The notes under the pieces: generated by a model
Database searches by the model: none
The model's input: the letters and a program-made list of their open reading frames with translations, nothing else
What the model was told of the DNA's origin: nothing
Part shown: piece by piece, positions 1 through 33,302 of the stretch
How positions within the stretch are numbered: position 1 is the stretch's first letter
Layout of the letters: each line of letters begins with the position of its first letter
Source: an uncultured Elusimicrobia bacterium
GTDB taxonomy: Bacteria; Elusimicrobiota; Elusimicrobia; Elusimicrobiales; UBA9959
Assembly: GCA_903867985.1 (NCBI GenBank)
Contig: CAIPTO010000089.1
Location: forward strand, 1 to 33,302
DNA: 33,302 nucleotides
Direction of reading: 5' to 3'
Position numbers and translations under genes: made by a program

Positions 1-519
1 GACGCCATCAATACCGACACCCACGCCGTAACGCTTATGACCGTGCATCTGGCCAAAGGTCTTGAATTCCCCGCGGCTTTTCTCACCGGCCTGGAAGAAG
101 GCCTTTTTCCGATAAACTCTGCCAACTCTTCCGAGGAACACATGGAAGAGGAACGGCGCCTGGCTTATGTAGGCATGACCCGCGCCAAAGATAAACTTTA
201 TCTTACCTGGGCGGGAACGCGAAAAATATACGGCACAACTTACCCCAATATGGCTTCCCGGTTCATTTTTGAAAGCAAGATAATGAAAGGGTCCGCGCCC
301 AGGCCCGGCGAAGAGGAAATGCCGGAGATTTCCGCATGTCCGCCGCCGCCTTCAATCCCGAGAGTGGGAAAAGGCCGCAAAGTTGGCCATCCGGTATACG
401 GCCCGGGACGCGTGGTGGACCAGATAGGGTCGGGCGAGTTCGCAAAAGTGACCGTGGTTTTTGACAGCGGCGTCAGGCAGACCTTTATGCTCAAGTACGC
501 CCCGCTGCAGCCCATATAG
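1..519 (+). CDS. uvrD: UvrD/PcrA-type DNA helicase, 3' end only
   Basis: This is the C-terminal part of a superfamily 1A ATP-dependent DNA helicase used in repair and in clearing protein-DNA or transcription conflicts. The frame is open from base 1, so the gene begins left of the window. Helicase motif V is seen as HLAKGLEFPAAFL, and motif VI as EERRLAYVGMTRAKDKLYL, which carries the arginine that contacts ATP. The last ~50 residues (from GRKVGHPVYGPGRVV) form the small Tudor-like C-terminal domain that binds RNA polymerase in PcrA/UvrD. The product ends at a TAG at 517-519. Whether it would be named uvrD or pcrA cannot be decided from this fragment. Confidence 0.93.
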   Translation, partial: DAINTDTHAVTLMTVHLAKGLEFPAAFLTGLEEGLFPINSANSSEEHMEEERRLAYVGMTRAKDKLYLTWAGTRKIYGTTYPNMASRFIFESKIMKGSAPRPGEEEMPEISACPPPPSIPRVGKGRKVGHPVYGPGRVVDQIGSGEFAKVTVVFDSGVRQTFMLKYAPLQPI

Positions 520-520
520 A

Positions 521-604
521 GGACTGGCAGTTTAGAAGATTAGAGGATTAGCAAGAGAGGGGAATTTTTTCTAGTCCTCCGTTCTTCCAGTCCTCTAATC
601 CTCC
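521..604. repeat. imperfect inverted repeat built from short TTAGAGGA-like words
   Basis: The spacer between the helicase gene and gatC contains near-periodic words: TTAGAAGATTAGAGGATTAG at 532-551, and CCAGTCCTCTAATCCTCC at 587-604 on the other arm. The arms are roughly complementary, and GGACTGG at 521-527 also recurs as its complement at 587-592. The arms lie about 35 bases apart with a short T run between them. It does not look like a standard intrinsic terminator, because the T run lies inside the loop rather than after the stem. Confidence 0.6.
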
Positions 605-622
605 AACTGAGGGAATTGACAT

Positions 623-910
623 ATGAATATAACTGAAAAGGACGTGGATTATATAGCTGAGCTGGCGAGGCTTGAACTCACGCCGGCGGAAAAAAAGCTC
701 TACGCGGGACAACTGGCCGGTATTTTCGGCTGGATGGAAGAACTCAACAAAGCCGACACATCCTCCATTGCCCCCACGACCAATGTCCTGGGGTTGGAGA
801 ATGTTATGCGCGCCGACATTCCTGTTACTTTTGAGGATCGCGAGGCAATATTAAAAAACGCTCCCGACAGGGAGTATGATTTCATCAAAGTTAAGAAGGT
901 TATAGAGTAG
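623..910 (+). CDS. gatC: Asp/Glu-tRNA amidotransferase subunit C
   Basis: GatC is the small subunit that stabilises GatA and ties it to GatB in the GatCAB complex. The complex amidates misacylated Glu-tRNA(Gln), and often Asp-tRNA(Asn), in the cytoplasm. The 95-residue length is normal. The N terminus (ITEKDVDYIAELARLEL) and the central GIFGWMEELNKADTSSIAPT segment are typical of the family, as is a C-terminal run near DREYDFIKVKKVIE. The ATG at 623 is preceded by GAGGGA at 609-614 with good spacing. It is the first gene of a gatC-gatA-nudix-gatB run, with only 36 bases to the gatA start chosen here. Confidence 0.95.
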   Translation: MNITEKDVDYIAELARLELTPAEKKLYAGQLAGIFGWMEELNKADTSSIAPTTNVLGLENVMRADIPVTFEDREAILKNAPDREYDFIKVKKVIE

Positions 911-946
911 CCAAAGCCAGTGACCAGCAGCTTAGAGGTATCTTAT

Positions 947-2365
947 ATGGAAAAAGCGACAGAGATAGCCCGGCAGGTTAAAGAAAAAAAAATCAGCGCC
1001 GCAGCGGTGCTCGAACGCCATCTTAAGACAATAAAGGAAAAGGACGGAAAGATCGGCGCTTTTCTGGAAATATTTGAGAACTCCGCAATGGCCCAGGCCC
1101 GTGCCGTGGACGAAAAAGCGGCCAAAGGCCTGCCGCTCGGACGCCTGGCGGGAGTACCGGTCGCCATAAAGGATAATATGCTCTACAAAGGGCATAAAAC
1201 AACCTGCGGATCAAAAATACTTGAAGGATACGTCGCGCCCTATACGGCCACCGCGGTGCAGAACCTTATCGATGAAGACGCCGTTATTATAGGCCGCACC
1301 AACATGGATGAATTCGCCATGGGGTCATCTACAGAAAATTCCGCGTTTAAGCCGACCCGAAATCCGGCGAACACGGATTGCGTGCCGGGCGGCTCATCCG
1401 GCGGCTCCGCTGCGGCCGTCGCCTCCGGCATGTGCCCCATAGCCCTGGGCTCGGACACCGGCGGTTCCATCCGCCAACCGGCCGCTTTCTGCGGAACTTA
1501 CGGGCTCAAGCCCACTTACGGTTCAGTGTCGCGCTACGGCCTGGTGGCTTTCGCTTCAAGTCTGGACCAGATAGGCGTCTTCGCCAATTCCATGGAAGAC
1601 ACGGCGCTCGCCTTCTCGGTCATATCAAGCCATGACCCGAAAGACTCCACCTCGGTTGAATATCCGCAAGGCGATGATCTTTCCGGAGCGGGCGGCCTGA
1701 AGATAGGCCTCCCTAAAGAATACGCCGCTGGCTCCGGCTCCATGGACGCTGAAGTTACCCGTGTTTTCGGAGAAACAATAAGCAGATTGGAAAAGTTGGG
1801 AGCGAAATTCACGGAAATCTCTCTCCCCCACACCAGGTACGCCGTGCCGACCTATTATATCGTCGCCTCAAGCGAAGCCAGCTCCAACCTTGGGCGCTTT
1901 GACGGCATCCGCTACGGCCTGAGCGTAAAAGGCGCAGCGCTCTCCGATGTATATAAAAAGACCCGGGGGCAGGGCTTCGGCCCCGAGGTCAAGCGAAGGA
2001 TCATGCTTGGAACCTACTCTTTGAGTTCCGGCTATTATGACGCGTATTATCTGAAGGCTCAGAAAATACGCACGCTCATAAAGCGGGATTTTGACGAAGC
2101 CTTTAAAAACGTGGACGTCATTTTAACCCCAACCACGCCCAGCCCTGCTTTTAAATTCGGCGAGAAGACCTCCGATCCGCTCGCCATGTACTTATCCGAT
2201 ATTTTTACCATCCCCTGCAACCTGGCGGGGCTGGCCGGGCTGTCTTTTCCGGCGGGCGTATCCAAAGACGGCAGGCCTATCGGCGCTCAATTTCTGGCCA
2301 AACCGTTTAATGAGGCGGTAATGTTCAGCCTGGGTTCGGAGCTGGCGCGTGCCGCGAACTTATAA
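947..2365 (+). CDS. gatA: Asp/Glu-tRNA amidotransferase subunit A (amidase)
   Basis: GatA is the glutaminase of GatCAB: it releases ammonia from glutamine and channels it to GatB. The amidase-signature triad is intact: Lys75 (PVAIKDN), the cis-Ser at about 150 in the GGSSGGS segment, and nucleophile Ser174 in GSDTGGSIRQP. The spacing of 75 and 24 residues matches the S. aureus enzyme (K79, S154, S178). I chose the ATG at 947 because AGAGGT at 934-939 is well placed; a GTG at 920 in the same frame would add nine residues and lacks a good ribosome site. The protein is 472 residues, within the family range. Its 3' end overlaps the Nudix start by 17 bases. Confidence 0.95.
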   Translation: MEKATEIARQVKEKKISAAAVLERHLKTIKEKDGKIGAFLEIFENSAMAQARAVDEKAAKGLPLGRLAGVPVAIKDNMLYKGHKTTCGSKILEGYVAPYTATAVQNLIDEDAVIIGRTNMDEFAMGSSTENSAFKPTRNPANTDCVPGGSSGGSAAAVASGMCPIALGSDTGGSIRQPAAFCGTYGLKPTYGSVSRYGLVAFASSLDQIGVFANSMEDTALAFSVISSHDPKDSTSVEYPQGDDLSGAGGLKIGLPKEYAAGSGSMDAEVTRVFGETISRLEKLGAKFTEISLPHTRYAVPTYYIVASSEASSNLGRFDGIRYGLSVKGAALSDVYKKTRGQGFGPEVKRRIMLGTYSLSSGYYDAYYLKAQKIRTLIKRDFDEAFKNVDVILTPTTPSPAFKFGEKTSDPLAMYLSDIFTIPCNLAGLAGLSFPAGVSKDGRPIGAQFLAKPFNEAVMFSLGSELARAANL

Positions 2366-2765
2366 TACTTCAGAGCATTCCGCCGGCGGGGTAATCCTGG
2401 AGGATGGCCGCGTTCTTTTGATATTAATGCTGAATCTGACCGGTTCAAAGATCTGGACTTTTCCAAAAGGCCATATCGAGCCGGGAGAAACCCCCGAGGC
2501 CGCCGCGCTGCGTGAAGTGGCCGAAGAAACCGGGTTTGATTGCGAGATAATCCGCGCCCTCTGCAAGGCGGATTATTCTTTTGAGAGACAAGGGCGCCAC
2601 GTTGATAAGGATGTGCGTTGGTATCTCATGAGGCGCCTGGGCGGCGACGGCGTGGTAAAAACGCCGGATGAAATTTTTGACATAAAGTGGTGCGAGCCTG
2701 GTGAGGCAAAAAAATATCTGAGCTATCCCAGCGATCTCAAGATGCTGGAGCTCCTTGAAGAATAG
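2349..2765 (+). CDS. Nudix hydrolase between gatA and gatB
   Basis: This Nudix pyrophosphohydrolase cleaves a nucleoside diphosphate linked to another group. The complete 23-residue Nudix box (G-x5-E-x7-REUxEExGU) runs from G41 to F63: GHIEPGE, then REVAEETGF. The N terminus SAGGVILEDGRVLL and the W-x-FPKG entry to the box resemble the Ap4A-hydrolase/MutT-like branch, but the substrate cannot be fixed from sequence. The start is a GTG inside gatA, with GGAG at 2338-2341 seven bases upstream; no later start keeps the first strand. The gene ends 14 bases before gatB, so it is co-transcribed with and translationally coupled to gatCAB. It has no required role in transamidation. Confidence 0.9.
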   Translation: MPRTYNTSEHSAGGVILEDGRVLLILMLNLTGSKIWTFPKGHIEPGETPEAAALREVAEETGFDCEIIRALCKADYSFERQGRHVDKDVRWYLMRRLGGDGVVKTPDEIFDIKWCEPGEAKKYLSYPSDLKMLELLEE

Positions 2766-2779
2766 CGGAGGTTGCAGAG

Positions 2780-4273
2780 ATGATTGAATTTGAGCCTGTT
2801 ATAGGCCTTGAAATACACACCCAGCTTAAAACCGGGACAAAGATGTTCTGTCCCTGCAAGACCTCCGCCTCGGAAGCGCCGGCCAATACCTCCATCTGCC
2901 CGGTTTGCACCGGCCAGCCTGGCACTCTGCCAGTGCCCAACATGAAGGCCGTGCGCCTGGGCGTGGCCGCGGGTCTCGCGCTCGGATGCGAGATCAGGGA
3001 AGTCTCAATATTCGCCAGAAAGAATTATTTTTATCCCGACCTGCCCAAAGCCTACCAGATATCGCAGTTCGACAAACCCCTCTGCGAGGCGGGCTCCGTG
3101 GAGCTGGACATCAAAGACGCTAAGGGCGGGACTTATACCAAAACCGTGCGCGTCCACCGCGCGCACCTGGAAGAGGACGCCGGGAAATCGCTGCACGCTC
3201 TGGGCAGCACGCAGCTTGACCACACCCTCGTGGATTTCAACCGCTGCGGCGTGCCGCTGCTGGAAATAGTTTCGGAGCCGGACATGAATTCCGCGGACGA
3301 AGCCTACGCCTACCTGATAGAGCTGAAAAAACTTATGCAGTGGATCGGGGTGTCGAACTGCGACATGGAAAAAGGCGAGCTGCGCTGCGATGTTAATATT
3401 TCCCTCAGGCCCAAAGGCGAAACAAGACTCGGCCGCAAGGTGGAAATAAAGAATCTAAATTCGTTCAAGGCCGTCAAAGACGCTATAGCGCACGAGATCG
3501 TCCGCCAGACCGCGGCGCTGAACCTGGGCGAAACCATAGCTCAGGACACCCGTCTCTGGAATGAAAAAGAACAAAAAACCGTTTCCATGCGCTCAAAGGA
3601 GCTGGCGCACGATTACCGGTATTTCCCTGAACCGGATCTGGCGCCTTTAAGGATTACCGCAGCTTTTAAAGAGGCGCTTAAACAGGAAATTGGCGAACTG
3701 CCAAAAGCCAGAAAGAACCGTTTTAAAACCGAATACGGCCTTTCCTCCTATGACGCCGGCGTAGTAACCGCAGGCAAAGGTCTTAGCGCATACTTCTCGG
3801 CCTGCATGGCGGAAGTTCTGACTCTTAAACTGAACGTGCCGGCCAAAAGCGTCCTGAATCTTGTTTCCAGCGAATTCCTGGCACGCCTGAACGGTCTGAA
3901 AAAAGATTCAGTAACGTTGGATCCGGGGGATAAGGATCTTATTTCACCGGCGAACCTTGTAATAATAGCCGCGCTTACGGCCGCCGGCAAACTCTCGGCT
4001 TCCGCGGCCAAGACGGTATTCGCGAAGGCCTGGGAAACCGGGAGAGATGCCCAGGCGCTGGTCAATGAGCTAGGCCTCTCCCAGGTTAGCGACACCGGCC
4101 TGATAAGGGAATGGGCTTTGGAGGCAATTGCCGCCAATCCCAAAGCGGCCGAAGATTTTAGAAATGGAAACGAGAAGGCGCTGGGACCTATAGTCGGCGT
4201 TATAATGAAAAAGTCAAAAGGCACGGCCAACCCGGCCGCCGCCAACTCCGTTATCAGGGAATTACTAAAGTGA
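2780..4273 (+). CDS. gatB: Asp/Glu-tRNA amidotransferase subunit B
   Basis: GatB activates the acyl-tRNA side chain with ATP and transfers ammonia from GatA to make Gln-tRNA or Asn-tRNA. Residues 1-30 show the family start (FEPVIGLEIHTQLKTGTKMF). The zinc-type cysteines are C24, C26, C40 and C43. The helical and YqeY-like tail domain that grips the tRNA occupies roughly the last 190 residues. At 497 residues it is slightly longer than many GatB. GGAGG lies at 2767-2771 ahead of the ATG. The gene converges on the exported-protein gene at 4288 with only 14 bases between stop codons and no obvious terminator. Confidence 0.96.
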   Translation: MIEFEPVIGLEIHTQLKTGTKMFCPCKTSASEAPANTSICPVCTGQPGTLPVPNMKAVRLGVAAGLALGCEIREVSIFARKNYFYPDLPKAYQISQFDKPLCEAGSVELDIKDAKGGTYTKTVRVHRAHLEEDAGKSLHALGSTQLDHTLVDFNRCGVPLLEIVSEPDMNSADEAYAYLIELKKLMQWIGVSNCDMEKGELRCDVNISLRPKGETRLGRKVEIKNLNSFKAVKDAIAHEIVRQTAALNLGETIAQDTRLWNEKEQKTVSMRSKELAHDYRYFPEPDLAPLRITAAFKEALKQEIGELPKARKNRFKTEYGLSSYDAGVVTAGKGLSAYFSACMAEVLTLKLNVPAKSVLNLVSSEFLARLNGLKKDSVTLDPGDKDLISPANLVIIAALTAAGKLSASAAKTVFAKAWETGRDAQALVNELGLSQVSDTGLIREWALEAIAANPKAAEDFRNGNEKALGPIVGVIMKKSKGTANPAAANSVIRELLK

Positions 4274-4287
4274 ACGGGAAATCACGG

Positions 4288-5763
4288 CTAAGATAGCAAA
4301 TTATTTATTGCGCTTATCCCTTTGGGGCCGGGGCCCAGACCGAACGGGTTAACAAACGCGTCCCAGAAAATGAACTGCAGGCGGCGGTTAAACCGGGAAT
4401 AGGATTCCAGGCGGACGATGTCACTCTCGGCCTCACGAATATTTCCGGAGAAAGATTTTTTCGCGCCGAGCGAAAAAAAAGAAGCGGTCTCATAGTCACC
4501 CGCAGCCACGCCTTCAAGCGAAATCTCCAGCGCCTTCGCGCGTTCGGCCCCGCCGGCTTCCAGTCTCGCGTAATCAGCCGAGGGGTAAAACCGGGACAGG
4601 TATTTAAAAACAAATTTATCAAACACGCACGAGAATCTGCGGTCGGCTATCCGGTTTTTCAGGTCCGAGAGGCGACCGTGGACCGAGAACCTGAGGGTCC
4701 AGAAATCAAAAACCTTTTTTATTTCGTAGAATCTGCTGCCGGCGGATTTCACGCTCTCCGGGTTTTCCCTGAGGTCGGCCAGTAATGCCTGGAACGCCTC
4801 CTCAATGCGGCGAGCGTCCGCCCTGAGAACCCTGGAGCCGGGAGATAGCGGCGGAAGGGTCTGCGCCCGCTCGTTAATCTTGCGCATCGCCGACAAGGTC
4901 TCAAGCTCACCGAGATTTTTTCTGAGTGCACGCCTCAAAGCCTCCAGCCGGACTGCTTCCTCTCTGGTTATTTTAATTCTTCCTTTTAAGCCCGACAGCG
5001 CCACAATGAAATTACGGTATATGGGGAAAGTTTCTTCCAAGATCCTGCGCTGCTGGTAAATGTTTTTCTCTTTTCCCGCGACCGGCATCTCAGCCTCAAT
5101 AGAGGACTTCACGTTTTCAAACCACCCGCCAAGCGTCCGCTTTTCACGCTCCACGCTGGCCGGGTTCAGCCGGTAATCGGCGTAGCTTATAACATCGGCG
5201 CTCCCCGCACTATGCGCCGCATCCCCGCCCGGGACCCATGGCGCGTAATTTTCCGGCTTCGTCTGCGCGGTCTCAAAAAGACGCTGCGCGACAAGGCTCA
5301 TCTCCTCATCCGTTATAACCGCGTCCTTTGCAACCCTGTTGACACCCTGTACAAGATCCAGAAAATGCGGGTTTATCATCCATGACGGCACTTTATAATT
5401 TATGACTTCGGGAGGCGTAGCGGCTCCCGGCTGGCGCTTTTCCAGATAGAAATACATATTTGCAGCCTGATCCGGATTATTTATTATCCAGCCTATCAGG
5501 GCCAGCCTGACCGCTGAACGGGCTTCCCGGCCTGTCAGCCGCACCAGCCGGTTCTGCAAGCCGGCTTCAATGATTTTATCAGCAAGCTCACCTTTAAAAA
5601 AAAGGCTGGTAGCGAGCCTGTCCCGGATGCCGCGCAGTTCTTCCGCGTTGACTGAAGCCGGCGGCACTTCAAAATCTTCCGCCACCGCCTTACTGACAGC
5701 GCACACGGAAAAAATCATACACACGATCAGTAAAGCTGCTTTGTTCTTCATAAAGTTGAACAC
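4288..5763 (-). CDS. exported helical protein, family not recognised
   Basis: I do not recognise this 491-residue protein. A signal peptide is clear: residues 5-28 (MKNKAALLIVCMIFSV onward), with a likely signal peptidase I site after AVA at 26-28 and no good lipobox. The rest is soluble, rich in Arg, Glu and Leu, and looks mostly helical, with no membrane segment and no recognisable catalytic motif. A GTG at 5763 starts the long form; the ATG four codons later (5751) gives a better signal peptide and may be the true start. It is the last gene of the minus-strand run that begins at pilM, 41 bases after the cardiolipin synthase gene. A periplasmic or outer-membrane role is inference only. Confidence 0.8.
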   Translation of the reverse strand: MFNFMKNKAALLIVCMIFSVCAVSKAVAEDFEVPPASVNAEELRGIRDRLATSLFFKGELADKIIEAGLQNRLVRLTGREARSAVRLALIGWIINNPDQAANMYFYLEKRQPGAATPPEVINYKVPSWMINPHFLDLVQGVNRVAKDAVITDEEMSLVAQRLFETAQTKPENYAPWVPGGDAAHSAGSADVISYADYRLNPASVEREKRTLGGWFENVKSSIEAEMPVAGKEKNIYQQRRILEETFPIYRNFIVALSGLKGRIKITREEAVRLEALRRALRKNLGELETLSAMRKINERAQTLPPLSPGSRVLRADARRIEEAFQALLADLRENPESVKSAGSRFYEIKKVFDFWTLRFSVHGRLSDLKNRIADRRFSCVFDKFVFKYLSRFYPSADYARLEAGGAERAKALEISLEGVAAGDYETASFFSLGAKKSFSGNIREAESDIVRLESYSRFNRRLQFIFWDAFVNPFGLGPGPKGISAINNLLS

Positions 5764-5804
5764 TTACCCGATAAGGAACTATTAATGCCTCCGGCCCTCT
5801 GCCG

Positions 5805-6956
5805 CTACAGCCATGACCGGAAAAGATACAGCAGCTTGCTGGCCGACTTCGATAGGAACGGCCGCCCCTTGGTATCGTCCAGCGTCACGGGTTTTGAATT
5901 CTTAAGATCGTCCCTGAAAAAGTGCGCCATATCGGAGCCAAAAACCCTGTCATACACATTTATATTTACTTCCAGATTATAATGCAGGCTCCGGTGGTCA
6001 AGGTTGTGGCTTCCCACGGAAGACCAGATACCGTCTATAACGGCTGTTTTGGAATGGAGAATGCCGCCTTTCCATTCATATATCTTAATGCCGTTCTTTA
6101 TCATGTGCGGATATATAGACCACGTGGCCCAACGGATGTACGGATGGTCGGTTTTACAAGGCCCGATTATGCGAACATCCACGCCTCTGCGGACCGCCTT
6201 AATAAGCCGCCTGTACACGAACCTGTCAGGCAGGAAATAAGCGTTGGTTATGTAAATGTATTTTTTGGCCCGGTCTATAGCGTAACTGTAGCGCCGCCTG
6301 ATAGACCGGAAATTCCTCATGCCGGAAGCCGACACAACTGAAGCATAGACGTTTCCCGCTGAGCGTTTTTTGCCTGGTTTAAGAAACGGGCCGGCATCCG
6401 GAGAGACCGAACTTGCCGCCCAGGATTCCCAAAACAGCCTTTCCACTTCCCCCACCACGGTCCCTTCCACGCGTACCTGCGCGTCTTTCCAGCCGCGGCC
6501 GCCGAGCGAAACCGGGGCGTCGTAAACGCTGATGTTGAATCCCCCCACCAGCGCCGCTTCACCGTCCACACAGATAATCTTGCGATGGTCGCGCTTAATC
6601 CAGTTCCAATATGGTTTCCAGAGCACGACCGGCCTGAACTCCCCGACCTTAACCCCGCCCGAGACCATGGCTGAAAAAAAATCCCTGTCGGTCATGACGG
6701 AACCCACTGCGTCGTATATAAGATATACGCGGACCCCTTCTTTAACCTTTTTCAGGAGCAGGTCTCGGAACAGGCAGCCTACCGTATCGTCGGAAAAGGC
6801 GTAGAATTCCAACAGGATGTATTCTCGGGCTTCACGCAAAACTTTCAACATCTCGGCAAAAGCCTCATCCCCGTTCTTAAGCAACCTGACGGCGTTGCCG
6901 GCCAGCGCGTTTTCCGGTTTAAAAGAGTATTCCTGCCAATTTATTTTTTCTGCCAT
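5805..6956 (-). CDS. clsB: cardiolipin synthase, ClsB-like phospholipase D family
   Basis: Phospholipase D superfamily enzyme, probably condensing phospholipids to cardiolipin at the inner membrane. Both catalytic HKD motifs are intact: H124-K126-D131 in HRKIICVDGEAALVGGFN and H301-K303-D308 in HSKTAVIDGIWSSVGSHN. The 383-residue length and the absence of N-terminal membrane helices fit the ClsB/YbhO branch rather than ClsA. The segment ILLEFYAFSDDTVG upstream of the first motif is also typical. The gene lies 67 bases downstream of the first ligase-like gene's stop and is co-oriented with it. Another transphosphatidylase activity is possible, so the symbol is less certain than the family. Confidence 0.85.
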   Translation of the reverse strand: MAEKINWQEYSFKPENALAGNAVRLLKNGDEAFAEMLKVLREAREYILLEFYAFSDDTVGCLFRDLLLKKVKEGVRVYLIYDAVGSVMTDRDFFSAMVSGGVKVGEFRPVVLWKPYWNWIKRDHRKIICVDGEAALVGGFNISVYDAPVSLGGRGWKDAQVRVEGTVVGEVERLFWESWAASSVSPDAGPFLKPGKKRSAGNVYASVVSASGMRNFRSIRRRYSYAIDRAKKYIYITNAYFLPDRFVYRRLIKAVRRGVDVRIIGPCKTDHPYIRWATWSIYPHMIKNGIKIYEWKGGILHSKTAVIDGIWSSVGSHNLDHRSLHYNLEVNINVYDRVFGSDMAHFFRDDLKNSKPVTLDDTKGRPFLSKSASKLLYLFRSWL

Positions 6957-7023
6957 ATCTTATATTAATAACCGTTTAGCAGGCTATTGGCTGCGGTTGT
7001 TTTCTATCTGCCGCATGACCCAA

Positions 7024-8748
7024 CTATGGCCTATCCGCATTGCTCCGTTTATGCCGCTGCATCTCCTGCGCTATTTTCGCGTATGGCGCAGCGGGAAGAG
7101 AGAGAAGATTGCGGTCGTAAACGGTTCGGGGCTCTGCATGTTTTCCAACCAGCCTGACTTCTATCTTGCGCAGCTCCACGGCACCCGCCGGGTAATTTTT
7201 TTCAGCGGCCAGAATTTCCGCCAGGCGCAGCCGCGCGCGCAGAAAGGCAGGCTCCACTGCGAGAACATTATATAACTCATCCTTAGCGGAGTTGAGCGCG
7301 CCTGCCATATAAAAAGCCTGCGCCCGCGCGAACAGAGGGAATGGGTCTCTGGGCCGCTTCACCGAGACATCACCCGCCACAGCGGCAGTATAAGCTAAAT
7401 CTCCATAGATATCAAACGAAAGTGGGATAGAAACCTCTGAAAGGTCGGCATCTCCGGGAGCGAAAATGGCGGCCTTCTTAAGACAGGTTTCCCGCGCGCG
7501 CGGAGAGGTTCCTCCGTCCAGCGCGCAGGCCTTATCCCGCTCAAAACTAAACCTCAAAATAAAAGCCGCGCACCAGCAGGCAAGCAGGAGCGACAGAGCC
7601 CTGACGCGAAAACCCGGCCCGTCGGCAGGCCGGACCTTTCCTGCCGCAAGCAATCCCAATGTCCCGAAAAATAAAACTTGCAGGGCGCCAGAATAAAATA
7701 TTATATCAACCGCGGATTGCGCGAATAACGAGACGGCGAAGACTTTAAGCACCGCCCCCCAGTGATCACCGTCATCGGAAACAAAAACCGCCCGGCCCCA
7801 CCCCCAGGCGAAAAGGCCCGCCGCCGGTATACCGGCCTCGGCCGCGAGATTTAAAAGTTCGCTATGCGCGTGCAGTGTGGAATGGCCGTAATATGAGATG
7901 CCATTGTAAAATGGGAACTTAAAAGCTTCAAAAACCCGTTCAAAAAGCCCCGGGCCGTATCCGAAAAGAGGGCTGCCGCCTATCGCGCCGAGCGCGACCC
8001 GCCATATCTTCACCCTCTCCAGCGAAACAGGATCATCAAGTTTCAACAACCATCTGAATTGCTCCATTGGAATCAGAACCGTGACAAGCAGCAACCCGGC
8101 CGATAAATACAGCAGGGACCGCCAGGCTTTTTTTAGGAACAAAAGATAAAGCAGGGCTGCCAGAGCTGCCAAGAGCCCGCCTCGTGAATTAGACGCGAGG
8201 AGGCCCGCGGAAAAGAAGGCCAAACCTGCGGCGGCGCCCAGTCTGCTCTTTTTACTTCCGGCCGCCATAAACAGCGCCGCCGCGCCGGCTAGCGCCGCAG
8301 CCATGAAGGCCGCGCTGTAATTAGGATTAAGACCGAGAACGCTTCCACGCGTGAGGTTCAGGACGCCCTCATAAACAGATAAACACGCGGCCAGTCCGCC
8401 CAGCAGGAAAACTGACCAGGCCCAGGTACGGCGCGCATCAGGCTGGCGCCGGCTTGAAAAAATATAAAAGGAAAACAACACCGCATATCTGTAAAACTGC
8501 CAGAAAGAGTTGCGGATTTCCGGAGAAAAGGCAACCGAAATTCCCAGCCAGGCTGCCAGCAGCCCCCAGACTCCGAGACCTGAAAATGAAAAATCGTCGT
8601 CAAAAAAAGCGAGATATAAAAAAAATATAGCTGAAAACGCCGCAAAAGCGCCCCACGCCCTCAATCCGCCCAAAACGACGGCAATCGGCAGAAAAATTGC
8701 CGGAAGCAAGCAACACTTATCAGTCTTTGACATACCCACCGATATCAT
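7024..8748 (-). CDS. Wzy/WaaL/PglL-type O-antigen ligase-like membrane protein
   Basis: A polytopic inner-membrane protein of 574 residues with about ten to twelve hydrophobic segments in the first 400. The Wzy_C/O-antigen ligase signature region is visible as SPLFGYGPGLFERVF followed by a periplasmic loop with HSTLHAHSELLNLAAEAGI. Such enzymes transfer or polymerise lipid-linked glycans in the periplasm, onto lipid A core (WaaL), a growing polymer (Wzy) or a protein such as pilin (PglL). The last ~120 residues are soluble and TPR-like (FARAQAFYMAGALNSAKDEL). Its start overlaps the stop of the preceding paralogue in an ATGA. The acceptor cannot be told from sequence. Confidence 0.8.
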   Translation of the reverse strand: MISVGMSKTDKCCLLPAIFLPIAVVLGGLRAWGAFAAFSAIFFLYLAFFDDDFSFSGLGVWGLLAAWLGISVAFSPEIRNSFWQFYRYAVLFSFYIFSSRRQPDARRTWAWSVFLLGGLAACLSVYEGVLNLTRGSVLGLNPNYSAAFMAAALAGAAALFMAAGSKKSRLGAAAGLAFFSAGLLASNSRGGLLAALAALLYLLFLKKAWRSLLYLSAGLLLVTVLIPMEQFRWLLKLDDPVSLERVKIWRVALGAIGGSPLFGYGPGLFERVFEAFKFPFYNGISYYGHSTLHAHSELLNLAAEAGIPAAGLFAWGWGRAVFVSDDGDHWGAVLKVFAVSLFAQSAVDIIFYSGALQVLFFGTLGLLAAGKVRPADGPGFRVRALSLLLACWCAAFILRFSFERDKACALDGGTSPRARETCLKKAAIFAPGDADLSEVSIPLSFDIYGDLAYTAAVAGDVSVKRPRDPFPLFARAQAFYMAGALNSAKDELYNVLAVEPAFLRARLRLAEILAAEKNYPAGAVELRKIEVRLVGKHAEPRTVYDRNLLSLPAAPYAKIAQEMQRHKRSNADRP

Positions 8749-10214
8749 TTAAACACCTTCTCTTTTCTTTTCCGTATGCCTTCAAGCAGTTTCCGCTCTC
8801 CGGTTCCCTCGTAAAGTCTCTCCAGATCCCGCCAGGCTGCGGCGTTGTATGGGTTAAGGATCAGCGCCCGTTCAAGCTCTACCGCGGCGGAGAAAAGAAT
8901 ATTTCTGTCCTTTTCCGCGAAACCGGCCCGCATGCGGATCTGGCCCAGCATACCCGGCACAAGCGGATTATCGGGAGCGATACGCGCAGCTTCTTTAAGC
9001 GCGGCTTCCGCGCGCGGGTAATCTCCGGCGTACAGATCCGACAGCGCCCGGACGCGCAACCGTTCCAGCTTCAACTGCGAAGAAAAGACACCGCAGAGAA
9101 CTATGAAACAAGCCAGCCCCAAAGCGATCAAAACAATCGGGAGTTTATTGCCCGTCCGGACCACCGGCACGGCCGATTCCAGCGGCTTTGGCTCGCTTAA
9201 CAGATAGCAGAAAATAAAAAAATTCGCCGGTACGGCCAGACCAAAATCCACTACAGAGTGCACAAGCGCCGCGATAAGCGCGTATTTTTTCAGACCTCTT
9301 ACCGCCTTCAGGCGGAAAGCTACGGCCCAAGCCCAGAATAAAAATGATAGAACTCCGTTTTCAGCCAGAAATTCCAGATAATAATTGTGGACATATGTAG
9401 TCGCCACGCCGGCCGCACTGTGACTGTGATAGGCGGGATAAACATAAGCGAATGAACCGGGGCCGTAACCGAGCGCCGGGCGGTCCGCACACATACCCAG
9501 CGCGGCGCGCCACCAGCCCATCCTATCAAAAAAAGAGCGCAGCTCAAGCTGCGAAACAGCCAGTGCGGTTACAGAGGCCAGCACTATCAGCAGCCACCAG
9601 TTTTTTTTCAGGTCCGCCGCTTTCATGTTATCTTTGGCGTAAAAACCGGCGGCCACCAGCAGCGCCAGCAATGCTGCCGCTGATTGCGTCCAGACCAGAA
9701 TAATAATCGCCGCGCCCAAGAGAAACAGATCTTTCCATTTTATGGCAAGCGGCAAAACCATGAGGACGAATAAAGCGAGAGAATTTGGATTGGCGAGCGA
9801 AGCGGAAATATCGGAACTTTTAAGGATAACTGCCTGATAAAGACTTAGCAGTACGATCAGCCAAGCGGAAATTCTGAGAGCAAAATCGGTTAGACGCAGA
9901 TCCCGGACTTTTAGGGAATTACCAAGCACCAGAATACAAAGCCCCGCGGCGAAAGTCCACCACTCCGGCATCACCAACGCGCGCACAGGGCTCAACAACG
10001 CCGACAGCAACGAAAAAAAAGCCGCGCATAGCAGAGGGATGTTGGTTTTATCAGTTAAAAAGGCCGGCGGCCTCCCGGATATACTCTCCCTGAAAAGCCA
10101 AAAGCCGCCAGTCATAAAGACGGCGGCTTCAAACACGAACTGCACCCTAAAGTCCCATACGCCCTGCAGGGCGGGGGCGAGCATCAGGATCGAACAAAGA
10201 ATAAATACCAGCAT
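8745..10214 (-). CDS. second Wzy/WaaL/PglL-type ligase-like membrane protein with TPR tail
   Basis: A 489-residue paralogue of its downstream neighbour with the same plan. A multi-helix membrane domain carries the signature ALGYGPGSFAYVYPAYHSHS and then YVHNYYLEFLAENGVLSF. A C-terminal TPR-like stretch follows from about residue 375 (ALSDLYAGDYPRAEAALKEA, then ELERALILNPYNAAAWRDLE). The N terminus opens directly with a membrane helix. It lies 97 bases after the pilQ stop and overlaps the next gene by four bases, so the pair is probably made together. The position right behind pilMNOPQ makes a pilin or surface-glycan ligase attractive, but that is inference. Confidence 0.8.
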   Translation of the reverse strand: MLVFILCSILMLAPALQGVWDFRVQFVFEAAVFMTGGFWLFRESISGRPPAFLTDKTNIPLLCAAFFSLLSALLSPVRALVMPEWWTFAAGLCILVLGNSLKVRDLRLTDFALRISAWLIVLLSLYQAVILKSSDISASLANPNSLALFVLMVLPLAIKWKDLFLLGAAIIILVWTQSAAALLALLVAAGFYAKDNMKAADLKKNWWLLIVLASVTALAVSQLELRSFFDRMGWWRAALGMCADRPALGYGPGSFAYVYPAYHSHSAAGVATTYVHNYYLEFLAENGVLSFLFWAWAVAFRLKAVRGLKKYALIAALVHSVVDFGLAVPANFFIFCYLLSEPKPLESAVPVVRTGNKLPIVLIALGLACFIVLCGVFSSQLKLERLRVRALSDLYAGDYPRAEAALKEAARIAPDNPLVPGMLGQIRMRAGFAEKDRNILFSAAVELERALILNPYNAAAWRDLERLYEGTGERKLLEGIRKRKEKVFK

Positions 10215-10311
10215 GTTCCAGAAATCCCGGGCCAGCCTGCGGCTATGGATAGCGATCAGTGTTTTTCAAGCCTGGTTAACACAGCCCACTCATCACTAGC
10301 TATCAGAGGAC

Positions 10312-12210
10312 TTATCCCTCGATGATCCTGGGGGTGACGAAGATTATAAGTTCCATTCTCGTGCGCGTTATGGATTTTTTTCTGAACAGATAACCGATGA
10401 TTGGAATATCTCCCAACAGCGGCACCTTGAAAGCGGTTTCTGACTGGCTGTCATGTATGAGCCCGCCGATCACGATCGTTTCGCCGTCTCGAACGATAAC
10501 ATTCGTGTCGGCCGATCTGGTATCCACTCCGGGCGCCCCGCTGCCGGCCAAAGGTATAAAAGAGGAAAGCTGGCTAACCTGCGGGTTTATCTTCATGGAG
10601 ATGCGGCCATCGGAGTTGATGGTCGGAGTCACCTTCAGGATAATGCCGGTAGTGAGATATACGACCTTCGTGGTTGTGATAGGCGGCACCGTCTGCGTGG
10701 TTTCCGAGGTCGTGTAAGGCGTCTGCGAAGTGATGTTAATATTGGCTTCCTTGTTATTCAAGGTCGCGACCTTGGGATCGGAAAGGATCTTCGCCTTGCC
10801 TTTCTTTGCTGCGGCAGTGATTATGGCGTCGAACATATAATTAGAGGCCACTTTGCCAAGACGGAAAGCGCCGTAGATAACATTGGCCGGCAGATTAACG
10901 CCGGTGCCGAGGCCGCTGGAGTTGGCCGCAGCGCTCAGAGGCGCCGCCATGCCGCCCGGAGGGTTCTTAGAATCGTAGAGGGATACGACATTGCTCGGAT
11001 TCCCCAACGCGGGGGTCCCCATCGTGGTTTTGGCATCGCCGGCGCCGAAATAATTTCCGTTCTTCTCCCCGTATCCGGACCATTGTATGCCGTAATCCAG
11101 GGAATTATCCAGGGAAACTTCCACCAGTTTGGCCTCTATGACCACCTGCTTGGGAACGCGGTCCAGGCTTCTGATGAGCCGCCCCGTATTTTCAAGCCCC
11201 AGCGCGGAATCAGTTACGATAAGAGCGTTATTGGCATCGTCGATGGTGTACCGTCCCTTGCTTTCTTCAGCCGCGGCCACGGCATCCAGCTGCACTTTCA
11301 CCTCGGAAGCCTTGGAATAATTGAGAAAGAAGACCTTGGTTTGGAGGTACGCCTTTTTCTGCTCGGCCAGGAATGTCTGTGGCGTAGCGATCCGGAGGAT
11401 ATTGTCACCCAACGGCTGGGCTGCGAAACCATTCACGCTGAGGATAGTTTTAAAAGCCTCGTCAAAAGGAACCTTGCTGAGATTAATACTGGTTGTGCCA
11501 GTAACATCGTCTGAATATATGATATTGATGCCGGCCTTGGTCGCCAGCATGCCGATAATGTCGCGAACATCCACATCGCTGTAGTCCAGTGTCACGGGCT
11601 CTGTCGGCAGGTTGTCCATAATATTTCTGGACCCCCTGTCAGCCGAAACTGCCGCCGATTTTTTGGGGAGTATCACGGGCACATTTTCGCTGTTCAGATC
11701 CGCCGGCTTAACTGTTACGGGCACGGAAAGGGCCGGGGTCTTATCCTGGGAGCTGGGCGCTATTATTTTCACGCTTTGGGGCTCAGGAGCTGAAGCGGCC
11801 GGTAAATTTTCCGCCACGGCTTTTTTGGCGAAGACCTTACCGCCCATGGCTACCACCAATTCAGTGCCTTTCTGGGTTATCTCATAAACTGCTTTCTGGG
11901 TCAACTCCAGGACTACCCTGGAAACGCCGGCTGGCCCGGCCTTCATCTCGGTGCGCACCTTCCTGATAAACACTCCGTCAACGGGAATTTCCTGGAGGGT
12001 TTTCAACCGGGAATCTCCCAGCTCAACGATCAGCTCCGGGGGCTGGTTCTTCATAAAAGTTTTATATTTCACCGGCTTGTCCGTAGTTATGTAAACGCTG
12101 TCGGACGAAACCCGCACCGACTCAACCACGGCGCTCTCGGCGGCGTAGATAAAAATCGGATTTTGCGCCATAAAGAGGGCGGTTATAATTAAAACTGTCA
12201 TTTTTTTCAT
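10312..12210 (-). CDS. pilQ: type IV pilus secretin PilQ
   Basis: PilQ forms the outer-membrane ring through which the pilus fibre passes. The 632-residue precursor has a signal peptide (residues 1-24), an AMIN domain at about 29-130 that tethers it to peptidoglycan, and a low-complexity Pro/Ala/Ser linker. Secretin N-type domains follow at about 205-370 (VTLDYSDVDVRDIIGMLATK), then the secretin pore domain to the end. That domain includes VVIEAKLVEVSLDNSLDYGI, the gate-region VIVRDGETIVIGGLI and terminal MELIIFVTPRIIEG. It is the last gene of pilMNOPQ, 164 bases after pilP. It is a little shorter than proteobacterial PilQ. Confidence 0.95.
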   Translation of the reverse strand: MKKMTVLIITALFMAQNPIFIYAAESAVVESVRVSSDSVYITTDKPVKYKTFMKNQPPELIVELGDSRLKTLQEIPVDGVFIRKVRTEMKAGPAGVSRVVLELTQKAVYEITQKGTELVVAMGGKVFAKKAVAENLPAASAPEPQSVKIIAPSSQDKTPALSVPVTVKPADLNSENVPVILPKKSAAVSADRGSRNIMDNLPTEPVTLDYSDVDVRDIIGMLATKAGINIIYSDDVTGTTSINLSKVPFDEAFKTILSVNGFAAQPLGDNILRIATPQTFLAEQKKAYLQTKVFFLNYSKASEVKVQLDAVAAAEESKGRYTIDDANNALIVTDSALGLENTGRLIRSLDRVPKQVVIEAKLVEVSLDNSLDYGIQWSGYGEKNGNYFGAGDAKTTMGTPALGNPSNVVSLYDSKNPPGGMAAPLSAAANSSGLGTGVNLPANVIYGAFRLGKVASNYMFDAIITAAAKKGKAKILSDPKVATLNNKEANINITSQTPYTTSETTQTVPPITTTKVVYLTTGIILKVTPTINSDGRISMKINPQVSQLSSFIPLAGSGAPGVDTRSADTNVIVRDGETIVIGGLIHDSQSETAFKVPLLGDIPIIGYLFRKKSITRTRMELIIFVTPRIIEG

Positions 12211-12374
12211 ATCTTCTTCCTATTTCTCTGAATTATGGCGACCACTCAGTTCGTTTCTTTCGTGTGCTGTTATTCAGTCTTATTGACCACAGGCCCTCAA
12301 GGCGTCACAACCATCGAATGCTCGTCTCAGCCTCTTCCCCGCGATCTATCCCGCCTGCAACTTTTCTTTGTTCT

Positions 12375-12839
12375 TTAATCCTTCTCGCGCAGATTTAACT
12401 GATGCACCTTTTTGTCTTTCGTCATCAGTATAACCTGCTTCCCTTTAATAATGCCCGAAACCCCCGGCAGTTGTTTTTTCTTTGAATCCAGCACCCTGCC
12501 GCCCTTGAGAGAATAAACGGCGCCGGTAGTGAGATCTTTGAGCATGGCTTCTTTTGAGCGGTTGTCTTCCAGAATGCCGGTGAGCGTGAGGTTATACACG
12601 CTGAAAGTGGATCTGGCCAGTTCATCCAACCCTATCTTGCTTTTGGGAGCGTGCTCGTCACCGAACACCATGGAGATCTTAAGCGGATCCTTGGTATTCG
12701 AAGGACGATACGCCTGCTCCACGGTAACAGCCTTATTTGCGGAGTCTGAGACCGCCGGCGTTTGGGCCGCAGCAAAAGCGGGGACGAGCAGCAGGAACGG
12801 GGAAAAACATGCTTTAAATATTTTATTTTTCATTTTCAT
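12375..12839 (-). CDS. pilP: type IV pilus assembly protein PilP-like
   Basis: PilP links the inner-membrane PilNO platform to the PilQ secretin. The 154-residue product has an N-terminal signal segment and a C-terminal beta domain: LTGILEDNRSKEAMLKDL, then GAVYSLKGGRVL and VSGIIKGKQVIL, the homology-region fold of PilP/GspC. The ATG overlaps the pilO stop (ATGA). Unlike classic PilP, which is usually a lipoprotein, I see no lipobox; the signal ends in VPAFAAAQ, which suggests signal peptidase I cleavage. The assignment rests on fold-like motifs and strict operon position, since PilP is weakly conserved. Confidence 0.85.
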   Translation of the reverse strand: MKMKNKIFKACFSPFLLLVPAFAAAQTPAVSDSANKAVTVEQAYRPSNTKDPLKISMVFGDEHAPKSKIGLDELARSTFSVYNLTLTGILEDNRSKEAMLKDLTTGAVYSLKGGRVLDSKKKQLPGVSGIIKGKQVILMTKDKKVHQLNLREKD

Positions 12840-13387
12840 CCGTTATACTGATACGCCGTGAGAGTAAAAGTGGCGGATGCGGAGGTATCTGCTCCCGGGG
12901 TGCCGGATAGTATAAGGTCCTGCATGGTGAGGATCCGCTCCTCCATGCCAAGCGCCGTCATAAACCTGCCCAGGGAATGGTAATCGCCTCTGGCGGTTAT
13001 CTGATAGGCGGCCTTGGTGAAATATTCTTCCCGCGTAACGCCTCCCGGCGTTATACTCTGAATCTCCACTTTATACTTCCTGCTTAAAGCTGTCAGCGTC
13101 TTAATAAGGTCGGGGAACTTGCGTTCCTTGGGCAGCATCTTCTGCGCGACCTCTTTCTCAGCCCTCAGAGAGGCCAGTCTGGCTTCCAGATCTTTATACT
13201 TGGCCTTTTGCATCTTCGCCCTGGAGATATCGCTTCCCATGGAGGCCACCATTTTGGAATTGACCGCTATCTTAGCGGCGATCGGCATCCAAAAATAAAC
13301 GGCGTAGACATAGATAAAAAGGGCGCCAAAAAGCACGCCGGCCGCTATCTGTCCCAACTGATCTTTTGTGAGCTGTATTTTAGGCAT
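12836..13387 (-). CDS. pilO: type IV pilus inner-membrane protein PilO
   Basis: PilO pairs with PilN as a bitopic inner-membrane heterodimer in the pilus alignment complex. The 183-residue product has one membrane helix near residues 12-35 (AAGVLFGALFIYVYAVYFWM). A coiled coil follows at about 50-85 (ARLASLRAEKEVAQKML), then a ferredoxin-like periplasmic domain (ITPGGVTREEYFTKAAYQIT and GRFMTALGMEERILTMQDL). All of this fits the family. It lies six bases downstream of pilN and overlaps pilP by four. Confidence 0.92.
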   Translation of the reverse strand: MPKIQLTKDQLGQIAAGVLFGALFIYVYAVYFWMPIAAKIAVNSKMVASMGSDISRAKMQKAKYKDLEARLASLRAEKEVAQKMLPKERKFPDLIKTLTALSRKYKVEIQSITPGGVTREEYFTKAAYQITARGDYHSLGRFMTALGMEERILTMQDLILSGTPGADTSASATFTLTAYQYNG

Positions 13388-13393
13388 ATTAGA

Positions 13394-13945
13394 TCACTTG
13401 TAAGCGTACTTCAAAGTTATAGTGGTTGTCAGGATTTTGGAGGTGCCGCTATCACTCGCGTTTATGGCACTGACAACAACTTCGGAGTATTTGGTATCCG
13501 TCTCAAGCGCGTTGATCCAATACGCCAGGTCGTAAGCGGAATGCGAATTGACGGCAAAGGTCACGGCAAGTGTCTGATCCCTCAGCGCGGTGTTTATGCC
13601 GCCGAACCAGATGGTGCCCGGGAGTGATATAAGGATGTCCTGCATGAACTGCGTATAAATGAGCCTGCCCCGCGTAATGCTGTTTATGGAATCAAGATAC
13701 CGCTGCACTTCGGCTATCTGCCCTTCTATCGCCTTCACGCTGTCAACCTCGGCCTGCAGACTCTTAAGCTCGCCCTGCAGCCGGTACATCTTGATCTCGA
13801 TGGTCTTTTCCCGGGTAAATTGCCACACCGAGATCAGAACGATCAGAGCCACCGAAACCACCCCTGTGGCCACCGCTTTAGCAATAAAGGCTTTGCGGTT
13901 AAGCTTCTCGATATACTCGGTTGGTATCAGATTTATCTTTATCAT
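13394..13945 (-). CDS. pilN: type IV pilus inner-membrane protein PilN
   Basis: PilN binds cytoplasmic PilM through its short N-terminal tail and pairs with PilO in the periplasm. The tail begins MIKINLIPTEYIEK, the classic PilN PilM-binding motif (INLLP-like). A single membrane helix follows at about 22-45 (AVATGVVSVALIVLISVWQF), then a coiled coil (RLQGELKSLQAEVDSVKAIE) and a small ferredoxin-like domain. The length is 183 residues. It starts 58 bases after the pilM stop and is tightly followed by pilO. Confidence 0.93.
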   Translation of the reverse strand: MIKINLIPTEYIEKLNRKAFIAKAVATGVVSVALIVLISVWQFTREKTIEIKMYRLQGELKSLQAEVDSVKAIEGQIAEVQRYLDSINSITRGRLIYTQFMQDILISLPGTIWFGGINTALRDQTLAVTFAVNSHSAYDLAYWINALETDTKYSEVVVSAINASDSGTSKILTTTITLKYAYK

Positions 13946-14003
13946 CTATTTGCTCGCTACACTGACTTATATCCGGCCCATAGCCGGTGCCGCGCTGTAA
14001 ATT

Positions 14004-15104
14004 TTATTCCCAATCTTTAAGCCTTCTCAAAGCGAGTCCGGCCGCTACCGCAAGCGTCGGCAGAATATCTTTTGGAATGTTTTTTTGTTCCGGCAGAAAA
14101 GAGAACGGGTTGGTAATTTCCACCGGGACCTTGAATTCATTAACCATGGACTTGGTTATGTTGCCAAGATTGGCGCCTCCGCCGGACAGCAGGATCCTGG
14201 CGATGGAATGATCTACGCCCTGCGAAAGGTAAAAATCTATGGACCTTGAAACTTCGGCGTACAGCTCTTTAAGGACCCCAGAGGCCACCTTGGAAACAGC
14301 TATCCCCTCACTATCCATGTTGGCTATCGCCGCCTCTTTATCTTCGTCAGAAACAAGCAGCCCTTTAGACCTCTTCAGCGCCTCAATACCGGCCGCGTCC
14401 GCCTTTAGAACTTTTTGCGCGGCTTTATTAAGAGTGCTGCCGGCGATAAAAATATCCCTGACCACGCGTGTCACGCCCTGGGAAACGATGGACAGGTTGG
14501 TCGCCTTGTGACCGATGTTCAGTATGAGGACGGCGCCGTTATCGGTCTTGGGAATAACTCTGTCGTACAGGGTCTCCAGCGCGAAAGAATCCACGTCTAT
14601 GATAAGCGGGTCAAGACCGGCTTCGCTGAGAATATCTATCTTATCCTTTATAATGTCTTTTTTGGCGGCGACCAGCACGGTGTCCATTTTGGGCTGACCT
14701 TCATCCATCACATCGTTTAGGATGTAATAAGTGAGGTTTACATCCTTCATATCGAAAGGAATGTATGGCTCCGCTTCCACGTTTAAGCTCAGCGCGAGTT
14801 CCCTCCAAAGCTTGGGAAGCTTAACGTATCGCACAATAACGGAATTGCCGGAGACCGAGGTGGCCACGTACTTAGCCTGTATGCCTTTTTTCTTAAGGTA
14901 ATCCTTGATTTCCTGAGCGATGATGGCTTTTTTTTCTTCAGCCGGTGTATCCGGTTTTATGGCCAGAGGAATATAGCCCCAATCCTTGAGTTTTATCTGC
15001 TTTTTTTCCTCTCCGAAACAAACTATTTTAATAGCGTAGCTCCCAATATCTATGCCTATTATCTCTTTGGAAGGGAACATTAGTTTTGTGAGGCTGAAAT
15101 TCAT
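14004..15104 (-). CDS. pilM: type IV pilus assembly ATPase-like protein PilM
   Basis: PilM is a cytoplasmic FtsA/actin-like protein that docks on the PilN tail and couples the platform to the motor ATPases. The 366-residue product opens with the phosphate-1 motif IIGIDIGSYAIKIVCFG. It carries the second actin-like motif at LILNIGHKATNLSIVSQG and the adenosine motif ILLSGGGANLGNIT near the C terminus, so nucleotide binding looks intact. It is the first gene of pilMNOPQ. A strong sigma-70-type promoter lies about 90 bases upstream, at 15201-15229. Confidence 0.95.
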   Translation of the reverse strand: MNFSLTKLMFPSKEIIGIDIGSYAIKIVCFGEEKKQIKLKDWGYIPLAIKPDTPAEEKKAIIAQEIKDYLKKKGIQAKYVATSVSGNSVIVRYVKLPKLWRELALSLNVEAEPYIPFDMKDVNLTYYILNDVMDEGQPKMDTVLVAAKKDIIKDKIDILSEAGLDPLIIDVDSFALETLYDRVIPKTDNGAVLILNIGHKATNLSIVSQGVTRVVRDIFIAGSTLNKAAQKVLKADAAGIEALKRSKGLLVSDEDKEAAIANMDSEGIAVSKVASGVLKELYAEVSRSIDFYLSQGVDHSIARILLSGGGANLGNITKSMVNEFKVPVEITNPFSFLPEQKNIPKDILPTLAVAAGLALRRLKDWE

Positions 15105-15200
15105 TAGATTGTTAAAACCTCTGGTTTTTTAATATTCCGCCAGCATCCGCCCCGAACCGCCAACTATAAGGAAGAGCACACCATGCTTATATCAGGCTAT

Positions 15201-15229
15201 ATTATTGCAGGTATTATACGCCTTGTCAA
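15201..15229 (-). promoter_or_regulatory. sigma-70 promoter for the pilMNOPQ run
   Basis: On the minus strand a perfect -35 TTGACA (15229-15224) is separated by 17 bases from AATAAT (15206-15201). The predicted start is near 15194, giving a leader of about 90 bases to pilM. A second TATAAT at 15218-15213 lies inside the spacer but has no -35 at the right distance. Confidence 0.75.
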
Positions 15230-15285
15230 CACGCTAATGGTGCGTTTTTGCAATACGGGCCCACGGGGGTAAATTTCTTAATAAT

Positions 15286-15795
15286 TTATTTATTTTCTAT
15301 TCCCGGACCGGACTTGATTTCCTTGTGCGGGTGAAAAACGGAAATCAGAAATCGGCTGACGCTTTCACTGGCTCCGTAAATATGTATGGCGACCTTGGCC
15401 AGCAGAAAAAGCGTGACTGCCAGGAAAAGCGCCTGGTACACCCATTCCAACTCTCTCATGAAGGGAAACACTACCGTTTGGAACGCGGAATATGCGAACA
15501 ACAGCGCGATAATGCCCGTGAGATAATTTAAAAGCGTGCCGGCCCCCGGCAGCCAGTGCAACAGTTCATCCACTATACTTTTAGCGTTCAGGCCGGCTTT
15601 GATAAAGACCGTTATCGCAGCCGCGGAAATAAACGCCGCCAGAACATCAGCGGCAGTTATCACGCTGTTCAAAACCGGCAGACCGGCGAAAGGCAGGCTT
15701 TCTATAAATCTGCTTATAACAAGCAAGGTTAAGAGAACTATCGCCGTCTTAAGGGCTTCTACCGACAGATCAACCACTAAATCCTTTTTTATCAT
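15286..15795 (-). CDS. small four-helix membrane protein, function unknown
   Basis: I do not recognise this 169-residue protein. Four hydrophobic segments are visible, at about 13-33, 41-65, 86-110 and 117-140. The N terminus is short and basic and the C-terminal tail is hydrophilic (HPHKEIKSGPGIENK). No catalytic or binding motif is evident. A G-rich ribosome site (GGGGGG) sits just before the ATG at 15795. It ends about 57 bases before the -35 element of the pil promoter, so it is upstream of and separate from the pil run. Confidence 0.7.
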   Translation of the reverse strand: MIKKDLVVDLSVEALKTAIVLLTLLVISRFIESLPFAGLPVLNSVITAADVLAAFISAAAITVFIKAGLNAKSIVDELLHWLPGAGTLLNYLTGIIALLFAYSAFQTVVFPFMRELEWVYQALFLAVTLFLLAKVAIHIYGASESVSRFLISVFHPHKEIKSGPGIENK

Positions 15796-15921
15796 AACCC
15801 CCCGTTCGTATTCAGTTTCTTTACTCTACTATAGGAAAAAGCCGGGGGCAAAGGCAATACATCCTGACAACTTTATCCTCACGCATATCTCCCAAATGAA
15901 TCGCGGCTCCGTTAAACATAG

Positions 15922-15950
15922 TTGAAATGGCCGGGGTTTTGTGTTATGAT
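15922..15950 (+). promoter_or_regulatory. sigma-70 promoter for the 58-residue protein and menG
   Basis: TTGAAA at 15922-15927 and TATGAT at 15945-15950 are 17 bases apart, a near-consensus pair. The predicted start near 15957 lies 43 bases before the ATG at 16000. This argues against the in-frame ATG at 15922, which sits inside the -35 box. Confidence 0.65.
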
Positions 15951-15999
15951 AACTTTACTATTCGCGTTGCCCCGGGGGGCGGCGCCGGGAGGAAGTACT

Positions 16000-16176
16000 A
16001 TGGCAGTGGAAAGAACAGAATATAAAGGCCAGCCGGTAATCATCCTTAAACGGAACGATAACGATAAATATCCGTTCTCCTTCGGGCTCTCAAAGGCCAG
16101 ACTCATAATAGAGTACTTTGAAGAGATAAAGAAATTCGTCGCGGAAGCCGACAACAAACCCGAAGAAAAGAAATAG
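16000..16176 (+). CDS. conserved-looking 58-residue protein, function unknown
   Basis: A small, charged, soluble protein of 58 residues. The ATG at 16000 follows GGGAGGAAG (ribosome site near 15987-15995) and lies downstream of a good promoter; a longer in-frame form from 15922 is unlikely. The sequence has a beta-rich start (RTEYKGQPVIILKRNDNDKY) and then a helix (SFGLSKARLIIEYFEEIKKF). The PFSFGLSKA core is the kind of block that stays conserved in small DNA- or protein-binding proteins, loosely recalling PC4-like folds, but I cannot assign a function. The menG gene begins 30 bases downstream, so they are probably co-transcribed. Confidence 0.75.
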   Translation: MAVERTEYKGQPVIILKRNDNDKYPFSFGLSKARLIIEYFEEIKKFVAEADNKPEEKK

Positions 16177-16206
16177 TTTTATTTCTTGGGACCGCACGGA
16201 CCCCTA

Positions 16207-16905
16207 ATGCCGGATAAGACCCCCAGCGCCGTCTCAGGGTTTTATGACGGCATTTTTCATTATTACGAAGCGGTAAATTCCTTTCTGACGCTCGGTCTTG
16301 ACGATTACTGGCGGGCGAAAGCGGCAGAATTCGCCCTGGTGTCAAAACCCGCGGTTATTCTGGATGTTTGCTGCGGCACCGGCGCCCTGACCCTTGAACT
16401 CCTACGCCTCTCCAAGGGACGGATCGCCGTTATTGGCGCCGATTTCAACCGTTCCATGCTGGCGAAAGCCCGAATCCTCTCCCCGGAAGCGCAGTTCCTG
16501 GAAGCCGAAGCCTCGCATCTGCCCTTTCCCGACGATTCTTTTGACGCGCTGACAATTTCTTTCGCCACCCGCAACCTTTGCCAAGGCGGAAACGACCTTG
16601 TGGAATATTTTCGGGAATTCCGCCGCGTCCTTAAGCCCGGCGGAGCGTTCATCCACTTGGAAACAAGCCAGCCCCACAACCGCTTTATCCGCCTGTTGTT
16701 TCACGCACATTCAAAATTAATGATCAGCCTGGTCAACATATTATTTCCCAAAACGAAAGCCGCGTATAATTTCCTGTCGGAAACCATAGCGACTTTTCAT
16801 ACCCCCGAAGAACTTTTAAAAATATTTTCCCGAGCTGGCTTCTCAAAAGTGGAAGTCCTCCCCCTCACCTTCGGCGCCGTCGCCATCCATAAAGCTATAA
16901 AGTAA
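16207..16905 (+). CDS. menG: MenG/UbiE-type quinone C-methyltransferase
   Basis: An S-adenosylmethionine-dependent methyltransferase that makes menaquinone from demethylmenaquinone, or the equivalent ubiquinone step. Class I motif I is VILDVCCGTGALTLELL, followed by the acidic post-I motif VIGADFNRSMLAKAR. The UbiE/MenG signatures are FYDGIFHYYEAVNSFLTLGL at the N terminus, LPFPDDSFDALTISFATRNL and RRVLKPGGAFIHLETSQP. The length is about 232 residues. I prefer the ATG at 16207; a TTG at 16186 in frame adds seven residues. No other quinone genes lie in the window. The branch (UbiE or MenG) depends on which quinone the host uses. Confidence 0.88.
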   Translation: MPDKTPSAVSGFYDGIFHYYEAVNSFLTLGLDDYWRAKAAEFALVSKPAVILDVCCGTGALTLELLRLSKGRIAVIGADFNRSMLAKARILSPEAQFLEAEASHLPFPDDSFDALTISFATRNLCQGGNDLVEYFREFRRVLKPGGAFIHLETSQPHNRFIRLLFHAHSKLMISLVNILFPKTKAAYNFLSETIATFHTPEELLKIFSRAGFSKVEVLPLTFGAVAIHKAIK

Positions 16906-16924
16906 TATTTCAAAAATTTATGCG

Positions 16925-16938
16925 CCGGACAACTCCGG
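16925..16938 (-). terminator. possible short terminator hairpin at the convergent ends of menG and the ATP synthase run
   Basis: CCGGA and TCCGG form a five-base-pair stem with a four-base loop in the 41-base gap between two convergent genes. On the minus strand it is followed a few bases later by ATAAATTTTT. The stem is short, so this is a weak call. Confidence 0.3.
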
Positions 16939-16946
16939 ACGCGGGC

Positions 16947-18068
16947 CTATATTTTTATAAATATTTTTTTCCGGTATAGAGCCCAGAAAGGGATAAGCCA
17001 CAGCAGGGTGTAGGAAACCGCGAAGGCGGCTGAAGCGTTCAGAGGCGAGAGCCAGGTTCCGAAGATGTGATCGCAAAGCCAGACCCGCAGCTGAATGGGT
17101 TCCGCTCCGGACGCGGGCAATTTATAGAGGACCAAAAATTTTAAAAGCAGTATAGGGGTTATATAAGCGGCTATAGCATTCACTCCATAGATCTCAAAAG
17201 GCCTGCTCCAGCGCTTTATTCCTTTAACTTCGATGAGCCGATAACAGAACGCCAGCGCCAGTAACGCCAGACCCGCGGTATAGAGGACATATGAGCTGGT
17301 CCAGAGCGCCTTATTTATCGGGAACGATATCCCCCAAAGCCAACCGGCAGCCGCGAGCCCCGCGCCGGCGGCCGCCATCCCGTATATTTTCACGACATCC
17401 TCACGCCGGCTTCTGAGCCAGAGCCCCGTAAAAACGCCCAACAAAGCCGTTGCCAGGGCAGGGATAGAGCTGAGCACACCCTCCGGATCGTATACTCCCT
17501 GCCGGTATGTGTGCGGCCCAAGCACGACTCTGTCAATAAAAGAAGCCAGACTCCCCTCTTTTGTCAATACGCCCGCGCCGAAACCCGGCACGGGAATATA
17601 CGTCATCATAAGCCAATAGCCGGCCAGTGCCGCGACTGCCAGCGCTATCTGAGTCTTAAGACTTGTTTTGATAAAAAGCAGAGAAGTCACGCCGTAGCAG
17701 ATAGCGATACGCTGCAATACGCCGAGTATCCGGATAGTGGACGGATGATAGTTGGGGATAGCGTTCAGGAAAAGACCGAGGCCGAAAATTATAGCCGTAC
17801 GGCGCAGTATCTTACCGGCCAGCCCCTCGGTCCGGCCGCTCTCCAAACTCTTTGAAAGAGAAAAAACAAGAGAAACTCCGGCTATGAAAAGAAAAAAGGG
17901 GAAGACCAGATCAGTCATGGTACACCCGTTCCATTCGGCGTGATCCAGCTGTCTGTAGGCCTCGTTATTGCCAGGCGTGTTAACGATTATCATGCCGGCT
18001 ATGGTCAGCCCCCTGAACACATCGATTGAAAGCAGGCGAGGTTTTACCTTAGGCTGAATAATTTCCAT
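16947..18068 (-). CDS. HGSNAT-like (DUF5009) membrane acyltransferase
   Basis: A polytopic membrane protein of 373 residues related to heparan-alpha-glucosaminide N-acetyltransferase, which acetylates sugar amines across a membrane. The family opening RLLSIDVFRGLTIAGMIIV is clear. Next come the His-containing loop HAEWNGCTMTDLVFPFFLF (His43 is the candidate acyl-carrying residue) and about nine more hydrophobic segments. The conserved ILGVLQRIAICYG segment is also present. Bacterial members are often linked to cell-wall or glycan sugar modification. Its ATG overlaps the atpC stop by a single base (TAATG), so it is coupled to the end of the ATP synthase run, which is unusual. The substrate is unknown. 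Confidence 0.82.
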   Translation of the reverse strand: MEIIQPKVKPRLLSIDVFRGLTIAGMIIVNTPGNNEAYRQLDHAEWNGCTMTDLVFPFFLFIAGVSLVFSLSKSLESGRTEGLAGKILRRTAIIFGLGLFLNAIPNYHPSTIRILGVLQRIAICYGVTSLLFIKTSLKTQIALAVAALAGYWLMMTYIPVPGFGAGVLTKEGSLASFIDRVVLGPHTYRQGVYDPEGVLSSIPALATALLGVFTGLWLRSRREDVVKIYGMAAAGAGLAAAGWLWGISFPINKALWTSSYVLYTAGLALLALAFCYRLIEVKGIKRWSRPFEIYGVNAIAAYITPILLLKFLVLYKLPASGAEPIQLRVWLCDHIFGTWLSPLNASAAFAVSYTLLWLIPFWALYRKKIFIKI

Positions 18069-18487
18069 TATTTGTATTTTTTCCTGAACTCCGCTATCTT
18101 GATACGAAGTATGGCGCGCCTTAAAGCGGCTTGCGCGGCGTCAAGATCCAAGTCTTTCCCGCGCATAGCCAGACTCTCCTTCGCTTTCTGATAGGCCTGC
18201 CGGGCGCGCTCCTCATCCACTTCCTTGGCGAACTCCGCGGCCTCGGCGAGAATCAACACCTTGTCTGCGTGGACTTCAGCAAAACCGTTCAGCACCGCGA
18301 ACATCTCTCTTCGATGCTCATCCTTGTATTTCAGAACGCCTTCCTTCAGCTGCACAACGAAAGAGGCGTGCCCCGGCAGTACACCCATCTCGCCGCCGAA
18401 AGCCGGTATAGCCACAAAATCCACCGGCTTGTCGGTCAGGACCGGCTTTTCTGGCGTCAAAATGGTGAGCAAAAGTTTATTTTTCAT
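18068..18487 (-). CDS. atpC: F-type ATP synthase epsilon subunit
   Basis: Epsilon sits in the rotor stalk and restrains ATP hydrolysis. The N-terminal beta sandwich carries the family blocks LLLTILTPEKPVL, FVAIPAFGGEMGVLPGHA and YKDEHRREMFAVLNGFAEV. The C-terminal helical hairpin is present (EERARQAYQKAKESLAMRG). I chose the ATG at 18487; ATG 18493 or a TTG at 18523 would extend it by 2 or 12 residues, and none has a strong ribosome site. It is the last ATP synthase subunit in the run and overlaps the downstream acyltransferase start by one base. Confidence 0.92.
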   Translation of the reverse strand: MKNKLLLTILTPEKPVLTDKPVDFVAIPAFGGEMGVLPGHASFVVQLKEGVLKYKDEHRREMFAVLNGFAEVHADKVLILAEAAEFAKEVDEERARQAYQKAKESLAMRGKDLDLDAAQAALRRAILRIKIAEFRKKYK

Positions 18488-18563
18488 AAACATGACTGTC
18501 GATGTATAGCCATCCGGAAGCAAAGCAATTTAGCAAATGCTCGGACTTTACCCCTAAACCTCT

Positions 18564-20006
<1,443 letters not shown>

Positions 20007-20051
20007 TCAAACTAATCCTTTATCCTGCCGAAATTGCGGTTCAATTCCCGG

Positions 20052-20954
20052 CTATCCACCCAGCGCTTCCGCGCCACTCACGATTTCGTTAAGTTCGGTG
20101 GTTATCATCGCCTGGCGCATCTTGTTAAGCTTAAGCGTAAGCCCACCTATCAGGTCGGAGGCATTCTTTGAAGCCGCCTCCATTGCGTTCATTCGCGCCG
20201 CCAGTTCAGCCGCCTGCGATTCAAGCAGCACCCTGTATAAATTGGCTCCGATATATCTGGGAAGAAGGGCCTCAAGCAGCACGTGTTTTTCCGGCTCAAA
20301 GCTGAAATCCCTAAGCTTCCTTCCGGCGGAATCCGGGGCCTCGAGTATATGGTGCCTGAGCGGCAGCAGCTCTTCACGAATCACGCGCTGCGTCAGCATA
20401 GATTTAAATTCGTTGTAAATGAGCGTAACAGAAACCACTTCGCCGCCGGAGAACATCTTTAGAACGTTTGCTGCCAGTATATCGGCGTGGACATACCCCG
20501 CCTTGGGGAAGAGGCCGACCATCTCATAGGTTATTTCAAGGTCTAAACCTTTAAGCCTTTTTATAAAATCACGGCTTTTTCGCCCCACGCAGATAACGCG
20601 CATTTTTTTGCCGCGATTTTCTGTCAGCCAGGCCGCCGCCGCCTTAAGCAGACTGGAATTGAATGAGCCGCACAGACCTTTGTCCCCCGCGATCAGCACC
20701 AGTCCCACGGCGTCCGCTCCGGGGTTTTCCGCGAACAGATTATACGCGGGGGAGTCTCTGAACTGCGAACTTTCCATCTCGGTATAGAGGTCGGCTATCA
20801 GACCGCCCATCTTCACCGCGAAGGGCCGGGAAGACAAAATGGCGCCTTGAGCGCGCTTGATGCGCGCCGCGGAAACCATCTTCATGGCATAAGTTATCTG
20901 TTTTATGCTTTTAACGGACTTGATGCGTTTTCGTATGTCTCTTAAAGATGCCAT
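20052..20954 (-). CDS. atpG: F-type ATP synthase gamma subunit
   Basis: Gamma is the central rotor shaft. The N-terminal helix has the family start MASLRDIRKRIKSVKSIKQI, then TYAMKMVSAARIKRAQ. The middle domain contains VLIAGDKGLCGSFNSSLLKA, and the C-terminal helix ends in LTLKLNKMRQAMITTELNEI. At 300 residues it is full length. It is separated from atpA by the hldD-like gene, breaking the usual atpA-atpG adjacency. Confidence 0.97.
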   Translation of the reverse strand: MASLRDIRKRIKSVKSIKQITYAMKMVSAARIKRAQGAILSSRPFAVKMGGLIADLYTEMESSQFRDSPAYNLFAENPGADAVGLVLIAGDKGLCGSFNSSLLKAAAAWLTENRGKKMRVICVGRKSRDFIKRLKGLDLEITYEMVGLFPKAGYVHADILAANVLKMFSGGEVVSVTLIYNEFKSMLTQRVIREELLPLRHHILEAPDSAGRKLRDFSFEPEKHVLLEALLPRYIGANLYRVLLESQAAELAARMNAMEAASKNASDLIGGLTLKLNKMRQAMITTELNEIVSGAEALGG

Positions 20955-21060
20955 AAATTTAATCAGCGAGTTGCCGCGTTTAGAAAGTTATGTGGTTCCC
21001 GGAGTTTTTAGTTCCGCAACTTTAGCGATTCTTTAACTTTTAAAACTCTCAAACCCCGCG

Positions 21061-21981
21061 CTATATGCCAGCTTTCTTCAATTCCTTCACGTAATCGGCT
21101 ATGCCGGCCTCAAGACCCCATTCCGGCCGGTAGTTCAGGTAAGCCCCGGCCAGCCCGAGGTCCGCATGGGTCTTAACCTGAAAAAACCCGTAAGGGTTGT
21201 CAAAATATTCGGGGGCAATGCTGGAGCCCATGGCCTTATTGAGGCACTCGATGACCTTATTAAAATTCTCCGGCACGCCGGTGGCGGCGTTCACAACTCC
21301 GGATTTTTTAGCCTCAAGTGCTTTAAGATTGGCCCGAACGATGTCTTTGACGTAGACAAAATCACGCATCTGCTCGCCGAACTTGAATATCCTGGGCCGC
21401 TTGCCGGCCTTCATCTGCAGATAAAGCTGGTACATCATGCTGGCGGCGTGACCCTTGTAGTATTCGCGGGGACCGTACACGTTAAAATAGCGCAGGCCGA
21501 CCAGCGTAATATCCGCGTGCGCGGCCGCGAATTCCCGCGCCACGTTGTCCATCATTGCTTTTGAAAACCCATACACGTTCTCAGGAGTCAGGGGCTGCTC
21601 TTCCGTCATGGGACACGCGCCGTTCCCGTAAACGCCGGCGGAAGAGGCGTACACGACTCTCTTGACGCCTTTTTCAAGGACAAAGCGCAGTATATTCCTG
21701 AACCCTTCAACGTTCACTTCCATCATGCGCTTCTGGTCGTGCACGGTGGTATCGGTTATGGCGGCCTCGTGGAAAACGGCGTCCACTTTCCCTGTCTTAT
21801 CCCACCATTCACGGCTCATGATGTCATCGGCTACAACATCGCCCTTGAAACCAATAAGATTCTTGAAATTCCCGGATGAAAAATTATCAAGTATGACCAC
21901 GTCGGCTTTTCGCTCTCCGGCGAGCGTGAAAGCCAGGTTGGAACCTATAAAGCCGGCGCCGCCGGTGACCAGGTATCTCAT
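21061..21981 (-). CDS. hldD: ADP-heptose 6-epimerase (HldD/RfaD-like) inside the ATP synthase run
   Basis: An extended short-chain dehydrogenase that probably converts ADP-D-glycero-D-manno-heptose to the L-glycero form used in the LPS inner core. The NAD(P)-binding GGAGFIG is at 7-13. Catalytic YGFSK gives Tyr137 and Lys141. Lys176 in REYYKGHAASMMYQL matches the extra catalytic lysine (K178) of E. coli HldD; QMRDFVYVKDIV is also family-typical. The 306-residue length is close to HldD. It lies between atpA (124-base gap) and atpG (106-base gap) on the same strand. A related nucleotide-sugar epimerase remains possible. Confidence 0.78.
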   Translation of the reverse strand: MRYLVTGGAGFIGSNLAFTLAGERKADVVILDNFSSGNFKNLIGFKGDVVADDIMSREWWDKTGKVDAVFHEAAITDTTVHDQKRMMEVNVEGFRNILRFVLEKGVKRVVYASSAGVYGNGACPMTEEQPLTPENVYGFSKAMMDNVAREFAAAHADITLVGLRYFNVYGPREYYKGHAASMMYQLYLQMKAGKRPRIFKFGEQMRDFVYVKDIVRANLKALEAKKSGVVNAATGVPENFNKVIECLNKAMGSSIAPEYFDNPYGFFQVKTHADLGLAGAYLNYRPEWGLEAGIADYVKELKKAGI

Positions 21982-21996
21982 TTTATTCTCCCGTTT

Positions 21997-22074
21997 AATT
22001 CAAGATTCCGGATTTAAAATTCAAGATCAAAAACTGCCGTAGATATTCAATCCGCAGGGGTTGATCTTAAATCC
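21997..22074. repeat. decayed AATTCAAGAT word repeat between atpA and hldD
   Basis: AATTCAAGAT occurs at 21997-22006 and again at 22018-22027. GGATTTAA (22010-22017) plus AAGATCAA (22023-22030) are mirrored by TTGATCTTAAATCC at 22061-22074, giving an interrupted inverted repeat. It could be a dispersed element remnant or a processing hairpin. Confidence 0.5.
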
Positions 22075-22105
22075 TGCTTCCGATAATTTTAAACCCTCAA
22101 TATTT

Positions 22106-23620
22106 TTACACAAAACTCTTCTTAAACTCGGCTATCGCGTCCGCAATCCTGCACTCAAGCTCGGCGTCCAGCTGTTTTTTAGCGGCGATGTCAGCCAGAA
22201 GGTTAGCGTACTTATCCTTCACGAACCTGAGAAGGTCGGTTTCAAATTTTTTAATCTTGGGCAGTTCAATTTCATCCAGATGCCCGCGCGTGCCGGCGAA
22301 GAAAGCAAGCACCTGCTCTTCCACGGGCATAGGCTTGAATTGCTCCTGCTTCAGCAGTTCCACCAGTCGTTCGCCGCGCTTGAGTTGATCCATACTGGAC
22401 TTATCCAGGTCGGAACCGAACTGCGCGAAAGCGGCCAGCTCGTTGTACTGCGCCAGGTCCGACCGGAGCCTGCCGGCCACCTGCCGCATAGCCCTGATCT
22501 GGGCCGAACTTCCCACGCGCGAAACTGAGATGCCGACATTCACCGCCGGCCTGATGCCGGAATGGAAAAGAGACGGTTCAAGATATATCTGTCCGTCGGT
22601 AATCGAAATAACATTGGTGGGGATGTAAGCCGTGACGTCATTGGCCTGCGTTTCTATTATCGGTAGTGCGGTTATGGAGCCGCCGCCGTTCTTATCGGAA
22701 AGCTTGCAGGCGCGTTCAAGCAGTCTTGAATGCAGGTAGAACACATCTCCGGGGTAGGCCTCGCGGCCGGGCGGGCGGCGCAGCAGCAGTGACATCTGGC
22801 GGTAAGATTGGGCATGCTTTGAAAGGTCGTCATAGATTATAAGGGCGTGCTTTCCCTCCCAGAGGAAACCCTCGGCGATAGCGCAGCCTGAATACGGGGC
22901 GAGGTAAAGGAGCGAAGCCGGCTGGGAAGCGGTGGCGGAAACTATTATGGAATATTCCATGGCCCCGTTTTCTTCAAGGGTCCTGGCCACCCGCGCAACC
23001 GTGGATTCTTTCTGCCCGATAGCCACATAAATGCAGATGGGGCGCCTGTCAGCCGGCTCTTTTTTCTGATTTATAATGGTATCTATGGCTATGGCCGTCT
23101 TGCCGGTCTGCCTGTCCCCGATGATAAGTTCGCGCTGACCGCGGCCTATGGGTATCATACCGTCAACGGCCTTGATACCGGTTTGCAGCGCTTCCCTGAC
23201 CGGAGCGCGCTCCAGCACACCGGGAGCGATGACCTCTACAGGGCGCCTTTTTTTTGCGTTCAGCGGCCCTTTGCCGTCTATGGGATTGCCGAGAGGATCC
23301 ACCACTCTGCCGATGAGCTCCGGCCCCACGGGGATATCCACAACGCGGTTGGTCCGCTTGACGCGGTCGCCTTCCCGTATCAGGGAATCCCCGCCCATGA
23401 TCACCACGCCCACATTCTCGCGCTCGATATTGAGAACCATGCCGGAAACGCCGCCCTCAAATTCCACCAACTCTCCGATTACGGCGTTATTCAGGCCGTA
23501 AACGCGGGCGATACCGTCTCCGATCTGCAGCACCTGACCGGTCTCGGAAAGTTCGGCCTCCGGCACGAATTTTTCTATCCTGCTCTTAATTATCTGCGTA
23601 ATCTCTTCTGGTCTTATCAT
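22106..23620 (-). CDS. atpA: F-type ATP synthase alpha subunit
   Basis: Alpha is the non-catalytic nucleotide-binding subunit of the F1 hexamer. The Walker A motif GDRQTGKT is at 168-175, and the arginine-finger region reads [13 protein letters not shown]. The N-terminal stator-contact helix starts [18 protein letters not shown]. The length of 504 residues is standard. It is followed, unusually, by an epimerase gene instead of atpG. It lies 115 bases after the atpH stop. Confidence 0.98.
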
Positions 23621-23660
23621 GGTTTCCTCTCAAAAAAACGTGTGCGGCTAAATTTTATGC

Positions 23661-23681
23661 GCCAAGCATTAAACGCTAAGC
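23661..23681. repeat. short GCTTAGCGTTTAATGCTTGG-type word repeat between atpH and atpA
   Basis: On the minus strand the atpH-atpA spacer reads GCTTAGCGTTTAATGCTTGG and then C, two variant copies of a GCTT(A/G)GCG-like word. It stands beside T- and A-rich sequence and has no coding potential. Confidence 0.35.
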
Positions 23682-23735
23682 TTTTTAATTTTTTACACTT
23701 TACCGCTTGAGTCTTAATCCGGGCAATACTAGTTC

Positions 23736-24293
23736 TTAATATTTCAAAATGCTGTTCTTCATTTTTTTAAGCCTTCCTTTCACCGTGGCGTCTATCAGCA
23801 AGTCCCCCATCCGTATCTCCATCCCGCCTATGACGCTCTCCGAAGCCACCTGGGCGACCCGGGCTTTTTTACCGGAGACGGAGGAAAGGATCTTTGCGAT
23901 ATGACGCAGTTCTTCTTCGCTCAGCGGATGACGGGAGGCGACTTCGGCCAGAGCGATGCCGGCATAATCGTTGTAAAATTTAATGCAGTCTTCCAGAACA
24001 GTATCCAGCAGATAAAACCTGTTCTCTCTTATCAACAGGCCGACCAGCGCCGCGGCCCGCGAGGTTATCACGTCCTTGGAAAGTAACCTGGTCAGAATCT
24101 CGTTTTTATCGTCATAGCCCACCAGGGGGTGCAGGAACAGACGCACGAACCGGCCGGCGGCGCTCCGGACTTTTTCCAGTTCCGCTATCCTGAGCGCGGC
24201 TGCGGCCTCCCCGTGCCTGTCAAAAGCGGCGCCGTCCAGACCCATATAGGCCCTGGCATAACGCTTTGACAGTGTTTTATCCGCGGCTTTCAT
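23736..24293 (-). CDS. atpH: F-type ATP synthase delta subunit
   Basis: Delta (OSCP-like) caps F1 and holds the peripheral stalk. The N-terminal helical domain begins LSKRYARAYMGL, the usual family start. The C-terminal domain has the conserved SVIGGMEIRMGDLLIDATVK block. The length is 185 residues. Only three bases separate it from the atpF stop. It aligns with the normal atpF-atpH-atpA order. Confidence 0.94.
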   Translation of the reverse strand: MKAADKTLSKRYARAYMGLDGAAFDRHGEAAAALRIAELEKVRSAAGRFVRLFLHPLVGYDDKNEILTRLLSKDVITSRAAALVGLLIRENRFYLLDTVLEDCIKFYNDYAGIALAEVASRHPLSEEELRHIAKILSSVSGKKARVAQVASESVIGGMEIRMGDLLIDATVKGRLKKMKNSILKY

Positions 24294-24296
24294 TTT

Positions 24297-24815
24297 TTAT
24301 TTTCCCAATTTATATTTAGAATCCCCGGTTTCAAGTTCCTTCAGAAAATGGTTTACCAGTTCCCTATCGGCCTTCTGATCTATGGTTTTCTGAAGAACCC
24401 GCTCCGCCGCGAGGATCGCCAGCTCGGCAACCTTGTCTTTCAGCTCCCGCACCATCGCGTTTTTCTGGGACTCAAGCTCCGTTTTAGCCGTCTCAATAAG
24501 CAGCGCTGCGCTTTTCCGGGCATCCTCCATGATCAGATCCCTCTCCCGGACACCAGCCGCGCGGGCCTCGTTCAGGCGGGCCTCGATCTCTATTTTAAGC
24601 GCCGCCATGCCGGCTTCCAGCCCTTCTTTTATTTTTTCGGCCTCAAGCCTGGCCTTCTCGGCAGCTTCCCGGTCGTGGCGTATACCGTGCTCCCGCTCCT
24701 CAACGGCTTTCATGAGCGGTTTCCAGGCCGTCTTCGAGAGGATAAGGACCAAAAGAATAAAAATGAAGATGGTCCAGAACATCAGGCCGAATTCAGGCCT
24801 TATTAATGCTTCCAT
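24297..24815 (-). CDS. atpF: F-type ATP synthase b subunit
   Basis: Subunit b is the membrane-anchored peripheral stalk. A single membrane helix is at about 8-28 (FGLMFWTIFIFILLVLILSK). It is followed by the long charged coiled coil (EAAEKARLEAEKIKEGLEA onward) to the end. I chose the ATG at 24815, which has GGAG about seven bases upstream and gives 172 residues. An in-frame upstream start at 24881 would add a 22-residue non-helical extension before the membrane helix and is unlikely. It sits between atpE and atpH. Confidence 0.93.
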   Translation of the reverse strand: MEALIRPEFGLMFWTIFIFILLVLILSKTAWKPLMKAVEEREHGIRHDREAAEKARLEAEKIKEGLEAGMAALKIEIEARLNEARAAGVRERDLIMEDARKSAALLIETAKTELESQKNAMVRELKDKVAELAILAAERVLQKTIDQKADRELVNHFLKELETGDSKYKLGK

Positions 24816-24898
24816 AGTAAACTCCGGTGCGTCGTATATGGTGGTGAGCGGCGAGTGTGGAAATAATGACCCACCCGCCACTGATCACGAACCAATGA

Positions 24899-25207
24899 TT
24901 ATTTATGCGCTTGAATCTGGGCTGGCGCGACTACGGGCGCGCCGGCGGCCGCTTCTTGTTTTGGCATGCCGAAGTTCATTAAAGCCAGGAGACAGATGAC
25001 CAGCGCGAAGAAAGCAAGGCCTTCGATCAGCGCCGCGGCGATGATCATTGTGGTCCTTATGGCTCCGCCCGCTTCGGGCTGGCGGGCCGTGCCCTCAACA
25101 GCGCTGGCTGCCATCTTACCTATACCGAGACCGGCGCCTATAAGCGTAAGGCCGGCGCCCACGCCCGCGCCGATGTAACCGAGTCCTAAAAACATCATAT
25201 CATTCAT
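24899..25207 (-). CDS. atpE: F-type ATP synthase c subunit (proton type)
   Basis: Subunit c forms the rotor ring. Two membrane helices flank the polar loop ARQPEAGG, and the ion-binding carboxylate is Glu62 in AALIEGLAFFALV. The residues that mark sodium-specific rings are absent: the position matching Ilyobacter Gln32 is Ile, and Glu62 is followed by Gly rather than Ser or Thr, so proton coupling is likely. The protein is 102 residues because of a hydrophilic Ala/Pro-rich tail of about 20 residues after the second helix (PKQEAAAGAPVVAPAQ). GGAGG precedes the ATG. Confidence 0.95.
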   Translation of the reverse strand: MNDMMFLGLGYIGAGVGAGLTLIGAGLGIGKMAASAVEGTARQPEAGGAIRTTMIIAAALIEGLAFFALVICLLALMNFGMPKQEAAAGAPVVAPAQIQAHK

Positions 25208-25245
25208 ATTATTCCTCCGTTATTATCAACATCTTAGATTTTACT

Positions 25246-25282
25246 GCCATAAGCCGTATGCCATAAGCTCCGGGCGTATGGC
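25246..25282. repeat. GCCATAAGC / GTATGGC word repeat between atpB and atpE
   Basis: GCCATAAGC occurs at 25246-25254 and 25260-25268, with CGTATGCC between them and GTATGGC in inverted sense at 25276-25282. The pattern is like the other decayed word repeats in this run but uses a different word. Confidence 0.5.
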
Positions 25283-25309
25283 GCAGCCTGCCTTATTAAA
25301 GGCCAGCTG

Positions 25310-26074
25310 CTAATGCGGGTGCATGGCGGCGCCAGTGAAAATCGCCGTCAGAAAAGTGAAAATGTACGCCTGCAGAAAAGCGACGAACAATTCCAGCAGC
25401 ATGACGAACAGCACCATCAGTACTGCTATCGGCGCGGTGACTCCCAGCCCAAGCGCGGTATTCAACCCGCCGAAAATAAAAATGAGACTTATGAGGGACA
25501 GAACAACGATATGGCCCCCTATCATATTGGCGAACAACCTGACACATAACGCGAAAGTCTTGGTCAGCATCCCCAGAAGTTCCATGGGGAAAAGCAGGGG
25601 ATAAAGCCAGAACGGCACGCCTTTAGGCACAAGGTGGCTGAAATAACCCACGACGCCCTGCTCCCTCATGCCCGACACATTAAGAAGGACAAAAGTGGTG
25701 AGCGCCAGGCCGCCGGTAACCGCGAGATTTCCAGTGGCGGTAGCCCCGTAAGGAACCAGCCCGGCAAGATTCATGGCGAGTATAAAAAAAAACAGGGTGG
25801 AGAAATAAGGCAGATATGCGGCGGTCTTATGCCCGAGATTGGGGCCGACAACTTCATCCCTCAGAAAAAGGACGATTATCTCCACCATTGATCTAAAAGG
25901 CGCGAGCGCAGGACTTTTGCTCGAGATCAGGGCTGGCAGCCCGATCAGCAGTACGAGGGCGGCTATAACCATCATCAGCACGTGCTTGGAAAACGGAAGA
26001 GTCAGCGGTCCCAGGCTGAAAAAGGTCCAGATATGGTCCAGGATGTGATGTTCAAGTATCGCTTTTAGTTCCAT
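25310..26074 (-). CDS. atpB: F-type ATP synthase a subunit
   Basis: Subunit a carries the proton half-channels. The essential arginine is Arg179 in ALCVRLFANMIGGH on the penultimate long helix. There are five to six membrane segments, and the conserved MELLGMLTKTF and LELFVAFLQAYIFTFLTAIF blocks are intact. The 254-residue length is normal. Its start overlaps the end of the preceding small membrane protein by 23 bases. Confidence 0.96.
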   Translation of the reverse strand: MELKAILEHHILDHIWTFFSLGPLTLPFSKHVLMMVIAALVLLIGLPALISSKSPALAPFRSMVEIIVLFLRDEVVGPNLGHKTAAYLPYFSTLFFFILAMNLAGLVPYGATATGNLAVTGGLALTTFVLLNVSGMREQGVVGYFSHLVPKGVPFWLYPLLFPMELLGMLTKTFALCVRLFANMIGGHIVVLSLISLIFIFGGLNTALGLGVTAPIAVLMVLFVMLLELFVAFLQAYIFTFLTAIFTGAAMHPH

Positions 26075-26342
26075 TTTTTTTCAACGGGACCGCTTCAAAA
26101 ATGAACTGCGTGAAAATCAGAACACCGGAAAATGTCAGTAAAATTATATACTTTTTATCCCTTAAAAGCCACACCGCGCCGACGAGAAACAAAAGCCTCC
26201 ACAGGAATCCGCCCACGAAGACCGCGTAAAAGACCTTATCCGCTTTATCCACCGCTTTTTTAAGAGCCGCCCGGGACAGCCCGCCGTTAAACAGCCCGAA
26301 GGCCGCGCCCCATGCGGCCGCCGACCAAGCGCAGTCCATCAT
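26052..26342 (-). CDS. atpI: AtpI-like small membrane protein of the ATP synthase run
   Basis: A 96-residue protein with about three hydrophobic segments (WSAAAWGAAFGLFNGGLSRA, FYAVFVGGFLWRLLFLVGAV, YIILLTFSGVLIFTQFIF), the size and plan of the AtpI/ATP synthase I chain that aids c-ring assembly. Sequence similarity to named AtpI is not strong by eye; position between atpZ and atpB is the main support. It overlaps atpZ by four bases (ATGA) and atpB by 23. Confidence 0.7.
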   Translation of the reverse strand: MMDCAWSAAAWGAAFGLFNGGLSRAALKKAVDKADKVFYAVFVGGFLWRLLFLVGAVWLLRDKKYIILLTFSGVLIFTQFIFEAVPLKKNGTKSDT

Positions 26343-26581
26343 GGCCGCCCGCCCGCGCCTTTCTTCCCGCTTCTAAAGTCTTTTTCCTTCGGCAGTTCGC
26401 GGAGGACCAGGTAAAAACCGGCGGCAAGCCCCCCGGCGGCGCCGGCCAGCATAAGCCAGGGAGCCGAGCCGAACCTCTGGTCCAGCCGGTAGCCCGCCCA
26501 TAAACCCAGGCCAACGCCGGCGGCCAGTTCCAGCCCGATCTGGACGTATTTATAATAGCTTGTGTCTTCGCCGTTTGTCAC
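26339..26581 (-). CDS. atpZ: AtpZ-like ATP synthase accessory membrane protein
   Basis: A small AtpZ/gene-1-type protein at the head of the ATP synthase run. It has two membrane helices, YVQIGLELAAGVGLGLWAGY and PWLMLAGAAGGLAAGFYLVL, with the family motif GYRLDQRFGSAPW between them. I place the start at the GTG at 26581, giving 80 residues. An in-frame ATG at 26707 would add 42 residues that do not look like this family. No strong ribosome site or promoter is seen before either start, so the 5' end is uncertain. Confidence 0.78.
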   Translation of the reverse strand: MTNGEDTSYYKYVQIGLELAAGVGLGLWAGYRLDQRFGSAPWLMLAGAAGGLAAGFYLVLRELPKEKDFRSGKKGAGGRP

Positions 26582-26965
26582 AACGAAGATTCTACTAATT
26601 TTGAAGGCGGACAACGGCGGCGCAGGATTTAAATCCTCTGTTAAGGTAAGTGTAAAATTAAGGCAGATGTAATATTGGAGCGGCTGGCGGGGGAGCTGGG
26701 TTAGCAAAACCCTCCGGACGCCGAGACTTGCATAGCGACGAGGCGGAGGACGGGAAGTGCGGTCACGGTGTGATCGACACTGGTTTTGCGTTCCAGTCCC
26801 CCGACAGGCTCAGCGAACCCTGTCAAGCAAGATGCAACTGAAGAACAAGTCGCTTTCACCACTTGGGTGAAATCTGGTTTCCGGTGTGGCCGGATGCTTA
26901 ACGGAGGATCAGGGAGCAGGATCCCGCGTGTATTATTCCTGTTCAAAAATGTTAGAATCAGTTTT
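26582..26965. other. 384-bp divergent spacer with several hairpins
   Basis: This gap separates atpZ (-) from the triple-receiver GGDEF gene (+). I see no convincing gene in it. It holds a perfect 14-base palindrome AGGATTTAAATCCT at 26624-26637. On the + strand there is a series of hairpins: ACTGG/CCAGT at 26779-26797, GACAGG/CCTGTC at 26803-26824 and TTTCACC/GGTGAAA at 26854-26872, then a CCGG-rich one near 26880-26893. The GACAGGCTCAGCGAACC part resembles the widespread REP-type palindrome words of bacterial spacers. A promoter for either flanking gene is not obvious. Confidence 0.55.
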
Positions 26966-28684
26966 ATGGAAGCGAGCCTGGAGAAAAGAATACTCATCGT
27001 TGACACTGACGCCGCTCATGCCGACGAACTCATCGTCTTCCTGCGAGGCAAAGGCTACGAAGTGCAAAGCGCCGCCGCCCACCAGGACGCGCTGACCGCC
27101 GTCCAGAATTGGAAGCCTCACCTTGTTATTCTTAATATCCTCATCGAATCTTTCAATCCCCTTGATTTCCTGACCGAAGTGAAGAAAAATCCCTTTACGG
27201 AGAAGCAGAAAATAATCGTCTTCTCCAAAACGCCGGAAGTTGATATCGTCACCGGCCCTTCACCAAGGGTCAAGGGCTACCTGACTAAACCACTGGACTT
27301 TGAGATTCTAAAATCCGCCCTCCTGGGCTTAGCACCCAAACCGGACAAGGACCACCCGGTAACGGTGCTTATAGCGGACGACGACGAGGATTTCTCCGAC
27401 CTGCTGAAAATGTTCCTTGAGTCCAACAATTACAAACCTATCGTGGTGACCGACCCCCTGCAGGTACTGCCCCGTTTAAAAGCTGAAAAGCCCGATGTGC
27501 TCCTGCTTGACATAATGATGCCGAAAAAAGACGGCTTCCAGATCATGTCGGAAATGCAGGACGAAGCGGCAACAGCCAACATCCCCATCCTCGTACTCAG
27601 CGCTCTTCGCTTCAATAATTTCCAGGAGCGCGGCATACTCACCGGTCTGCCGGAAATTGTAGCGAAAGAACTCCCCGGCGACCTGCTGCTCAGCATAATA
27701 GACAGGGAGATCGGCGGCGGTCATTCTCCCGAAATAGCGCAAGCGCTAAAAGAGCAAAAACCGAGAGTTCTGATCGCGGACGATCAGACTGAACTGCTTA
27801 TGCTTATGAAAGAGACCGTAGAGGCGGCGGGGTTTGAAGTTTTCATCGCCAGCGACGGCGCTGAAGCGCTGCAGGTCATTTTCGAGACTCATCCCGACAT
27901 CGCGGTGCTTGACTACAACATGCCCATCAAGGACGGCCTGAGCGTGGCGCAGGACCTGAAAGACAGTCCGCTTTTCGCCCACATACCCATAATAATCTGC
28001 ACCGCTTACAGCGAGAAAACCACCAAGATAAAAGGTTTAAGCATGGGTATCGACGATTACCTCATAAAACCGGTGGACACCGATGAGCTTGTCGCCCGCA
28101 TCCGCATGATACTTAAACGCAACAAGCTGGTGCTGGACACAAATCCCCTCTCAAAGCTGCCCGGCAACCCTTCCATACAGGCCAGGGTTGAGCGCGAATT
28201 ACAGAAAGGCGGAAGCTTCGCGGTGCTTTATCTGGACCTCAATAATTTTAAAGCCTACAACGATATATACGGTTTTGAATCCGGGGACCGCGTGATAAAA
28301 GCCACGGCCAACTTGCTGGTCAAGCTCACCATTCATAACGAGACCTCCAGGGATTTTATCGGGCACATCGGCGGCGACGACTTTATAATAGTCACCGATT
28401 TCGAGAAGGCCGAGGAGATCGCGGCCCGCGTCGTGTCGGCCTTTGATGAGATATCCCCCTCTTTCTACGGCAAAGAAGACCGCGCGCGCGGACATATTAT
28501 CTCGACAGACCGCCAGGGCAATATCAAAAAATTCCCTTTCCTCTCCATAGCCGTCGGCATCGTCCATAACAAGCTGCGCCCGCTTATCTCCTTCGCGCAG
28601 GTCAGCAATATAGGCTCCGAGCTTAAAAAAGCCGCCAAAGCCAGAGAGAAAAGCGCCTATATTATGGACAAACGTAAAGACTAG
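26966..28684 (+). CDS. triple-receiver diguanylate-cyclase-like response regulator
   Basis: A cytoplasmic signalling protein of 572 residues with three receiver domains and a GGDEF domain, expected to make or sense c-di-GMP under phosphorelay control. Receiver 1 (about 8-122) has Asn57 where the phosphoacceptor Asp should be, so it is probably a pseudo-receiver. Receiver 2 (about 132-245) has an acidic cluster at 138-140 and Asp182. Receiver 3 (about 267-382) has Asp316 and Lys368 and looks complete. The GGDEF core reads GGDDF at 469-473, with YLDLNNFKAYNDIYGFESGD upstream. I chose the ATG at 26966; longer in-frame starts precede the receiver with low-quality sequence. Confidence 0.88.
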   Translation: MEASLEKRILIVDTDAAHADELIVFLRGKGYEVQSAAAHQDALTAVQNWKPHLVILNILIESFNPLDFLTEVKKNPFTEKQKIIVFSKTPEVDIVTGPSPRVKGYLTKPLDFEILKSALLGLAPKPDKDHPVTVLIADDDEDFSDLLKMFLESNNYKPIVVTDPLQVLPRLKAEKPDVLLLDIMMPKKDGFQIMSEMQDEAATANIPILVLSALRFNNFQERGILTGLPEIVAKELPGDLLLSIIDREIGGGHSPEIAQALKEQKPRVLIADDQTELLMLMKETVEAAGFEVFIASDGAEALQVIFETHPDIAVLDYNMPIKDGLSVAQDLKDSPLFAHIPIIICTAYSEKTTKIKGLSMGIDDYLIKPVDTDELVARIRMILKRNKLVLDTNPLSKLPGNPSIQARVERELQKGGSFAVLYLDLNNFKAYNDIYGFESGDRVIKATANLLVKLTIHNETSRDFIGHIGGDDFIIVTDFEKAEEIAARVVSAFDEISPSFYGKEDRARGHIISTDRQGNIKKFPFLSIAVGIVHNKLRPLISFAQVSNIGSELKKAAKAREKSAYIMDKRKD

Positions 28685-28788
28685 CCCGGGAAGCATCTGC
28701 TGCCTGGCCTCCAGGGCATCCCAAACCGAACCAAAGGACCTATATCTTTAAGTCCAAATACCGCCCCCAACCGGGCCCTTCGCCTCTA

Positions 28789-28815
28789 TTGCCACTCCAG
28801 CCTTATTTCTATAAT
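28789..28815 (+). promoter_or_regulatory. possible sigma-70 promoter for the repeat protein
   Basis: TTGCCA at 28789-28794 and a perfect TATAAT at 28810-28815, but with a short 15-base spacer. The predicted leader to the ATG at 28892 is about 70 bases, and AGGAGA at 28877-28882 is the ribosome site. Confidence 0.4.
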
Positions 28816-28891
28816 TTAGTCATGCTGAAGCAGGGGCACAGCGACATTTTGAGCAAATATAACTTACAAACAAATTAGGAGAACAGCGTAA

Positions 28892-29740
28892 ATGAAAAAA
28901 CTATTAACCATGGTTATGATAGTCACCTCGGCTGGCCTGGCCTGCGCGGGAGAAACCGAAACGACGGCCCTGAACGCCGCCAGCCTTACTGGAGTGAACA
29001 TATCCGCCATGCGGGCGATAGACGTCCCCGCGGCGCCTGCGGCTGTCAAAGTGACATCCTCCGCCAGCTGGATAAAGGCCGTGAAAAAGGAATATTTAAG
29101 ACTGCTTGATACCGGAAATATACAAAGCCTACCGGCAGCCAATATCTCTGAACTCCCCGACGCGGCCAAACAGCAACTGAAGGAAGATAACACTAATCTG
29201 GGACCGGATTACCCCTCTATCGCTTATAAAATGGAATTACAGGGCGCCACCGCTTTCATTATCCATAATGAAAACGACGGGGGAATGTTCACCACTATTT
29301 TCGACGAAATAGGACAAAAGATCGCAGAAGGCAGCTGCGGGGAAAGCGGTGAATTTTCCTGGGACACCTCCAAAGGCGCCGCCATACGGAAAACCAATGC
29401 CCTGGCAGCGGTGAAGGGTACGCCCACCTATATGTGGGTAAAAGCCGTTAAAAAAGAATATTTAAGGCTGTTCAATGAAGGCAATCTCGGAACCCTGCCC
29501 GTGGCTAAAATATCGGAACTTCCCGCCGACGCCAAGCAGCAGCTTAAGGCGGACAATACGGCTTGGGGACCGGAGTATCCCTCCATCCCTTATAAAATGG
29601 TACTACAGGGAATGACCGCTTTCATTATCCATAACGAGAACGACGACGGCATGTTCGTCGCGATATTTGATAAGCGCGGAAACTATATCGCTGCCGGATT
29701 CCGCGATAACGGCGGAACCTTCGCCTGGGACGATATTTAA
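28892..29740 (+). CDS. secreted protein of two 99-residue repeats, function unknown
   Basis: I do not recognise this 282-residue exported protein. A signal peptide occupies residues 1-19 (MKKLLTMVMIVTSAGLACA); the lipobox is poor, so signal peptidase I cleavage is more likely. Two repeats, residues 60-158 and 182-280, align over 99 positions without gaps and share about two thirds of their residues. Shared blocks include KAVKKEYLRL, ISELP, the motif TAFIIHNEND and a final WD. The spacing is 122 residues. It has its own promoter-like sequence and a downstream terminator, so it is probably monocistronic. A periplasmic or surface role is inference. Confidence 0.82.
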   Translation: MKKLLTMVMIVTSAGLACAGETETTALNAASLTGVNISAMRAIDVPAAPAAVKVTSSASWIKAVKKEYLRLLDTGNIQSLPAANISELPDAAKQQLKEDNTNLGPDYPSIAYKMELQGATAFIIHNENDGGMFTTIFDEIGQKIAEGSCGESGEFSWDTSKGAAIRKTNALAAVKGTPTYMWVKAVKKEYLRLFNEGNLGTLPVAKISELPADAKQQLKADNTAWGPEYPSIPYKMVLQGMTAFIIHNENDDGMFVAIFDKRGNYIAAGFRDNGGTFAWDDI

Positions 29741-29792
29741 ACCCATCAGTTCAACCCGCGTAACACGCCATTAGCGGAATTGCGAAAAGAAC

Positions 29793-29828
29793 AGAGCCGG
29801 CAGTCGATAAGACCGCCGGCTCTTCTTT
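29793..29828. terminator. bidirectional intrinsic terminator
   Basis: AGAGCCGGC (29793-29801) pairs with GCCGGCTCT (29815-29823), a nine-base GC-rich stem with a 13-base loop, followed by TCTTTT on the + strand. Read on the minus strand the same stem is followed by GTTCTTTTC. It sits between the convergent ends of the repeat-protein gene and the sigma-54-like gene and can serve both. Confidence 0.8.
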
Positions 29829-29835
29829 TCAGCGT

Positions 29836-30900
29836 CTACACCGCCCTATTACCTTTCCCGCCCAAAGACAGCTCTTTGCGGTACTGGGCGATGGAGCGCC
29901 GTGAGAGTTTCACCCCGTACCTCTTCTCAAGCGCAAACCCCAACTCAGCGTCGGAAACATCCGGCCTTTCCGAGGCCAGAGCGTAAAGCCTTTCCTTATT
30001 CACATCTTTGGAACTGGGCAAAAGCGTAGTCATGGGTGCCTCGGTGCCCCAGGGCAACTGCACCGACTTATTGGAAACCAGCCGGTTCAGGACGCTCGTA
30101 TCCACCCCCAGGTTCTTGGCCAAAGTCCGCTGCGACAGCGGCCTGCGGCGGGAAGGCTCTCCGCTGGTAAGGAAATCCGTCTGTACGCTTATCAGCAACT
30201 CAAGCGCGCGGTAAAGCGTGGTCTTGCGCTGATCCGTAAATTCAAGGCGCTTCAGAAGATTCTCAATTTTATTTCCGTCCGCAGCGGAAAGGGCCGCGGC
30301 GTATTGCTCCAGCTTTTCCCTGTTCACGCGGTAACGCCCCTTCCACACTTCCCGGTTAAAGAACGCCAGCACCGGTGAACCGTCCTCAAGCTCTATTCCG
30401 GCCACGGCGCTGAAAACTTTTTCGGGCAGGGGAGCCGGCGCCCCCTCAAATTCCCCGTGAATAAAAGCGCGGTTAACAAAATCCCTGAGCCTGACGGCGT
30501 CTTCCTTTGTTATGCCGCATACTTCCGCCCTTTGAGCGTCGGTCCTCTCCCCGTCTTTAAGGAAACAGGTCTCAAAATTCTCCTGCCCTATCCGCTGCAT
30601 CAACCCCACCAGATCCCCGCCGCCATCGGCAAGATCGGGAAGGTCCCCGGCTGAAAGCCTGAGGCCATAGCCGGCGAAATTCTTGGCCGCGTAACGGGCG
30701 CTCGGGAACTCGGCCAGATTCACCACGCCGGCAGTCTTCAGCAGTTTAAAAAGTCTGGAGCTTTCCAGCTCTTTTAACTGTTTTTCAAAATCACCCTCCG
30801 ACATCTCCATGAGCCCGGCCAGCTTCAGCCGCCCCTGCATCACGGCTGAGGCTCTTGCCGCCAGCCCGTGAGTTAAGCGCATCCTGGGAATTTTATTCAT
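29836..30900 (-). CDS. short, divergent sigma-54 (RpoN-like) factor
   Basis: A sigma-54-family RNA polymerase factor of 354 residues, clearly shorter than the usual 430-500. Region I-like sequence is at 7-53 (RLTHGLAARASAVMQGRLKL, then FEKQLKELESSRLFKLL). The core-binding region includes LLKRLEFTDQRKTTLYRALE at about 215-234. The helix-turn-helix is at about 255-290 (LSQRTLAKNLGVDTSVLNRL, then NKSVQLPWGT). The RpoN box reads SRRSIAQYRK at 333-342 against the consensus ARRTVAKYRE. An acidic region II is lacking. The usual LKYFF block after the PxG motif is replaced by MTTLLP. It is divergent from a GAFTGA activator gene, and a -24/-12 element precedes it. It is probably a specialised paralogue. 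Confidence 0.85.
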   Translation of the reverse strand: MNKIPRMRLTHGLAARASAVMQGRLKLAGLMEMSEGDFEKQLKELESSRLFKLLKTAGVVNLAEFPSARYAAKNFAGYGLRLSAGDLPDLADGGGDLVGLMQRIGQENFETCFLKDGERTDAQRAEVCGITKEDAVRLRDFVNRAFIHGEFEGAPAPLPEKVFSAVAGIELEDGSPVLAFFNREVWKGRYRVNREKLEQYAAALSAADGNKIENLLKRLEFTDQRKTTLYRALELLISVQTDFLTSGEPSRRRPLSQRTLAKNLGVDTSVLNRLVSNKSVQLPWGTEAPMTTLLPSSKDVNKERLYALASERPDVSDAELGFALEKRYGVKLSRRSIAQYRKELSLGGKGNRAV

Positions 30901-30970
30901 ATCCGCCCGCGTTCATCCTTCCAAAAGATTTAAAAACTGCCCCCCTCCCGCCATCCCCTGCCTGATACAG

Positions 30971-30986
30971 AGCAATTTTTATGCCA
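30971..30986 (-). promoter_or_regulatory. -24/-12 (sigma-54-type) promoter of the sigma-54-like gene
   Basis: The minus strand reads TGGCATAAAAATTGCT, matching the sigma-54 consensus TGGCAC-R-N4-TTGCW except for one base, with the invariant GG and GC ten bases apart. The predicted start is near 30960, about 60 bases before the ATG at 30900. Confidence 0.75.
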
Positions 30987-31074
30987 GAATATATTAAAAC
31001 ATTTATTTGTCAGATTTTCACAATGAAAACTCCGCCGGGGAAGGAATTTTAATATAATGTCAAAGCGGTGCGAA

Positions 31075-31114
31075 TATTTTCATTTGAAAATATTTATTTT
31101 CGTTTGAGAATGTT
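31075..31114. promoter_or_regulatory. two tandem 20-bp partly palindromic sites, likely regulator binding sites
   Basis: Two adjacent 20-base units at 31075-31094 and 31095-31114 differ only by three A-to-G changes. The first contains ATTTTC-ATTT-GAAAAT symmetry. They lie 115-154 bases upstream of the predicted sigma-54 start at 30960, a normal enhancer distance. They also lie just ahead of the divergent activator gene, so they may control both directions. Confidence 0.6.
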
Positions 31115-31141
31115 TTTAAGAAAATCAGCAGGGGGCTTACA

Positions 31142-32515
31142 GTGACTAAATTAAATATCCTTGTCGTGGAAGACGATAAACTGGCGCAGAAAGTCATGTC
31201 CGGCCATTTACGCGCTCACAATGTTGATCTGGCGGGCGACAAAAAAACCGCTTTAGCAAAATTGGCAAATGGCCATTACGACATCTGCTTTTTTGACCTT
31301 ATGCTGGGGCCTAAAGACGATTATTCCGGCTTGAAGCTGATCCCTGTCGCCGTCTCCAAGGGCTTTTACTGCGTGGTAATGTCCGGCTCCGACTCCGACG
31401 AAATAATAAACAAGGCTTACGGTCTGGGCTGTAAAGATTTTTATTCCAAAGGCAATGAGGAGTCCAACGTTGAGGCTGTTATCAGAAAATATTTCCAGAG
31501 CAGGACCGGAACAGCCGGCGCCGATGTTTTTTCAAGCCGCTTCGTGACCTCGGACCCCGCCACCAGGGCCGTCGTGAGCGAAGCTCTTAAATACGCGCCC
31601 TCGGAATTACCCATTCTTATCCTGGGCCCCTCCGGCTCGGGCAAAACCTCCCTGGCCAAAATTATCCACGACTATTCCGGCAGGGAAGGCTCTTTTGTGG
31701 CCATCAATTGCTCCGCCTACACCGAAGACTTGCTTGAGGCTGAACTTTTCGGCCATAAAAAAGGCGCCTTCACCGGGGCCGGAGAAACCCGCAAAGGCCG
31801 CCTGCTGGAGGCTCACAAAGGAACCTTGTTCCTGGACGAGATAGGCACCATGAGCCTTAACATGCAGATGAAACTGCTCAAAGCCATAGAGGAGCGCTCT
31901 TTCTACCCGCTGGGCTCCGATAAACCGGAGCATTCAGAATTCCGCATAATAAGCGCCACCCTGGAAAACATACAACAACTCATTTCGCAGGGGAAAATGC
32001 GCCTGGACCTGTTTCAGCGCATACACGGATTCACCATAGACCTGAGCCCGCTGAGCCGCAGAAAGGACGATATTTTCCCGCTCCTAACTCACTTCACGGC
32101 CGGCACCAAACGGCTGGCATTTTCTCCGGATGCGAAAGCCTATATTCAGAATTATACCTGGCCGGGCAATGTCAGAGAGCTGAAAAGATTTTCCGAGCTT
32201 CTGGTCAGCGGCTCGGAAGGGAGGATAGATCTTGAAGCGGTAAAACAACATCTTACCGCCTCCGACCCCGCCGCACCGGCAGGGAAATTATCAGGGGGCG
32301 ACGCCTATCGGCACGCCCTGGCCAACGGCCTTGAACGGACCTTGGACCGGGTAGCTTACGAGATAATCCAGCGGAGCATGACGGAGAACGGGGGCAAAAA
32401 GACCGGGACGCTTTCGGACCTTAAAATTTCAACGCGTTTTCTCTACGCCACTTTGAATAAATTCGGGGCGGTGGCTGCGCGCAAAGACAAGCAACCGCAG
32501 GGGGATGAACAATGA
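31142..32515 (+). CDS. NtrC-family sigma-54 activator (receiver, AAA+, Fis-like)
   Basis: A bacterial enhancer-binding protein of 457 residues that remodels sigma-54 polymerase with ATP. The receiver is at 4-116, with E10-D11-D12, phosphoacceptor Asp52 and Lys103. The AAA+ domain has Walker A GPSGSGKT at 162-169, the sigma-54 contact loop GAFTGA at 208-213, Walker B LFLDE with D232-E233, RLDLFQRI, and WPGNVREL. The C-terminal segment (YEIIQRSMTENGGKKTGTLS, then ISTRFLYATLNKFGA) is a divergent Fis-type helix-turn-helix. The start is GTG with AGGGGG at 31130-31135. It overlaps the DHp gene by four bases and is divergent from the sigma-54-like gene. Confidence 0.92.
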   Translation: MTKLNILVVEDDKLAQKVMSGHLRAHNVDLAGDKKTALAKLANGHYDICFFDLMLGPKDDYSGLKLIPVAVSKGFYCVVMSGSDSDEIINKAYGLGCKDFYSKGNEESNVEAVIRKYFQSRTGTAGADVFSSRFVTSDPATRAVVSEALKYAPSELPILILGPSGSGKTSLAKIIHDYSGREGSFVAINCSAYTEDLLEAELFGHKKGAFTGAGETRKGRLLEAHKGTLFLDEIGTMSLNMQMKLLKAIEERSFYPLGSDKPEHSEFRIISATLENIQQLISQGKMRLDLFQRIHGFTIDLSPLSRRKDDIFPLLTHFTAGTKRLAFSPDAKAYIQNYTWPGNVRELKRFSELLVSGSEGRIDLEAVKQHLTASDPAAPAGKLSGGDAYRHALANGLERTLDRVAYEIIQRSMTENGGKKTGTLSDLKISTRFLYATLNKFGAVAARKDKQPQGDEQ

Positions 32516-32700
32516 GCCAGCCTGACGACCTGAGCAAACTGCTGCACGATATCAAAGGAAAATGCGCCAGCATCAAAGGCGCGGCCGACTTATTCCGGGA
32601 TTGTTCGGTGGAAGAAAAACGGGAGATGCTCGCCCTCATGAGCGAGGCCGCGCGAAACATCTCCGGGACTTTGCTGGAACTGGGCAAAACTCTTAAGTAA
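32512..32700 (+). CDS. stand-alone histidine-kinase DHp-like domain, 62 residues
   Basis: A tiny protein that resembles only the dimerisation and phosphoacceptor helices of a sensor kinase. Helix 1 carries the H-box-like KLLHDIKGKCASIKGAADLF with His12. Helix 2 is EEKREMLALMSEAARNISGT, ending in LLELGKTLK. There is no ATP-binding domain in the gene or after it on this strand. Its ATG overlaps the activator's stop (ATGA) behind AGGGGG, so it is coupled to the response regulator. It could act as a histidine phosphotransferase in the manner of Spo0B/ChpT or as a dimerisation modulator; this is inference. A truncated kinase remnant is less likely because the gene is neatly coupled. Confidence 0.65.
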   Translation: MSQPDDLSKLLHDIKGKCASIKGAADLFRDCSVEEKREMLALMSEAARNISGTLLELGKTLK

Positions 32701-32815
32701 GAGCAATTTGATTTACAGAAATATTATAACCACCAGCAGTATACCGATCAGAACCAAAGCGGTAATTTCACACTGCTTTTGCTTATGTCTTGTGATCGTA
32801 ACTTGTGGCTTACCG

Positions 32816-33202
32816 CTACGACCAAGGTGGTTCTTTCCCGGCGACTTTTAGCCAGGGGAGATGCGCGAACTTTTCGGGGGCGTGGCCGGTGGCCATGGTT
32901 ATGTCGGTAAAACCTTTTTCATGCAGGTCTTTGGCGATGTCTTCGCCTTTAATATCGCTTCCCAGATCTGAATCTATATACACAGGCGTGTCTTTAGGCA
33001 AAGTTTCTATACCGGCGGCAAAATCTTTTGGGGTTTTATAAGCTTTTAGTCCCACACCAGCCGCTTTAGCCGCCAACTTCCAGTTCATGTGAACCAGCAT
33101 ATCGTCGTCTAACAGGACAACCTGGTGGTCGGCACCATGCATTACTACGCTGGGAAGCTCTATCAGGACAGTCGTGCCTTTGCCAAGTGCGTTTTCCGGA
33201 GC
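32816..33202 (-). pseudogene. 3' remnant of a hybrid histidine kinase, truncated by an IS21-type end
   Basis: Read on the minus strand, the first native residues ENALGKGTTVLIELP are the last strand of a histidine-kinase ATP-binding domain. A receiver domain follows: VVLLDDDMLVHMNWKLAAKA, phosphoacceptor-type Asp in PVYIDSDLG, and a conserved-looking end GHAPEKFAHLPWLKVAGKEP. The kinase H-box, N-box and G-boxes are missing. Upstream the frame enters terminal repeats of a mobile element and meets a TAA at 33301-33299. So only the C-terminal receiver and a stub remain. A short GTG-started product from 33235 could in principle still be made. Confidence 0.8.
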
Positions 33203-33302
33203 AAAGTAGCCACCATTCCGCTGTAAAGTAGCCACTATTCCGTTACAAAGTAGCCACCGTTCCGGTGAAAGTAGCCACCCCTGTTTTTGATGGGGTGATT
33301 AA
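33203..33302. mobile_element. terminal repeat array of an IS21-type insertion sequence (edge of window)
   Basis: AAAGTAGCCAC occurs four times at 33203-33213, 33225-33235, 33247-33257 and 33268-33278, at 21-22 base spacing, with TTCCG between the first three pairs. Multiple short terminal repeats of this kind (GTGGCTACTTT on the other strand) are typical of IS21-family ends. The transposase and helper genes would lie right of the window; a minus-strand TAA at 33301-33299 may be the end of the helper gene, but that cannot be shown. The exact element end, near 33193-33203, is ambiguous because it blends with the kinase sequence. Confidence 0.7.

Follow-up and report, generated by a model that had tools for sequence, protein, structure and literature searches.

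The 33,302-nt stretch of Elusimicrobiota DNA analysed here (the window) encodes a short relative of sigma-54, which is very probably a functional sigma factor in the standard form of its phylum and the core of a self-contained module with its own activator, enhancers and promoter dialect and a small regulon. The initial annotation had recognised the gene from its landmarks, and the matches of the DNA-binding domain and RpoN box to sigma-54 profiles confirm that it is genuine. The annotation had also taken it for a specialised paralogue devoted to its neighbouring genes, and here our results differ. The features of the module are listed in Table 1.

Table 1. Features of the compact sigma-54 module and its putative promoter targets in the genome
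Feature	Location	Strand	Description
Compact sigma-54 gene	30900..29836	minus	354 aa, ATG at 30900
Parts of the 354-aa protein			region I-like N-terminus, reduced core-binding part, sigma-54 DNA-binding domain, RpoN box SRRSIAQYRK
-24/-12 promoter of the sigma-54 gene	30986..30971	minus	TGGCATAAAAATTGCT, 86 nt upstream of the start codon
Enhancer (UAS), copy 1	31076..31091		perfect palindrome ATTTTCATTTGAAAAT, 105 bp upstream of the -24 element
Enhancer (UAS), copy 2	31096..31111		ATTTTCGTTTGAGAAT, exactly 20 bp from copy 1
Cognate activator	31142..32515	plus	receiver, AAA+ sigma-54 activator with GAFTGA, degenerate HTH; divergent from the sigma-54 gene
H-box mini-protein	32512..32700	plus	62 aa, stand-alone, HisKA/DHp-like; ATGA overlap with the activator stop
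Target a	window		the sigma-54 gene itself
Target b	C125		two tandem 31-32-aa class III lanthipeptide precursors (MTKILNLQKLE...), LanKC synthetase, ABC transporter
Target c	C66		46-aa and 65-aa peptides, radical SAM enzyme nearest YydG-type epimerases, below cut-off
Target d	C66, second site (L315 ~1370-1605)	minus	short peptide with three FTSGFNRAPELE-type repeats in tandem; promoter and enhancer pair upstream
Target e	C86		radical SAM/SPASM enzyme nearest RiPP maturases, below cut-off; ABC transporter
Target f	C87		96-aa Cys-rich peptide with SLNLTEGDVLTLEKAKDRMEFEALP leader
Target g	C125, first site		start of a 46-aa peptide copy, cut by the contig end

Domain composition and predicted fold

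The C-terminal 130 residues form the DNA-binding domain, with the RpoN box at its end. Residues 221-347 match Pfam Sigma54_DBD (PF04552) with an E-value of 7.6e-15 (55.4 bits, cut-off 22.8), a profile match that takes in the RpoN-box region, and PF04552 is matched by all 15 members of the set A1. Both arginines of the box are retained, and five of its ten positions, exactly as had been noted from the sequence, depart from ARRTVAKYRE; this deviation from the consensus is normal within the clade of the window protein. The supposed loss of the LKYFF block after the PxG motif was overstated, as an altered stretch is still there, reading LPWGTEAPMTTLLP in the window protein and PWGEEKPLKxFF in other members. 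Against the curated rpoN_sigma model (TIGR02395), the protein scores 59 bits, below the cut-off of 277. By these profile matches, it is a sigma-54 homologue and a structural variant, outside the canonical rpoN equivalog as curated.

For the remainder of the window protein, Pfam recognises no activator-interacting (region I) or core-binding domain; specifically, Sigma54_CBD (PF04963) has no match in it. We aligned a profile of 115 relatives to a profile of eight canonical sigma-54 proteins. Residues 5-56 align with residues 3-52 of E. coli RpoN (P = 7e-4; best of 30 column shuffles 0.064), a weak but colinear match that agrees with the region I-like start of the initial annotation. Residues 120-145 align with E. 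coli residues 231-256, about 26 residues near the end of the core-binding domain (P = 0.0035; best shuffle 0.096); of the core-binding block described earlier, only this segment aligns. Residues 57-120 have no counterpart in the canonical profile. Since these residues are unaligned and PF04963 is unmatched, neither the acidic region II, already noted as lacking, nor the first core-binding subdomain can be recognised, if they are present at all. Judged by profiles, the protein retains region I and its DNA-binding half but no region II, and its first core-binding subdomain has been either lost or remodelled beyond profile recognition. The 115-member profile was required for region I, as a profile from 15 relatives detected only the DNA-binding half; a forced global alignment to E. 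coli RpoN misplaced the N-terminus and was discarded.

An AlphaFold model of the protein, based on 15 sequences, is of moderate confidence (pLDDT 64). In a PDB fold search with this model, the top 24 matches were all sigma-54 chains (E-values 5.5e-9 to 5e-4), and the next match had an E-value of 0.26; the TM-scores of the sigma-54 matches, obtained from this pLDDT 64 model, were 0.23-0.34. The predicted binding of core RNA polymerase by the compact sigma-54 has the unmatched Sigma54_CBD profile and the low TIGR02395 score against it.

Distribution in the genome and the phylum

The window comes from a 2.6 Mb Elusimicrobiota MAG (G000) of about 92% completeness. The window gene is not the sole copy in it: three genes match PF04552, the other two being a second short sigma-54 of 350 aa on contig C86 and a protein on contig C111 in which the DNA-binding domain is fused to a GIY-YIG-like tail. 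A second, canonical rpoN in this host was searched for with Sigma54_CBD, and none was found even at E<=10. Among 295 genomes of the phylum, 190 of them at least 90% complete, PF04552 is present in 115 and PF04963 exceeds its cut-off in one. On a tree of the DNA-binding domain, the short forms group together, apart from the eight canonical RpoN proteins, with a support of 0.887, and the window protein lies in a clade supported at 0.993, which we named type A.

These results speak to the proposal that the gene is a specialised paralogue beside a canonical housekeeping RpoN, which would have been missed in an incomplete genome. The completeness of about 92% would permit this, and the two short sigma-54 genes and the fusion protein indicate that duplication and specialisation do occur. 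However, the absence of a canonical rpoN across the phylum makes it unlikely that one is hidden by incomplete assembly, the one genome with Sigma54_CBD over the cut-off (G070) has no activator at E<=1e-35, and the co-occurrence with activators described below is accounted for by the short forms alone. With short forms the rule, we consider a paralogue of this kind highly unlikely. As the short form is ordinary in the phylum and short forms group together on the tree, the window protein clusters with the ordinary sigma-54 of its lineage, a result that the initial annotation had itself named as speaking against its reading. From this distribution, the compact form is, by all indications, the ordinary, main kind of sigma-54 in Elusimicrobiota.

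The sole canonical RpoN of the phylum sample (L056, on contig C115 of G070) may lie on a mis-binned contig, since G070 lacks a strong sigma-54 activator. The C111 protein (L003:1222-2274, also L121) has a sigma-54 DNA-binding domain without an evident region I, and a similar fusion to a GIY-YIG-like C-terminal domain is found in G021, a genome without a sigma-54 activator at E<=1e-35.

Promoters and enhancers

In 1.3 Mb of related loci, the pattern TGGCA[CT]-Nx-TTGC is present 64 times with x = 5, against 0-6 times with each other x between 0 and 15. A spacer of five is the canonical -24/-12 spacing. Many of these N5 sites are directly upstream of sigma-54 genes themselves, and for 101 type-A sites whose gene is clear, the median distance from the -24 T to the start codon is 64 nt. 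A search of the whole genome with TGGCAH-N5-TTGCW gave 10 matches (control 2), six of them with the identical sequence TGGCATAAAAATTGCTC; one further promoter, at the second C66 place, is the TGGTAT variant TGGTATAAAAATTGCTC. In total, this promoter class has about seven members in the genome, that of the sigma-54 gene included. The enrichment at this one spacing, together with the presence or absence of sites according to the sigma-54 clade (see below), constitutes strong genomic evidence for the predicted reading of -24/-12 promoters by the compact sigma-54, whose gene appears to be autoregulated through its own promoter.

Within the window, no type-A -24/-12 site was found except that of the sigma-54 gene, and a secreted protein with a duplicated domain (28892-29740) was therefore dropped as a member of the regulon. 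This protein consists of two near-identical repeats, is encoded tail to tail with the sigma-54 gene and has only chance-level Pfam matches.

The two palindromic enhancer copies separate the sigma-54 promoter from the activator gene, which is divergent, and are common to both. The type-A palindrome, ATTTTCA-NN-TGAAAAT, is found upstream of 59 of 104 type-A promoters (at least 12 of 14 positions matching) against 0.0 in shuffles, at a median position of -100. Nine copies with at most one mismatch exist in the genome, all at five promoter loci (the window, two on C66 and two on C125), each of which has its promoter about 100 bp away. For two of the seven promoters the search was negative, with no palindrome upstream of the C87 promoter and none at the usual distance at C86. 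These two promoters (L218 and L220, respectively) share another stretch about 80-150 bp upstream, AAAATTCCC...GGGAAAATA-like, which is perhaps the site of a second activator, encoded on contig C83.

Taken by itself, a short and divergent gene with low scores to the curated rpoN models could be a decaying one whose function is gone. We regard this as extremely improbable, given that its frame is open, that the protein is 61-67% identical to eight orthologues in other genomes, and that the gene has kept a consensus promoter and enhancers of its own within a conserved gene order.

Target genes

Genes for class III lanthipeptides, radical-SAM RiPPs and short peptides follow the six promoters other than that of the sigma-54 gene (Table 1, targets b-g). 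On C125, the LanKC synthetase scores 735.1 bits with NF038151 (cut-off 575) and the class III lanthipeptide precursor 24 with NF038154 (cut-off 22). The radical-SAM enzymes score below the equivalog cut-offs, which leaves their chemistry uncertain. The C66 peptide with FTSGFNRAPELE-type repeats looks like a multi-core RiPP precursor. In other genomes, the leader of the C87 peptide recurs beside a radical SAM protein of 470 aa; many of the type-A promoters there lie ahead of genes for secreted proteins that bear a DFDG-type motif. The expectation that the sigma factor serves its neighbouring genes is correct in that the set is narrow, but its putative members, apart from the sigma-54 gene itself, are mostly dispersed RiPP and peptide loci, not neighbours.

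The activator and the H-box protein

Of the 295 genomes, 115 encode AAA+ activators (PF00158, E<=1e-35). Sigma-54 (PF04552) and a GAFTGA activator are found together in 111 genomes, with four genomes having only the one and four only the other (p = 1e-70, calculated over phylogenetically non-independent genomes), and the divergent, adjacent arrangement of the two genes is conserved in the type-A clade.

The core-binding domain being reduced beyond recognition, the protein might alternatively be a sigma-54-derived DNA-binding protein that has lost core binding and acts as a repressor or decoy on -24/-12 sites. The related C111 protein, in which region I has gone and a GIY-YIG-like domain has been added, speaks for this alternative. 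The window protein, however, has retained region I, which is useful only for activator-controlled polymerase; activators with intact GAFTGA have been retained beside the gene; and the genome has no other sigma-54 class to read the promoters. A repressor or decoy thus seems unlikely to us.

A protein resembling the 62-aa H-box protein of the window (59-64 aa) is encoded at the same place in 17 of the 18 loci of relatives that span the end of the activator, and in most loci its start overlaps the activator stop. The Pfam HisKA match of the window protein reaches an E-value of only 0.08, and none of the curated families fits it. Its role may be to feed the activator's receiver domain or to drain it. 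Further downstream, at 32816-33302, the window contains a C-terminal fragment of a histidine kinase-like ATPase together with a receiver-like part; upstream of this fragment, at the contig end, is a repeated GTAGCCACC-type sequence, possibly the scar of a mobile element.

From these parts, we propose that the module works as follows. A signal would lead to phosphorylation of the receiver domain in the divergent activator, a step in which the H-box protein possibly takes part. The activator would bind the pair of 16-bp palindromes that lies some 105-125 bp upstream and, through its GAFTGA loop and ATP, would remodel the polymerase that holds the compact sigma-54 at TGGCATAAAAATTGCTC promoters, opening them as in canonical systems. 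The sigma-54 gene, being among its own targets, would provide positive feedback; the other targets would be scattered modified-peptide loci (the class III lanthipeptide cluster, radical-SAM RiPP clusters and short repeat peptides) and, in sister genomes, additionally secreted proteins.

Type A and type B modules

Many sister genomes carry a second sigma-54 clade, type B. It has an activator, an enhancer and a promoter dialect of its own and would run separately. The activator of type-A genes (INCSAYTEDLLEAELFG..KGAFTGA) is divergent and typically 75-260 bp away; type-B genes have an activator in the same direction, about 1.1 kb downstream. Type-B promoters read TGGCAAAGTCGTTGCTA and precede a large surface protein, and the type-B upstream motif, TGTAGA-N6-TCCACA, was found in 16 of 25 cases against 0.4. 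Within the family, the eight genomes with type A only have one to seven A sites each and zero B sites, and six of the seven with type B only have no A sites, an association that is partly phylogenetic, as genomes are not treated as independent events. If anything it is understated, since G208, scored as lacking type A, appears to have a type-A relative (locus L007). In G028, a genome of the same genus as the window, sigma-54, activators and sites are all absent.

This clade-specific pairing suggests that the two modules are insulated from each other. In a broader reading, which we advance tentatively as possible but somewhat short of probable, the short forms would represent a strongly reduced sigma-54 class spanning the phylum, with a minimal or different interface to core polymerase. 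This class would have diverged into two or more modules insulated from one another, each with a sigma factor, an activator, an enhancer and a promoter dialect of its own; one would be a dedicated RiPP/secreted-peptide regulon whose activator pairs with a 60-aa stand-alone H-box phosphotransfer protein.

Comparison with known sigma-54 systems

Canonical RpoN has 477 aa in E. coli; a structure from Aquifex is 5ui5. The compact form shares with canonical RpoN (TIGR02395) the DNA-binding domain, the RpoN box and a region I-like N-terminus and, by prediction, -24/-12 promoters, GAFTGA activators and the overall fold. It differs in its length of 354 aa, an unrecognisable region II and first core-binding subdomain, the altered block after PxG, a score far below the equivalog cut-off, a -24/-12 promoter of its own and a small regulon. 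It probes the minimum core-binding domain that a sigma-54 needs, and is used by a large part of the phylum.

Multiple RpoN systems exist in Rhodobacter/Cereibacter sphaeroides, Bradyrhizobium, Xanthomonas and Ralstonia. As in these, Elusimicrobiota genomes may have two or more sigma-54 copies with divided target genes; the RpoN1 and RpoN2 promoters of R. sphaeroides have been reported to differ at position -11 (PMC3162934). In the genome analysed here, all copies are compact and none is canonical. The Elusimicrobiota clades further differ by a physically linked activator, an enhancer of their own and a promoter dialect that deviates at several spacer and flanking positions. Such natural, apparently orthogonal sets of sigma-54, activator and promoter are of interest for synthetic circuits.

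Sigma-54 has been reported absent from Elusimicrobium minutum, the sole Elusimicrobia genome surveyed earlier (PMC3162934), and a search by title and abstract among open-licence papers on Elusimicrobia with sigma-54 or RiPP found no earlier description of the system. In Myxococcus xanthus, sigma-54 promoters and EBP sites drive natural-product genes (PMC7910581); the promoters there are mostly intragenic, the clusters are of polyketide/NRPS type and the sigma-54 is an ordinary one (PMC7910581). The Elusimicrobiota system likewise appears to place natural-product genes under sigma-54 promoters and EBP sites, but the promoters are intergenic, the clusters are RiPP clusters and the promoters detected in the genome are almost all of the natural-product kind. 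Promoter and paired palindrome together offer a sequence rule for locating peptide natural-product loci in this uncultured phylum.

What the first reader, a model, noticed from the sequence alone, without database searches (positions are those of the whole stretch)
30901..31141. A -24/-12 promoter and tandem enhancer-like sites suggest an autoregulated sigma-54 loop
The divergent spacer carries TGGCATAAAAATTGCT facing the sigma-54-like gene (30986-30971). Two tandem 20-bp units at 31075-31114 lie 115-154 bases upstream of the predicted start. The divergent gene encodes a GAFTGA activator with a Fis-like DNA-binding end. All parts for an activator-driven, sigma-54-dependent loop controlling the sigma factor itself are packed in 241 bases.
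Basis: partly seen in the sequence, partly recalled or inferred. Interest (0 to 1): 0.78.

Follow-up and report, generated by a model that had tools for sequence, protein, structure and literature searches.

The report
Self-regulating sigma-54 circuit in Elusimicrobia
In a lineage of uncultured Elusimicrobia, a compact sigma-54-like gene and its activator gene share one short control region that looks built to switch on the sigma gene itself, and the same promoter and activator sites stand before genes for secreted and modified peptides elsewhere in the genome.

Summary
TGGCATAAAAATTGCT lies at 30986-30971 facing the sigma-54-like gene, and two 20-bp units (85% identical, each a TTTTCAWWTGAAAA-type palindrome) lie at 31075-31114. 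Neither arises by shuffling the spacer.

Of 30 loci with this sigma gene (window included), 28 carry the promoter just upstream; one of the other two is cut by a contig end. In 27 the activator gene is divergent, and nearly all keep the palindromes. Genome-wide, the extended promoter (up to 3 mismatches) occurs at exactly seven places, and the palindrome (up to 2 mismatches) only at five of these. The other promoters precede peptide, radical-SAM and class III lanthipeptide genes. So the loop is one node of a small regulon.

In most relatives, but not the window, a sigma-70-like -10 box follows the -12 element by 16-17 bp. A second activator paralogue has a different palindrome, repeated at its apparent targets.

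All of this is comparative; nothing was tested at the bench. Which sigma paralogue reads the promoter is unresolved. New variant of a known kind.

The parts
30971..30986 (-). -24/-12 promoter TGGCATAAAAATTGCT of the sigma-54-like gene, predicted start of transcription near 30960
   Evidence: conserved upstream of 28 of 30 loci; logo
31075..31094 (.). promoter-proximal activator site (palindrome 31077-31090, centre 97 bp upstream of the 5' T of -24)
31095..31114 (.). promoter-distal activator site (palindrome 31097-31110), 20 bp from the first
   Evidence: pair spacing 19-20 bp recurs in 45 pairs
31053..31058 (+). TATAAT, predicted sigma-70 -10 of the activator gene; the activator sites lie just downstream, in its leader
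   Evidence: exact TATAAT in 27 of 27 divergent spacers; function inferred
29836..30900 (-). compact sigma-54-like factor, 354 aa
   Evidence: Sigma54_DBD 55.4 bits over cut-off; AlphaFold model matches solved sigma-54 from residue 17 to 350
31142..32515 (+). enhancer-binding activator: receiver domain, AAA+ with GAFTGA, HTH-like end; 457 aa
32512..32700 (+). 62-aa ORF resembling a histidine-kinase phosphoacceptor helix pair, overlapping the activator's stop; conserved beside the activator
   Evidence: (HisKA E 0.08, below cut-off)
32816..33235 (-). 3' remnant of a histidine kinase with receiver, closely like the kinase reading across contigs C66/C125
   Evidence: no Pfam match

Best explanation
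The 241-bp spacer is the control hub of a sigma-54 circuit. A sensor kinase presumably phosphorylates the receiver-type activator encoded at 31142-32515. The activator binds the paired palindromes at 31075-31114, loops to RNA polymerase carrying a sigma-54-like factor at TGGCATAAAAATTGCT, and switches on the sigma-54-like gene, raising its own holoenzyme. The same promoter core with the same palindromes then turns on dispersed operons for secreted peptides, radical-SAM enzymes, a class III lanthipeptide system and exporters. Because the palindromes also lie just downstream of the activator's own -10 box, bound activator should repress its own gene, giving positive feedback on sigma and negative feedback on activator. 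SHOWN by sequence comparison: promoter, palindromes, TATAAT, divergent gene pair, their conservation, and the regulon sites. INFERRED: phosphorylation, binding, looping, direction of regulation, and which sigma paralogue acts.
For: Six exact copies of the 16-mer in 2.6 Mb; exactly seven 21-mer sites up to 3 mismatches, reversed-pattern control 0. Palindrome unit up to 2 mismatches only at five of those seven promoters. 28/30 loci keep the promoter and 27/30 the divergent activator. Palindromes (up to 2 mismatches) upstream of 60 of 84 promoters against 0.42 in mononucleotide shuffles; pair spacing 19-20. Exact promoter pattern in 20 of 31 genomes with this sigma type and 1 of 28 without, Fisher p = 5e-7. 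No PF04552 match above 75 bits in 59 genomes of the family, so no obvious canonical RpoN. The sigma model matches only sigma-54 chains at Foldseek E below 0.001 and aligns to them with Z up to 12.4. Activator paralogues carry their own palindrome type upstream of their genes, like that at their likely targets. The window's promoter flanks are unrelated to those of the other six copies.
Against: No transcript, binding or genetic data. The window lacks the sigma-70-like -10 on the sigma side that most relatives have, so basal sigma supply in this genome is unexplained. A second sigma paralogue (C86, 61% identical) could be the one that reads the promoter. Of the target promoters, 20 of 56 have no detectable palindrome, so some may answer to other activators or be false. 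Helical phasing of the palindromes was not seen in the sigma-gene set.
Confidence: 0.82

Rival explanations
1. Cross-regulation rather than a self-loop: the C86 sigma paralogue (or another sigma-54-like protein) reads the promoter at 30971-30986, and the window's sigma is only its target, specialised on other promoters or on one activator.
For: Two full-length sigma paralogues in the genome; the window's spacer has lost the sigma-70-like -10 that would give basal expression. Rhizobial RpoN1/RpoN2 pairs show such division of labour (PMC3538637).
Against: All seven promoters in the genome share one core, so no promoter split between the two is visible. Most relatives have only one sigma of this type yet keep the promoter.
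Confidence: 0.25
2. The palindromes are operators of an unrelated repressor or a stem-loop in the activator's mRNA, and the sigma-54 promoter is controlled from elsewhere.
For: The palindromes sit just downstream of the activator's TATAAT in 26 of 27 spacers, a normal operator position.
Against: The same sites stand upstream of target promoters, mostly 60-125 bp before -24, including promoters with no activator gene nearby; other activator paralogues have their own palindrome types in a similar arrangement.
Confidence: 0.06
3. The recurring promoter is a spread repeat or mobile sequence, not a regulatory site.
For: Four of the seven copies (C66 and C125) have homologous flanks, so are copies of one ancestral region; C86 and C87 share some flank. 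Transposase-like genes occur in the C87 contig.
Against: The window's copy shares nothing beyond the motif with the others, and it is kept at one place before sigma genes across 28 loci whose spacers are otherwise diverged.
Confidence: 0.02
4. The sigma-54-like protein no longer needs an activator or no longer works as a sigma factor.
For: Only the DNA-binding domain is found by Pfam; the NCBIfam RpoN model scores 59 against a cut-off of 277; the N-terminal model has low confidence.
Against: Structure alignment covers residues 17-350 against sigma-54 residues 12-471, including the region-I end; the activator next door keeps GAFTGA and lies divergent from it in 27 of 30 loci.
Confidence: 0.08

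Closest known systems
NifA-driven prxS-rpoN2 of Rhizobium etli and Mesorhizobium loti (PMC3538637)
   Same: A sigma-54 gene under an activator-dependent sigma-54 promoter with an upstream activator site, giving positive feedback on the sigma factor.
   Different: There rpoN2 sits in an operon behind prxS, NifA is encoded elsewhere, a second rpoN exists, and the regulon is nitrogen fixation. Here a receiver-type activator is divergent from the sigma gene, the sigma is compact and divergent, and the targets are peptide genes.
PspF/pspA of Escherichia coli (PMC3709507)
   Same: The activator represses its own expression by binding the enhancer sites from which it activates the sigma-54 target; here the palindromes likewise lie in the activator's leader.
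   Different: PspF lacks a receiver domain and its target is not a sigma factor. Negative autoregulation is only predicted here.
Two-component NtrC-type activators such as NtrC1 of Aquifex and ZraR
   Same: AAA+ GAFTGA activators of response-regulator type; both are among the closest solved structures by sequence.
   Different: Their sigma factor is the general RpoN encoded elsewhere (own knowledge); here a dedicated sigma-54-like gene shares the control region.
RpoN1/RpoN2 with cognate activators in Rhodobacter sphaeroides (cited in PMC3538637 and PMC3162934)
   Same: More than one sigma-54 in a genome with dedicated activators.
   Different: There specificity lies partly in promoter position -11; here both circuits share the same core and differ in the activator palindrome.

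Membership tests
Sigma-54 (RpoN) family | Sigma-54 DNA-binding domain with RpoN box | tested here: met
   PF04552 55.4 bits, cut-off 22.8; SRRSIAQYRKEL at the RpoN-box place, aligned to solved sigma-54
Sigma-54 (RpoN) family | Core-binding domain and region I (activator-interacting) | tested here: inconclusive
   No Pfam match; fold alignment spans model 17-350 to sigma-54 12-471 with Z 12.4, but rmsd is high and pLDDT is under 50 at residues 1-25 and 67-94
Canonical RpoN equivalog (TIGR02395) | Whole-protein score over the curated cut-off | tested here: not met
   59 bits against 277.35; hence filed as a divergent sigma-54-like lineage, not as RpoN itself
Sigma-54 promoter | GG at -24 and GC at -12, 10 bp apart | tested here: met
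   Exact in window. GG and TG invariant in 28 sigma-gene promoters, though the C of -12 is T in 25% of them; in the 56 target promoters the GG and TG were required on selection
Bacterial enhancer-binding protein, NtrC type | AAA+ domain with GAFTGA and Walker A, plus receiver domain | tested here: met
   PF00158 191.7 bits, PF00072 38.7 bits; GAFTGA and GPSGSGKT in the sequence
Bacterial enhancer-binding protein, NtrC type | Fis-like helix-turn-helix at the C-terminus | tested here: inconclusive
   No Pfam match; model pLDDT under 50 there; the only three PDB hits of its profile are C-terminal ends of response regulators or NtrC-type activators, E 0.5-1.8
Bacterial enhancer-binding protein, NtrC type | Enhancer sites about 100-150 bp upstream of the promoter | tested here: met
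   Window centres 97 and 117 bp upstream of the -24 element; usual range from PMC7057263
NifA-rpoN2-type positive loop | Activator shown to raise transcription of the sigma-54 gene | not testable with these tools
   Needs expression data
PspF-type negative autoregulation | Activator shown to repress its own promoter from the enhancer | not testable with these tools
   Only geometry tested: TATAAT 19-27 bp before a palindrome centre in 26 of 27 spacers

The most novel reading that the evidence does not exclude
A lineage of Elusimicrobia has no ordinary RpoN but a compact sigma-54 dedicated to a peptide-secretion regulon, wired as a switch: a sigma-70 promoter whose -35 overlaps the sigma-54 -12 supplies basal sigma, the activator drives the sigma gene while repressing itself, and new circuits arise by changing only the activator palindrome while the promoter core stays fixed.
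Probability: 0.4. Interest if true: 0.75.

Novelty: new variant of a known kind. Interest (0 to 1): 0.6.

Why it matters
Sigma-54 was reported absent from the cultured Elusimicrobium minutum (PMC3162934), and I found no paper on sigma-54 control in this phylum. Here a small, near-invariant promoter and palindrome define regulons directly from sequence, giving a handle on peptide genes (including lanthipeptide and radical-SAM ones) in uncultured bacteria. It also offers natural replicates (about 30 spacers, three or more activator palindrome types) for asking how activator specificity changes while the promoter stays constant, and whether a sigma factor that drives its own gene makes a switch.

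Tried and rejected
Helical phasing of activator sites: not supported for sigma-gene promoters (R 0.17, p 0.62); the apparent signal in targets is confounded by related promoters. Fis-like end by structure prediction: inconclusive. Mobile-repeat origin: rejected by unrelated flanks. A -35 box for the activator's TATAAT was not evident by eye in the window. The second palindrome pattern with 2 mismatches is at background genome-wide (58 against 55 in the control); only the two exact matches, both at target promoters, count. Literature: no paper found on Elusimicrobia sigma-54 circuits or on sigma-54 control of modified peptides in this phylum in the searched library; most subscription papers are not covered. 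Searches failed on coordinates or size and were corrected.

Full report
WHAT IS THERE. The spacer 30901-31141 separates a 354-aa sigma-54-like gene (29836-30900, minus) from a 457-aa activator gene (31142-32515, plus). The promoter TGGCATAAAAATTGCT is exact at 30986-30971, and the two 20-bp units are exact at 31075-31094 and 31095-31114, 85% identical. Each unit contains a palindrome of the type TTTTCAWWTGAAAA. Shuffling the spacer while keeping dinucleotides never gave a -24/-12 consensus or such a tandem in 3000 trials. Within the whole window a degenerate promoter pattern with one mismatch is expected about once, so the single window was only suggestive.

THE GENOME. The exact 16-mer occurs six times in the 2.6-Mb assembly. 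The 21-mer with CTGTA appended occurs seven times with up to 3 mismatches and never in the reversed control. The palindrome unit with up to 2 mismatches occurs only at five of those seven promoters. Flank comparison shows that four copies (C66 twice, C125 twice) are related to one another, C86 and C87 are partly related, and the window's copy is unrelated to all: at least three separate lineages of the site. The assembly is 92% complete in 147 contigs, so counts are lower limits.

THE TARGETS. In this genome the promoters precede a 55-aa peptide with three near-identical repeats, a 46-aa peptide with a radical-SAM gene downstream, a 454-aa radical-SAM protein, a 96-aa cysteine-rich peptide, a 31-aa peptide (MTKILNLQKLETKSEDTTRAGSWISNSCGVE, resembling a class III lanthipeptide precursor) followed by a RamC/LanC-type synthetase and an ABC exporter, a peptide cut by a contig end, and the sigma gene itself. 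In relatives many targets are short proteins that look secreted; among 82 downstream proteins Pfam found 9 radical-SAM, 6 ABC ATPases and 3 RamC/LanC enzymes. No background comparison was made, so enrichment is not claimed. What the peptides do is unknown.

THE RELATIVES. The sigma protein has relatives at 55-67% identity in 30 other genomes of the same family, which named records identify as Elusimicrobia metagenome genomes. Of 30 loci examined (window included), 28 carry the promoter (up to 3 mismatches) upstream of the sigma gene; in L044 the contig ends, and L059 has none. The activator is divergent in 27 of 30. TTTTCAWWTGAAAA-type sites with up to 3 mismatches stand upstream of 27 of the 28 sigma promoters, and pairs are 19-20 bp apart. 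Exact promoter patterns occur in 20 of 31 genomes with this sigma type and 1 of 28 without (Fisher p = 5e-7); the exception, G018, has the activator and a fragmented assembly. Genomes are related, so these counts are not independent.

First, all 27 divergent spacers have an exact TATAAT on the activator strand, and in 26 a palindrome centre lies 19-27 bp after it (31053-31058 in the window). That places activator sites in the activator's own leader, the geometry of negative autoregulation as for PspF (PMC3709507). Second, 19 of 27 have an exact TATAAT starting 16-17 bp after TTGCTC on the sigma side, as if a sigma-70 promoter used the -12 element as its -35. The window has lost this box, so its sigma gene looks more tightly dependent on sigma-54. 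Both functions are inferred from geometry.

THE SECOND CIRCUIT. The genome has a second sigma paralogue (C86, 61% identical) and a second activator (C83, 60% identical). The promoters at C86 and C87 lack a close TTTTCAWWTGAAAA pair but carry TTCCCATTTCGGGAA / TTCCCGTTTTGAGAA, the only two exact matches to that pattern in the genome. The region upstream of the C83 activator gene carries CCCATTTCGGG and an imperfect second copy. In G007, target sites GTCTCACATGAGAC resemble GTCTCACATGAAAC upstream of one of its activators. This suggests that the palindrome goes with the activator while the promoter core is shared. The samples are few.

THE PROTEINS. Pfam finds only the DNA-binding domain in the sigma protein, and the RpoN equivalog model scores far below its cut-off. 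An AlphaFold model (pLDDT 67) matches only sigma-54 chains at E below 0.001, aligned from residue 17 to 350 against 12 to 471: a compact sigma-54 with region II and probably the early core-binding part shortened, and a probable region I. No match to PF04552 in 59 family genomes exceeds 75 bits, so an ordinary RpoN seems to be missing; that is an inference from score. The activator is a clear receiver plus AAA+ protein with GAFTGA; its DNA-binding end is Fis-like only by weak evidence.

MECHANISM. Most likely: phosphorylated activator binds the paired palindromes, contacts sigma-54 holoenzyme by looping, opens the -24/-12 promoter of the sigma gene and of the dispersed operons, and lowers its own synthesis. 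I give 0.82 to the core claim that this is an activator-dependent sigma-54 promoter controlling the sigma gene. The strict self-loop is less sure because of the second paralogue. Repression of the activator I put at about 0.6.

COMPARISON. An activator-driven rpoN gene is known in rhizobia (prxS-rpoN2, PMC3538637), and autoregulated activators are known (PspF). What differs is the packing of a dedicated, compact sigma-54 with its activator in one control region, its conservation in a lineage without obvious RpoN, and the peptide targets. Hence a new variant of a known kind.

Noticed in passing
window 32512-32700 (+) and beside the activator in about 20 relatives: A 62-aa ORF with an HDIKGK motif, weakly like a histidine-kinase phosphoacceptor domain, is kept next to the activator gene; possibly a phosphotransfer or decoy partner.
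   Followed up: partly
L127, L129, L133, L134, L138, L145: A histidine kinase with a C-terminal receiver often ends just upstream of a target promoter, as if sensor and peptide genes travel together.
   Followed up: partly
Target proteins in L120, L122, L126, L130, L133, L142, L143, L145: Many target products have a signal-peptide-like start followed by a conserved DFDG motif; no family name found.
   Followed up: no
Target promoters, start about 38-41 bp upstream of the 5' T of -24: A third element YCCAATGAAA, or its reverse complement, sits at a nearly fixed position in many target promoters.
   Followed up: partly
L080, L081, L084: In more distant Elusimicrobia the order is activator, 62-aa ORF, sigma on one strand instead of divergent.
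   Followed up: no
L018:3979-5031 (contig C111): A sigma-54 DNA-binding domain in a 350-aa protein with a different C-terminal half that looks GIY-YIG-like by eye (Pfam finds only Sigma54_DBD), beside sensor kinases.
   Followed up: no
L149, L150: Another sigma-54-like type (about 28% identical) in relatives lies beside its own kinase and NtrC-type activator.
   Followed up: no
window 28892-29740 (+): A 282-aa ORF with repeated segments of roughly 100 residues and no Pfam family, next to the sigma gene.
   Followed up: no
window 32816-33302: A kinase/receiver 3' remnant at the contig end, followed by repeated AGTAGCCACC sequence that may be an insertion-element end.
   Followed up: no

Follow-up and report, generated by a model that had tools for sequence, protein, structure and literature searches.

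A probable IS21-family insertion in a sensor histidine kinase gene next to a sigma-54 regulatory module of an uncultured Elusimicrobia bacterium

Contig C89 of an uncultured Elusimicrobia bacterium ends, on its right, in a disrupted sensor histidine kinase gene that passes into a row of short direct repeats before the sequence stops at position 33302. Was this gene entered by a mobile element, and which regulatory system did the kinase serve? The window, that is, the whole stretch of DNA analysed (33,302 bp), is the complete contig, one of 147 in a 2.62-Mb bin (G000). A sequence-only reading had proposed a hybrid kinase cut by an IS21-type end. On the evidence below, insertion of an IS21-family element into the kinase gene is very probably what happened.

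What remains of the kinase gene occupies 32816–33187 on the minus strand and encodes the last strand of the HATPase domain followed by a C-terminal receiver-like domain. It is identical at 348 of 372 nt to a paralogue on contig C125, and in protein alignment the histidine and nearly all of the ATP-binding domain are gone from the C89 fragment. The paralogue runs through the junction position into HATPase_c (56.8 bits, Pfam), and a second genome of the genus, G002, has an uninterrupted homologue of 571 aa with HATPase_c (83.5 bits), HisKA (29.1 bits) and the same C-terminal domain, which together bear out the proposal that a kinase gene has been cut. Further kinases of the same kind are found in the bin on C83, C84 and C125, the last with C66 or C67. 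The minus-strand frame is open from its stop codon at 32816 to an in-frame stop at 33299–33301, 37 codons of it lying inside the element; both the stop at the window edge and the lack of any other lesion on the receiver side had been read correctly. Since the frame stops 37 codons into the element, fusion by read-through from more distant sequence is not expected. A short, receiver-only product may still arise from a start codon within the element.

An open frame also bears on the idea that the kinase gene had been reduced to a truncated relic beforehand and that the element inserted at the broken edge of this fragment. Kinase-tail relics do exist in this genome, as a 71-bp stretch at C66:8820–8890 demonstrates, which is 79% identical to the kinase tail and has no kinase frame. 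The C89 frame, however, is open over all 372 bp to the junction, and 15 of its differences from C125 are synonymous while 9 fall in amino-acid-changing codons; prior decay is therefore a very unlikely account of the fragment.

The insertion junction lies at 33187|33188, where identity to the C125 paralogue ends (33187) and TGCG begins the element (33188). This is at least 5 bases to the left of the position first suggested (near 33193–33203). With the border drawn here, the kinase strand quoted in the sequence-only reading stands as far as LGKGTTVLIELP, which is kinase, whereas its residues ‘ENA’ are encoded by the element. The window contains the outermost 115 bp of the IS21-family left end (33188–33302, plus strand, reading inward), and these are an exact prefix of the 141-bp end found on contig C92. 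They contain four exact direct repeats of AAAGTAGCCAC (33203–33278, plus strand), at 33203–33213, 33225–33235, 33247–33257 and 33268–33278, and the steps of 22, 22 and 21 agree with the four copies at 21–22-base steps reported before; judged from the repeat count and from papers on IS21, these are likely IstA-binding sites. Exact copies of AAAGTAGCCAC number 16 in the bin, all on one strand, with four each on C89, C92, C52 and C111 (the pattern read backwards gave 1 match). From TGCG inward these four contigs are identical over the available length (115, 141, 138 and 124 bp, respectively), and the flanks before TGCG are unrelated. Each copy runs to a contig end, as expected of a multi-copy element that the assembler could not cross. 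Searches with the left end against plasmids and with the double repeat against viral_contigs gave no match. The view that the disruption looks recent fits the identical ends of the four copies and the open frame.

We identified the element through its relatives. With a 145-bp C92 end as query against 340 genomes of the phylum, and at most two candidates scored per genome, matches were obtained in 11 genomes, one of them the bin itself. Among the 12 loci in the ten other genomes, istA lies a short way inward from the end in three: L042 (G123), L047 (G151) and L044, where 29 residues of istA precede the end of the contig. No istA was found at the other nine end-like loci, six of which are less than 100 bases from a contig end. 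The G123 element is complete: it measures 2612 bp, carries istA and then istB between a left end, TGCGTATTCCGG, and a right end, and is flanked by a 7-bp target duplication. Its IstA scores 257.3 bits against NF033546 (IS21 transposase; NCBI cut-off 160) and its IstB 247.7 bits against NF038214 (IstB helper; NCBI cut-off 200). In genome_contigs, 14 stretches have three AAAGTAGCCAC repeats at similar spacing; istA begins from residue 1 shortly inward in five of them, and in seven the sequence ends within 70 bases. Two more of the 14, L081 and L084, had no istA detected adjacent to their AAAGTAGCCAC arrays, which are possibly solo ends or relics. The IS21-type assignment is thus upheld by homologous ends that run into istA/istB and by a complete relative with matching ends.

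Identical TGCGTAATCC ends close contigs C113, C70, C43 and C3. They resemble the right end of the G123 element, which identifies them as the right ends of the bin’s element; the complete G123 copy rules out reading them as a second left-end variant. In this bin the element has TGCG at either end, giving it 5′-TG tips, and several direct repeats in its left end. Target-site duplications in the IS21 family are 4–8 bp long. When the four left flanks were compared with the four right flanks (16 pairings), C92 and C3 shared 7 bp and C52 and C70 shared 6 bp; the remaining 14 pairings had 0–1 bp in common, rising to at most 2 on shifting the border by one base. Over 16 random pairings, about 0.002 duplications of 7 bp and 0.007 of 6 bp would be expected by chance. 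The C89 flank has at most 2 bp in common with any of the four right ends, so that the short target duplication which the sequence-only reading had suggested looking for was found for two further copies of the element in the bin but not for C89.

These comparisons speak to a wrong join of the repeat to an intact kinase gene during assembly. All four left-end copies do lie at contig ends, in a bin fragmented into 147 contigs; but a real multi-copy element would also place its repeats there, the change of flank falls on one and the same base in all four contigs, the right ends behave alike, and target duplications link two of the left ends to right ends. We consider such an artefact extremely improbable.

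Neither IstA nor IstB of the element’s kind was found in the bin, where searches likewise did not recover the body of the element. PF00665 matched only C87 (twice) and C74, none of these matches belonging to this element, and an IstB-family search returned five matches, strong on C36 and C57 and weak on C1, C70 and C45. The IS21-type elements of C36 and C57 were rejected as the missing body: their ends differ (that of C36 carries repeated GTAAGTTCCCC) and their IstA proteins are 24–25% identical to G123 IstA. The two (L026 on C36, L027 on C57) are related elements of another kind, about 3 kb long, with other end repeats.

Where, then, is the other half of the kinase? Left ends C89 and C111 and right ends C113 and C43 remain unpaired, and with no right end matching C89, loss of the far side, an adjacent deletion or an insertion free of duplication are all possible. 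One version of events accordingly accepts the insertion and has the far half lost or moved later, by adjacent deletion or by recombination between copies, and the four unpaired ends are in its favour. Against it stand the kinase N-terminal halves at the starts of C66 (L095) and C67 (L096), which differ in their sensor parts. Positions 1–141 of these two contigs are exactly identical and lie within the kinase domain, and each contig has an overlap of exactly 75 bp with the C125 end. C125 and C89 have C-terminal halves and no N-terminal half, so two N-terminal halves face two C-terminal ones, and a short unbinned piece would explain the gap with no deletion. Later loss or movement of the far half is thus unlikely, and the missing half is probably on C66 or C67. 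Gene order in G002 favours C66 as the partner of C89; the common 141 bp do not discriminate. The piece that would join this half to the right end of the element would measure only some hundreds of bases and may have been lost during binning. The missing half that had been predicted beyond the element therefore has candidates, and no junction between either of them and a right end was found in the bin. The sequence common to C66 and C67 suggests recent gene conversion or domain swapping.

The last 100 residues of the kinase, called a receiver in the sequence-only reading, probably are one. Five aligned sequences conserve DDD, D73 and K119 in this domain, and in a low-confidence structural model (pLDDT 59.6) the seven best folds were response regulators, the best at E 0.12 and none at 0.001. 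Pfam gave no Response_reg match, and a profile search of the PDB ranked one receiver (E 0.78) below two OSR1 kinase chains. The name therefore stands as likely, on conserved residues and a weak likeness of fold.

From these observations we infer the following course. An IS21-family element of the istA/istB type would have entered the kinase gene at a point shortly before the sequence for the final strand of the ATP-binding domain, joined in by IstA with the help of IstB, the family’s usual reaction according to the literature, with the AAAGTAGCCAC repeats presumably serving as IstA-binding sites. A short stretch not present in the bin would connect the element to the other kinase half, on C66 or C67. 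This copy of the kinase would be inactive because the element separates its catalytic part from its C-terminal domain. Before the insertion it probably acted together with the sigma-54 response regulator and the RpoN-like factor encoded next to it, a pair that may activate peptide clusters.

That response regulator, a receiver joined to an AAA+ domain (PF00072, 38.7 bits; PF00158, 191.7 bits), is encoded at 31142–32515 on the plus strand, convergent with the cut kinase gene; its matches to the NCBIfam equivalog models for NtrC and PrsR fall under their cut-offs. After it, at 32512–32700 on the plus strand, is a small ORF of 62 aa with an HDIK motif, of which G002 has a 51% identical copy in the same place; by eye, a similar small ORF accompanies the regulator on C83. 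The 62-aa protein resembles a miniature histidine phosphotransfer half. On the minus strand, at 29836–30900, lies the gene for a short sigma-54 factor of 354 aa (PF04552, 55.4 bits; cut-off 22.8). We call it RpoN-like and not RpoN proper because Pfam detects its DNA-binding domain and neither an activator-interaction nor a core-binding domain, and because it scores 59 bits against TIGR02395, far under the cut-off of 277. Two more RpoN-like genes occur in the bin (G000:C111:21257–21661 and G000:C86:2380–2775); the genus search found no paired-palindrome site of the type described next on either contig. Between the RpoN-like and regulator genes sit a sigma-54-type promoter, TGGCATAAAAATTGCTC, upstream of the former (30970–30986, minus strand), and two palindromes 20 bp apart (31076–31111), which we propose as a response-regulator site. 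The RpoN-like gene is likewise divergent from the regulator gene on contig C55 of G002.

The bin has six copies of TGGCATAAAAATTGCTC, contained within eight matches to the looser pattern TGGCAYN5TTGCYC (reversed control, 0). Paired palindromes are found 90–99 bp upstream of four of the six, namely C66:5724, C89 and two on C125; the C86 promoter has one weak palindrome and the C87 promoter none. Paired palindromes also occur at a fifth place, C66:8701, ahead of a variant promoter. What follows these promoters differs from place to place. The C89 promoter leads to the RpoN-like gene itself. On C125 (L017; 1881–5060), paired palindromes and promoter are followed by two tandem peptides of 31–32 aa and then by LanKC, a class III lanthionine synthetase (735 bits; cut-off 575). 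The C66 locus (L095; 7188–8745) has paired palindromes and the variant promoter ahead of a short ORF with a threefold TSGFNRAPEL repeat, possibly a repeated-core RiPP, and then a radical SAM/SPASM enzyme; the kinase-tail relic of this contig (8820–8890) is just upstream of this peptide operon. The C87 promoter leads to a cysteine-rich ORF and the C86 promoter directly to a radical SAM enzyme. The G002 kinase and regulator genes enclose roughly 18 kb, in which Pfam identifies at least one radical SAM gene and inspection by eye suggests further frames of radical SAM-like and transporter-like type. From their position, the short ORFs are putative precursor peptides, and position likewise points to this response regulator as the protein that would act at the paired palindromes.

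Four genomes of the genus were compared: the bin, G001 (98% complete), G002 and G003 (68% complete). Paired palindromes occur in five places in the bin and four in G002 (one with 1 mismatch and one with 3), and none in G001 or G003; the reversed control gave 0. Sigma-54 DNA-binding domains follow the same distribution, with three in the bin and one in G002; neither G001 nor G003 has any. G001 had no match to the kinase (E limit 1e-12) or to the regulator (E limit 1e-100), and G003 has one related kinase. The G002 paired sites on its contigs C22 and C14 are outside the G002 cluster; G002:C22:14357–14392 is a perfect paired palindrome. One way to draw these data together is an accessory, self-contained sigma-54 module that is devoted to RiPP clusters and varies within the genus. 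It would consist of the RpoN-like factor, the AAA+ regulator, the HDIK protein and the kinases; the regulator would bind paired palindromes 90–100 bp upstream of TGGCATAAAAATTGCTC-type promoters of precursor-peptide/enzyme operons, and the IS21 insertion would remove one among several input kinases. We regard this proposal as evenly balanced. The C86 and C87 promoters without a clear paired site count against it, as do the perfect G002 site outside the known cluster and the presence in G003 (68% complete) of a kinase with no sigma-54 match. Because sigma-54 domains and paired sites occur in the same two of four genomes, the idea of a removable, dedicated module is testable.

The insertion by itself is an ordinary IS21-family event and part of ordinary genome turnover. 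What may be new is the combination of parts in the sigma-54 RiPP module: among the open-literature matches listed, no title or abstract opening described a dedicated sigma-54 system for RiPPs. A sigma-54 control system with sites readable from DNA could help to find small precursor peptides, and the element would provide a natural knock-out of one of the system’s kinases.

Compared with known systems, the bin’s element is like IS21 and IS5376 in its several direct end repeats and TG tips, its G123 homologue has istA followed by istB and a short duplication, and duplications flank two other copies in the bin. In PMC10122671 and PMC11208146, multiple direct repeats are described for IS21 ends, with 3′ CA at the tips; the left end here differs in having four closely spaced exact repeats where these papers have ‘usually at least two’. 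The regulatory genes resemble sigma-54 two-component systems of the NtrC/PrsR-like type, in which an AAA+ sigma-54 response regulator stands beside a HisKA/HATPase kinase. Unlike those systems, they include a short RpoN-like factor of their own, an apparent tie to RiPP clusters and one disrupted kinase copy. NisRK is the sensor kinase and response regulator of a lanthipeptide cluster, and the present system resembles it in associating such a pair with lanthipeptide genes. One survey (PMC10663231) assigns lanthipeptide regulators to a clade within the OmpR tree and reports that a sigma-54 domain is present in 2% of response regulators from natural-product clusters, whereas the regulator described here is of the sigma-54 type.
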